From Edaphochlamys debaryana (Eukaryota; Chlorophyta; Chlorophyceae; Chlamydomonadales): 64,000 nt of DNA. The translations under genes were made by a program, and so were the position numbers. The stretch spans positions 248,001 to 312,000 of the forward strand of contig JAEHOE010000007.1 in assembly GCA_016858145.1 (NCBI GenBank), given 5' to 3'. Under the pieces are notes generated by a model. The model had not been told where the DNA came from, made no database searches, and saw only the letters and a program-made list of their open reading frames with translations. Positions 1-64,000 of this stretch are shown here, one piece after another (positions within the stretch are counted from its first letter, which is position 1; every line of letters starts with the position of its first letter).

Positions 1-3000
1 GCCCCGCTGCTGCCCGCGGCCTGGTGGCTCAGCAGCCGCTCCGCCAGCCCCACGCCCGCGCCGTCGCCGTCGCCGCCCAGGACGCCGCCGCTGGCGCTGC
101 CCGGCCGCAAGCCCCCGTCCCCCGAGCTCTGCTCAGACCACCGCCGCTCCCGCGCCGCCGCTGCCGCTGCGCCGGCCGCCAGCGAGGGCCCTGGCGAGGC
201 AGCGCTGCCGCTGCCGGGCCGCCGGGCCGCCATGACGGAAACCCCGGGCGGCGTGGCGCCGCCTGGGCCCGGCGGGCTGGCGGTGGCGGAGGGTGGACGG
301 GCGTGCGGCGGTGCGGAGCCCAGCGCGGCTGGCCCCGAAGTGGCGGGGGGCATCGAGGGCCCCCCGGGAGCGGGCATGCGCGGCGCGGTCCCGCCGGAGC
401 GCAGCGCTTCCCGGTACAGGTGCTGCGTGGGAAGCGAGGGCATTCTCAGCGGATTGCGCATATCAAGTCAGACTCCTGCTTCACAAGCACGGCCCCTGGC
501 CCACCCGACCACCACCCCGTCCCCAGGTCCCCTCCCCTCCCCACGCCCCCGCCAGGACCTGCCCCGGCCCTCACCCTGCATGCCAGCAGGATCTCCCGCA
601 TGTGCCTCAGGCTGTGCAGCTCCAGGGGCTCGATGGACTCGGCGCCGGGGCCGCCGGGCCCCGAGGCCGCACCCGCGCCCTCGCCCATGAGGAAGTCCAT
701 GACGCGGCTGCGCAGCTCCGTACGCTGTACGTCACTGTACGGCGTGTACTGCACGTTGGATCGCATGGCCATGGCGTCGTGCATGGACAGCTCCTGCTGA
801 AGCTCCTGGACCTGCCTGCGGGGAGAGAGGAGGGGCGGAAAGGTTGCGTCAAAGGCAGGAGCACTTGCTGTGTTTAAGGTCGAGGGCGGTAGTCTGGGGT
901 TGATCATCGCTGCAGGTGATAAGAAAGCGATCAGGATCCTCACCTCTCGAGCTGCCGTACGCGTGCGCTGCTGTCCTGCACCACGTTGGCGCTGACCTCG
1001 CACGTCACGCGAAGCATGCGCTGCGCGAAGCGGCACGTGCTGAGCGTCTCGTCGGTCTGCGCCGCGTCGGCCCACACGTTGGCGATGAGCACGGTGCGGC
1101 AGTTGCCGCCCAGGCTGTTCTTGAGCACATGCGTCAGCTTGGACGACCTGCGGTGAGTTCGGACCCCAGCTCAGAACCGTACGGCAGCCCACCTCGCTGC
1201 ATCTGCAACTGGCATCGACCTTTCGCAGATTCAGAAACGCGCATCGAATCCCAAGAAGGGCAGGTTGGCGCCCAGCAAAGGCAGTCCTGATACAAGCGCG
1301 CCCGCTTTCCCGACAGCTGTCCCGCGGCTCTGCAGTTTCCGCAGTCCGCACGGCACGCACCTGAAGGGCACGTGGTCTCGGCCCTTGTCGCCCAGCCCCA
1401 GGATGACCTGCTCCAGTATGGACAGCGACTTGTTGATGTGGCCCGCCTCGCGCAGCACCAGGCCCTCGGACTTGGTCTTGGACACGCGCTCGGAGCCCGC
1501 CAGGTCCACCAGCGCCAGCTTGGACACCAGCACGTCGCCGGGGGCCTGGGGGGGTGCAGGCGGGAGTCAAGGGAAGGAAGTGGTGTCGCGGGTTCGGTTT
1601 TAAATCGCCACGTGGCGAGCAAAGAGACGGCGGGACGGCGGGGGGGCTGGGGCAACGCCAGGGTGGCCTGGGCCCTCACCTCTCCGATGGGCTTGAGCTC
1701 CATGGTGATGGTGAAGATGGAGTGGGAGCGGGAGGACTCGCGGTTGAGCTGGTGCTCGCCGATGACGCGGTTGGTCTCGCCCTGGGGGGTTGGGAGCGGG
1801 CCGAGGGAGACAAAGCTGAGTCCATTCCCATCTCACTCGGTCACCGCCTGGGCGGAGCTTGGCGGCGGCCCTCAAGGATAATTGACGAGAGAAGGCTAGC
1901 GGAGTTCCCTGCAACAACGCCCTTTCCCCCACCTCGAACAGCAGCGCCAGTGCCTCCGCCTCCGAGCCCACAACGGCGGTGCGCAGCCCCGACACCGTCA
2001 CCAGGCCCCGGCTGCTCTCGTAGATGCTGATCTCGTGCGGCTGCGTCGTGATGTCCAGCAGGTCGTACAGCGCTTCGTTGTAGATCTGTGCCGTACAGCA
2101 AGCGGAGGGCATTGTCGATGCTCCACGCACGCGGGCCCTGCCCCGCGCCTACACCCACATCCCACTGCAGAGCATCCAAGAGTTCGGCAACAAGCAACAA
2201 GCAAGCAACAAGTCCCTAGGCCCACACCCTCAGCCCAGTGCAGTCCCACAAAGGCTTCTTTAGTCAAGAGGGCACCAGTAGCTGATTACGCCGGTCATGG
2301 GCTGACCTCCAGAAACTGGATGGAAACCTTCGCCGCAACGTCCGGCCGCGACTTGATCTCCGTGAAGATCTGCCCCAGCGCGCGCGGGATGATGCCCCGC
2401 TGCTTGAAGTTCTGCTTGCCGCCGCTCATGGTGAAGGTCTTGCCGGCGCCTGCGGGCAGAGAGGAAGGGCGTCGCGTGCGTGGCGTCGCCGGCCATTCTA
2501 CCCCCCGGGGTACTGTAGGCGCACCGCATCCCGCAGGCCTCGTCGCCAGGCCTGCACGTCCCTGCTGGACCCCGCTGTCGCTCCCCACACGGCCCCCTCC
2601 TCCATGTGGCCGCGCACCCGTCTGGCCGTAGCACATGATGGTGCCGTTGAAGCCCTCCAGAGCGCCCTGCACCACCTCGGCGGCGGTGGCCTGAGCGGGG
2701 GGGGGGGGAGGAGACGAGGGGGGAAGAGCAGAGCGCAATGAGGCCCACCAGCAAGAGCGCCAGCGGCAAGGGGGGAGGGGGTACCGTATCGCATCCCATG
2801 AGCTTGCAGGCCGTATGAGCCCCCCGGGTGAATGCCATGGGAACGAGCTTAAGGGCAACTGGCATCGTGTGCGTGAGCGGCAAGGGCCCCCATTCCGAGG
2901 ACATGGCCCCAGGTGAGGCGGGGCATGAGCCTTGGCGGAGGCAACAACCAGGGCAGGGGCCCCAGCCCGCAGGACCACGGCCCAGGACCCCCTCAGCCTG

Positions 3001-3754
3001 CGCACCTCGTACACCTGCTCCTGGCTCGCCGTGTCCAGGACATTGTCGAACTTGAACTGCGCAGGCCAGGGGGGGTGCGCAGGGCCAGGACGTGGTGAGA
3101 CAGGGGACCTGATGGCAGCGCCCTGGCGTGCGCTGGCTTGGGCGAGGACACCCGCCGGTGCCACGGATGCGACCCGTTCCGTACAGCGCCAGCAAGCCGG
3201 CGGCAGACGCGCAGGCCGTACCGTACAGCGCTTGGGCCTGCAGTCTTTCAGCCACGGACCCCACAATCCCTCCCGCGAACGGCCGGATCCGGCACGCCGT
3301 AGCCCGCCCCCTCCGTGACCAGGCTAGCGCCATCCCGCTATAGCGCTAACAAGGTAAGTTCTGCAGCATCTGCGGCCCTCAGCTCCGCTCTCTATAAGCC
3401 TCCAACTCCATCGCCGCTGGTGGCCTCACCTGGTAGTTCTGCGCTCCAGGCTGCTGCACGCCAGGCCGCCCCTCGATGACCTTCTGCTGCACGATGCTCA
3501 CCCCCTGTGGAGCAAGCACAGCGGCTTCTGAGCATGCAAGCGGCCTACCAGTCCCTGCCACAGCGGCAGAGGCTATGGCGGGACCTGTGGCCTGGCACGA
3601 ACCCCGACGAGTCCAGCCCCTCAGGCCCAGGCTGTGGCTCAAGCTCAGAGCGACTCGCCCTTGTCCCCACCTTCTTATCCGACTGGTAGTTGATTTGCGT
3701 GCCATGGTCTGAAGGCCGCGCCCGCAGCACCACGCGCACGCTGGAAGCGACCAT
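1..3754 (-). CDS. Kinesin-9 family motor protein, N-terminal part (3' end outside window)
   Basis: Microtubule motor, probably ciliary by family. Eleven exons in phase: 3671-3754, 3430-3504, 3006-3056, 2618-2690, 2307-2449, 1933-2085, 1680-1781, 1361-1545, 944-1147, 575-815 and 1-422, the last running out of the window. The ATG at 3754 opens with [14 protein letters not shown]. Visible motor motifs are the P-loop GQTGAGKT, switch [10 protein letters not shown], switch [11 protein letters not shown] and the NKSLS helix, so the ATPase site looks intact. The segment after the motor ([13 protein letters not shown], then a leucine-rich stretch ending REILLACR) resembles the KIF9/KLP1 neck region. 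Exon 11 is a Gly/Ala/Pro-rich open frame beginning [11 protein letters not shown]. At least 577 residues lie in the window. Family membership is strong; KIF9 versus KIF6 subtype is inferred from remembered family features. Confidence 0.9.
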
Positions 3755-4295
3755 GACGACCCGCAGCGTTCACAGTATCCGCGCGCACACGTCCTCCAGC
3801 CTATTCCTTAAGCTTGCAGGGAGCTCCACAGCTGCCAGTTGCTGCTCTACGCGGGTGTTCGCCCGCGGTCAATGCCCTTGCCGCGGCCCCGAGAGCCGCG
3901 GCAGCGAACTCCACATCAGTATAGTTGTCTATGTAGCATAATTGTTATGCGAGTAGCTATCGCGACACGCGGGCGGTTCTCCTTTGCTCAACGCGCCTTG
4001 ACTAGCATCACCTTGCAGTTCTGTTGAGTTGTATAGAGTACGCTTATGAAGATATGTGCGGGTAACTGGCTGTGGGGCGACGGGAAGGGGGGCAACGGCA
4101 CGCCGGGGCGGGTTTGTGCCGAATTCCCCTCCCCCCCCCGCCCCCGTGTTGTCCGCAGCCTCAACACCAGGGGAAGCAGGGCGACTGGACCGATGGCCTA
4201 TTCTGCACGTGCAAACCCACGCTGGACAAAGCCTTTCTTGTTTTAAGGTCCACCTAAGGGCTTGACACGGGCCGGAACGAGGATGCTTCGGCTCC
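3755..4295. other. Intergenic: kinesin upstream region and transporter 3' flank
   Basis: No convincing coding exon. It holds the 5' flank of the minus-strand kinesin gene and ends at the poly(A) signal of the next minus-strand gene. A moderately AT-rich patch lies at about 3920-4050. I see no clear TATA box in minus orientation. Confidence 0.5.
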
Positions 4296-4300
4296 TTACA
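4296..4300 (-). terminator. Poly(A) signal TGTAA of the transporter gene
   Basis: TTACA on the plus strand reads TGTAA, the volvocine polyadenylation signal, on the minus strand. It lies about 430 nt past the TAA stop at 4729, giving a plausible 3' UTR of about 4280-4728. Confidence 0.6.
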
Positions 4301-4728
4301 CGCTCGCTCATCGAGCACTCCGTCGTCATCGGCTCACGCACAGTTGAGGTTAAGCACCATCAGCCGCAGCACCATCACCTGCTACCCACTCCTTGCGCAC
4401 CACCTCCCCCACTCGCAAATACCCTACGGTACCCTGTCGGCCGCTGGTTGAAGGGGGCCGCCCACTCTCGTCCTCGGCGCCACTTGACCAGCACGGCCCC
4501 GGACGATGCACAATGCAGTAAACGTATGCTTCGCATCCACCCGCACCAAACGGCGCCCCCCGCAGGTGTGTTTTCTAAATGCCCTGGCCCTGGTCACCCC
4601 ACTCCGTACCGCTTCTCCCCGCCCCTTCGGCTCACGCCGGCATAGCTACATGTGGCCCTTCCTGCGCCTGCGCCACCTCTGCGCGCCTGGCAAATGACCC
4701 CACCCACGTCCCTCTCCCATGCTCCAGC

Positions 4729-7700
4729 TTAGCGGTCGCTGCGAGGCCCGGGGCTGCCGTTGTTGACGAGCAGCGGCTCCTTCTCCACGTCCGGCGGAGG
4801 CTTGTTGCTCGACACGTTGGCACGTACGGTCTGCTGCGGGCCGCAACAGATGGGCGTTATCAGCCCCTCCTACACCAGTAACAGCAGCCGGAAGCACGAC
4901 TAGGCGGTCCCGAGGGGTTCAGCGGCCGCCTCTACAACCAAAGGACCTTTGCTTCGTTAATACTCTCGTAACCCCTACACCGTGCGTCAGCAGGCGCAAA
5001 GGCGACTACCGGTGCTGTAGGCGGGCCCCAGCCCCCCGGTCCTCCCTGCTTCCCAGGGCTTCCCGTGCGCGCACCTGCAGCTTCTGGTAGTTGTACCAGC
5101 ACACGCCGGCGAAGGCCACGCCGTAACCCACCAGCTGGAAGGAAGCGACCGGGGAGCTGAGGGAGGGGGGAGGGGGGCAAGGCAGGGGTCGGGGAAAGAA
5201 CGGATGGGGACAGGCGGACTGCGCGTCTGTGCCCTTCGGACCCTGCCCTCTGCGGCATCAACAGCACGGTTGGCTGACTGTGAGGGCGCTAGCGTTCAGC
5301 CTGGAATAACGTTGAGACTGTGGTATCCATGTGGGGTACGTAGCAGCCCCTCGGGCTGGCGCGCGGCGGCACCCACTGGAAGAGCAGCACCGACAGGCCG
5401 ATGAGCATCCAGTCCTTGATCACGCCGGCGATGTTCATGGTGAGCGCGGAGCTGCGCCCGATGAGCAGGAACACCGACATGTTGAGCGCTGCGGCGGAGA
5501 TGGGCAGAGCGGGGGGAGGCACGCAGGCAGTCAAGCGCCCAAGGACACATGATGAGTTGGGGATGCGACAGCCCACGTGCACCGTGTGCAAGGGGTAGGA
5601 AGCGTAGGATCCGTGGCTGCGCCGCCCCTGCGGCCCAGTCCCACGCGCAAACCCGGTGTAGGAACCGGTGCCGCTGCGCTCACCGAATGCCGACACTGCG
5701 CTGAGCGAGAGCCAGCCGTAGGGCACGGCCCAGGTCTCCGAGTGGATCATCTTTGGCGCCTCAATGAAGGTGAAGGGGAAGAGCAGGAACGCGAAGCAGG
5801 CGGGTGCGATGTAGTAGAGCGTGGTGACGGGGTTGAGCTTGATGCCGCGAGCCTGCACACACCAAGGGCGGCAGCATGGGCTCTCAGTACTTCACCCCGG
5901 CAGACCTCTCCCTGCCCTGCCCCAGCTGCTTGCTGCGCTCTGTCGCAAGCGCACAATGAGACCCAAGCCCCCCACAACCCCGCCACCCCGCCCCGCACCT
6001 GCAGCAGCAGCTGGATGAGGCAGAGGCGGAAGGACTCGGTGACGATGGACCCCGACTGGAAGATGACGCCCACAAGGTTGAAGTTGAGCTCGCCTGGGGA
6101 GGGGAGGGCCCGAGGGGAGGGGCAGGGATGGGGGCATCCGTGGGGGGGCTAGGCCAGGGGCATGCAGTCGTGGGACGCAACCACAGCGAGAAGAGGCAGA
6201 CGCAAGGCCAAGCTACCGCCAAGGCTTGCGTACCTACCGCCGCTCCGCAACCTTCCCGGCCCCGGTCGGCGGCTAGGGCCTGCCGCCAGCGCCAGGAGGC
6301 CAGTCCGGCCTCCGGGGCATGGAGCGAAGCTGCCCGCTTCCTGTAGCCGCTTCCTGCAGCCCCCACCCCGATGACCGCCGCCTCACCGTACGAGGCCGCC
6401 GCCACGCCCACGGCCACCACCACCATGTTGAGTGCGTACATGGGGGAGTACTTCTCAGTGCCCATGAGCACGCCCACGGAGAACACGGTGATGGGCATCA
6501 TGGCCTGGGGGCCGAGGATGGGGGGAAGGGGGAGGGCCGGTGAGTGCCATGGAACTGGGTCGGATGGGCATGTGGGTCGGCACGGGCTGCCCCGGTAGAG
6601 ACGTGAGAGGCGGTCGGCACAGCTAGGGGCTAAGCGTGCGGGGGCGTGGGGTGCGGGCGATGGGGCCCTGCCCGAGCCTTAGGCCCAGGCCATCGCCGCA
6701 CCTTGAGCATCTGGATGAAGGCCACGGAGAGGTACAGGTAGGCAGCGTTGCCCAGCCACAGCGTGCCTGAGAAGAGCGCAGCGATGGGAACCACGTTCCT
6801 GCGCCGGGCGTGCAGGTTCGCAGTCAGTCTACCAGCTTCTGCTCCTGTGCTTCTGTGTGCATCAGCACCCCGCCGCTCCGCGTCGCCACAGCAAGGCGAC
6901 CAAGCCCGGCCGCAGCCTCCTCCCGTAGGTCCCCAGCAGAGGAGGCGCTGCCAGCAGCAGCCGGAGCCGCACCTCTGCGGGCCTCCATCTCTGTAGCGGC
7001 CGCTGCCTCTTCAAAACCCCCGGCGGCAAGGGGCATCCGGGCCATGCCTCGAGTCTCCCTCACACATCGAGTCAGCACCGTTTGAGCCCCACTGCCCCGC
7101 GCCCCGCGCCCCACGCCTCGGTCCCGCTTGGCCCTCACTTGAAGTACGTGGACGAGTCCATGTGGATGGTTTCCACGAAGCCCAGTCGGATGATGACAAA
7201 TGCCAGGGCCGAGCAGAAGGCCATGTGGGTCAGCGTCAGCGCGATGGGGAACGGGAAACCGCTGTAGGCCAGCACGTATTTGTTGACCATGATCACCAGC
7301 GCTGACAGGAAGATCCTGGCAGGGGCGGCGGCAGCGCGGGGAGCAAGTGAGATGGTGTGGAGTGCAGGAGGCAGAAACGCTGGTAACAGAGAGCAGAGCG
7401 CTGGGGGTTCGCCAAACATTCAAGGGCCGCAGGGCTCACCATAGAAAGATGTAGCTGATCGGCGACAGAGGGGGACCAGGCAAGCGAGGAGGAGATGAGG
7501 AGGCCAGGGAAGCGGGGGTTAAGGTGGCAACGGGGGAGGTTGGCGAGGTGACTGGCAGGGGGCGTCCAGCGGGCTGTCGAGCGGTGAGTAAACAGCCGCA
7601 GGCCCCTTTCGGCAACCTCGGCTGTCTCGGGCTGGCGTCAACGCACTGCCCAAACCCCACCCCGCGCGGACCCCTTCCCCCGAACGCCAACGGATGTAGG

Positions 7701-7912
7701 TCTGAAACGTTAAAAGTCGCGAACTGCTCTCCTAGGTGTTTCTGCGAGGCAAGGTCTCGGAGCTAGCCTCGAGCTGCTGCCGATCGCCAGTTGCAGCGAC
7801 TCCGTCGCTTTTCAAGTAGAGGAGTGAGCTCTGCGCACCTGTATGTGATAGCAGCCTGTATCCAGAACTCTCTGCTAGCTGTGGCCTGTTTATCGTTTGG
7901 GCTGGGCGCCAT
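4729..7912 (-). CDS. TPT/nucleotide-sugar-type transporter (drug/metabolite transporter superfamily)
   Basis: Multi-span membrane exchanger of the triose-phosphate/nucleotide-sugar transporter family; substrate unknown. Ten exons total 1,044 nt (347 aa): 7839-7912, 7440-7454, 7139-7315, 6702-6798, 6387-6504, 5999-6093, 5684-5852, 5377-5488, 5075-5156, 4729-4833. The ATG at 7912 is the only start near the first exon; the protein opens [17 protein letters not shown]. Family hallmarks are [14 protein letters not shown] early, [11 protein letters not shown] in the middle, and [20 protein letters not shown] near the end. The tail is hydrophilic ([12 protein letters not shown]). No plastid transit peptide is visible, so an ER/Golgi location is more likely than plastid envelope. 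The donor of exon 8 is read as GTGGGT because only it keeps phase. It is divergent from the gene starting at 8604. Confidence 0.9.
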
Positions 7913-8603
7913 TTCTCTTGTCCCGTTGGGTGATGCGATGCAGTTGAAATAGGTAGAGGATCAGGACTCCTGAGGGTGCGGCTTGCTGGGGGGACTGGGG
8001 CTGGACTACAGCGAGAATTAGTCCACACTGGCCGGTCCCGCCATCAGGCACCATGCCGAGCAAGTCCGGAAAGCCCCAGTCCGCGCCGAGCAGTCCATAC
8101 TCATAGCTGCACACCATACGTGATACGCACGGAGCCTTTTACGAGGAAGACCGTCGTCCGTCCGAAAAGAAACTTTGACCTGGGCCATCGTTGTATCGGG
8201 GAGCGCTGGAGAGCCTGCAGCCCAGCTCTATCCACTGAGAGGACACAGTCGTATCCCATCGAGAAGCGCCGCGGCAATTGAGGCGCAGCCGCAGCCTTCC
8301 TGGGTGCGTGTGTGTAAGCGCCCTCATTGGCCCCGCGCTCGGGCCTGGGCGGACTGTATGCCGCATGGAGGGTTCATTCTCGCGCACGTCTACTCAAGGC
8401 TTAGAGGCCCAGGGCATATTTAGGACCGGCCGCGAAAGTGTCGGCACCTGCCTGCTGTCGGGCAGACGTCTCCCCGCCGAAACCCGACATGCACCCCCGA
8501 TTGATTACATCGTACCCGACGTCCCTTTGCCCCCGCCCCACGCAGGCAGCACCCCAGCTCGCACCCTCCCCACGCCTACTCCATCCCAGCAGTCGGCGGC
8601 ACC
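7913..8603. promoter_or_regulatory. Divergent promoter region between transporter and 8604 gene
   Basis: 691 bp separate the two start codons, which point away from each other, so both promoters and 5' UTRs must lie here. Short open frames in it have no recognisable content. A weak AT patch lies near 8411-8417. No confident TATA box. Confidence 0.55.
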
Positions 8604-9788
8604 ATGCAGGCCCGCACCCTCGCACCCTCCTGCCGTGGCGCCGCACTGAACGCGAAACCGCAGCCTCTCAGCCGCCAAGCCCGCATCGCCGCCCTGCCGC
8701 CGCGCACCAGCGCTGCGGTGGCCGTGAGCGAGCGCCGCTACACAGCGAACGGCACACATGTGCCGCACGTTGAGTCCGAGTGCCTAGCCCAGGCGGCGCA
8801 GCAGCTCCTCGAGGCCGCAGCGCACCAGGCGGCGGCGGCCACGGCGGTCAAGGACGGCCCCGAAGCGCTGGGGCATGAGCTGCGGCGCATTCGTGTGGCA
8901 GTGGATGAGGTCAAGGTCATTGCCCGACAGCAGGCCGTAAGTGGCAAGGGAGTGGGCCGGGGGGTGACAGGCGCGAGGGGACAGTCGCCCGATAGATCGT
9001 GGACATCGGGGCAGGTCGGGTGTTTGTTAGGCGGAACGAAATCAGGTCCGCTTGCAATCTGCCCTTCTGTTGACCTCAACCCTTCTTCGCCTCCCATTCA
9101 CGTCGCTCCAGGCAAGCGTCCTCGCGGAGCAGCACACGTTATCCCGGGTGAGACATCTGGGCAAAAAAGACAGGCGCAGCACCGCTGGGCATCCGCAGAA
9201 CCCATCCCCGGGACCCACTTGGGGTTGCATGCCATCCGTCACAGTCCAACCCGTCCTAAACCGCTGCTGCCGCCCCCACCCCAACCCCCATACGGCCCCG
9301 CAGGTGCTGCGGCTGCAGGGGGCCCTGGCGCTGCTGAGCTCCGCCCACCCGCCGGCGCCCGGCAGCCACAGCCCGCGCCCCAACTCGGGCGAGGTGTCTG
9401 TGGCCCTGGCGCAGACGGTGCTGCTGAACGCGCTACGGGAGAAGGGCACCAGCCTGCCTCAGACGGTACGCGGCCACGGGGTGACGGGGGGGCGTGAGAC
9501 AGGTGGCGACAGGACGGTAGTCTGGTTGCGTGCGTTTGTCCCGGCTGCACGGGCTGGGCTAGGGTGGGCTGGCCTGGGGACAGCTGCGGGCCGTTGCAGG
9601 CGCATGCATGACTCATGCGGGAGACATGGCCAACAGCCCCACTTCCCTGCCCATGCAACCCCCTTCCCCCCCAGGTGACGGTCCTGGAGGCGCAGGAGCT
9701 GGTGGACTACCTGCACGGCCTCACCGGCATTGAGCCGGAGCTGTCCGAGTTCCGGCACTCGAGCTACGTCAGCTTCGGAACCTACTGA
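8604..9788 (+). CDS. Putative plastid-targeted small protein, unknown function
   Basis: Four exons in phase (8604-8936, 9112-9147, 9304-9465, 9675-9788) give 214 aa and close at TGA. The first 45 or so residues are rich in Ala, Arg, Ser and Pro with almost no acidic residues, as expected for a chloroplast transit peptide. The rest looks helical: SECLAQAAQQLLEAAAHQ, then VALAQTVLLNALREKG, then a C-terminal VTVLEAQELVDYLHGLTG. I recognise no catalytic motif or named domain. Exon 2 encodes only 12 residues. The C-terminus (FRHSSYVSFGTY) is not low-complexity, which argues for a real protein. I found no TGTAA signal downstream. Confidence 0.7.
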
Positions 9789-11086
9789 TGATGAAACATT
9801 ACGACCGAGGGGCGGATTCGTGTGCCGTACTTGCGGCGTTTGGGCCGCGGCCTAGTGCCCTGGCTGAAGAAGAGCGGGCGAGGAAGAACCTTGAGCGGAG
9901 CTCGACCGAAGATGAGTGTCCTGGATGGGGCGTGCGCTGAGGAGGCGAGGGTGCGTGCCGCGGTTGAGACGTGGGTTTGGATCAAGGGGTCCTTCAGGTG
10001 GCTGCGTCGGTGGCAGGGCGGGGTGGAGGTGGCTTGTTGTACAGTAGAGGAGGGCAGCAGCCTAGGGCTGTCACTGCGGCTGCAGAGACGTGGACCAGCG
10101 CCGAGGGTCCGGCATTGTTTCTAGCGTTTCCTTTTTATCCAGCTAGGCGGCTTGAAGGCAGCGGCATTGGCTTCGACCTAAGCGTCCTGGAACCCTATTG
10201 CTTCTCGATTGTGGTGCGCGCATGCGCGGGTTACACATTCATATTGAGGGCTGCTACGTGCGCCCAAGAACTGCCCTTCTTAGCTTCGACCTTCGAGCGA
10301 ATGCAGACGTCGGCATAGCGGCCTGAAGCTGAAGCCCGAGTGGTGCTTAGGGGTGGGTGGTGTGCTAGGAAACGAGGAAACCGTAAGCAAGCGGAAAGCC
10401 TGGCGAGCCCGGCGGTGGGTGGTGTGCGTGCGTTTGGTGGTCCGCATGTGTGGGGTGGGCGCCTGTGTGGTGGGCTGAACATGTCGGCTGCCAGGAGGCG
10501 GGTGGTGAGGATAAGTTTGTGTGGCGTGGACCAGGGCGTGGGCGGGGAGACTTTGGCCTCCAGCTTATTACGGTAGTTACTGCCACCGAGCTAATGCTAA
10601 CGATAGAGCCACGACATAAGCTCATCAAGGTTAAATCGTGCGCAGAGTGAGACGCTTGGGCGCCTGAATTAAGTTGACAACCCGATCATTGCTTCTCTGC
10701 CCCCTGTCGCCTTGGTTGTGCGTTGCCGCAGACCTCCTGCACTCAGTTCAGCAAGGCCCCGGTTGATGGGCCCGTGGGTCTCGGCGGCTGTCACGGGCGG
10801 CCCACTGCCGCACGCTGCGCTGGCTGCTGCTCTTCTTCGCGCTGTCGCGCACGCACTAAAACGTAGCCATGCCTGCAGCCCAGATAGCCTCCGCCGGGGA
10901 CCTGCTTGCCGGCGACCTGGCCCCAGCAGTGCTACTAGAACTGGACAACCCCGTGCGTCGCCGCTCTAGACGTCTGCGCTGACCACTGAGCCCGAGCCGT
11001 CATCTCAGCAGCCCTCTCCCATGTATCGGGACTATCGGCAAGCCCATCCGCCCATCCCTCCTCCTAACTGTCCTCCCTCGCCCCCC
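9789..11086. other. Intergenic / converging 3' flanks
   Basis: The 3' flanks of the plus-strand 8604 gene and the minus-strand fusion gene meet here. No recognisable coding exon, RNA gene or repeat. Short open frames have no supporting features. Confidence 0.55.
10231..10235 (-). terminator. Possible poly(A) signal (TGTAA) of the fusion gene
   Basis: TTACA on the plus strand, about 850 nt beyond the TGA at 11087. Long for a 3' UTR but possible; it is the nearest one I noticed in the right orientation. Confidence 0.3.
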
Positions 11087-13674
11087 TCACACGCCCCCGC
11101 TGGCGCCCGCTCCGCCGCCCACCGCCACGCCCGCCCCTGCCCCCGCCGCGGGCGCCCAGGGCCGCGCCGCTGGCGCCAGCGCCCCCGCATGCAGGTGCAC
11201 GTGCAGGTCGGCCCAGTCCCAGCGGGGACTGGGCACAGCACCGCACGCCACCACCACGCAGCACCCCGCGCCCCGCATGCGCCGCAGCAGCGCCATGAGT
11301 CGCGCCTCGCCCAGGGCCTCGGCAAAGGCCTCCGTGTCTTCGACCAGGAGGAGGGCGGGCCGGCGGATGAGCGCGCGCGCCACGGCCAGGCGCAGCTGGC
11401 CCGCGGGCGACAGCGCTGAGCCCGTGCCCTCCCCGAGCATGGTGAAGTAGCCGTCCTGGTAGAGGGGGAGGGGGGGAGGAAGGAGGGGGTGTTGATTGCT
11501 GAGCGGGGGGGAGGGAGGGGGGGAGGTGATCGATGACGAAATGGAAACCGTGCCCTGCCCAGCCTTTGCCCCTTCCCGCTAGCTCCTGATCCCGGTCCCA
11601 CGTCTTGAGTTCAATGCTTGCCGAGAGGCCCCGCCACCACGGCACCTCCTCCTCCGCCGGCCCCCTCACCTTGAGTGTGACCGCCTCGTCGTGCAGCCCC
11701 GCCGCCCGGCACGACGCCCGCACCTCCGAGGCTGCCACCGCACGCCCCGGCACCGCCACCGCCACGTTGTCCTCCAGGGTGGTGCGGAACACGCCGCACA
11801 TGGACCTGGGTGTGTGTGGGGGGGGGTGTTGTGAGGGGGACGAGGGAGCATAGCACAGGGCTAGGTACCGGTCCGGCCAGCCCCTAGGATGAGTGTTCAG
11901 CAATCAGCAAGCAGGAGTAGAGCGCAGCGCAGGTACATGGTCCGCTGCCCCAGGCCCGGCAGCTCTAGGTGTGGGTGCAATGTTCATGGCTGCAGGGCCA
12001 CAGGGGCGGACTTGCCGCCCAAATTGCGAAAGCTTACCGGCTGATGAGCGCCACCCTGCCGCGGGGCGGGCGCAGGTCGTCGTGTCGGAAGGAGAAGGCC
12101 GCCCACTCCCAGTCCTCGCCCGCACCGGGGCCCGCGCCAGCGAGCCCGGGCCCGGGCCCCGCCGCCGCCGGCACCCCCCCAACCGCGCCCTCCGCTGCAC
12201 CGTCCGCTCCACCGCTGACACTGGCGCGGCCCGCGCCGTGGGTGTTGGCGGCGGCGAGGGCCGGGGCCTCGCGGGCGGGCTCGCGCCTCAGCAGGCGGTC
12301 GAGGGCAGAGGGGCCCAGCAGTACGGCGGCCGAGGGCAGCGCCGAGGTGGGCAGTTGAAAGGCCAGCGTGCCCTTGTACGGCGGCATGCGTAATAGCAGC
12401 AGCGACAGCAGGCCGTGCAGGCCCTCGGGGTCGTCGCCTGCGGGGGAACAGGGGAGGGGGGGGGGCGTGGGGCAGTGCTGGTTTGAGCTTTTGGCCAGAG
12501 GCACCGGGCGCTCAAGCTCAACACCCAAGCCCTTGGCTCCAGATTCCAGAGGTTGCTATAACAGAGGGGGTCCTCAGCCTGAGAATCCCCCGCACATTGT
12601 CCACAGCTTTCTCGGGCCATGTCAACCCGATTCACCTCCAACCAACCCTGCCGCACCCCTGCCTTCCCCCCCCCCCCCCCGCCTCACCCGTCAGCGCCAC
12701 AGCCTGCCCCGCCAGCACCTCCACGGTGGCGTCCCGCAGCAGCAGGCGGTCGGTGCGGCCGCGCGTGGTCAGGTGCACGCCGCTGAGCTTGAAGCCGCCC
12801 AGCAGCCGCCCGAAGTCGGGGCGGGCGGGGACCTGGGGGGTGGGTTGGAGGGGGGGGGACGGGGGGAAGAGGGGACGGTTGAGGGGCAGGGGCGGGATTG
12901 GACTGGGGGGTGGATGGCTGGTTGCGGCCCCAGGGAAGGGCCAGGGAGTCCAGTGGGGGCCTGTGTGTTGGGGCTGTGTGGCAAGGCCCCTCGAGCGCCT
13001 GTACCCCGCCCCCGACCCACATCCGGGGGCTGATGCGTGGAAAGGCAGCCGAGTGGGAACGACGGCGCCCGTGCCCCGCCGACCCACATCCCGGGGATGA
13101 TGCGTGGAAAGGCAGCCGAGGGGGAACGACGGCGCCCGTGCCCCCCCGACCCACATCCGGCCCTCACCTCTCTGTGCACCGCGCCCCCCGCCACCCATGA
13201 CCAGGGCCCGTGGCTGGCGTCGGCGGTGGCAGCCGCCGAGGAGCCGCCGCCGCGGCCCCCGGCGGAGGCCTCCACGTCCGACCCCTCCTCCGCCAGCCCC
13301 GGCCCCGCCGGCGCCAGAGCGCCCCCCGACGACGACGGCAGCCGCCCGAGCAGCGGCTCCGTCAGGCCATTACTAATGCTTGCCGTACTGGATCGAGATC
13401 TGGACCCGCCCGCCGCCGCCGCCGGCGGAGCCGCCGGCGCCGCCGCGGCCGCGGCCGCGGCGGCGGCAGCAGCGGCGGCGGCAGCAGCGGCGGCGGGGCC
13501 GCCTCCGTCGACGTCACGGAACAGGCTGCGGCCTGCGTGTGCATCCGCCCCGCCGCCCCCCGCCGGTCCGTCCTCGCCCCCCGGTGCCGCCCCGAAGGTG
13601 CCCCGGTCGTGCAGCTCCACGAGGCGCTCCACACTGCCCAGCCCCGCCATCAGCCGGGCCCAGCTGTCGCTCGC
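11087..13674 (-). other. Fusion gene part 4: linker and degenerate ABC ATP-binding domain
   Basis: Exons 13168-13674, 12688-12832, 12038-12437, 11670-11805, 11087-11455. It begins SWARLMAGLGSVERLVEL, the usual helix leading to an ABC ATPase, then a Gly/Ala-rich linker with a 19-Ala run. The ATPase is recognisable by order but its motifs are broken. Walker A is LTGGDDPEGLHGLL (no Lys, no GKST); the Q-loop position reads VALISRS (Arg for Gln); the signature is LSPAGQLRLAVARAL; Walker B is LLLVED with the Asp/Glu order reversed; the H-loop is VVVACGA (no His). A Gly/Ala-rich insertion of about 90 residues lies between Walker A and the Q-loop. ATP hydrolysis seems unlikely. Confidence 0.75.
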
Positions 13675-16600
13675 CTGCCGGGGTGAGAGGGGGTGAGTTT
13701 GGGGGAGTGTGAGAGCGACACAGCGCGGAGAGGAGGATGCTGGGTCTGGGGGCGTCAAGTCCTGAGCGGGAGAGGTCGGGAGGGGGTCGGGAGGGGAGTC
13801 AGCAGGGGATTGGAGAGGTCGGGAGGGGGGCAGGGAGTCGGGCCAGGAGGGGGTCGGGACGGTGAGGTTGTGGATGATCAAGGTGGTGATCGGGAACAGA
13901 GCACGAAGAGGGAAATGGTGGGTTAGGGGCGTCATGCCCGGGGCGTCATGCCCGGCCAGCCTCAGGAGTGCAGGGCCCTTCCTCGTTTGGGAAAGCCAGG
14001 CTCAGGCGTGAGGGGCTCCACCTAAAGCACGCCCGCACCACTACCCCCGCCACCCCACCCCCCACTCCGCCCGCACCTGCTTGAGTCCCTTCTGCAGCCA
14101 GGAGCAGTACTGCAGCAGCGCGAAGAGGGAGCCCACGGTGGTGACACCGTCGAACAGCGCGGCGCCGCCCAGGGCCAGCAGGCTGGGGGGGGGGGGGTGC
14201 GTGGGTGGCGGCAGGGTTTGAGAGGGCCTGGCCGGCTGGAACATGCGAGGATGCGACGCGAGCAGCTGCAGGGCGGCTCCCGTCCCCAAGCTCCTATCAT
14301 ATCCCTATCCCTATCCCTATCCCTATCCCTATCCCTGCATCTACCCCTCCTGCCCCGGGGCTTCCCCGTGCTGCCCACCTGCCCCTCAGCACGGCGCTCA
14401 GCAGGCTGGTGGCGGCCGAGTGGCAGTGCATGAGGCAGTTGAGCGCAAACGTGTTGGCGAAGTAGTCCCCGGCAAACAGCCTGGGGGCAGGGTGGGGGCG
14501 GGGTTGGGGGTGGGGTTGCGGGCGTGCGGGGCGTTGGAGCGTTGCCCAGGGGCGCCGTAGTGTGGCGTGGGATGGCGTGGGATCTCCCACCCCCTCTCTC
14601 CCCCTCAAAGCCTCCGCCGCCTCCCCCCCACACACACACCTGTAGTCCGCCACCGCCCTCGGCTCCAGCCCCAGCGCCGACACCAGCGGCATGGCCCCGA
14701 ACACGGTGAGCGTGAACCCGAACATGCGCCCCATGGCCTGACGGACCGCCAGGTTGAACCTGACAGGGGGGGAGCGGGAGGGAGAGGGGGAGGGGGAGGG
14801 AGAGGGGGAGGGGGGGGGAGAGGGGTGAGGGGTTAGACTGGGGAGAGGGTGGTGGGATGTGCCGTTACGCGGGGCTGTCCATGCACGTGCATGCACGAGG
14901 TGCCCCGCGCCCAGCCACCACTCTCCGCCAGACGGGGCCCCGGGCCGACCTCCCCCCATGCGTGTGAGGACCCTTCCCCTTTCCCTTCCCTCCCCTCCCC
15001 CCCCACACCTGCGCAGGTACACCCCCACCAGCCCCGCCTCCGCCACGTCCACCGCCGCCACCGCCACGAAGGCCGCCGCCAGCTGCGGCCGCCCCCGCAG
15101 CAGGTGCCCCGCGCTGGTGGCCAGGAAGGCGGCGGCGCCCAGGAACAGGGTCAGGCCCTCGACCAGCTGCCAAGGGGGGGAGGAGAGGGGGATGGGTGGG
15201 GGTCAGGAGGGGGGAAGGGTGGAGGGGGAAGGGGGAAGGGGGGTGCAGGAAGAGGGTCAGGCCCTCGACCAGCTGAAAGGGTGGGTGGGTTGGGGGGTCC
15301 GGAGGGGTGGAGGGGGGTGAAAAAGAGGAGGGTAGGCGGGGGCGGAGGCGGAGGGAGGTGTGCAGGGGGCAGGGGCATCGTGGGATGCTGGGGTGAACGT
15401 GTGAGGTGCGGCAGGGCGCTGAGCGGTAGGGAGGCAGGCCCCGGACCCCTTGGAACCCAAGCCCAGCCCCCGGTCGCTCACGTTGAACACGGTGCCCGAC
15501 ACCAGCCCCCGCAGAGTCAGCGAGTCGCCGCTGGTGCGTGCCATGAGCTCCCCCGGGCTCAGCCGCGCGAAGAAGGGCAGGTCCTGGAACACCACGTGCT
15601 CGAAGAAGCGCCTGGGGGGGTGGGGGTGGGGGTGGGGGGGTGGGGGTGGAAGGGGTGTGCGCAAAGAGGAAGGGGCAGAGGCGGCTGGGCGGCAGGCAGC
15701 GAACTCCACACGCTCACGCACTCGCGCTTTCCCCCCCTCCCCACAACCAAACAACCCCCACCCCCACCCATCCCCCACCTGAACAGCTGCCTCATGGCGT
15801 TGCGCGTGAACAGCTCCAGCACCAGGTGCCCGGCCAGGGAGAGGGCGATGTCGGAGATGATCAGGCCTTGGGGGGAGGAGGAGATGAAGGGGGGGCAGGT
15901 GGGGGCGGTGCAAGGACGGCGTATGCTCACCGCTCATTTCGTACGAGCAGGAAGCCCAGGGCACCCCAGGGACGGTGTGTTTGTGGTGGGGAAGGGGGGC
16001 GGAGGCGAGCTCCCTACGCCCGCCCCTTCATGTCCCCTGCATCCCCTGCACGCCATCCACACGACCCTGCCTGGCCCTCAAGCCGCCCCAAAACCGTGTA
16101 GGGTGAAACGCCATCGATACAATCCGTCACCAGTCACCTGTCATCTCAACTTGCCCGGCTGATAGGGACTGTATATCCGAATGCCAAACACGCTCTCCCC
16201 CCCCGCCCCGTTCTCACCCACTGCCAGCTCCAGGTTGCTCCAGAAGGCGGTGAGGTCGAGCTCGTTGAAGGCATCGAACAGGGCGGCCTCGACACGGGGG
16301 AGGCACAGCCTGGGGGGACGGGAGGGGAGGGGGCGGCAGCGGGCATCAAGCAGGGTTCAGGGCCGGGGTGGCTGTCACGAGGGCAGTGCGGATACTGCTA
16401 AGCACCCCCCGGCTGCAGTCGATGCTCACTGCACCGCCCTCGCCCGTGCACTGCTGGTGGCCCTCGCCTCCTCCCCCCCCGCCCCCCCCCTCACCTGGCC
16501 ACCAGCCCGCTGAGCATGAGTGCGTATGCGGCCAGCATGAGGGTCTTGTCGATGGACATGACCCCCACCTTCGGAAGGGAGGGGTAGGGGGCGAGGGGTT

Positions 16601-19600
16601 TAGGGAGGAGAAGGAGGGCAGCGAGGGGTGTGTGTAGAATCGCGCTCTACCCTATGGGGGTTTTACCGTAATTCCACTGTCCCCAGTCGCGCACCCTTCC
16701 CCTTTCCCCTTCCCTCTTCCCCCTTTCCCCTTCCCCTTTCCCCTTTCCCCTTTCCCCTTTCCCCTTTTCCTTCCTCAAACCGCTCTCCCTACCCACCCAC
16801 CCACCCACCCACCCACCAGGAACATGAGCAGCTTCCCCAGCGTGGGCCGCCGCCGCTGCATCACCTCCGCGTCCCCCACCAGGGGCACATAGTCCTCGTC
16901 GCCGCCGCCGGGGCCGCCGCCGCCGCCGGTGGCCCCGCTCCGGGGGCCGCCGCCGAGCAGGCCGGTGCCCGCAGACCCCGTGTACTGAGGGGTGGGGGAA
17001 CGGGGGGAGGGAGGCACAGCAAGGGAGGAGAGCACGCTCAGCACGATATGGAGGGCTAACTCAGGCGAGGTCCGAAGGACGAGCACTGTCGCTCCAGGCA
17101 CCAAGGCGTGGCCAGTTAAATGCCAAGAGGCGTCATGCTGATGCGGCGTTTGATCCCCCAAAACAAGAAACCCCGACCCCCAAGCTGCACCCCACCCCCA
17201 AGCCCCCCCTCCTTCACCTGGTAAAAGGAGCCCAGGTGGCCCCCCCACCCCTCGTCCTGCGCCACCACCTCCCCCATGGACGAGCACAGCAGCCAAGAGG
17301 GCACGCCAGCGCCCCCCAGACCTTGACCCTGCCCCTGCCCCTGCCCCGCCGCCGACCCCGCCCCCAGGAGCCCTGCGCCCCCGCCTCCGCCAGAGGCCAT
17401 GAGGCCACGGCGCGGCGGCAGCGGCGCCAGCGGCGGCAGCCCGGCGTCGCCCAACAGCGGGGTGGCGGAGGTGGCAGAGGTGGCGGCAGGCGCGGCGGCG
17501 TCGCTCAGGCCGCTGGCGACGCTGCCGGCGCCGGAAGGTGGCGGCGGCGGCGGCGGCGGCGGGTGCGCGCCGCCAGCGGCGCCGTCGAGGCCGTTCAGGG
17601 TGGTCTGGGAGGCGGCGCGCGGCGGCGTCGGCGCGCCGGCGGCGGCGCTGCCGGCGGCAGCGGCGAAGGGGGTGGCGGAGCCGCTGGTGACGGCGTTGCC
17701 GGTGCCGCTGGCGGAGGCAGCGGGGGTGGCGGCGGCGGTGGCAGAGGCGGCGAAGGATGCGTCGATGAGCTCCTTGAGGGCGGCGTTCTCGCGCCTGGGG
17801 TAGGTGAGGGGAAGTGGGGTTGGGGGAGTGAAAGGCGTTATGAGGGGCAGAGGGGAGGGGAGCTGTCGTCGAATGGCCATTTCGAAATTCGAATGGCCAT
17901 TTCGAATGGCCATTTCCCAAAGACACGCAGGCCAGGAGAAATAGCATGTGTCAAGAGGGCATGGGAAAGGGTATGGACGGAATGGAGGGAACATGGACAC
18001 TTGCAGTTTCGGTAGCGTGGCGAGCTGAGAACGAACAGGGGCTGTGTGCTCACCTCTGCCGCGTGCGGTTGGCGCTGGCGATCTCCGCCAGAGACCGCTC
18101 CGCCGCACTCAGCGCCGCGCCGCCGCTGCCGCTGCCGCTGCCTCCCGACGCCGCCGGCGCCAGGCCCAGCCCCGACGACGCCGAGCCGCCGCTGCCCGCC
18201 CGCGCCACCGCACCCGGCAACAGCGCCTCCCTCAGCCTCTCCACCTCTTGGAGAAAGCCCTCCTCCACCTCCGCCGCTGACGTGGCGGCGGCGGCGGCGG
18301 AGCCCAACGGCCCGGCGGCGGAGCTGCCGGTTCCTGCCCCCGGCGAGCTGCCGGGCAGGGCGGCGCTGCTGCCCGCTCGGCGCGTGATGGCGAAGGACAG
18401 CGGGCCACCGCCTGAGGCGGCGGACTGGAGGGCTTGCCAGCGCAGCTTGCCGGCTGGGGGTGGGGGCGTGGGTGGCAGTGGTAAGGGGGGAGAGTGTTAG
18501 GGTTCAGGGGATGGTGGGATTGGTGAGTGCGGGGCTTGAGACGGGGGCGAGGGGTGCGGTTGCAGAAAGGTGTAGGCACCATGCGCCGCCGTCTCCGGGC
18601 AGGGGACACATGGCAGCAACTAACCATACCCGACGGCCCCCCCCCCCCAGCAGACGGACGGGTTTGAGGTTTGGGGCAAGGGCAGCAACCCACAAGGGGT
18701 CTCCAAGCAGACGGACCTGGAATGGCAAAGCCGTGGTCCACGACCGGCCCGTCCGTGCGCCCATCGCCCGTGGGGTCGGCCTTGGAGGGAGCGGGAGGGA
18801 CGGGGTGGGTTGCCCCGGCCGCCGCCGCGGCCGCCGCTGCAGCTGCCGCCGCCGCCGCCTTGCCCGCCGCCGCCCCCGAGCTGAGAAAGGCCTCGGAGTC
18901 AAACGTGGGGCCTGGGGGGGGCGCGGGCGGTGCGGGAGCGTGCTGTCAGATGCCCGTGTCAGGCCTGCCGGGCGGCCTGCGTGCTCTGCGTTTCTGCGGG
19001 CGCCACTGAGGCCTGCGCCAGACTGCAGCGGGCCCTGACCGCCCACAGCCAGCCACTTCAACTGGCATCGCAGCCATCCCCCGCGCCCCCGCCCCCCCCC
19101 CGGGCCCTACGACTCCTCCCCTCCATCATCCCCCCACCTGCGCTGATGAACTCCACCAGCTCCTGGGGGAACACCAGCAGCCCCAGCTCCAGCACCGACT
19201 CATCGCACTGCACGAAGCCTGGGGGGGGGGGAGAGGGGAGGAGCAAGGGGAGGGATCGGCAGGAGCGGTAAAAGGGAGAGGGGAAGGCAGGACAGCACAG
19301 ACATAGGCGCAGGAGGTGGGCGGCGCTAACTGTTCCCGCTGGCTGTCTCTGTTTCCACCTCCTACCCCCGTGCCCCACCCCCCTACAGCCCCCCCCTCAC
19401 CCGTCCGCGCCGAGCGCATCTCCTCCGCCAGCAGCCGCGCCGCCGTCTGCGCCTTCTTGCCCTCCACCCAGCGCTCCACGCCGTCCGGGTCCAGCGAGCC
19501 CAGCACGAAGCGGCCGCCGTGGCGGGACACCTGCGTGTTCACCTGGGGGGGGGAGGGGAGGGGGGTGGCAAGGATGGGTTGGGGGGTGGCAGGGGATAGG

Positions 19601-22600
19601 GAGGAAGCTGCCGTGTGCTCACCATGTGGCGCGGGAACGGCAGATCAGCAATGCGGCCACGATACTTGTTCCCGCTCTCGCAACACGCCCCCCCCCCTCA
19701 CCTCCTGCAGCAGCGCCCCCCACAGCATGTTGATGCCCCCCGCCCTCCGCAGCTCCCGGCGGTGCAGGAAGCCGATGGCCACCAGGTGGTCCACGGCGGC
19801 CTGCAGGGGGGGGGCACGTGGGGGGGGGGGGGAGCGGAGAGGGGGAAGGGAAGGGGGAGTAAGGGGAGGGGGGATGAGTCATTCGGGGAGGGGGGGCAGC
19901 GGCCACCAGGTGGTCCACGGCGGCCTTTAGGGGGGGGAGGGGGGAGGGGGGAGAGGAGGTCCGTGGAAGAGTGAGCTGTGTCCCGTTTCCCCCCGTCCTC
20001 TGCTCCAACCCCTCTTCCCCTCGGTACCCCCCACCCCCGCTTCCCACCATCCCCCCTCTTCCTTGCCCTCTCCCCCTCCCCTCCCCCCCCCTACCTGGAA
20101 CCGCGCATCGTCCTCGTGGAAGGGCCTCAGCACCTTGAACAGCTCCGTCTTACTCAGCCCCGTACGGCGGTAGTGCGCCCACGTGGCAGCGTCTAGGGCG
20201 TAGTCAGACCCGTGGCCCTTGAGGTACCGGACCAGGGAGCGGACCACCTGGGGGGGAGGGAGGGGGGGGAGAGGGGCAGAAGGGAGGGGAAGAGGGCGTG
20301 GGTGAGGTGGGCAACTGCCGTCTTGGAGTCTGTGCAGAGAGCAAATGGGATTGAGGGTGAGGGACAAGATTGGGGCTGAAGTATGACCGGGGAGGCAAGA
20401 GGGGGAGTAGTAGAGGGGGACCGGGGAGGCAAGAGCGAAGAGCCCTCCTCGGTCGCCTTGCCCCCCCCCGGCCGGCCCCACCTGCTGGCTGGCCGTGAAG
20501 GGCGTGCCGTCCTTCTCCAGCTCCCACACCAAATGGAACTCGGTGGTCAGGGCGTGAACGCAGGGGCGGATCAGGTCGGCGGCAATGTCCTCGCGGCACT
20601 GGGGGGGCAGGGGACAAGGGGGGTGCATGGCGTCGACGATGGGAACTTGGGGTCTGGGGAGATGCAGCTGCAACTTCCCGGTATGCCCTCACACTGCCGA
20701 GCGCTCACGCACCTGCAGTGTGTAGAAGAGCTGGGCCTGGCCGGGGGCGGACTTGAGGATGAGGACCTGGGGGGGGGGGGGAAAAAGGAGAAGGGAATGA
20801 TACTCTCCCTCCCGGCCCGTCACTCTCCCGCGCCCCGTTAACCCCCCCGCCCGGCACTCGCCTCGTTCTGCGTCACGTCGCGGCTCATGAAGTACTCAGC
20901 CAGCCAGTCCTGGGGGCAGGAGGGGGGGGGGGAAAGAGGGGAGGGGAACTTGTGGGGGCAGTGGAGACGCGGTGGTGTGGGCGACGGCGGGGCCCCCTGA
21001 GAGAAGGCTGCTCCGCGGGCGCTCTTTCCCACCCCTCAGCGCGACACCCCCCGCCCCCCCCCCGGTCCCCCCCCACACACCTACCTTGCTCAGCACCTCG
21101 ACGTCCTGGGGCTCCAGCACCAGCCCCCCCAGGCGGCACCCCGCCACCGCCTCACGCGCAGCACGCCGGGCCTCGGGGCTGCAGCACAGCACAGGTGTTG
21201 AGGATGGCGGGGGAGGGGGAGGGGGAGAGAGGGGTGAGGGGGAGCAGGGCGCAAGGCCAGCAGTGCAGGCGGCTGTCAGCTGGAGAGCTCAGGTGCCGCC
21301 CGTACCTGTACTGCTGTACGAACAGCAGTACGTCCACGTCGAAGGACCCGGGCGGCTCGGGCTGGCCGTACTTCTCCTTGAGCAGCTTGCGCGCGATGCC
21401 GCCCTTGATGCCCATGCCTTGGGGGGGGAGGAGGGGGAAGAAGAGGGAAGCGTGAGAACAGGAACGACACTGTGGGGTTGCAAGCCACCCCAACCAGCAT
21501 ACCCTCCAAAGCAACATGAACATACGCATACCCAGGCCCACCCACTCCACGCCAACCTTTCCGTCCCACCCCCGAGCGCCTGCCCTCCACCCTCCCCTTC
21601 TCCACCCCCCCCTGCGCTCACCCACGGGCAGGTCCTCCACGAAGGCCGCGATGTGCGGGGTGGTCTCCCACAGCGCCCCCAGGTCCAGCCCCTCGGCCGC
21701 CACCACCACGGGCTGCCGCACCAGGTCGTAGTGCACCTCGCGCACGGGCCGGGGCGTGAAGAGCGCGGGGATGAGGCGCCAGCGCTGGGTGCGGAAAGAG
21801 GGGGGGACGGGAGGGGAGGGGAGGGGAGCGGGGGGAGGGCTTGGATGTGGGAAGCATGCGAGAAGCATTGACGAGGCGGCCAGCGACGCAACCGACCGTC
21901 TGGGCAACGGACACCGCACCGGACCGGATCGCGACGGCACCGTACGGCACCCGTACCTGCAGCAGGTGGTAGGCCCCCGATGCGGCGGCCGCCATGAGCA
22001 GTACCACCAGCAGCACCCGCAGGATGATGTCCCAGGGCAGCGAGGCGACTGCGGCGCGGGGTGTGGGGTGGTGTGAGAACGGGGCCAAGCAGGAGCATGC
22101 GGTGGGCAGCCGTTGGCGGTTGGGCGTGGAGGTCTGAGGACAGACATGGGTGGGGCGCACAGGGCGTGTCGTCACCTCGACGCGGCCATGCCCCCGTGGG
22201 GACCTGCCCCGAAGGGCCGAATCCCGGCACTCACCGGGCCCAACGCCCTCGCCCCCCAAGCCCCCCTCACCCCCGTCATCGGCGTAGGCGGGGAAAGAGA
22301 TGGGGTCCGTCAGCTCGCTGCCGCACGTGCCGTACGCCACGCCGGGCGTGTCGCCGCCGCCGCCCCCCAGGGCCGCGAGCCCCCAGGGGCCCCCGACGTC
22401 GCCGCCGGCGGCCGCGGCGTGCGGTGCAATGACGGCGGAGCAGTCCTTGAGCTGCAGGGTGCCCTTGGACAGGCACACGCGGACCTGCGGGGGGCGGGGG
22501 GGAGGTGGCAGGGGCGGAAGGACGAGTTGGGTGTGGCAGGGGTGGGTGCTGACCCTGTATGGCAGGGGTGGGTGTGGCGGGAGCGGAGGCTCCGGGGCGA

Positions 22601-24476
22601 GCGAGCGAGCCGCTGTGGGCGTGAGGGACTGGCGAGGGAGGGAGGGGCCGTGGCTGCCGGGCGCTGGCTGCGTGCGGTGCGTGCTGGGCTCACCTCCCTC
22701 AGCACTGCGGCGCCTCCCTTGACGGCGGCGGGGGCGCAGGCCAGGCCGATGAGGGGGTTGAAGGCGGGGCCGTAGGCGGACGCCAGGGCGGCGGAGATCT
22801 GGCGGGGGCGAGGGCGAGCGGGACAGAGCGGAATCATGGCAACCCTTAATGTACTTAATGTACCGACCCATCAGCACTCTGCCTTCCGCGCCTGGATTTC
22901 ATCCTCCCTGCCATCTTCCACCCCGTTTCCCGTGCCTAGGCTCCTGGCACCCGTCCCATCCTGGTGCCCTCCGCACCTGCTTCAGCTTCCGCCCCACCCC
23001 CCTTGCCCCCCCTGCCCCCCAGTGTGTACCTGTCCCATAGTGCACCCCACCTGCCCCAGTCCAGCTTCCGCCCCGCCTCCCTTGCCCCCACTGCCACCCC
23101 CATCCCCACCCCCACCTGCTCCAGTGTGTATGCCTTGTCGCTGGAGGGCTGAATGCCGGCCGCGGCGAACACGGCACGTACGTCCGTGTGCAGCGAGGCG
23201 GCGTACGTGGCGGTGAAGTACGACAGCTGGTCCATGCCGGAGCACGTGCCGTGGCTGCGGCAGTCGGCGGTTGGGTAGGGTACCGGCACGGGAAGCGGGA
23301 AAGCGGGATGCGGGTTGTGGTTAGTATCAGGCAGTCTGGCCAGAGCTTTCCAGTGTCATGGTGATGGGCAGGGGAACCGAGGCCTAGTCCCCTGGACGCC
23401 CCTCACTGCTGGCAGCTGCCACGGCTGGTGGTCCGGCACTCTGCCCTCGTGAACCGGTACCTCGCTTCCAGCGCCGCACAGCGGCCCGCTCGCCCTCCCA
23501 CCAGGCCCCGCCCTGCCCTCACCGTGTCCACTCGTGGCTCCAAAAGGGGTGCAGGTTCTTGGGGGAGGTGGTGGTGGTGGGCGAGCGCAGGTAGTAGGCG
23601 AGGGAGGTCTCGAAGGGGCCGATCTCGGTCTGAATGTGTTTAGGGAATGGACGGGAGGCTCGGGTGAGGTAGGGCCAGCACGAGACATGAAGGGCGGGCA
23701 GAGGCGCGCAAGTGGAGACGGCGCAAACCGCCCTAGCGGGCAGTCCAGTCCCTCATCCAACTGTAACGGTCAACTGCCAACGGTGAGCTCACGGGGTCGA
23801 AGGCCTCCTTGGTGCAGTACTGCGGCAGCGGCCCCGTGAACCTGGGTGCGGGGAGGGCGGGCGGCGGGCAGCAGTAGGTGTGTGTGGATGGGGAGTCACT
23901 GCAGGACTCAGCACGTGCCAGCACGCCTGGTAGCTGAAGAGCCGTGTAACGCTCAAGCCGCATTGCCCCCCAGTACAATCATCGAGCTCCGGAACCAACG
24001 CCTCTGAAGGACATGCAGCTGGCGCATTCGATGCTAGTGCACTCTGCAGCGAGCCTCGCCCGCGGCGCCAAAACCATGCCAACCGACAACGACCGACACG
24101 CCTCACGCCACGCCTCGTCGTCTGCGCGTCGCCCACCAGCCCCCAGCCTTAGAACTTACTTGGCGGGCCATAAGCCATGGCTCCAGAAGCCAGGCGAGGC
24201 CCCTCCTGTTGCAATGACGTGCCGAGCGCGGCCCTGGGAGGCCGGGTCGATGACGCTGGGGGGCCAGTAGGTGCTGAGGATGAAGAAGTCGTATGCACTA
24301 GGTGAAGCGGGCGGCGGTTGAGCCTTGAGCAATTCGGGCGTGATGTCATGGTAGCCGGAGGCGTGGCCCGAGTCAATTGTGCCCATTGCGTAAGTGACGA
24401 GGACCATCAGCACTAAGGTTGAAAGCAGCGCCTGGCATTGCGAAGGGGGATGTCGGGAGCGTTGAGAGAGCCGCAT
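11087..24476 (-). CDS. RNase T2 - TM - ABC transporter (pseudo-NBD) fusion protein, 34 exons
   Basis: Predicted 1,950-aa membrane protein. ATG at 24476, TGA at 11087-11089; the 34 exons sum to 5,853 nt and all 33 junctions keep phase without stops. Order: signal sequence (about 17-33), RNase T2 (about 60-310), TM helix (about 314-338), uncharacterised region (342-760), Ala/Gly-rich linkers and a coiled coil (760-1086), six-TM ABC membrane domain (about 1125-1460), linker with a 19-Ala run (1460-1601), degenerate ATP-binding domain (1601-1910). Topology is consistent: RNase in the lumen or outside, ABC N-terminus in the cytosol. I noticed no TTACA (minus-strand TGTAA) in 16981-19500, the likeliest place for a boundary between two genes. 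Two adjacent genes remain possible; transcript data would decide. Exons are listed in the four part entries. Confidence 0.7.
13014..13166. repeat. Intronic minisatellite, 67-bp unit, about 2.3 copies
   Basis: The motif GACCCACATCC recurs at 13014, 13081 and 13148, a fixed 67-bp spacing, within the intron between exons 30 and 31 of the fusion gene. The copies differ by a few substitutions. Confidence 0.8.
14301..14336. repeat. (ATCCCT)6 microsatellite
   Basis: Six perfect copies of ATCCCT inside the intron following exon 28 of the fusion gene. Not the CCCTAAAA-type algal telomere unit, so a simple repeat rather than a telomere remnant. Confidence 0.9.
15245..15275 (-). repeat. Partial copy of fusion-gene exon 26 start inside the upstream intron
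   Basis: This stretch matches the first 31 or so nt of exon 26 (15136-15166) almost exactly, including an AG acceptor, but then diverges into G-rich repeat. The intact exon is the copy at 15009-15166. Confidence 0.7.
16683..16818. repeat. Pyrimidine tract (CCCCTTT)n and (CCCA)n
   Basis: A strongly strand-biased tract of CCCCTTTCC-like units followed by seven or more CCCA units, ending at the donor of fusion-gene exon 21. Purine-rich on the transcribed sense strand. Confidence 0.75.
17870..17917. repeat. Three copies of a self-complementary CGAATGGCCATTT motif
   Basis: The motif starts at 17870, 17890 and 17903 in the intron between fusion-gene exons 19 and 20. Its core AAATGGCCATTT is a perfect palindrome, and it is far more AT-rich than its surroundings. 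Confidence 0.8.
18717..21784 (-). other. Fusion gene part 2: unnamed conserved-looking region
   Basis: Exons 21622-21784, 21306-21417, 21085-21178, 20862-20909, 20713-20766, 20482-20598, 20095-20247, 19702-19800, 19401-19542, 19138-19218, 18717-18911 encode about residues 342-760. The sequence is not low-complexity: RWRLIPALFTPRPVREVHYD, then DWLAEYFMSRDVTQNE, CREDIAADLIRPCVHALTTE, GHGSDYALDAATWAHYRRTG, FVQCDESVLELGLLVFPQEL. I do not recognise the fold. Alternating helices with charged and aromatic residues suggest a globular cytosolic domain. The last exon turns into Ala-rich sequence. Intron 11 uses a GC donor (GCGAGT at 20861), the only choice that keeps phase. Confidence 0.65.
19901..19926 (-). 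repeat. Partial copy of fusion-gene exon 15 start inside the upstream intron
   Basis: 26 nt identical to the start of exon 15 (19775-19800) lie about 125 bp upstream in the intron, flanked by G-runs. The acceptor dinucleotide context differs (CTAAAG instead of CTGCAG). The intact exon is downstream. Confidence 0.7.
21957..24476 (-). other. Fusion gene part 1: signal sequence, RNase T2 domain and TM helix
   Basis: Exons 24160-24476, 23793-23841, 23523-23629, 23116-23254, 22694-22798, 22271-22484, 21957-22048. RNase T2 enzymes cut single-stranded RNA through two catalytic histidines. Both active-site blocks are present: CAS I as FWSHGLWPAK and CAS II as SHEWTRHGTCSG, with histidines, Glu, Trp and the following Cys kept. 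Other family marks are YDFFILSTYWPPS, LPQYCTKEAFDP and GIQPSSDKAYTLEQ. The domain ends with Cys-containing LKDCSAV and YGTCGSEL segments. A single hydrophobic helix follows (ILRVLLVVLLMAAAASGAY). The enzyme looks catalytically competent and secretory-pathway directed. Confidence 0.88.
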
Positions 24477-24867
24477 GGTGCGGTCGGTACGTATTTAGGG
24501 CTCACGCCATCGGCTTTGTGATTGCCGGGAGTGTCGAGTATGTGCCGAAAGCACAGGAGAGTCGACGGGGAGTAGCGGGGAGGCGAGGTAAGCGCGGTCA
24601 GCCGACCGAAGGCCACATGGCGGTGACCACCTGGTCATGGCAGTTCGTCTGCTGGCCCGCCACTCCCGCCAAGAGTGACCGTAGGCTATGTTCCTGAGCA
24701 ACAGCACGAAATAACCCTGCTTCTGGTACTTCACGCCGGAACCCTTGTGCAAGCAAGCAAGCAAAGTTGCGCGCTGATCATTTTCGCTGAATCTACTGAT
24801 AGCATCGCCACCTCCACTAAGTGATCGTCAGCGAGGAACAAACATCTGCCCGAGCGGCGTTGCGGCC
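24477..24867. promoter_or_regulatory. Divergent promoter region, fusion gene / ADAL-type deaminase
   Basis: Only 391 bp separate the two divergent start codons, so both promoters and both 5' UTRs lie here. I see no clear TATA box. Confidence 0.6.
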
Positions 24868-27800
24868 ATGGTGGCCGATGGCGCCGAAGACCACTCGCGG
24901 CAGCTCTACACGCCCGAGCTGCTAGCGGCGTGCCAGCGTCTCCCAAAGGTGGAACTGCACGCACACCTCAACGGCAGCGTCCGGCCGGAGACGATCAGGT
25001 GGAGCCATCGCTCGCGAGGGGGTGCGCGGCGGGGTGGGCCGAACCAAGGCCTGTCGGGGCCATGCCACAGGTCCCGCATCCCTCTGGCTGCTCACGTCCC
25101 GTCCTTGTTGGTTGGAGGAGGAGTTGTAGGCGAGGGTGTGCTCTGGCACCAGCGGAGTGCTGCGGATAACGGCCACCGGTCCCACGCTTCCCCACACGCA
25201 AAGAACCTCGTCCCTCCACACCCCGCCCCTCCCGCCAAGGGCCATTCTAGACGAGCGGTCCGCCGCGGGCGAGGCCCTCCCCGTCACCCCCCAGCAGATG
25301 GCAGAGCTGGGGCCGGGCGGGGGCCGCAGCCTGGCGGAGTGCTTCCGCCTCTTCGATATCATCCACGCAGTCACCACCACGCACGCCGCCATCTCACGCA
25401 TAGCACAGGTGGGACGAAGGGGTCGGGGGCCACCGCCGTCGCACACCCAATAAGAATCCTGTGCGGAGCACGCCGGAGTCCGCTGGCCTAAAACGGCTAA
25501 AGTGACCTTTGTCCCCGCCCCCGCCTCCGCCACTCCCACCTCCGCCATGCGGCAGTTGTGCTGATGATTCGGACCCCCGCTCCCTTCGCCCGGTCCTCTT
25601 CCCGACGTCCCCGTCCCCGCCTCTACCCCCTTCCCCCCCAGGAGGTGGTGGCGGACTTTGCCGCTGACCGGGTGGTCTACCTGGAGCTGAGGACCACACC
25701 CAAGGCGGGCGGGGCACGTGCATGCACCCGCCGGCCTGGCGTGTCACGTGCTCGCAATCGCATGTTACTGCACACGGTCTGCATTGAGAGTACCGGGTAT
25801 GGGGACGACCTCCGCTGACTCGTTGTAAATACCACCCTGGTGCGCACGCTTGCTCCTCTCCCGCAACCTGGGCAGGCCCGACCCGAGTACGGCATGACCA
25901 AGGAGTCGTACGTCATCGCCGTACTGGACGGCATCGACGCGGCGCTGGCGGCCCTGGCGGCGCACCCGCGCGGACCGCAGCCCCAGCTCCTGCCCGCCCA
26001 CCCCCACCCCCAGCCCCACCCCCAGCCCCAGCCCCACGCCAACCCAAACGGCGTGGGCCCAGGGCCAGGGCCCCAACCCGCCCCGGACGCATCAGGCTCT
26101 AGCCAGGGCCCAGAGGACCAGGCTGAGGCGGCGGGGCCAGAGGCGGCAGGGAGCCGGCGGGGCGGCGTCGCCAGCCCCTCGCGGGAAGCCCTAGCGGCAG
26201 CGTCCGCGGAGCTGTCCGTGTCCCCTCCCGGCACAGCGCCAGCCACCTGCCTCCAGGAGCCCCGCCCCGGGGAAAAGCAGCCGCCCGCCGCTCAGCCCCA
26301 GGCGACGAGGGAGCATGGGTCGGGGACCGGACCAGCAGGCGACGGGGCCGAGGGTGGTGCAGCCGTGGGGGGTGGGGGTGGGGATGGGGATGGCCGGGGC
26401 GGTGGTGCCTGGCCGCCCATTGCGGTGAAGCTGCTGCTGAGCATCGACCGCCGGGAGGACGCGGCCGCAGCCCTGGAGACGGTGAGCTTGGAGGGGATGG
26501 CCGGCAGGGGCTGGAGGGTTACTGGGGTTGGCAGGGCCAGGAAGAGGCTTGCGCGCGCACGGTCGCCATGTCCCCCTTTCCTTCCGGCTTTCGTCCCTCC
26601 TTCCCGCCCCCCTCCCACCCTTCCTCTCCTCCTGCCCTCTCGCCTCCTCCCCCCTCCCCATCTGCCGCCAGGTGCAGCTGGCGGCGCGCCTCGCCCCGCG
26701 CGGGGTGGTGGGGGTGGACCTATCGGGCAACCCCGTGGTGGGGGCCTGGGCCGCCTGGGCGCCGGCGCTGGCGGAGGCGCGGCGCCTGGGCCTGCGCGTG
26801 ACGCTGCACGCGGGGGAGGTGCCGGCGCCGGCCGAGGTGGCGGCCATGCTGGCCTTCCGACCCGACCGCCTGGGGCACTGCTGCTGCCTGGACGCGGGGC
26901 TGGGGTCGGAGCTCAGGGTGGGGCGTGGGAGGGGGAAGGGGGGGTTGGGAAGGGGTCCGGGAGTGGGGCTGGGCGGCAGGTGCGGCTTCGGATGGGGGCT
27001 TGGGTGTGGGGCTGCGGCCGGCGGAAGTACCCACCCGTGCCGTGTGCCGTGTGCTGCGCCTGGACACGTCAGCGCGGCCCTTTCGGCCTTGTTTCCGGCC
27101 CATGTTTTGGCCACACGCCCAAGCCCGCTCACACTTACCCGCCAACCACGCGTCTGCACCCTTCCCCGACCCTTCCCCCAGGCGTCCGCCATCCCGCTGG
27201 AGCTGTGCCTCACCTCCAACGTGCTCACGCAGTCCGTGCCCTCATACCCGGAGCACCACTTCGCGGAGCTCTACGCGGCAGGCCACCCCGTGGTCCTGTG
27301 CACGGTGCGTGCGTGCGTGAGCGTGCGTGTGCGCGTGTGCGTGTGCGATTGCGGGCGTGGGTGTGGGCGTCATGGCGGAGGGGTGTGGGTGTGTGTGTGG
27401 AGGCAGAATGCCGGTGCGCCGAGGGGTGTGCGGGTAAAGCTGGGAATTGGCGTGCCGCATTCGCAGTCCCCCTGACCTCCAGACCCGTCCCGGCCTTGTT
27501 CGGGGATGAAGGCGGCCATTACCTAGGCGCCCTCATGTGCCCCTCTCCACACCCCAGGATGACTCGGGAGTGTTCGGCACCACCCTGTCGCGGGAGTATG
27601 CCATCGCAGCGGCCGCCTTCAACCTGTCCAGTGAGCTGGGGGGCGCCAGGGGGCGGCGGGATAGGGCAGAGGGAGGAGGACACCGGGGACCAACGCATAC
27701 GCAGCGTGGGTGCCGATACGCGGGGCTTGCTTACTCCAGCCCCCAGTCACCTTTGGGGCGAGCGCCTTTGTTCCTCTGCGTGCTAGTGGCCGCCTGTCTG

Positions 27801-28037
27801 CCCATCTTGCTTGTCAACGGCCTACACCCTCTGCTCTGCTCCGTTTCGCAACCATCCTGTCGGTGGATTGCCTCAAGCAAGCCGCTGATTTAGAGCCGGC
27901 CCTGCGCCCCTCCATACCCCGCAGTCGCTGACCTGCAGGAGCTGGCGCGCCGGAGCGTGGGGTACGTGTTTGCCGGCGAGGAGGAGGAGGCGGCGCTGAG
28001 GGAGGCGGTGGAGCGGGGCCTGGCGGGCAACGTGTGA
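24868..28037 (+). CDS. Adenosine deaminase-like protein (ADAL/MAPDA type, N6-methyl-AMP deaminase)
   Basis: Eight exons in phase (24868-24998, 25240-25408, 25642-25704, 25876-26481, 26672-26917, 27182-27304, 27558-27630, 27925-28037) give 507 aa. Family role: zinc-dependent hydrolytic deamination, for ADAL of N6-methyl-AMP to IMP. Metal and catalytic motifs are visible: LPKVELHAHLNGS (His31, His33), TLHAGE (His369, Glu372), RPDRLGH and the CTDDSGVFGT pair (Asp447, Asp448). LLSIDRR and LCLTSN also fit. The active site looks complete. A low-complexity His/Pro/Gly/Ala insertion of about 140 residues sits in exon 4. The junction after exon 3 needs a GC donor (AAG then GCGGGC); this is the weakest boundary. 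No transit peptide, so probably cytosolic. Confidence 0.88.
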
Positions 28038-28568
28038 GCGTGTGGCGGCAGCCTGGGGCGAGGCAGGCGTGTGCTGACCCTATTGTAGCAACATATGGGA
28101 AGCCCCAAAAGCAGAACGACCAAGACCCATGCTGTGCGTTGACAGGGCGGGTGTGGTGTGGGTGGGGGCGGTGGTGGTCCAGTGGGAGGCCAGGAAGGGC
28201 TTGGCGGGTTGGGTCGCACCCGTGTCGATGCATCGGAGGGCAGAAAGGCTTGGCGCTTCCGGCTTGAGCGGGAGGAGTTTCCTTGGGCATCGGCAGGGGG
28301 GTTCGCTTGTTCGGGCCAGCCGCCGCGTCGCGGGCGCCTGGGGTTGAGGACGAACCGCGGACAGCGAAGCGAAGCGCCTCGGTATGCGGCCGGTCGGTGG
28401 GTTCGGCCTTGGCAGAGGGTTACGAGTAACACCGGGCCACCGGGCCTCCGAGGAACGGGGAGTGGCCGCCATGACGGCCCGGTGATGGGCTCAGCCATGG
28501 GCCAGTGCAAGCAGGACCTGTATTACTCTTCCGACGGCGCCTCTGTCCGTTGTGCTGAGGGGAATGCA
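28038..28568. other. Intergenic, no recognisable content
   Basis: 3' flank of the deaminase gene. Open frames are GC-driven and carry no motif. I see no RNA gene. Confidence 0.5.
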
Positions 28569-28734
28569 GCAGGCGCTGCAGACCTGACGCAGCCCCCGTG
28601 GCAGATGCTACAAGCAGGAGACCAAGCGCTGGGCTGACTCGCGTACCGAGCCGGGGATACGGCCCGTCGTAGTCCTACACGGCCAACCCTTCGAGAGACC
28701 GGTGCGACTATTTCGACGTCGCTCGCCTTCGCAG

Positions 28735-29451
28735 CAGGGGGGGGGTAAAAACATTAGTTCCATACACCACCCCACAAAAGGTCCGACCCCCCCGACCCCC
28801 CCCACCCCCCCCCCCTTGCCGTACACTGCACACACTGCCGTACATGGCCATAATGTAACCCATTTTCCTCGACTTTTGTGCCAATCGGCTGCGCTTCGTG
28901 TGCGCTACTGCCTTGCGCGTGAACCGGAAGCGTCGATGAGGCTTGGGTCCTGTCCATTGACCATCCCCGCGTCCATGGACCACTCTCCGGTACCTTGCAT
29001 CCGCGCTATTCATGCCCTAGGCCTCCTATATGATGAGTTACGGTCATGACAGTACACCCAGACGCCTAGCAGCGGTGGCAGTGCCGGTCGTGACGTGTCC
29101 CACGCGCGGACATGCCGACATGTGGCACCCGCAGCCACCCTTCGACCACCATCCCTATGGTCTGTGGTGCTCAGGCACACCCACGGTTCAGCCTCTCCTT
29201 GATACCACGCGTTTACGCAAGGAAAGGGCCCTTGGGCTGCGTCAGACCGCTGTGACAAAAGTTCGGACGGGCGCTGTACAAAAGTTCGGGACCCCCCTCC
29301 CCCCCCCCCTCTCCCCCCCCAACTTTGAGGGCTCATAACTTTTTTCCTAGAACCTCGATTTTCATTCTGAAAGCGGATTTGGGCTCCCCTTGTCGAGCTC
29401 TCCAAAGTTAAAGCGTGGTGTATTTTTTTACACTTCCTGCCCCCCCCCCTG
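28735..29451. mobile_element. 717-bp non-autonomous DNA transposon with 7-bp target duplication
   Basis: The element starts CAGGGGGGGGGG then TAAAAA, and ends with TTTTTTTACA, a short spacer and CCCCCCCCCCTG, so its ends are inverted repeats. It is flanked by TTCGCAG on both sides (28728-28734 and 29452-29458). The paralogous segment at 32311-32888 has a single TTCGCAG with no insert, which proves insertion at this exact site. No transposase motif is seen inside. CAGGG/CCCTG ends suggest hAT- or KDZ-like mobilisation, but the class is not certain. Confidence 0.85.
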
Positions 29452-29741
29452 TTCGCAGCCGCCTGCTTTGCTGGCAGTCTGGTCGGTGCGAGGCTTCGCA
29501 GCGCGCACGAGGGGCCCTCACGAGGCGCCGTGCGCTCGACGGGGCAAGGACGAGCAAGAGTCCGTGGTCAGGCTTCAGGCTTCAGTATGCAAGTGTTATG
29601 CAGGAGAGCACACGCCTTGCCCCTGTGCTGCGCACGCGGGGTAAGGCGGCCCGTTCCCGGTGACCCAGCCCGATCTCTGCCCATAATCGAGTGGGACCTC
29701 GCCCGGAACCCCCTCGTTTCGCCAGTCTCGCCACCCCAACA

Positions 29742-29768
29742 CCAGGGGTGACCAGGTGGTCACTCCTG
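29742..29768. mobile_element. 27-bp palindromic insertion with 7-bp target duplication
   Basis: Compared with 32311-32888, copy 1 carries 34 extra bp: a 27-bp core plus a second CCCAACA. The core is nearly palindromic (CAGGGGTGACCA, then TGGTCACTCCTG). Target-duplication length and CAGGGG end match the 717-bp element. Confidence 0.7.
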
Positions 29769-29901
29769 CCCAACACATGCCACACGCCAATACCAGTAGC
29801 ACTGCAAACTGCAAATGAAGCGAGACAAGCCCCTCACCAAGTTCCCACTCTAGACGCAGGCCCAGCTTGCGGCAACACCCGCTGTCGCTGTCGGCTGGCG
29901 A

Positions 29902-30525
29902 GTGAGTTCACCCCACGGGCCAAGCCTGGACAAAGAGACACTCCTCGCACCGGCAACGGGATCAGGGGGTGGCGTGTAATGCTGGGCCAGGGCGGGTTGT
30001 GGCCCGGAGGCACCCACCCTCCACGAGGGGCAGCGCGCAAGGAAGAAAATAACCGCTACCTGGCATCGCAGTCAATCACCGCACTAGCCCTCACCCCGCA
30101 GTCGAACAGTCCTGCACGCTACTGCTGTCTCCTGAACTCCAGAGCCGGAACTGCAGCCGGCGAAAACATATCCCACACGGGCTGCCGCATGACTACCGGT
30201 AAATCCCCAGACGGGGCCCAGCGTGCGCTCCCCCGCGGTGCGCCTTCCACCACTTCACCCCCACCCCACCCCAACAAATGATCCCCACCCCCACCCATCG
30301 CCTTGAACCGGGTTACATGCATGAACCCCCATCACCATACAACGACACAGCGCAACCGCACAGCACCAAACCCACTTCGCAACACAGGGGCAACGGGTCG
30401 CCGGTGCGCTCAACACCAAGCCCTCATCCTACAGACGCAATTTGCTGGCGTCAAGGGCGGCTAAGCCATGCAAAGCTGCAGCCCCGTAGCGGCCCTGACG
30501 GCGACGGCCGGGGCCGGCCGGAGTT
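29902..30525. other. Intergenic, no recognisable content
   Basis: No gene, RNA or clear repeat seen. Open frames lack motifs. Confidence 0.5.
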
Positions 30526-31265
30526 CCAACCGTAACGGTTAACGGTCAACGGTGTAATCACGGGATCGAGGGCCTCCTTGGTGCAGTACTGCGGCAGCGG
30601 CCCCGTGAACCTGGGTGCGGGGAGGGTGGGAGCCATGGAGCAGCATGGGGGTCACTGCAGGAATCGGGTCTCTGCACGTTCCAGCACGCGTAGAAGCTGA
30701 AGGGCCGGTGTAACGCTCAAGCATGCTTGCCCCCTAGTATAATCAATCACTGGCCCCAAGCTACCAACGCCCCTGAAGGACATGCGGCTAGGGCGCATTC
30801 GTTGCTAGTGCGCTCTGGAGGTAGACTTGCGGCGCCAAAACCACCCAACCGACAACGACCGCCACGCCTCACGCCACGCCTCGTCGTCTGCGCGTCGCCC
30901 ACCAGTCCCCAGCCTTAGTACTCACTTGGCGGGCCACAAGCCGTGGCTCCAGAAGCCAGGCGAGGCCCCTCCAGTTGCTATCACATGCCGCGCGCGGCCC
31001 TGGGAGGCCGGGTCGATGACGCTGGGGGGCCAGTAGGTGCTGAGGATGAAGAAGTCATATGCACTAGGCGAAGCGGGCGGCGGTTGAGCCTTGAGCAGTT
31101 CGGGCGTGACATGGTAGTCGGAGGCGTGGCCCGAGTCAATTGTGCCCATTGCGCTAGAGACGAGGACCACCAGCACTAAGGTTGATAGCAGTGCCTGGCA
31201 TTGCGAATTGGGATGTCGGGAGCGTTGAGAGAGCCGCATGGTACCCAGGGCAGCGAGGCGACTGC
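30526..31265 (-). pseudogene. Truncated, rearranged copy of the RNase T2 fusion gene 5' end
   Basis: Matches 23758-24476. Exon 1 copy is 30926-31239 (ATG at 31239, 3 nt shorter, still ending GFWSHGLWPAK, with a GTGAGT donor). Exon 2 copy is about 30560-30608, with the donor changed from GTGAGC to GTGATT. Immediately upstream of the copied ATG, 31240-31265 matches the start of exon 7 of the parent (22031-22056), which is 2.4 kb away there, so the copy is a mosaic. The second half of the RNase active site (HEWTRHGTC) is absent. It cannot make a functional enzyme; it could be transcribed. Confidence 0.85.
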
Positions 31266-31395
31266 AGGGGGGAAGAAATCGCCCATCACCCACCCCCACC
31301 CAACCTTGCACCCAACACCTGACCTGACCCATCCTACAACCTGACCTGACCCATCCTATCCTACGACCTGACCCAAAACCTGACCTGACCCAGCC

Positions 31396-31470
31396 TCACC
31401 AGTCACCACTGTGCCTTGAGCGATTCGGGGGTGACATGGTAGGCGGAGGCGTGGGCCCCTGGGAGGCAGG
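31396..31470 (-). pseudogene. Second short decayed fragment of RNase T2 exon 1
   Basis: The stretch around 31411-31451 (TTGAGCGATTCGG, GTGACATGGTAG, GGAGGCGTGG) matches the exon 1 region at 31091-31130, followed by a GGGAGGC block like that at 31004-31010. Only fragments survive, with the sequence between them deleted. Confidence 0.5.
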
Positions 31471-32310
31471 GCCATGCACTGCGCTCCTCAGCCTGGTTCC
31501 TCGGCTGTCCTGTATGTTTGGGTGTTTTGCTGGTCTGCTCGTGCCCTTGCTGGGTCCCCGTTGTCGGTGCGTCTCCTGGCATCCGAGCCACCATGTAAGC
31601 CTCATCTTAGAAATAAAAACAGCCAACGCCGTTAGGAGTGGCGGCGGCGCCAGGGTTAGCGCGAGGCGGCGGACTCGGGGGTCTGCAAGTAAGGGGCTGC
31701 GCCCCGCCTGCTGCAGGGCCCTGAGCTCCGCGCGGCAGCAGACCGCACAGGAGTCCGTACGCTGTGAGAGCATACCTGCCCCGCTACGGCTGCCTCACAC
31801 CCGTGGGCCACATGCACGAGCTACACGCCGTGGACCTTCGGCGACGGCGCCAGCGCCGCCGATGGCCCAAGGGGCCCAGGTTGAGGGCCGCGGCCGCCGT
31901 GCCGTGCAGCGCCGCCCCGTTCGCCGCCGGCCGCCCCCCCGCAGTGCGCCGGCAGCAGCCCTTCCATGCTCAGGGACCGGTAGATGGTGGCAATGCGGCG
32001 AGGCGCAGACGCAGAAGCGCTCCACGCGTCCAGGGTGTTGGGCACACGCACGCAGTGCATGCAGGGCTGAGAGGGCTCACGCCAACCTAGCTAGCCACGG
32101 AACGCGGCCGCCAGGTACGGCAGCGGTGTCAGCGGACTGCTTGCTGAGCTACAGAGGCCATGGGCACAAACAAGTATGGTGAGATGGCAGTAGAGAGGGG
32201 CGGACCCACTTGCCAGTAGCCACCCTGCCCTCCCCTCCCCTCCTCCCCCTTTCGCACCCGCAGGCGCCTGCCCCAAGCCGCGAACGACCGCGAACGCACC
32301 TGAGAAAACC
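31471..32310. other. Intergenic between duplicated blocks
   Basis: Contains GC-rich open frames on both strands with no identifiable domain. A minus-strand ATG frame at 31821-32060 (TLDAWSASASAPRRIATIYR) looks less random than the rest but is unsupported. Confidence 0.4.
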
Positions 32311-32888
32311 GCAGGCGCTGCAGACCTGACGCAGCCCCCGTGGCAGGCGCCACAAGCAGGAGACCAAGCGCTGGGCTGACTCCCGCGTACCGAGCCGGGG
32401 ATACGGCCCGTCGTAGTCCTACGCGGCCAACCCTTCGAGAGACCGGTGCGACTATTTCGACGTCGCTCGCCTTCGCAGCCGCCTGCTTTGCTGGCAGTCT
32501 GGTCGGTGCGAGGCTTCGTAGCGCGCACGAGGGGCCCTCACGAGGCGCCGTGCGCTCGACGGGGCAAGGACGAGCAAGAGTCCGTGGTCAGGCTTCAGGC
32601 TTCAGTATGCAAGTGTTATGCAGGAGAGCACACGCCTTGCCCCTGTGCTGCGCACGCGGGGTAAGGCGGCCCGTTCCCGGTGACCCAGCCCGATCTCTGC
32701 CCATAATCGAGTGGGACCTCGCCCGGAACCCCCTCGTTTCGCCAGTCTCGCCACCCCAACACATGCCGCACGCCAATACCAGTAGCACTGCAAACTGCAA
32801 ATGAAGCGAGACAAGCCCCTCAGAAAGTTCACTCTCTAGACACAGGCCCAGCTTGCGGCAACACCCGCTGTCGCTGTCGGCTGGCGAG
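32311..32888. repeat. Segmental duplication copy 2 (uninterrupted)
   Basis: Direct-orientation partner of 28569-29901. It preserves the empty sites for both insertions seen in copy 1, so it represents the ancestral arrangement. No coding function recognised. Confidence 0.85.
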
Positions 32889-33273
32889 GAGCAGCTTTAC
32901 CCGAACTGCAAAAGGTGCGGGCCCAGGGCGCTCTGGGCTGGGAGAATGCCCGGCCATTTTCGGGAATGGGTCTGCGTCCGCTCTGCGGCATAGCGCGGTG
33001 GGCACGAATTGCCAGGCTCCTTGAACGCTGGAGATAACCGCTGGCTTGCGCCGGCCTCGTATGGGAAGACACGCGCATGGGCTTTCGCTCTTCGCTCGCC
33101 CATCGCAGACGATGCAACCGGTAGGCCTTTTAAGTGGTGGCCACGAAGCCCAGCTGCTTGAGGTGAGCGGCTGCACGCTCTGCTGGTCGCGGCGCGGACG
33201 TCGGCATCGCAAGCTCATTTCTTTCGCTGGGACGGCGCATTTGAGTTGTTTTGGCGCTGGCTCCCCTAGCACA
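32889..33273. promoter_or_regulatory. 5' flank of the RRM protein gene
   Basis: No coding exon recognised. It must contain the promoter and 5' UTR of the plus-strand gene starting at 33274. A CCCCTAG just before the ATG could also be a splice acceptor of a 5' UTR intron. Confidence 0.4.
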
Positions 33274-36200
33274 ATGCGTTACCTCCTCCCTGCGCAGGAG
33301 GGCTTCCGGCCTGGTGATACGTCCCAAGGGCCGCCCAGCGGGCAGCCTGTTGTCGATGAGAATGCGGTAGGTTGCGGGAATTTAACAGCGTCCTTGGCGC
33401 ACTGAATTGCGTGACACGAGGTCGGTTCGGGTCTCGACGGGGATGCCCTGGTGGAAGCTTGAGTCAGTGGCTTCGCGTTGCGGCCACAGGACAACCGGCA
33501 GCTCTTCTTCGCCAAGGTCCTGCGCTCTGCAACAGAGGAGGAGGTCCGGAGGCTGTTTGGCCAGTTTGGGAAGGGTAAGCGTGCGCGGCTGGGGCGCCGA
33601 CGAGGTGCGAAGCCCCCACACCGAGAAGGGTCTCGACGGTTTTTCTTACTCCTAAATCTCGAGTTGAACGTGCCACGCGACAATGCGCGCTCGTCTCAGC
33701 TCGCCAGGGTTGGGAAAACGGTTAACGGCAAGCGCACCTGATGAAACCCCGCGAGTCGGGCGGACAGGGCCAAGTTCCCCACAGGGTTTTACCGTCGTAA
33801 CCATGCCTGGAGAGCGCCGCGCCTCGCGACGTGACTCCCTGGATGCTGCGAACCCCTGCATGCGTGTGGTGGTTGCCTTCGCCGACGCCTTGTATCCTCC
33901 CCACCGTTTTCTCCCACCCAGTGACGGATGTCAACCTCTTCCGCGCGTTCCAGGGAGCGCCCACCACGAAGGTGAGAGTGTCGGCCACCGTCCCTAGCTC
34001 TCACACGCGACTCTCCGTTGAAATCAGCACTTTAGCTGCATCTCTCGCACCGCCTTGCCTTGAAGACTCCGGCCAGCTCGCACAGCCACTGCCCTGAAAC
34101 CGGCCCTTCACTTGCCCACACAACTGCACGACCCGCAGGGGTGTGGGCTGGTCACCATGGGGAGTCACAACGAGGCAGTGGCGGCGATAGCGGCCCTGGA
34201 CAGCCAGTTTGTGTGGGAGGGCATGGAGACGCCCATGGTGGTGAAATGGATGGACATGGCGCTGCAGCGGCGCCGGCGGGAGCAACACCTGGCCAACATG
34301 CGGAACGCGATGGCGCCCGGGGCGGGCTTTGGCTTCAGTGAGCGGGGTCGCTCGGGGCAGGGGCGGGGTCAGCGCGCGGCTGCGGTGCCCTGGGTGCCTG
34401 GGTTGCCAAACACTCTGACCGTAACCGTGTAACCGTGCGCGCGGTTACAGGGCGCAGCTCCGCGCTCTTCAACGCGCGGGCCTTGGACCTCCCCATAACT
34501 CCCGCGTTAACATGCTGCCTGTCGCTCCCGCAGTGCCCGGAAGCCTGGCGCTGGCCACATCGCTGCCGGTGGTGACCAACCTGGGTCTGATGCAGAACTC
34601 CTTCCTGGACGCCCTGGAGCAGGCGGAGACGCCGCCGCCTGGCTGCGCGCCCGACGCCATCAAGCTCTTTGTGGGCAATGTGCCCAAGAGCTGCACGGAG
34701 GAGCAGCTGCTGCCGCTGTTCCAGTCCATCGGCAAGGTGGGGCGGGGCGAGGCGGGATGGGGTTGGGTTACAGTGGGGTGGGCGGGAGGCCCACGAACAG
34801 GTGGCCCGCGCGCCGCTCGTCAGCCAACCCTCACCAACCCTCGCCAACCCTCGGAACGGAACTACGTAAGGCAGGGGCCGACCGGTTCCCATAACCAGCT
34901 GCTGCCACTCGCCGCAAGCGCGCAACTGGGTATTGAACTGGCTCACCTGGCCCCCCAGGTGGTGGAGCTGGTGATCGTGCACGATAAGGTCACGCACGAG
35001 TCAAAGGGCAGCGCCTTCGTGTGGTACGCCACGCGCACGGACGCGGAGCGCGCCATCCTGCAGTTCAACTTCCGGCACGTGCTGCCCGACCCCTCGGGCG
35101 ACCAGGACCGGCCGCTGGTGGTGCGCCGCGCCAAGACGCGCGCCAAGCCCATGAAGCAGACGCCCCTGATGGGCGGCCTGGGCCAGGTGGGCGCCTCCGC
35201 GGCTGCGCTACTCCACCGCGCGATTTGGCACGCTAGTGCGCTACTTTACCGGTCTGGATCGTGCTGTAATGACCGTGTGATGCTGTGATCCTCTTGTCCT
35301 GGGGAGATTGAGAGGGTGAGATGGGACTGACGTCCGCTGCCGCTTCCCTGCCCTCTGCCCTTGCGCCGCGCAGCTGCCCTCGGCGCAGGTGTCGGCGGTG
35401 GGCACGCAGCAGTACTACAAGATGCCCAACGGCATGGTCGGGCTAGCGGGGCTGGAGACGCTGGGCCTGTCGGACAACTTCGCGCACCTGACGGCGGCCG
35501 GCGGCGGCATGGGCCAGGGCGGCGGCGGCGTGTCGGGGCTGGGGCTGGGCGGCATGCCGCCCTACCGCTCGCTCCATGGCCTGAGCGGCCAGATGGTCGG
35601 GATGCAGGGGCAGCAGCAGATGGGCTACGACGCCTACGGCGGTGAGCCCGGGTCGGGCTTGGGTTGCTTTGCTTCGGGCTTGGGTAGCTACAGGCTGCTT
35701 CATGGAGCAGTGCGTGCAGGGGCGCTCCGCGCATCGTGCTTCTACGGCAGAAGCTCGCTGAACCCGGCGCTGATGCCCGTGTGCCTGGCCTTCTCATGCG
35801 CTCTCCCAAGCAGGTGACCAACTGCTGTCGGACTACGTGGGCTCCTCGCTGCAGCAGGGCGGGCTGCAGCTGGAGATGCTGGGCGCAGCGCAGCAGGCGC
35901 AGCAGGCCGCGGCGGCGCAGATTGCGCAGTCCATGACACTCAACCAGTCGCAGCTGACGGTGAGCTAGGGAGTCCGGTCCAATCCACTCCGGTCCGGTCC
36001 GGCCCAGCCCGATCCGGACTGATCCGTTTCCCCGATCACACGGCCTCGGGGCGGGCGCTGCCGCGGTGCAAACTTCCAGCGGCCAGTCCGGCCTCCATGC
36101 TCTCTGCCGCCACCGCTCGCTGACCCTCCCTTCCCTCTGGTCCTGCCGCGCTTCCTCCGTTCCACAGGTGCTCAATACGCACCTCTTCAGCGTGCAGACC

Positions 36201-36326
36201 GTGTCTGGAGCGCAGCTGCACATCAGCCCAGGCGCACCCGGACTATTCAACCTGGTCGTCTCCGGAACCAAGTCACAGGTGGAGACCGCCAAGGGCCTGA
36301 TCACCACGGTGCTCAGTCAGCTCTGA
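33274..36326 (+). CDS. RNA-binding protein with two RRMs and a C-terminal KH-like region (CELF/Bruno-like)
   Basis: Nine exons in phase (33274-33366, 33490-33574, 33922-33971, 34139-34337, 34534-34736, 34959-35186, 35374-35641, 35814-35959, 36168-36326) give 476 aa. RRM1 begins at about residue 36 (RNP2 LFFAKV, RNP1 KGCGLVTM). RRM2 begins at about 170 (RNP2 LFVGNV, RNP1 KGSAFVWY). A Gly/Gln/Met-rich linker follows. The C-terminus (LHISPGAPGLFNLVVSGTKS, then ETAKGLITTVLSQL) resembles a KH domain without an obvious GXXG loop. Paired RRMs with this spacing recall CUGBP/CELF proteins, a family that includes the C3 subunit of the circadian regulator CHLAMY1. Whether this is C3 itself I cannot say. 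Likely role: binding UG-rich mRNA 3' UTRs. Confidence 0.87.
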
Positions 36327-37953
36327 AGGCGCAGCGCTGCGGAGCCTGCCACTGTGACAGCACCTGACACCTTCGGCTGCGGCAGCGGCTGCACCCACGG
36401 CGGCTGCCAGCGCGAGGGCCGCTGTGGTGACGCGACGCGACGTGTTTACAAGGCTGCGAGCTTGCACGGCGGCGGGGAGGCAGAGAATGCTACAATCCTA
36501 AATGAAAACGCGCCAGGCAACACAGAATTCGCAAGATGATCCTTACAATGCAGAGCCAACACGGTACGTGTGTGCTTGCGTGCGTGCGTGAATGTCAAGG
36601 GACCGATTCCGGGGAAGCTTAAGACGGGCAACCAGGGCATCATTGAGCAGACTTATCGGGGCGGCGCCCTGGCGGTACTATTACCGCTGATATGGCACGG
36701 GCGGCTCCCTCCACTGGCGCATTGTTGTCATGACGATCGATCGATATGCGGGGCGACGAGCGGAGGATGCAAAGAATGAAAGTGCGTGTGCAAAGCTTGT
36801 GCAGCTGGCCTTCCTTCGTGTCCTGTGTGGCGGCTCGATGGGTTGGTTGAGCAAAACATGCACCAAACCCAGTCCGCAAGCGGCTTCCCGCGGGTTTCCG
36901 CAGGAAGGCGAGTGCCATCCCAAAGGATTTGAAATGGCAGAAAGCAAGGCGAGGCGGAGGTTGGGAAGGTCGGTGGCTTGGCTTGGAGGGTTTCGTGGCA
37001 ACTGTAGGCTGAAGACGGCAAGGACTGCTCATTGCCGCGAGTTGAAAGGAAGGGCTGCCAGGGAGGACGGAAGGCTGTGGTCGGTGGTTGAGTGTCGGCG
37101 GCGCGGCGAGGCGGCCCTCATGAGGGACCGGGCAATGTTGGGCTAATGCGTTCGTATGCCACGCGATGCGTTTGATGGCAAGTATGGGGCTGTGGTTTCC
37201 TGACCAACGCGGTTGCTAAACTGCAGGGCTGGGTTTATGGGGCCTCGAGCCCCCGATGCAAATTTTATGCAAGCTACGTCGTGGGTGGTATACTTTTTTG
37301 GGTACGGGCTCCGGCTCCGCTGAGGTCATGCTGCTGGTGCGAGGAGGTTGCAAGCATGTTGCCCTGATCTGTCACCTTGCGTTGCAGGCGCATACCATAA
37401 GCGGTACGAATTGAGGGGAGTTCCGCGGGTGCACAGGGCTGAGTCGCGCCGTTTCCAGGCAGCTGAGCCTCAAGGCCGCCCCCCTGGGTACTAGGAGGCA
37501 ATAGTATGAGTAATATCTTTGGGCAGCGCCCAGCTTTAAGCACTGGCTGAGGCTGGCGGCTCTGGGCGGTTGGGCCTGTTGCGCTGCAGCGCGCTGGTGC
37601 GGGTTATTCGCCCAGGCGCGTTGAGCCGGTATGTAGACTTGCCATACAGTCACGATGTCAGGGATGATGGTTGCATGGATATGGATGTTACTCAACGCGC
37701 CCAGCACGCTCCGGCTCCACGGAAACGCTTTCGCAGGCTACGCGTAGCGGTTCATTCGGGCAGGGAAGAGGGAGGCCTGGCGCCTCAGTCCTCAGGGCAG
37801 GCAGGTCGTGTGAGCGTGCAGGTCTCCGGGCAGGACACAAGCAGCCAGGCTGCCCAGCATGACGGGGGGCGGGCACGCTGACTCTCTTTGGCGTTTGGCC
37901 CACGGTCCCCACGCGTCCGCATGAGACAGTCCATATGTGCACGTAATGCAACC
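36327..37953. other. Intergenic, no recognisable content
   Basis: 3' flank of the RRM gene followed by 1.5 kb without a recognisable gene. A short GTGC/TGCG-rich run lies near 36566-36590. Confidence 0.5.
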
Positions 37954-38525
37954 AGTGTTGCTATCTTAGTGCGGAAGTGCGGGGGAGTGAGGCCATCCCG
38001 CACTTTCGGTGACGGAAAGAGCCTCATGTGCGGAAGCTCCTGCACTTTTGTAGCAAAGTTTGGTTGCGAGTGCGGCCCGCGCCGGCACATTTTTGAGCCT
38101 TCTGGCGGCTCAGGTGCGGGGGCCCCTCAACCCCTGGGGGGCCCACCGAACGGGCGCGGCCAGCCGGGCAGGCAGTCCCCTTCCCACCCCCACCGTCCAG
38201 CCCGCATCACATGCACTTGCAGCATACACTACGGGGTTGCTGCTGGAATTCAAGACCCCCAGTTGCCCGCCTACATCAGCTCATGCACTAGGGCGAGAGC
38301 CAGGCAGACTCATCCGCTTGAAACAGGCCTCCAGAACGCCGCGCCCTCCGCTACACTCCACCGCACTCTCCCGCACTTCTGGGCGGCAAGCGCTTGCCAA
38401 GCGCGGTCGCACGTTTTGGGCCGCCAAGGGCCACGAAGTGCGGCCCGCTTTCGCACTCTTGGGCTTGGACCCGAGGTCCGAGTGCGGGACCTCCCGCACT
38501 TCGGCCCAGGGAAGATAGCAACGCT
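37954..38525. mobile_element. MITE-like element, about 572 bp, with 14-bp terminal inverted repeats
   Basis: AGTGTTGCTATCTT at 37954-37967 is mirrored by AAGATAGCAACGCT at 38512-38525 with one mismatch. Inside both ends lie GAAGTGCGGG-type blocks in opposite orientation, and CCCGCACTT / GTGCGG motifs recur many times, as in subterminal transposase-binding repeats. I could not identify a target-site duplication. No transposase; long open frames across it are composition effects. Confidence 0.6.
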
Positions 38526-39466
38526 GCATGCAACTGACCTTGCGGCTGAGCACGCCGTGGTGGTCTCCTGGTCTCCGCCTTCTCTTCCCATCCCCCCTGG
38601 CTCTTCCCCTCTGACCTCGTTGTCCTCTCCGACCCTGCCCCCAGCACCACACCAGCACTATCTACCCCGCAGAGCACGGGCTCCTGCAGCTTAGCGGCGA
38701 CGGCAAGGGCTTGACGGTTGCCGTAGCTCCACTGCGCCCGTTGCCGGTTGGCGATGCTGCGCCTTGGTCACACCGCGGCCCCACCATAACTGGCGCCATA
38801 GCGCAAAACGCGCCCGAACGCGCCGCATCAAACAACCCCATAGCTGTCACATCCACCGCGCCGGCAACACAAGGCGTTCACGAAGCCGCCTAGTTCGTTT
38901 GCCCAAAAATGGTTTAGCTGGTGCTGCGATGGTGTCTCGCTGTTGGTTTGCACCATCTTCCTGAACGAAAGACGCGGCGCGCGCCGCGCGCGCAGAGAGC
39001 GCTCCATGAGCATCCTGAGGCCTCCTCCTGAGGCCCAGTGAGGCCGGGCAGCGGCTGCCTCTATCCTCCAGGATGTGGAGCCGGAGAAGGTGTACGCTTG
39101 GCGCTGTTCGCGTCCTGTGTACGCTGTGGACGTGGACCGCGCTTGTGGCGGGGCTCGCGGCAAGTCTTGACTCGGAGGCCTTGTTGGAGGCGTCGTGTGT
39201 CCAGGAGCGAAGTCGTGCACTTCTGCACAGGTGAGAGAAGCAGACGGAGCCGCAGGGTATGCGTCAGCTGCGTTTGCGCCGCGGGCTCTGCACCGGGCTG
39301 TGGCGTAGCTCATAGCAGAGAGAGTGCGATTCGTTTGCCAAGGGTATGGACTGCTGGACACCCGCTCGTGGGCTTACCTTCCACTCCCCGGCGCCGGGGA
39401 CAAGGCCCCCGTCCCCGTGTTAGCAAGTCTCCTCTGCCCCACCGTCCCAACCTAAGCGCTTAGTAG
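38526..39466. other. Intergenic / possible 5' region of the cyclase gene
   Basis: No exon can be supported. The signal-peptide exon of the next gene could be here or in 39467-39712. Contains a GCGCGC-rich patch near 38975-38990. Confidence 0.4.
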
Positions 39467-42400
39467 GGAAACCTCTTCTCGCTACTATCCTCCTCCTCCC
39501 TCCGTGCTCTTCCACTTGCCGTGGCCTCTTCCACTTGCTCACCCCCTTCTGTGCCCCCTCCGTCCTTCCACTCCACCCCCAGTTGCTCGCCGCTCAACGC
39601 ACCTCTCTCGCTGGTCAATGCCTTCGAGAGCACTGCCCCCGCGCGGGTGGCCGCATCGGCTCTGCTGCAGAGCTGCGCCCTCGCAGGCACAGGCACGGCA
39701 GCTGCCCCTAGGGTGGGTCGTTGGGGAAGGGGGAGTCTGGGTTTCCGCCCTCCGCCTGCGAGGCTGACAAGCATGGCCAACAGGGCAAAGCGAGCCACCA
39801 ATCTGACCTCCACGAAGTTACATGATCTGATGTTGATGGGCCTGTGAGCGCTAGGCAGGCCTTTGGCCGGGGCGTGAGCGCGAGGCCTTGAGGCGTGGCT
39901 CTGGGCGTTTCGTCCCACCGCACTACATGACCACCCCTCACAGAGTGGTTGCCCGCTCGCCGGTCAAGGCTCAGAACCTTCACCTCACCTGCCCCTCGCA
40001 GCCGCTTCGGGTCTTCTCCGTTGATGCCGCCATCTTCCGCACTATGAACAAACTGGGCAACAGCGTGTTCGCGCCCACTGGTGCTGCCGTCAACATCACC
40101 CTCCTGACCCTCCCTGCTTTCAGCGGTAAGCAGCCCAGCCGCCCAGACCCCACCGGTCACTATCCCCCCCCCCTCCCGCGATACGGCCGTCCAACCCCAC
40201 GTGCTGCCAAGCGTCATAGTCGATCCCGTCATTCTCCTGACAGCACTCGACATCCCATCCCGTCCGGGATGCCCCTGACTGCAGCTCTCCGCGCGGCAAT
40301 GGCACAGGACCGGGACCCGCCGAACGCGACCAGCGGCTATGACGCAATTATCGTGACGCCCTCAGCCCTGGGAGATGCGTCACAGGTGGGACACACGTGA
40401 TGCGTAACGTAATGGACCGGCGGGCGGGCGGGCGGGCCTCCAAGCGTGTCGCGGGCACGGGCGTCGCGGGAGGGGTGGGGGGCCGAGGGACTGCCCAGGG
40501 ACTTGAAGCCCAGTCTGCCGTCGCCTGTCCCTCCGGGAAACCGCCCCACCAGCGCCCGCCCGGGCTGGCGACGTGCCCTCACGACCTTGTACTAAGGGCT
40601 GTCTACGCCCCTCCCCGCCTCCCCTCGGCTGCACGGCCTGCCCCCTCCGCATCCACTGCTCGACCGCACGGCCCCCGCCCACACCCCCTATACCGCTGGC
40701 GCAGGTACCCGGGAAGCTGCTCGACCTTCAGCACCTGGTGTGGAAGGACCAGCTGCTGGACTGGACGGGCGTCTCGGCGCAGTGGAAGCAGGCAAGGGAC
40801 TGCCTGGGGTATCGGTAGCAATTGTGTAATAGTGGACCGGGGAAGGGGCCGGGTGCGCTGCTTGAAACAGGCGCGTGGGCAGCACACGTCGAGCAGCATG
40901 TAGCGCTCTGAGCGTCTCCGGCCCTGCTCTGGCCTGACCTGCCCATGCCCTGCCCCGCTCGCCTCATCCCTGTCTCCAGGCGGTGATGCAAGACGGGGCG
41001 ATCTCAGCCATCCCGCTCATCCCAGCGCCCCAGGCAAGAGCTGGGAGGCTGGGAGGTCTGCCGCCCGGGGCAGCAGGCGGGGGCCCTTACACGACGGGTG
41101 CTGTCTGTGAAAAGGCTATTAGCAGGCCATCCACATGATCGCGATCTAAGCTGGTTGGGTGCGTGCACCATGTTCAGCTGCATTGTTGGCCAGCGCCCGC
41201 CAGCAGTAATGCACACCCAGCCTGGTGGACCTACTCCGTATCAACCTGGCTTCTATGCATCCCCCTGCAATCCAGCGTCCCGTGCCTTTGCCAGCTGAGC
41301 TGGGCCTACAGAAACATGGCCTCGCGCAATCCCGCCCCTCGCTGGCCCATGCGCGCAGATGTTTTACTACCATCTGGAGGCCTTCCAGAAGTACAACCTG
41401 ACGATCCCGCAGACATGGGAGGAGTTCACGGACCTGGCAGGTGAGCAGCGGAGGAGAGCACCGGGGCAGGGCCTTACAACGGCTGCTCAGCCCTCCTTCC
41501 GTGTGCCTATTGCCTGATGACTAATCCGGCCTGTGCCTGCCCACGTGCGCCTCCGGACAGAGCGCTTCCACGGGACGGACAACCTAACGGGCGCCTGCGT
41601 GCAGGTGCGTGCGCTTCGGGGCCGTGGAGGGGAGGGGTTTGGGGGCATGGACGATGAAGAGACTGGGGCGGCGGCATGGCCGTGCAGAGTCGCTTCTTCA
41701 AGTGCACCGCTGCACCCGAGGGCTTGGGCTTGATGCCACATGCCAACGGGTGCGGCCATGAGCGCGGCTATGTCTAGGTGCGGCTATGTCTGTGTGAAGC
41801 GTATGCGCCGGCACGCCCGAACCGCAGTGGCCCTCGCGCTTTGGTACTGCATGGCCGGTCCGTTGCGCCATTTGCTCGCTCGGTGAACTCGCCCCGAGAC
41901 GCTATGGCTCAACACGATACGTGGAAATGCGTGTATCTCTCGGGAGGCCACAGGCGTCTGCCATGCACTCTCGCGCTGACCGGTCACCGGCTTGTGCCCG
42001 CACGATCTGCCGAGGAGCATCCATGTGCATTGCCCCTGCCCTGCCCTTGACCGCCGAGCAGACCGAGAAGTGCTTCTCCGAGAGCTTCACGCTGCGCATG
42101 GTCTTCTCCTCCTACGTCCAAACGCACGGGGCGGTGCAAGGGCTCTTCTGGGACGCGGAGACGCTAGCGACCACCGTCAACTCACCCGCCATGCAGGCGG
42201 CGCTCGAGGTGCGGCGCGGTGTAGGGGATGCATCATGCATGAGGTTGTCAAGTGCCGTACAGCCGTACGCACACGGGTGCAGCACGCATGGGCTTCGCGC
42301 TCCCGAGCTTGGCTTCATGGCTCCGGGCCCCTGACCGGCCCGGCTGAAAGCAGCACCGCATGCCAAGGACAGGGCGGACTGGCCTGCCTTGTGGTGGCCC

Positions 42401-45400
42401 CGACCCACATCGCCCCGACCCACATCGCCCCGTTGCGCCCTGCTCCAGATCGTCAAGCGGCTGCGGGTCCTCGCCCCTGTGTCCAACGGCACGTGCACGC
42501 GGCGCCACTTCGCAGCGGGCACGTGCCTCATGTCCATCAATGCTGGGCCAGAGTTCAAGGTGAATCTGGGGCTGCTCGACCCTGCGGCTCTTCTGCTGCA
42601 GCTAGCCGTGCCCTCCTAGCTGGACGGAATGAGTTGATCGCCGGCATCCGGCTGGAAAGGGCGAATGCTTGCAACGGGGTCCGGTGCTGACCCGCCTGCG
42701 GGTTTCCCTGGCTGGTGCTCGTCCGCCGTCCTCGCTGCTGCGTGACAGTCTGCCTGCATGTCGTACCTGGATCTCACTACTTGGATCTCGCGCACAGGCC
42801 GGCCAGCGGGAGCCCGGGTTCCAGGCGATGCGCGGCAAGACGGGGTTCGCGCTGCCCCCCGGCAGCACGCACGTGCTCGACCGCCAGACCAACACGCTGC
42901 AGCCCTGCAACCAGGAGCGCTGTCCCATGGCGTCGGGAACGGCCGTCGTGGTGAGCAGCGGGGGGCGCTGCCAGGCCAACGGCAGGGAAGGGCAACCACG
43001 GCCAGGCCGGCGGGCGGACGCGGCGACAGAAGGCTGGACATGAAGCCTATCGCGGCCGGCCGTGCTGTGGGCTGGGTTGGCCGCCCAAGCAGGACGTGGG
43101 CTCCGTGATTCCGCCTTTGGGATCAAGGTCCGGTCAAAGTTACCTGCCCCACCCCGTTTGCGTCCCGCAGAACGGTGTGAGGCTCCCCGTCAACCGGCCT
43201 ATCACCAGTTCCGTGGTCTTAGTCATCCTCAATGGCCTCTCGCCACCCACCTACCAGTTTTACACGGTACGGTGGGGACACATCTGGGGGCACCGCGCCT
43301 ATATGAAAGCTGGCCTGTCGGCCCGCATTGGACCTTCCAGCCCTCATATCGTTCACCTCGCTAACTACCCGCCGTGCGCAGTACAACCTCTTCTCCTACC
43401 TGGCCAGCCCGGCCGTTGTGGGGACCCGAGGGCTGCTGGCGTCCAAGGATTACAACGGTAGGGGACTTTTGTTGGGGTTGCGTGGCCTCACGGACGGACA
43501 TGTACTCGCGACGTGACCACAGCGCGCAAGCTCCTTCTCAAACCGACTTGCCGTCTTGCAGAGATCCTACCCATCCGGGCGGCTGATCTGGAGCTGTCCA
43601 ACGTACCGATCTGGGTGCAGAACGGCTACGATCCTCGTAAGCAGAGAGCAAGCCACTGCTTGCGTGGCAACGCATGCGCCCGGATCGTCCAATTCTAATC
43701 CTTCCTCCGCCCTGGCCCTGGCCCTTTCAACTAATCGCAACGCAGAGGACGTTGTGCGCTTCCTGACAAACTACAAGGAGATCAGCGATTCAGAAAAGTG
43801 AGTTGGTGCTGGTTGCTCGCAAGCGGCGTGGAGGCGGCTCTGGCATGCACGCTTGCCGCAGCCTAGCGTGACGGCGACCCACACCCGCAGTGTCCCTCAC
43901 CTTTACCGCCCCGTTCCTCGTTCCTCTGTAGCGTCAACAGTGACTCGCGCATCACACTTGCGACCAACCTGACGTGAGCTGATGCGCTTTCTGCCGCCCG
44001 GGGCCAGCATGTGCCGGGTTCGACCTTGGGCCCACGGTTCTGCCTGCGCTGCCACACTCACCTCCCTCGCCCTCAACGCCTCTCGGCTTGTCCGTCCTTA
44101 CATCACAGGTCCGCACTGCTGGCGGCGGCCCTTGCGTACACCACCCCCAACGTGTCGGGACCGCCGGTCAACATTGTGATGGAGCAGCTGGACGGCGCCC
44201 TGCACAGGATTGTGGAAGCAAGCGGCGGCCGCGATGTGTTTGGAACGCAGTACCGAAGGTACGACTGCAGCGACTCCGCGAGAAGCTCAGCTCGCTGAAC
44301 CCTAGCCACGAGCTGGCCATTGCTACCACCTGATCTGCCGCAACGACTTGCTGCCGTTATGAACCGCAGGTCCATCAACTACAACCTCGGGGGTCGCGGT
44401 CGAGGTCAAGAATCGACGTCTTCCAACAATGACGGCTCCGACACTGCCTTGACGCTGGGCCTAGCCATTGGCATTCCCCTGGGCCTGGTGTTTCTCCTGG
44501 GCCTGGCCGTCGCGCTGCTCGCGGTCTTCAAGCCCTGGCGCCGGTCCGTGCCCAAACACAGCCAGCTGGCGGCACCGGGGGCGGGGTCGAGCACCACGCT
44601 TTGCGTCACGGTGGGTGCTCTGACTTCCGAGCCAGGGGCCAGAGTGCCCCGCGTTGCAGCGCCGGTCAGTCCCTGGACACATCTGACTGCCCCATCCCAC
44701 CCGTTGTCGTTTTGGCGCGCGCTTCCTGGTCCCCAGGACATCCAAGACAGCACCACCCTATGGGAGACGTTTGCCGCGGAACACATGGACGGTGCGTGCG
44801 CGGTACGGGGCCATCTTGAGCTCCGCTCCGCATCTCTGAAACCGTCCCAAGTCCCAACCACAGCTGATTTCTGTCCACCTCCATTGCCTTCGAACCACGA
44901 AACTTGGTGGGGCTAGATTGTCATGTGTCGCCCGATTCCCCCGTGCAGTTGCCCTCAAGGTCCACCACCGCATCATACGCCAGCTGGTCCTCACCTACTC
45001 GGGCTACGAAAGCGCCACCGAGGTACGTCCACGTTGCGCCTTGCGGTGGTTCACGCATGCATTGCCGCCCGCCCCACCGCGCCTATCGCTTCCCTCTGCG
45101 CTTCCTTACGGCACCCTCAGCCCAGCCCCGCTTCTCACTAATCCCGTCACCGGCCGCCCTCTCGTCTGCCCCAGGGCGACTCCTTTATCCTGGCCTTCCA
45201 TACGCCCCTGGACGCTCTGCTCTTCGCCGTGGAGGCACAGCAGGTGGGCTTGCCCTACACCCTACACCCTAAACCCTCAGGCTCAGCAAGCATCTGGGCC
45301 GCCGCCCCGCTGATGCCTGATGCCTTCCTCTGCCTCCTCCTACTCAACACCGTACCGGTACCCCGCTCCGCCCCGTCAGGCCCTCCTGGACGCGCCCTGG

Positions 45401-48400
45401 CCCTCCGCCCTGGTCCACCACGACCCCCTGCCTGGCCTGGACCCTGAGGACGACCCCGTGGGGGAGGTGCTGCTCAGCAGCAGGTGCGGAAGCGCGGCTG
45501 CTGGGGGCATGGAAGGCTGCTCGTGCACGCCACGGGGCGGCTAGGAGTGTGTGCACCCGATACCGTAGTAGCAACGAGTAAAGCGACAGCGGTTCGTGGT
45601 GTTAGGAGGCGTGAGCGGTAGCTGCTGTGCCTGTCTTGGTGCTTACGACGACAGGGAGGGGAGTGGGGTTATTATAGACGACGGGGCGTAGTGCCGCGGT
45701 GACTGGCGTCGCATTATGTTGGCCGACGCAGAATGCCTGTGCCTGTGAACGGGGGACCCCTGTGAGGGGAGTGGGGTGCAGACGTGTGGGCTGCTGGGGT
45801 TGCGTTGACGAGCCCTATGGCCCTGCACTGCGTTGCCCGCCCCAGGCCGCCCGTGCGGACGCCCAAGCCGCCCACGACACCCCGGCCGCGCTACAACCCC
45901 CGGCCCTCGGCGCCCGGCTCATCGCCCCGCCTCGCCACCGCCGCCTCGGGCGGCGCTGCCTCCGCGGCTGGTGTCGCGGCTTTGGCGGCCGCCAACCTCC
46001 CGCCGTTCGTCCGCAACAACTCGGGCAACTTCCCGCCTTCGGTCGCCGGCGCAGGCCTGTACGGCGGCCCCAGCTCTGGCGGCTTCATGTCAAACCTCAA
46101 CCCGGCCTCTGCCAACGCGCTTGGTGCTTCGGCCCCTGTCCCGGCCCTGGCATCGGCCGACAGCTGCTCAGCTCCCGACCCCTTCCGCACGGTTGCGTTG
46201 GGGGATGGGCAGCGCGAGGTCGGCGGCACGTTTTCCTCCGACGAGGTGCGAGACCTGGTGGGGGATGCAGCCGCGGCCGCCGCCGCCCCGGCGCCCGTTG
46301 TCGACTCGGCGTCTCCCTCCAGCGCACGCGGCTCCGCGGCAGCCGGCGGCATAGGCCGGCAGGGCTCCTCCCCCGCCTACGCCCACCTCAGCTCCAACCT
46401 GGCCACCACCAGCCGCGGCTCGCCGTCCCGCTTGGCCGGCCTCGTGCCGTCCGCGCGCGCCTTCGAGCGCCGCTCCGCCGACAGTCTGGGCGGCGTGCAG
46501 CCGGCAGAGGGCGACGCGACGCCCCGGGCGGGTGCTGCCGAGCCGGTACCGATCCCGGCTCGGGCGGGCAGCAACGCGCCCTCGTCTTCTTCCAACGTCG
46601 TCGGCTCCGCGCCGCAGCCCTCGGCTTGGCCTCAGAGCGCGGGGGCCTTGGAGCAGCGCTCCGTGGAACCGCTGGGCACGGGCCCTCGAGGCCTCCTCGC
46701 AACCGGCCGCAGTCCCTCCATCGACCTCTCCCACGGCTCCCGCCTCTCGGACCGCCTTGCCCGTGTGGCCATGACCCAACAGGCCCACGCGGCCTCGGCC
46801 GCGGGAGCCACGGGCTCGCCTCTGGGGTCGCAGCGCCGGGCCCTGCCGTCGCAGGGCCTCAGCAGTGCCTTCGAAGGCATGAAGGGAAGCCTGGACGGCA
46901 CGGGCAACGCGTCACTCTTATCGGCGCCGTCGGGCCAGCCCACGATCCCACCCGAGCTGGCCCTCGCCGGCACCAGCACCGGCGGCGCGGCCCGGCCGGG
47001 CGCCACGGGATCGACGCTCCTGTCAGCCGCCAGCGCCGACTCTGGCCCCATGGGTTTCAACAGCGACGGACGCCTGCCCGAGATCACCGGCGCCGCGACT
47101 GCAGGCGACAGCCGCGGCGGCGGCGGCGGTAACGCTCGCGCGCTGTCGACCATCCCGTCGGCGTCAGCCGCCATAATGGCGGCGATGGTGTACGGCGGCG
47201 CCTCGACGCTGGCGTCAGTCATGCGGTCGCAGTACTACATCGTGCCGGCGGCGGCGGCGGCGGCCGCGGCGGCGGCGCCTGCGTCAGGGCCGCTGCCCCT
47301 GCTGTCGCTGGACGCGCCGAGCCCCGTGTCCCAGCCGCTGGCCGCTCCAGGCCCCAACAGCGGCAGCGCTTGGCTTGCTGTGGGCGCTGCAGGCGGCGGC
47401 GGCCAGGCACAACCGCAGGGGCAGGGCTCGCCGGGTGGTGGCTCGGGCGGCGGCGGCGCGGCGCCCTCCAGCGGCGCCATGGCCCGGGTGCCGACCGCAG
47501 CCCGCGGCGAAGCGGGCAACGGTGGCGTGCTCGTGTTCCGCGGCCTCCGGGTGCGCATCGGCCTCCACTCCGGAATCACCTCGGCCCAGGTGAGCCTTCC
47601 CTCTTGGTCCAGGCCCGCGATGCAGTGCTTGACGCGCGTGTGCACTCGCGCGCGTGGCGGTCCGCCTCCTTACATCTTCCCTGCTCGAAACCCTGGCTTC
47701 CTTCCCGCCTATCCTGCTGCGCCCGGCCTCACTCCGTCTGTAAGCTTGCATCTTCCCTTGCTTGGACCCTGGTCTCCTTCCATGATGCGACCCCGCTGCT
47801 CCCCGTGCCCTCACCTTAAGTGCCCCCCCCTGCCTGTGCGGCCGCCCCGTCAGGACGTGTCCCGCAACGCCACCAGCGGCCGCATGACCTACTCGGGCTA
47901 CCCCCTGCGCCTGGCCAAGGTGACTTGGGGCGGTGCTAATGCGCGCTGATGGGTTAATGGAGGGCGGTACTAATGCGTGATGGGAGCCGGCGCGCTCTGC
48001 GCGCCATCGCGGATGAACGCGGCGTCCGAGCCTATCTACAGGACGGCAGAAGCCACCGTGTTGCCCGCACGCTTGCTCATACTGGCGTATGCGTACCAAG
48101 CTTGCAGCCAGCCAACCAACCAACCAACCGACCGACCCCGCAGGCCGTGTCCGACGCCGCGCACGGCGGCATGGTGCTCTTCTCCGAGACCACGCGCGAG
48201 GAGCTGCTGGTGGACGAGGCGGCGGCGGCGCGGGCGCTGCAGCACGTGCTGGTGCTGTGGATGGGCCGCCACGCGCTGGGCGAGGGGCTCAAGGACATGC
48301 ACCTGTTCCTGGCGGCCTCGAGGGGCCTCGCGGGCCGCATCACGCTGGCCAAGCCCCTGCGCACGCCCGGCGGCCCCCAGCACCCCTTTTGCGGTGTGCT

Positions 48401-50703
48401 GGCGGCGCCGGTGGGAGTGGGCACGGCCGCACGCCTCGCGGTCGTGGGGGCCGCCTCGCTGCTCGCTTGGAACTACCCGGTGAGGCGCCATGCATTGTTG
48501 CTTGAGCGCGGCTACAGCGGCTGCTGTGCAGCGATCGTTTGGACCTGGTGGTGGTGGTGTGGCTGCCGGTCATGGGCTTGGGAGAACCTGTACCCGAACC
48601 TGAAGCCCCTGTCTACCGATACGGTGCTCATCCCTACACTTGATCGCTACCCCCTGCGCTCCCCGCACGCAGCTGGCTATGTACGCCCTGGACCTTCTGT
48701 ACGAGATGGCGACCGAGGAGCTGGAATCCGTGAGTACGGGAATGTACGGCGCCGGGTACGGCTCTCCGTACCTCGTGGAGGGCGCCTTCGGGCTGTGCAG
48801 CCGGCCGCGCAGCGACAAGGCGGCCGCTGCCGCCGCCTTCCCTCCGTCGAGCGACGGCCCTCCTTCCAACGGCACCTCCAGCGGTCCGCTCGGTCTCAGT
48901 CGCCTCAGCAACTGGTTCCTACGACGCTCCGAGCCAACCGGCCCTGGGACCACGAGCACGCCGGGACTTCGATCCAGTCTGGCGGATAGCATGGGCAGTC
49001 ACGGGCCCTCCGACCGAGGCCACCACCCCCAAACGCTGCCCGGGGCTGGGCCGCAGATGGGGACCGGCGTGAACGCCATAGGCTCGGGCACGCTTTCCGA
49101 CGCTACGGTTGACGCGACGGTCGACGCGAGCCTGACTTCGGGGGAGGCGGGGGCGGGCACTCGTGGAGTCAGCTTGGAGCAGACGCACGGCTCCTCGCCG
49201 CCGCCCTCCCAGAGCCAGCTCCGCCAGCTCGCGCAGAGTCTGCGGGTGCCGCAGCAGTCGTCCCATCACCAGCCGCACATGCAGAGGTCTGCCACAACGG
49301 GCAGTGTGGCGCGTCGCAGCGGCGAGGGCCCCGGCGTCAGCGGCAGCAGCCTCGCCCGGCGGCTGCAGCGGGCCGCGCCCAGGGCCACGACAGCCGGCGG
49401 CGGCGCCGTGGCGTGGCTGGCGGCGGGCGCTGGCGGCGGCAAGGCGGCCGCCGCGGCGGCGCCAGGCGTGATGACGGCGGTGTTTCACCACCCCGCCGCG
49501 GCGGCGGCCTGGCTGCTGCGAGTGGCGGAGCTGATCCCCTTTCTGGACTGGTGAGGCGGGCGTGGAAATCATGGGGCTGCACAGCTGTCACGCGGGCCTT
49601 CGTAGTTATAGGTGTTGCTTGATTAAACTTGCTTCCACTTGACCAGCGTGCCTTCCCTGACGTGCTCGTCCTCGCGTCCGCAGGCCCGCGGAGCTCTTGG
49701 CGCACCCGCTTTGTGAGGAGGTGGCATTCGAGCAGGACGCCATCGTTGGATCTCTGGATTCGGATCCCGCCGCGATCCGGCGGCGCATGCAGTGGCATGA
49801 GTCATCACTGTCGGTGACGTCACGGTCGCTCAGCCGTGTCGCCGCCGGGCCCTCGTCCAAGGCTTTGCTCCAGTCGCAGGGCCAGGGGCCGGCGCCGCGT
49901 ATGAGCGGCAGCAGCGCCGCCAGGGGCCCCCGGATCAGCGGCAGCGGCGCCGCCAGGCCGCCGCCGGCCAGGGTCAGCTCCAGCGGGGCCTTCCGCGTGA
50001 CGCCCGCGCCGCCGCCGCCCGTCCGCAACGCCAGCGGAGGCGCAGGCGGCGCGGTGCACAGGGCTGCCTTTGCTCTCCAGGCGCCTGCGCCCAACACCGC
50101 TGACTGCAACAGCAGCCGCGGCTCCGGGGCCCCCGCGCTAGCCATGTCGCTGACCGCAACCGCCGGCCCGGGACCCGTCGCGGAGGGCGCCTTGGCGCCA
50201 GAGTCAACGCACAACGCAATGTCGCGCGGGAGGTCCGGCAATCCCCAAGTCTGGTCCCCTGGCACGGGCGCCGCCAAAAGCGCAGCGGGCCCCACGGCCG
50301 CCGGCGACTCTGTGTTTGCTCAGGCGCCTCTGGACAAGGGCGTCGTGTTTCGGGGCCTGCGCGTTCGCGGCGCCCTTGCGTATGGCGAGCTGGGCGGCGA
50401 GGTGCCCTCGGGCTTCAGCACCGGCGGCCATATATCGTACAAGGGCAAGGCCTGGAGCGCTTTGGCCAAGCTGTCTGGCAAGGGCAAGGGCAAGGCCGGA
50501 GAGGTGAGCCGGCGCGCATTGGTCCTACCGGGCGGGGCGCGGGGTGCGTCCTTGCTGCTCGTTGCATACTTGCACGCAAACTTCCCCAACCGCCGTCCTG
50601 ATGCAGCTGTTGCCTCCAACCCGCGCAGGTGGTGACAAACGCGTCTACCCTCTCGATGCTGCCGCCAGAGCTACAGCCGCTCATGGTGCTCCGCAGCACT
50701 TAA
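39467..50703 (+). CDS. Receptor-type class III nucleotide cyclase-like protein (5' end uncertain)
   Basis: From 40002 to the TAA at 50701, 26 exons keep phase and encode 1,951 aa: 40002-40125, 40285-40385, 40705-40791, 40980-41033, 41359-41440, 41561-41604, 42062-42208, 42449-42559, 42798-42950, 43171-43266, 43382-43457, 43562-43636, 43746-43797, 43932-43973, 44109-44258, 44370-44610, 44737-44791, 44949-45022, 45175-45243, 45380-45483, 45846-47589, 47854-47919, 48144-48479, 48673-49550, 49684-50503, 50629-50703. An in-phase exon ending at 39712 may precede, but I see no convincing start codon. Ectodomain: solute-binding-like (SVDAAIFRTMNKLGNSVFAP; FYYHLEAFQKYNLTIPQTWE). TM helix: LGLAIGIPLGLVFLLGLAVA. 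Then comes a cyclase half-domain (VTDIQDSTTLWE, EGDSFILAF) and long low-complexity regions. Exons ending 40791 and 41033 use GC donors. Confidence 0.8.
44737..48479 (+). other. Cyclase domain split by a roughly 560-residue low-complexity insertion
   Basis: First half (44737-45483): TDIQDSTTLWE holds the first metal Asp, and ATEGDSFILAF the second. The residue that normally selects ATP or GTP (Lys or Glu before T-x-G-D) is Ala here. Then Ser/Gly/Ala/Pro-rich sequence fills most of 45846-47500. The second half resumes with FRGLRVRIGLHSG (47541-47580) and continues MTYSGYPLRLAK, AVSDAAHGGMVLFSE. The usual transition-state Asn and Arg of the NxxxR motif are not at the expected place (PLRLAKAV instead of a VNxAAR-like run). 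The fold is recognisable; activity is doubtful. Confidence 0.6.
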
Positions 50704-52312
50704 CCAACAAGCGAGAAACTGCCGGGAGCAGGCGTCAGAAACTCAAAAAACGGCTAGAAACCACAGCAGATGCCCGGGGCGTTGTGCGTGTCAGCGGCCG
50801 CAGGGAGCGCGCCAGGCGCCTCCGAACTAATGAGATCTGGCGGCGCTACAGCCGTAGCACCGGCCGCGTGCTAGAACGGCAGCTGTAGCACCATACGAAG
50901 AACGCCCTTGTCTGGGGCAGGTCGTCAGGCTCTCGTTCATCGTTAGTTATGATGTACTGCCGTTGTCAGCTTAACTTCTTGTATGGGTTTCTCCGCCGTG
51001 TGATACCGTACAATACGTCAATACTACCGGTATGCTAAGTATTACTTGGGCGGTGCTACCGCCGCGCTCGTGAGCGAGGAGACTGCAAACGAGGCAGATT
51101 CGGGGTCTGTTGCGGCGAGGGTTGCGCTATGTGGGGCCCATGTGATTCGGTGAGGGCCAGGACGATTGAACTGGAGAGTCTGTTCCCTGATAAATGGCGG
51201 TGTGCGAAGGAACAGGGTTTGTACTGGTAGCGCCCCCGGGCGCTCACGATAAGCTGTGTCCCCTGTGGACTCGGCATTCTGTGTGAGGCTCGCAGCACCT
51301 GGTCCTCTGGTGCAGTGAACCTACGCCGCGGACGACTAGCGTGGGGCAAGCCTCCGTTGAGCACTTGTGTGAGAGTCCTGTTGGAGGTTGGTTGTGCGTT
51401 GTTGAGGGCAAGTGTCTGTCGGGCAGGGTTCTAGTCCTGGCTTTGGTGTTGCTCTGAGCGACACCACGGGTTGGTGGGAGGCTAACGTTGAGGTGAACTC
51501 GCCTTCAGTTCTGGTGCTCGGGGTCCTGGGTGCCACGTTTTATGGTGCTTGCTCAGCCTTCGGCTTGACTTGGTTCTATGGGTGTGGCCAGGCGGCGAGG
51601 CGGGCACAAGCGCCCAAGCCCAAATGTAGGGACTGGACTGTTAGTAGAGACTGAACTGCGCTGCGGTGAGGGGCCAGAGCCAGGTCTGGGTTGCACCCCC
51701 TCATCATGTGGCTCCTCGCCAAGTTGATCTTTCTACCCCCTCACCATGCCTTGCGGCCCCTTACCTGGGCCCATGTGACCCGCACGCTTCACAATTTATG
51801 GCGGCCTGGAGCCGACAGAAGGGCAGGAACCTAGCCTGCTTTTGTTGGACGGACCAGTAGTATGCTTTTGTCACCTATGCGGTCGCTTGGTCGACACCCT
51901 CTCCGTTCCTGGCAGAGGGGAAGTTGCCTCGAGTGGTCTGGCTCTTGTTGTGCTGAACTTGCGCAGCCGTTGTGTGCCCTCTGGCTGCGCATACTCCTTC
52001 CACGTGGGTGTGCTCGGCGCTTTCCTAGCACTACTTCGCACTTGTCTCTACACTTTAAGTGGTGTTGAACGACGTGTACTGAGCTCCCCTTGGGACTTGT
52101 CTGTGATGCAAGGATTCTTTCAGCCGTGCGAGTCGTGGTGTGTGTTTTGGGGGGCAGCGCTTTACAGGGAAGGGCGTCGCCCACTGCTTGTTCGCTTCAG
52201 GTCCTCTTCCCTGAGTTCCCGTGGGGGCGGCAGTCTGGGGGCAGCCATGCCTGCTGCCTACCTGGAGCCTCACATACGTTCCATCTGGAGCACCATTACC
52301 GTGTTGCGTGAC
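50704..52312. other. Intergenic, no recognisable content
   Basis: 3' flank of the cyclase gene and about 1.5 kb without a supported gene. The longest open frame (51842-52429) starts at a non-ATG codon, runs into the inverted repeat and has no motif. Confidence 0.5.
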
Positions 52313-53208
52313 AACAAGGGTGTCTGTCCCTCCTCAGGACAGGGAAAAGGGCTGAGCCCCAAACCCCGCGAGGCCGGGCAGCACTGGGGCCGCGCAATCA
52401 AGCACTACGCCCCACAGCGCACGGACTGAACCCACGCCGCCATACGTTAGGGGCCTTCGCAACCCCGCAATGCCAGACTTAGCCGGTTGGGTTGGGCGCA
52501 CATTCACATGCACCCTCCAAAAGATAGAAAGAGAAGATGTCCGTCTCCAATCCGGTCGTTGTCGGGTTGCACTAGCCGGGGCCGCGGCTGGGGACGGAGA
52601 ACCCACCGCCGCCGTGGAAACAGCCGCTGAAGCAGGGCTGAAGCGCCGTTGCCACGTGGGCGCAATGACGGGCTTGTAGGGTCAGGCAGGCGGGGCCGAA
52701 CCCGTGCTCACGGTGGCAGGGGGCGAGAGGCGGGCAAACGGGCGCCGGCTGAGCTGATGCACACATTGCGTAGCGTGACTAGCGTCCAGGGCTGCATGCC
52801 AGGGACAAATGAACGGGCTAGTGCCTATACTGATACAACACTATGGCAGCTGCGGACGCCTGGCTTGGCCACATACGGCTCCGCTGTGTAAGTCGTTCGT
52901 CTCCTAGCAGGACTGGTACGAGCGATTACGCCGGTGCCGGCAGCAACCGCCCCAGCATGCCGCCGCAGATTTGGATTACGCCTCCATGCATATTGCATTA
53001 CAGGATTACAGGTGCATTCTGATCAAGCGTCTTGCAAACCGGCCCTAACGCATGGCGGCGTGGGCTCAGTCCGTGCGGCGTATGGCGGCGTGGGTTCAGT
53101 CCGTGCGCTGTGGGGCGAAGTGCCAGATTGCGCGGCCCCAGTGCTGCCCGGCCTCGCGGGGTTTGGGGCTCAGCCATTTTCCCTGTCCTGAGGACAGACA
53201 CCCTTGTC
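52313..53208. repeat. Long inverted repeat, arms of about 140-165 bp, spacer about 590 bp
   Basis: Left arm 52313-52452 and right arm 53043-53208 are reverse complements over most of their length (shared blocks GGGTGTCTGTCC, CAGGACAGGGAAAA, GCTGAGCCCCAAACCCCGCG, GCGCACGGACTGAACCCACG). The right arm carries an extra partial tandem copy of GGCGGCGTGGG(C/T)TCAGTCCGTGCG. No transposase in the spacer. It could be a foldback or TIR element. Confidence 0.8.
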
Positions 53209-53989
53209 AACAAGCGTCTCGAGCTAAGTGGCTCAAAGGGCTCGAAGGGACTGTCCACTCCGAGGTCCACGGCCCCTCGGGTCACTCCTCGCTGATGCCC
53301 ATGCGCCGCAGGTCCTATCCTAGGTTCCCATCTAGCATCTGTGGCGCCACCCTCTGCACACCAGGCCCTGCACCAAGCGCTTGTAGTCTGTCAGCAGTCA
53401 ACGCCATTGCTGGCCTCGGGTCACAAGCAAGTTGGGCTACGTGGGTTTCTGCCAAGTAGGATGTCTGCTATGGGGTCAGCGTCCCGTGCCATGGACGAGG
53501 AGCGAGACGTGCGGGATGGCGGGCGTGGCGGCTTGACATACGCGTTACAAGGCCCCTGCTGCCAATGGGGCAGGGTCGCGGCAGCACTTGCCCTGTGACC
53601 CTCACCCACGTCAGAGGGCAGGATCGACTTGCTTGATCTTCTCGAATTGAAACCGGAGTCCATGCAGTATTAGCGTCATCAGTGCCAGAATTAACACTCC
53701 TCCTCTTCCTGCCCGCCGTCCCGACCGAACCCAGGGCCCGCCCCCCCCAAAATGTGGCTGCTGAATCGCTCAGGCTCACACTCCACTCCCACCCGTCACA
53801 AAACACTCAATGGCCCCAAAACTGCGTTGCGCCGGCTGTCCTGGGAACCGACGCAACCTGGAGCACAGCGAGCCGGATGTCGGCTTCACCCCTGCGTTGC
53901 CAATGTAGCTCATCACTCGCGTTAAAGAATCCCGTCTTGACACCCAAACGCCGCCAACTCCAGAGCCTTCAAACTCCTTCCGTAGCTGC
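53209..53989. other. 3' UTR region of the plastid protein gene
   Basis: Downstream flank of the minus-strand gene ending at 53990. Contains its probable poly(A) signal. No other gene seen. Confidence 0.5.
53545..53549 (-). terminator. Poly(A) signal TGTAA of the plastid protein gene
   Basis: TTACA on the plus strand, read TGTAA on the minus strand, about 440 nt beyond the stop codon: a typical 3' UTR length for this group. Confidence 0.65.
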
Positions 53990-56083
53990 TCAAATGTCCG
54001 ACAGGATCGACCGAGCAATGGCCAGGACAACGAGGACGAACGCCCCCGACACCGCGACCTCCTTAACCTTCTCGGCCGAGTTCTCCAGTGCCTCCGATAC
54101 GGACCGTGCCGCCGTGTTGAGCGCGATCAGCAGTCCGGACACAGACACCAGGCCCAGGGCCGCGAGGATGGCGTACTTAGTCTGCGAATCAAGGGAGACC
54201 TGCGGCGGGGCCGTACGGGCAGGGCGAAAGGCACGAAGCGGTCAGCCACACATTCCGCCCCAGGTTGGGCCGGATGCCACACGCACTCGTGGACGTCCGC
54301 CTGCCCTGGCGCCTAGGCAGCCTGCACGCATGCAAGGGCCGCGCACCTGCAGCACCCTGGAGGGCAGAGCAGAGGTCTCACCCGCGTCGCCGAACTGGCT
54401 CAGCAGCGCCGCGGCGCCGAAGCCGCCCAGGGCCACGACACCGGCCAGGGTGAGCGGGGAGAACTGGCGGGGGCCCGGCTCGCCGGGCTTGCGCAGCTTG
54501 ATGTCGCCGGTGGCAACGAACTGCTTGACGCCCTTCTCGCCGCCGGCGAAGCCGCCGGCCACGCCGGACAGGGGGCCGATGTCCTCCTTGTTGGGGTACT
54601 TGCGCGGGTCTGGGGAGGAAGGCAAGGCACGACGTTAAACCTGACTGGGTGTTGGTGGGGCTGATGGCGCGCACGTGCGTTCCTTTACAACCGCAGCCCT
54701 GTAGCTGCGTCTCATGCTGAAGAGTTGCAGGCGCAACCAAACCGCCACCCTGGATTGGTTAGTCCCCATGGCCGAAGCCGACAGAGACAAGGCCGCGCGC
54801 CCGGTCTCTCACCGTCAACGACAATGCGGCCCTTCACGCCGCTCTTGCGCAGCTCGAGCTCGCTGTGGGCAGACGCGGGACGGGGGCCGTTAGCATCAGG
54901 CAGCCACCATGCAGTAAAGAACTCAAACAGCCCTTGACCATGACTGAGGGAGGAAGTCAGACGCAAGCACCCACTCTGACTGGGTTCCAAGGCTCACGCA
55001 CGCGCTCAGCACTCACTCCTTGCCGAAGCCGACGTAGATGGGGGCCTTGCCCGCGGGGGCGCGGGGCACGAGGGGCGAGGAGGGGCCCACAGCGGCCACG
55101 GGCTTCTTGGACCCAGCCTTCTTGTCGCTCTGCAGGGACACAGGGCCAGCGATAAACCTTCAGCCAATGGGTACTTGCAGGCATAACAGCCGGCGAGCAG
55201 ACGTCCTGGCCGCTAGCTAACGCTCTCCCGCCCGTGCAATACAAGGCCCCCCGTGCACATGGGTGCATGGGTCCGCGAGTGAACTGACCTTGACCGCGTC
55301 ACGCAGCTCCCACAGGCCGACCTCGCCACCGGCCCAGCCGCCCGTGCCATACTCGTCACGAGAAGGGTACTTGCGGGGGTCGTCCTTGATCACGCGGCCC
55401 TTCTTGCCCTCACGAGAGCCGAAGCCCTCCTCCTTCACAAAGCCAATGTAGATCTCCTCCTGGGGACCGGCGCTGACAACCACGGACCGCTGTGGGGCAG
55501 GGAGTCGGGGGAGGGGTGTGGAGGAGTCAGCGCGCGATAAGGCAAACTGGGCCGTGGGCGGGACTCTGCCAATCTGGTTGCTGCGACCAGTGCAGGACAG
55601 TGTTGTAGGCGGCAGGTGCAAAGGTGGGGACACACGGTCCGACCGTTCAAGGCGTGTTGTGGAGGATTGACTCCTCCCACCGTAAGCGCGCGCGCGCACG
55701 CAGACCGCCCAGACACAAGACAGCTGAGCTCTACAGCTGCTGCGGCCGAGTCGAAGCTGCCTTAGCGCCTGCGCGGCTGGTGCAAGTAGCCGACCGAGCC
55801 GGCGCGCCAGTCGTTTGCTGGCACCACAGGCCCAGGCCCAGGCGCAACGCAGCCATCCCAGGAGAAGCCGTTGCCGCGGTGGCAGCGGGCGCTGAAGGCT
55901 GTTCAAAACCCGCCTTATCCAGGCCGGCGCAATCGCCCTGTGGCAATCACGCGTATCCCGCGCGACCCAGACGTCATAGCCTCAACCGAAACTCCCTGGG
56001 CGCCCTACCTGCGAGACGGTCGAGGTCTTGGCGCGCCGGGGCAGGGCCGCAGCCCGCATGCCGACGGGGGCGAGAACCTGCAT
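53990..56083 (-). CDS. Plastid-targeted membrane protein with two PRKYP modules, function unknown
   Basis: Six exons: 56009-56083, 55289-55489, 55017-55129, 54813-54862, 54347-54609, 53990-54199; 912 nt, 303 aa. The N-terminus (MQVLAPVGMRAAALPRRAKT) is a typical chloroplast transit peptide. Two related modules follow: IYIGFVKEEG, KGRVIKDDPRKYPSRDEYGT, GGWAGGEVGL; then IYVGFGKDELEL, KGRIVVDDPRKYPNKEDIGP, GGFAGGEKGV. Hydrophobic segments come after: FSPLTLAGVVALGGFGAAAL, YAILAALGLVSVSGLLIALN and FVLVVLAIARSIL, so it is probably a thylakoid or envelope membrane protein. The end of exon 5 is set at 54347 because the more obvious donor at 54381 would put exon 6 out of frame. Codon use is strongly biased to C/G-ending codons, which suggests high expression. 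I do not recognise a named family. Confidence 0.82.
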
Positions 56084-57906
56084 TTTGGCTAAGTCCTTTA
56101 TGCACAGTGGGAGGACCGGTTAGGCCGTGAAGCGTCACTGTAAAGTAACAAGAGCAGCACCAGGGCGCGCGAAGAAGTCCCGGCCATTTCCTACCACCGC
56201 CCATGCAGAGTCCGGCAGCGGACGGTGGACATATGAATCGTCGCGCTGCCGTCAACCCCTGCCCGCTGCCGTCAAGCCCCGCCTCCCCCCCCGCTACGGC
56301 CTGTCGGCCGCCCAACCGCCGCTTTCCCCGCGAACCTGCCCCTGCCCACCGCTCGAAGGCCGCCTGGAGTGACTGTTGGCGTCTCGTGGCGCGGCTGCCG
56401 GGAGCCACCGGGAGGATGCCGTTACCCTCGAGGGTACCTTGTACCCGACAGTACGAGGTCGCACAAGCCCTGACATGTCGAGACCTCAGAGCTTACACCT
56501 GTTAACGGGGTGACTGGAGCGAACTGGAGCGACAGCAACAGCTGCGAAAGCCCTGTGCAAAGGGAACTGCGTGCACCTCTGCACCACCCGTCACCGCCCC
56601 CCTCGCTGGCGGCGCAAAATGCGGGCGTACGTTGTCATCTGCCCAGCCATTCAGGCTGTTCTCCCGGGTTCAGGCTGTTCTCCCGGGTTCTCCTTGGGAG
56701 GTATAAATTGGACCGTAGCGTGGTTTGTTCGCAACAGGAAGAGGATGTAAAATATATCATGAATGGCGGTGTCTTCGCATGAGCCCCTTTGCAACACGCA
56801 CAGGGGCGGCACGTGCTCCTCAGGGGGGCAGACGTGCGTAACAGCTCACGCAGTTGGCTTAGCAGGCGGGGACAGGGCGGCAGTGCGCGCACGCCGTGTG
56901 GGCAGGGCCAGACACAGGCAGGCAGGCAGCGGCGGGCGGGGGCAAACACAGGCACACACAGAAGCCAAAGCAAGGTGCAATCCAAAGGCGCACATACACG
57001 GCCCTACACGGCTGGAAAGCGGGGAAAGCGCCGTGGCCACCCAACAGTCCCCAACAGCAACCGCAAACAGTAAACGGCTTTCACAATTGTAGACAAGAAA
57101 GGTAGTCAATTGCTTACGCAATAGCAGCAACTACAATGAGAAACACGCGTGAGCGGGGGCTCCGACGGGTCCCGCGGGGTTGGGGCCGGTGATCCGGTCC
57201 GGGGCGTGCGGAAGCGTCTCTCGCACGCCGGGAACCATAATATGGTCCCAAACGTGCGAAAGCCGCTTAACCCGCAAGACAGCCCGCTAAGCACCCAACA
57301 AGCCATCATGAATGCTCCCAGGTCGATACGGGGCTGCAATCAAGCGCAGCGGCGGTCGGCTGGTGTGCGCACTGCGCTGGGATGCGGTTTGACTTCTGCG
57401 GGCCTGCCGGGGCGCGAGCCCCTAGCCGACGACGCTGCTATGTGCACACGAGGGCGAAGGATAGTGCGGCTACAAGGGCGTCTGCACCCCCGCGAGCAAG
57501 AATCATCGTGCTGCAGCGGTGCTCGACTCCTGGCAGCGCGCAAGGTGCAGCAAGCGCTGGCACCAGCAGCATGTAGAGTGCTAGCCTGGCAGCGACTCTA
57601 ACGCGACAGCGTCGCTGCTATTGCGGTCAAACTGTCGTCTGGAGGACGCATCCCCCCGGACTTGGACAGCTTGCGCCCAGAACGGAGCAAGAGTGCATTG
57701 CCTATATGCGCTCAACACGCCAAACGTTTCTTGCACCAGTTGGCCAGCCCTTCGGTTGAGGCGCAGACCCGCCCATGCCCATGCACTCGAGTGTACCCGA
57801 ACGCCGCTGCGTACCCACAGGTCCCACACCACATGCCCCCTGACAACTCAAGGCATATTACCGTAGGCTATACTGCACTTCCCAGCTCTTATGACAGAAG
57901 CCAACC
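56084..57906. other. Intergenic between divergent plastid gene and transposase gene
   Basis: Holds the promoter of the minus-strand plastid gene and the 5' flank of the plus-strand transposase. It contains a 19-bp direct repeat (TCAGGCTGTTCTCCCGGGT at 56651 and 56670) and a GC hairpin-forming stretch around 57199-57226. One end of the transposon presumably lies here but I could not locate its terminal repeat. Confidence 0.45.
56702..56708 (+). promoter_or_regulatory. TATA-like box TATAAAT
   Basis: A clear TATAAAT in GC-rich surroundings, just after the 19-bp direct repeat. It is 1.2 kb upstream of the transposase ATG, so its target is uncertain. Confidence 0.3.
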
Positions 57907-60900
57907 ATGGCAGATAAGGCGAACTCACCTCCGCGACCACGCGCCCGTGGGCGTCCGAGGCTTCATTCTGCGTTTACCATCGACGCTAATGGAAACACAA
58001 TCCTTGCGGAGATGGGGACCACCGGCGGGGTGCAGACAGCAGCGCCCGTAGGCGGAATACCATCCGGACCTCCCGGAGCGCCTACATTGTCAGAAGCAGT
58101 AGCACAGGACATTACTGCGGCTGGAGAGGACACTCCTCCACCCCCTGGCGACGAGGAGTGGCGGAGCCCGGAGCCCGCAGTCAGCCCGGCACCTCGCGCT
58201 GTGGAGTGGCGCACCGCGTTCACGTGCTGTGCGCCTTGCGGGTGTCCGTCTTTCATGACCCCTGAGCTGGCGGCGTACGTTAACGCCTGCCAGACCATTT
58301 GCGGTGATGACTTGCCCGCTCCCGTGGCCACGACGGCAACGAAGACTGTATACTGCCTCCCCACTGCTAGACCAGTGCGGGAGTTCGTCTTCACCACCTT
58401 CAGGACCGTGCAGCTCGCGGATGGCCCGCATGTGCTCTCTTGGTGCACTTGCGAGAGCTCCTGTTCCTCGAAAGCACGGCTTTTTGACCGCGATTCGCTG
58501 CCTGGGTGGCCTCGAGCTGCCGTGCTCGAAGAAGCAATGCACGCATGCGTGCACGCCCGGGCGCTCCAGGTGTGAACAATTGTTTGTGGCCTCACGGTTG
58601 GGTACTGGACTAATGGACTAATCTCACTGATTTTGGCTTCGCAGGTCTGGTGCGGCTGGCGCCGAAGGTCTTTCGAGGAGCTGCACCCGCCCGCGCGGGA
58701 CTTCCAGGCCGGGCCTCCCCCACCACGGCACGAGCTGTCTTTCCCAGGGGCGGATGACCACATGCGCTGCGTATGGGTTGCTGGAGATCCTCTCTCCACC
58801 GACGCAGCTGTTGTCTATCAGCGCAGCGGCATCTTCCGCTGTACGGCATGCTCCGCAGGCAAGGCGTGCCGACACGTACGTCAGCATACCGCCTGCGGGC
58901 TCGCAGGCCATGCCGGCGTGCCTATGGATGCTGCCGACGGCTCTCCAGATGATGACAGCATTGCTGAACTCGACAAACTTATCAGCAGCTTCTTGGACGA
59001 GGACGGGAAACTGAGAGTCACTGCCAAAAGCAGGGTGCGCTTGGGCCTACGGTTCGTGTCGGGGTGGGTCGGGCAGCCTCACCACCCTGCCGCGTCAAGC
59101 GCTTGCTCGGATTCTTACCCCTACCGCGCTTCGTCCACGCTACCTCCCCCAGGCACGCATTCTCGATGGGCTTGTGCATCGTGGTGTCCAGCGTGTTTAC
59201 CCAGAGCACTCGTCGTTGTCCTGCGAGCTCCTCCCGCAACCAAAACCTGGCCAGGCCTGCGACAAGTGCAAGGCCCCTTGGGAAGGGGCATCGCGCCACC
59301 GCTCAAACTGCACCGTCTACGGCATGTCTTGGTTTCGTGAAGTGGAGGTTTCCCACCTGAGGTGCAAGACGCCCAACTGCACAGGACGATTGCACTTCGA
59401 CGGCGGCGAGATGGGGATACTCAACCTCAACGACACGGACCTGTTCAGCCATGAACTGCTTCAATGGTAAGCATGGAAGCCTCTAGCGACCCCTGGAGCC
59501 CACCCAGTCGCCGGGACCCCTGGAGCCCACCCCGTCGCCGGGACCCGAGCCCCCACGCCTCTCAATCTGAGTCCATTCAGTCCTTTGTTGCTGTGGCCCG
59601 CAGGTATAGCATCCAGCTCGCAACCACCCGAGTTCCGTTCTACTCACTCTGGGTGGCCGTGGTGAAGTCGTACGTGTCGCGTGGCCTGCTTGCGCCTGGG
59701 TCCCCAGAGGAGCTGTACTACGCCAACAAGCGCGCTGTGTAAGCCTGCTTCATTGTCCACTGACAATGTTGGGGCCTGTGCGCAGACTCAACCTTTTCTT
59801 TCGTCCCCACCGCTTTCGTCCCCACAGCTTCCAGGCTGCTTGGCTCAATTACATCGCCTTGCAGGACCTCGACTACACGCCGGCCTTCACGTGCAGTTGC
59901 CCTGGCGGACAGTGTGATGCCGTGATTGCTGACGGCATCATGGTTGGGATGAAGAAGGAGAAGGTGGGTGCGTTCAAGCATGATCCGTTCATCGGGGGTT
60001 GGCCTAATGACAGCGTTTGACACGCAGAGCCACCTGGTGAAGCCGTGGGGGCCCAGCCCCAGCGAGGAAGCTCGGGCGGGCTCGTTGCACAGTGGCCGCT
60101 CTTTGCTTGCCGTCCCTGCTCTCCGATCAACACTCAAGAAGTTGTGCGAGTCGGAGTCTGTCAGGATCTCCACGGATGAGTATGAGCGCTTCTGGATGGC
60201 ACTGGACACGCAGGCTGGGCTCCGCCAGTACCTGGTGGGCAGGGTTGGAGGGCGATGGAGGGAGGGAGCGGCAGCTTAGCTAGGAGAGGAGGGCTCAGAC
60301 ATTGATTATCACTGTCTTACGAAGGCGAAGTCTTGGCCAACGGCTTCCGCCCCTTCCCCACCCTCACGCCCTTGTGCTGCAGTCCGACTTCAAGTCGACC
60401 ACGGTGGACGGGGTATGCATCGACGCGCCAGCTGGTGTGCGACAGCTCTTGCGCGCCATTGCTTCTGAAAGCCCAGTGTGCGCTTTCATCCCATTCGCCG
60501 TCCACACGTGGCTTGAGCGAGCGTTGCAGCCAGAGCAGCCCTTACCTGGGCCAGCAGAGCTCCTTCAGCTGGCGGTGAGGATGTTGCCTGAATCTTTCCA
60601 TCTCCCAGTGGTAAACCTGCTCCTAATGAGAGGCCCTTTCCCTCCATCCCCACAGAACGAAGCGCCTTTGCTGAGCAGCTTTGTGATGGAGGAGACTGCA
60701 TGCCGCGGTAGCCGCGGCTCTGGCGGCTCGAGTGGCTTCTTGCACCCAAGAGCCATGGCCCTACTCAGCAAGTTGCTGGAGCTTGCTCGGGCCGCATATG
60801 ACGCTGCCAACCCTGCCGCCTACGGCAAAGCTACAAAGGACAGGGCTGCGCGTGATGCGCAGGCCCACCAGGACCCTGCGCTGTCCGGTAGGATGAGTGA

Positions 60901-61577
60901 GGAGCAGGGGCACGGGGCGGCTTTGGCTGTCTACCTGGCACCTCCAATGAAACTGTCCTTCTCCTTGACCCCTCTTCACAGACGCGGGGCCTGACCTGGA
61001 GTTGCTGGGCCCAGATGCGGAGTTTCTGCGCACTGGCTTCTTTTACCCCTCCATGCCAAGGGTGCGCAGGCTGGGGCGGTACCTGGCTGACTTTAAGAGC
61101 CAATCTACTGGCAGTGCTCGATGCACAAAGTATAAGTACGATGCTAAGAAGTTGACGCCTGGGCTCTTTGTGCTTCACTGTTTGAAGTGTGGCGCGTGCC
61201 TGGGGTTTCACATGATGCGTTCGGCTGAGTCGCCCCAGGCGCTTTTTGAAGTTTTGTACACTCGGTTTCCACGTTGCCCAAAGATCATAGTGTACGACAA
61301 TAACTGCCACGGTCACGCATACTTCCTCAACCGCCAGCCGCGTTGGGCACGTAGCTCGTTATTCCTCATAGATAAGCTGCATTTCGCGGGACACAGCGGT
61401 TGCTGCGGGGCATACAACATAGCGGCTTACCCGGAGCTGTCACAACTAAACTCACAACTTGCTGAGCAGCGAAACGCAAGGCTGGCTTTGCTCAAGTCCC
61501 ATTGCGCATTCATGACTCAGCCCATGTTTTTGATATATGTGCGGTATTTTCTGTTTATGAGGGCTCTGCTTGATTGA
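57907..61577 (+). CDS. KDZ (Kyakuja-Dileera-Zisupton)-like transposase
   Basis: Nine exons in phase (57907-58569, 58645-59034, 59153-59466, 59604-59738, 59828-59963, 60028-60234, 60383-60574, 60656-60887, 60982-61577) give 954 aa. ATG context is AACCATGG. N-terminal half: Cys-rich clusters (TCCAPCGCPSF, WCTCESSCSS) and a SWIM-like finger FRCTACSAGKACRHVRQH, then another finger (CDKCKAPW, CKTPNCTGRLHFDGG). Catalytic half: VIADGIMVGMKKEK, then IIVYDNNCHGHAYFLNRQPR, LIDKLHFAGHSGC and LNSQLAEQRNARL, the order I know from KDZ transposases (RNase H-like fold, two Asp and a Glu). No frameshift or stop, so the copy may be recent or domesticated. The 81-nt intron 60575-60655 is a multiple of three and could be retained. 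Confidence 0.75.
59488..59541. repeat. Short tandem repeat, 27-bp unit, two copies, in an intron
   Basis: GACCCCTGGAGCCCACCC recurs at 59488 and 59515 inside the intron after transposase exon 3. Confidence 0.75.
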
Positions 61578-61615
61578 TTATTGAGTGAGCATCCGGGTTA
61601 ACACTCACGCGCTGG
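61509..61615. repeat. Direct repeat, upstream copy (transposase 3' end)
   Basis: The last 69 nt of the transposase coding sequence plus the following TTGAGTGAGCATCCGGGTTA region recur at 62687-62793 with a few substitutions. The unit length is 1,178 bp. Confidence 0.88.
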
Positions 61616-61947
61616 ACCCCCTGCGCCGCTGCGGACCTGGCGGCGGCGACGGCCTGCGCAGGAGTGCGGAGCGCTGGACCCCCCTGCGCCGCTGCGGACC
61701 TGGCGGCGGCGGCGGCCTGCGCCGGAGGGCGTTGCGCTGGAGGCCCCTTCACCGCTGCGGAGCTGGCGGCGGCGACGGCATGCGCTGGAGTGCGGAGCGC
61801 TGGACCCCCTGTGCCGCTGCGGACCTGGCGGCGGCGGCGGCCTGCGCTGGAGTGCGGAGCGCTGGACCCCCTGTGCCGCTGAGGGCGTTGCGCTGGAGGC
61901 CCCTTCACCGCTGCGGAGCTGGCGGTATCCGCCGGTCCACAGGGTTG
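61610..61947. repeat. 63-bp minisatellite, block 1 (about 5 units)
   Basis: Units of about 63 bp start CTGGACCCC and contain TGCGGACCTGGCGGCGGC and GGAGTGCGGAGCG. The block ends with GGTATCCGCCGGTCCACAGG, as does block 2. Because 63 is a multiple of three and stop codons are absent, long open frames appear on both strands; I do not regard them as genes. Confidence 0.88.
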
Positions 61948-62686
61948 GTTCAACCCTTCCTGCCGTCGGTGTTTCTCAACACCATCACCCCAGGCTTCGC
62001 TGACGCTTGCGGTATTGAGCCTTGCCCACACTCGCAGCAACGATGAAGCGGCTTCACCAGGATTGTGCTCCAGTGCAGGGCAGCGGAATGCGTTGGAGGC
62101 CACTTCTTCGTGCCCTGCCGCCGGGTGAGCTGTACAACGCACATGTGCCGATGTGGCGGCTGTAGGATGGACTAGAATAATGGGGTTTGGACTGCCTGTG
62201 CCGGTTGACCTGGAGCAAGGGGCGGTCAGCGCGTCCACCCGTATGGTGGAGGCAGGATAAGCTGCGGTAGAGCCCTGTGCCGGTGTGGCCACTGCAGGAT
62301 GGACTGGGGGGTGGATCAGCATAGCTCTCGGCTCGGCTCCCGTTGTGGCGGCGGCAGGCTGGGCTGCGGTTGTGGGGCGGCGGACTTTGAGGCGGCTTTG
62401 CCACACGCCTCCAGCCTATCCTGCCGCCTTCAATCCGGTTTGACGACCGCAGGATAGGCTGGAGGCATGTGGCGGCAGAATACGGCTTGGGGGTGCACTG
62501 TCGACAGGCCCCTTTCGCAGGCACCGCAATGCCCCGTTTCGCCCGGCCTGCGTCCGGCAGCCATGGACCCGGCGATGGGCACAGCCACTGGAAGGAGCGG
62601 TGTGGGTCCCGGCAGCGATGTCACTGGCGGAGGCGTTGGCGAGGAGAGGTGACGCACTGCTGGAGCCCCCTGTGCCGCTGCGGACC
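61948..62686. other. Spacer between minisatellite blocks
   Basis: No supported gene. Contains the perfect inverted repeat listed separately. The open frames here are not convincing. Confidence 0.45.
62401..62472. repeat. Inverted repeat, 24-bp arms, 24-bp loop
   Basis: 62401-62424 and 62449-62472 are reverse complements with one mismatch; the inner 18 bp (GCCTCCAGCCTATCCTGC) pair perfectly. A strong potential hairpin. Confidence 0.88.
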
Positions 62687-62793
62687 TTCATGACTCAGCC
62701 CATGTTTTTGATATATGTGCGGTATTTTTTGTTTATGAGGGCTCTGCTTGATTGATTGTTGAGTGAGCATCCGGGTTAACACTCACGCGCTGG
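62687..62793. repeat. Direct repeat, downstream copy of the transposase 3' end
   Basis: Second copy of 61509-61615. It starts inside the coding frame (TTCATGACTCAGCCCATG) so it is only a tail fragment of the transposase gene. It leads into block 2 of the minisatellite just as the first copy leads into block 1. Confidence 0.88.
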
Positions 62794-63716
62794 ACCCCCT
62801 GTGCCGCTGGGGACCTGCCGTCGGCGGCGGCATGCGCCGGAGCGCGGAGCGCTGGACCCCCCTGCGCCGCTGGGGACCTGCCGTCGGCGGCGGCATGCGC
62901 TGGAGGGCGTTGCGCTGGAGGCCCCTTCACCGCTGCGGACCTGCCGTCGGCGGCGGCATGCGCCGGAGTGCGGAGCACTGGACCCCCCTGCGCCGCTGCG
63001 GACCTGGCGGCGGCGACGGCATGCGCTGGAGTGCGGAGCGCTGGACCCCCCTGCGCCGCTGCGGACCTGGCGGCGGCGACGGCATGCGCTGGAGTGCGGA
63101 GCACCGGACCCCCCTGTGCCGCTGCGGACCTGGCGGCGGCGGCATGCGCCGGAGTGCGGAGCACTGGACCCCCCTGCGCCGCTGCGGACCTGGCGGCGGC
63201 GACGGCATGCGCTGGAGTGCGGAGCGCTGGACCCCCCTGCGCCGCTGCGGACCTGGCGGCGGCGACGGCATGCGCTGGAGTGCGGAGCGCTGGACCCCCT
63301 GTGCCGCTGGGGACCTGCCGTCGGCGGCGGCATGCGCCGGAGTGCGGAGCACTGGACCCCCCTGTGCCGCTGCGGACCTGGCGGCGGCGACAGCCTGCGC
63401 AGGAGTGCGGAGCACTGGACCTCCCTGCGCCGCTGCGGACCTGGCGGCGGCGACGGCATGCGCTGGAGTGCGGAGCACTGGACCTCCCTGCGCCGCTGCG
63501 GAGCTGGCGGCGGCGACGGCATGCGCTGGAGTGCGGAGCGCTGGACCCCCTGTGCCGCTGGGGACCTGCCGTCGGCGGCGGCATGCGCCGGAGTGCGGAG
63601 CACTGGACCCCCCTGTGCCGCTGCGGACCTGGCGGCGGCGGCGGCATGCGCCGGAGGGCGTTGCGCTGGAGGCCCCTTCACCGCTGCGGAGCTGGCGGTA
63701 TCCGCCGGTCCACAGG
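62788..63716. repeat. 63-bp minisatellite, block 2 (about 14-15 units)
   Basis: Same unit as block 1, with variants marked CTGGGGACCTGCCGTCGGCG and GCGGACCTGGCGGCGGCGAC that alternate irregularly, and some units shortened by 3 bp. It ends with GGTATCCGCCGGTCCACAGG. Open frames of up to about 390 codons on both strands are a by-product of the unit length. Confidence 0.9.
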
Positions 63717-63947
63717 AGCGGGGGGTAGCGCCGCGGGGACCGGGGTGGGGGCGGTGGTGGGATGAGATGGGGTTGGTCATAGGAGGGGCGAGAGCTGGTT
63801 GGGCGTTTGGGTGCATGGGGCGGGGCAGGGCACGCGGGTTGTCCTGGGCATGGAGTGGGGCCCGGACTGTCAGGTGGCCGGAACGAGCAAGGTCACCTGC
63901 AGCATGGCGGGAATAAAGGGGGCGAGCAGCCCTGCTCTTGCAAGCAG
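63717..63947. other. G-rich non-coding stretch at the right edge
   Basis: No supported gene. Could be the 5' flank of a gene that starts at or beyond the window end. Confidence 0.4.
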
Positions 63948-64000
63948 TGAAGTGCAACCCCGTGCTGGCCTGGGGCTGGGGCGCAGATGGGCAGCTGCCA
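63948..64000 (+). CDS. Possible first RCC1-repeat exon (cut by window end)
   Basis: After an acceptor-like GCAAGCAG the frame reads KCNPVLAWGWGADGQLP, close to the start of an RCC1 blade (xVxxWGxGxxGQLG). Only 17 codons are visible and the start codon and upstream exon are not identified, so this is a hint rather than a gene model. Confidence 0.3.

What the first reader, a model, noticed from the sequence alone, without database searches (positions are those of the whole stretch)
11087..24476. RNase T2 fused through a TM helix to an ABC transporter-like protein
Seen: 34 exons whose 33 junctions all agree in phase and sum to an exact multiple of three, linking an intact RNase T2 (two catalytic His, HEWTRHGTC block) to an ABC membrane domain and ATPase-like domain. 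Known: RNase T2 enzymes are normally small secreted or lysosomal proteins, and type-I ABC exporters are separate; I know of no described fusion. Inference: a lumenal or extracellular RNase physically coupled to a membrane conduit or sensor, possibly for RNA scavenging or nucleotide uptake.
Basis: partly seen in the sequence, partly recalled or inferred. Interest (0 to 1): 0.88.

Follow-up and report, generated by a model that had tools for sequence, protein, structure and literature searches.

The report
RNA-cutting, RNA-tailing, membrane-transporter fusion protein
A green alga carries one predicted gene that joins an RNA-cutting enzyme, a domain predicted to have the fold of enzymes that add letters to RNA ends, and a degenerate membrane transporter, and the same chain of parts occurs in other green algae, so it would be a new kind of membrane protein, likely for disposing of RNA.

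Summary
An independent gene finder, plus one GC-AG exon and an earlier ATG set by hand, gives 34 exons at 24476-11087 (minus strand), 5853 coding bases, 1950 residues, one terminal stop. One gene outscores all 22 two-gene splits tried (319.0 versus at most 307.9). RNase T2 and ABC membrane domain also share one protein in Chlamydomonas eustigma, Tetradesmus obliquus and two unnamed sources, so the fusion spans two algal orders.

[quoted passage not shown] profile comparison gave no support. The ABC ATPase has lost key motifs.

Best reading: a membrane RNA-handling protein, RNase T2 predicted outside or in a lumen, nucleotidyltransferase-like domain predicted cytosolic, ABC-derived membrane scaffold or passage, likely for RNA disposal. 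Architecture well supported; nucleotidyltransferase fold likely; mechanism untested.

The parts
11087..24476 (-). Whole gene, ATG 24476 to TGA 11087; 34 exons, 1950 aa
24369..24476 (-). aa 1-36, hydrophobic N-terminus (signal peptide or signal anchor, predicted)
   Evidence: hydropathy 2.05 at aa 16-34
22440..24293 (-). RNase T2 domain, aa 62-254, exons 1-6; H100, H154, E155, H159
   Evidence: PF00445 6.7e-30; PDB RNase NGR3 1vcz 1.8e-19
21960..22040 (-). Transmembrane helix aa 314-340, exon 7 (predicted); net negative flank before, positive after
   Evidence: hydropathy 2.41 at aa 318-336
18898..21784 (-). Nucleotidyltransferase-like domain aa 342-700, exons 8-18; GG 401-402, R405, D422/D424, R474-D475, N479
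   Evidence: AF2 pLDDT 68.2 on relative P0003; Foldseek and VIA matches; motif pattern; coordinates
20767..20861 (-). GC-AG intron that follows exon 11
16859..18897 (-). Weakly conserved, low-complexity linker aa 701-1128, exons 18-21
   Evidence: 12-34% identity in pairwise comparisons
13606..16858 (-). ABC exporter-type membrane domain aa 1129-1455, exons 21-30
   Evidence: PF00664 3.2e-12; best NCBIfam match TAP2 family TIGR00958 4.6e-26, far below its cut-off
11186..12820 (-). Degenerate ATPase (NBD) domain aa 1606-1918, exons 31-34
   Evidence: PF00005 0.0012, below cut-off; motif table
10231..10235 (-). TGTAA, the only such poly(A)-type signal on this strand in 10000-25000; lies 3' of the ABC end
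   Evidence: that TGTAA is the Chlamydomonas signal is recalled

Best explanation
[quoted passage not shown] Shown: the order of the parts, the RNase catalytic residues, the nucleotidyltransferase-type motifs, loss of key ATPase motifs, and the same order in other green algae. Inferred: the N-terminus sends the RNase to a lumen or the cell surface; the TM helix puts the nucleotidyltransferase-like domain in the cytosol, where it would bind or extend RNA 3' ends; the ABC half, probably paired with itself or an active ABC partner, would form the passage or the scaffold that brings RNA to the RNase. Likelihoods I give: one fused protein 0.95; nucleotidyltransferase fold 0.85; still catalytic as a nucleotidyltransferase 0.6; RNA disposal across the membrane 0.4.
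Confidence: 0.4

Rival explanations
1. Scaffold or sensor, not a passage: the ABC part is a pseudo-transporter that anchors and dimerises the protein, and the nucleotidyltransferase-like and ATPase-like domains sense nucleotides to tune the RNase on the other side.
For: LSGG signature and Walker-B glutamate lost in 7 of 7 members compared (window protein and six relatives), Walker A near-canonical only in P0005, H-loop His kept only in P0007; EDxxR not at the expected place.
Against: The membrane domain is still 49-58% identical to P0003-P0005, more than the ATPase at 40-43%, and keeps the stretch RLSPGELMARTSGDS nearly unchanged, which suggests that the helix bundle itself matters.
Confidence: 0.3
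2. RNA or nucleotide scavenging: RNase T2 digests external RNA and the ABC part takes up products.
For: RNase T2 is predicted outside or lumenal; secreted RNase T2 enzymes are commonly tied to phosphate starvation (established knowledge).
Against: The ABC half belongs to the exporter type, which moves cargo away from the cytosol, and its key ATPase motifs are lost. It gives no role to the best-conserved domain.
Confidence: 0.15
3. The middle domain has the fold but no nucleotidyltransferase activity, or is another fold altogether; it would be only an RNA- or protein-binding adaptor.
For: No Pfam or profile support; no EDxxR at the template position; P0009 lost DxD; low model confidence at the RD motif.
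Against: Motif order and the run of nucleotidyltransferase rows; GG, the R after it, both Asp of DxD and RD...N are invariant in the five relatives of alignment A1.
Confidence: 0.2
4. Two neighbouring genes wrongly joined.
For: Some public models are partial: Tetrabaena P0001 has RNase T2 and stops in the linker before the ABC part (its contig is 18 kb), Tetrabaena P0002 lacks most of the RNase, and P0010/P0008, apparently on one contig (equal length 13,330), break inside the middle domain.
Against: P0002 runs through the same linker into the ABC part; four other proteins keep RNase T2 and ABC_membrane together; 22 of 22 two-gene splits score below one gene.
Confidence: 0.03

Closest known systems
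RNase T2 family (PF00445; plant RNase NGR3, LE, human RNASET2)
   Same: Whole catalytic domain with both active-site blocks
   Different: Known members are small secreted, vacuolar or lysosomal proteins (established knowledge); this one is the N-terminal seventh of a predicted polytopic membrane protein
Class II CCA-adding enzymes / bacterial poly(A) polymerases (PF01743)
   Same: Predicted head-and-neck fold; GG..R, DxD, RD...N in order
   Different: No PF01743 match, no EDxxR at the template position, no body or tail domain recognised, predicted to be tethered to a membrane
FAM46/TENT5 poly(A) polymerases (PF07984; accession recalled)
   Same: Foldseek rank 1 is FAM46A; FAM46B/C also have head and neck without body and legs (PMC11646218 passage)
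   Different: No Pfam match; joined to RNase T2 and ABC domains
TAP / ABCB half-transporters
   Same: Membrane domain of the exporter type; best NCBIfam match TAP2, far below that model's cut-off
   Different: Key ATPase motifs lost; about 1,130 residues of RNA-enzyme domains and linker in front
RNautophagy (LAMP2C, SIDT2; RNA uptake into lysosomes)
   Same: Works-like comparison only: RNA moved across a membrane to be degraded (abstract starts in a listing)
   Different: Unrelated proteins by name; membrane proteins and RNase are separate there

Membership tests
RNase T2 | PF00445 above curated cut-off | tested here: met
   105 bits against 26, aa 62-254
RNase T2 | Catalytic His in both conserved blocks plus Glu | tested here: met
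   WSHGLWP, SHEWTRHGTC
RNase T2 | Entry into the secretory pathway | tested here: inconclusive
   An N-terminal hydrophobic peak passes the threshold in the window protein but in none of five relatives
RNase T2 | RNase activity | not testable with these tools
   needs assay
ABC exporter (ABCB/TAP type) | ABC_membrane domain | tested here: met
   PF00664 47.2 bits against 28
ABC exporter (ABCB/TAP type) | ATPase with Walker A, LSGGQ, Walker-B Glu and H-loop | tested here: not met
   Window protein: GDDPEGLH, LSPAGQ, LLLVED, no H-loop His; PF00005 below cut-off
Class II CCA-adding / PolyA_pol (PF01743) | Profile match to PF01743 | tested here: not met
   None at E <= 10 for the 5 members of A1; profile-profile score inside shuffles
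Class II CCA-adding / PolyA_pol (PF01743) | GG..R, DxD and RD...N in order | tested here: met
   pattern made after seeing both groups
Class II CCA-adding / PolyA_pol (PF01743) | EDxxR amino-acid template | tested here: not met
   29 of 29 bacterial proteins hold ED..R; in 9 alignment rows one hit (P0002, position 242) and one in the window protein (aa 582), the same unconserved spot, away from the start of the neck helix
Nucleotidyltransferase fold (class II CCA / FAM46 clade) | Head-and-neck fold | tested here: met
FAM46/TENT5 (PF07984) | Profile match in Pfam | tested here: not met
   None at E <= 10 for the 5 members of A1
Nucleotidyltransferase fold (class II CCA / FAM46 clade) | Nucleotide addition to RNA 3' ends | not testable with these tools
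   needs assay

The most novel reading that the evidence does not exclude
A single-chain 'tag, thread and shred' machine: the cytosolic nucleotidyltransferase domain grips and tails RNA 3' ends, an ABC-derived dimeric passage threads the RNA across the membrane, and the RNase T2 on the far side cuts it as it emerges; a dedicated RNA-disposal translocon of green algae.
Probability: 0.2. Interest if true: 0.95.

Novelty: categorically new. Interest (0 to 1): 0.8.

Why it matters
It ties an RNA-degrading enzyme, a likely RNA-tailing enzyme fold and a transporter membrane domain into one chain kept across two orders of green algae. RNA turnover across membranes (RNautophagy, extracellular RNA, vacuolar rRNA decay) is known mainly from separate proteins, and how RNA crosses a membrane is open. 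A protein predicted to have an RNA-enzyme fold on one face and an RNase on the other, in culturable algae, makes that question directly testable. It also would add a so far unnamed, strongly conserved branch to the class II CCA / FAM46 nucleotidyltransferase clade.

Tried and rejected
Two-gene reading: rejected (and the relatives). Sequence searches for the middle domain in Pfam, NCBIfam and the PDB gave nothing credible (best PDB match E 0.31, a dehydrogenase). Profile comparison with bacterial CCA/PAP: the alignment put the motifs in the right order, but the score was inside 60 shuffles (a first, cruder run gave probability 0.6%), so I do not count it as support. The first structure model was poor (pLDDT 53.6) and was replaced by one with nine sequences. 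Middle domain in phage records: no match. In viral contigs: 16 stretches matched a pattern, none encodes a relative. Second copy in the same genome: the nine matches listed are all exons of this gene. Rfam at gathering score: no match in the window. Published description: none seen among listed titles and abstract starts; papers listed of papers found were 15 of 235, 15 of 2,113, 10 of 33, 10 of 14, 10 of 49, 0 of 0, 0 of 0 and 8 of 1,255, so a description in an unlisted or unheld paper is possible. The plant RNase T2 survey PMC9250077 has 0 occurrences of 'fusion' and 'abc' in its main text (term search). Whether C. reinhardtii and Volvox lack the gene is not settled: no match named for them came up, but those searches score only the candidates that share most words. 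Of the 94 matches, the 85 weaker ones (E 1.3e-23 and worse) were taken as ABC transporters from the table and were not examined one by one.

Full report
1. The gene. The window lies in a 141.9-Mb, 502-contig assembly. That is close to the published Edaphochlamys debaryana assembly (142.14 Mb, 527 contigs; PMC8226300, passages), so this is likely that alga; the identification is inference. On the minus strand a dynamic-programming gene finder with recalled C. reinhardtii codon usage and splice matrices gave one gene of 33 exons from 24407 to 11087. Setting by hand the upstream ATG at 24476 and the exon 20909-20862, which a GC-AG intron follows, gives 34 exons, 33 introns, 5853 bases, 1950 residues and one stop at the end. 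The in-frame coding score is the best of six frames in 34 of 34 exons and positive in 33 of 34 (exon 1: -0.08). Twenty-two two-gene splits between 16000 and 21250 sum to at most 307.9 against 319.0 for one gene, a clear but not huge margin. The only TGTAA on this strand in 10000-25000 lies at 10235-10231, after the ABC end; 1.2 would be expected inside the gene and none is there, which is mild support.

2. The fusion is conserved. A search with the whole protein, region 310-700, gave 5 matches, E 1.4e-86 or better: P0002 (Tetrabaena socialis), P0003 (unnamed), P0004 (Chlamydomonas eustigma), P0005 (Tetradesmus obliquus) and P0006 (unnamed). A profile search added P0007-P0010. Both PF00445 and PF00664 are listed for P0003, P0004, P0005 and P0009. 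In my Pfam scan of five proteins both pass the cut-off in P0003, P0004 and P0005; P0009 passes for RNase T2 and falls just short for ABC_membrane (27.1 against 28); P0006 has no match although it aligns throughout. C. eustigma and Tetrabaena are Chlamydomonadales and Tetradesmus is Sphaeropleales. The remaining entries are partial: P0001 (Tetrabaena) has RNase T2, the TM helix, the end of the middle domain and stops in the linker; P0002 lacks most of the RNase; P0010 ends and P0007 and P0008 begin inside the middle domain.

3. Conservation by domain, window against P0003, P0004, P0005: RNase 54, 43, 45%; middle 66, 64, 61%; membrane domain 58, 56, 49%; ATPase 40, 42, 43%; linker 25, 26, 25%. 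The middle domain is the most conserved.

5. The RNase. Both active-site blocks are whole in the window, P0003, P0004, P0005 and P0010; P0009 has Gln for the Glu and Ser for the Thr after it; P0006 has lost the histidines. The alga has at least two other RNase T2 loci on another contig, so this is not its only one.

6. The ABC part. The best matches with solved structures are ABCB exporters, and the best NCBIfam match is TAP2, far below that model's cut-off. In seven members (window protein, P0003-P0007, P0009), compared with three bacterial yardsticks, the LSGG signature and the Walker-B glutamate are lost in 7 of 7, Walker A is near-canonical only in P0005, and the H-loop histidine is kept only in P0007. 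A self-driven pump is unlikely; a heterodimer with an active partner, or a scaffold, remains possible.

7. Topology. Hydrophobic aa 16-34 and a strong helix at 318-336 with net -3 before and +2 after, and a helix in the same place in 5 of 5 relatives (P0003-P0006, P0009), put the RNase in the lumen or outside and the middle domain in the cytosol. This is prediction. No N-terminal hydrophobic peak passed the same threshold in those five; by eye the N-termini of P0003-P0006 read like signal peptides, and P0009 starts without one.

8. Neighbour. A gene in head-to-head orientation (ATG 24868, plus strand, about 390 bases away) is an adenosine deaminase family member (PF00962 1.7e-48; best PDB match 6ijm, 2.2e-83, with a provisional exon joining). 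I recall 6ijm as Arabidopsis N6-methyl-AMP deaminase, an enzyme that clears RNA breakdown products. A shared promoter would fit RNA turnover, but conservation of the pair was not tested.

9. Verdict. Observation confirmed; interpretation partly right; the real finding is a three-part membrane protein with an unrecognised nucleotidyltransferase-like core. Mechanism is inference.

Noticed in passing
window 24868-28037, +: Head-to-head neighbour is an adenosine deaminase family gene, best PDB match 6ijm (Arabidopsis N6-methyl-AMP deaminase by recall), about 390 bases from the start of the fusion gene; a possible shared promoter.
   Followed up: partly
window 61609-61881 and 62787-63698: Arrays of a 63-base tandem repeat, about 4 and 15 copies.
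   Followed up: no
window 13009-13158 and 15140-15332: A 67-base tandem repeat inside an intron of the fusion gene and a 106-base imperfect duplication that overlaps the start of exon 26 and the intron before it.
   Followed up: no
G000 contig C3, about 118-443 kb: Many ABC_membrane matches in both orientations, several with equal scores, which may be a recent ABC gene expansion; sequences not compared.
   Followed up: no
P0006 and P0009: Relatives from unnamed sources in which the RNase residues (P0006) or the nucleotidyltransferase DxD and RNase Glu (P0009) have changed while the fusion is kept.
   Followed up: partly
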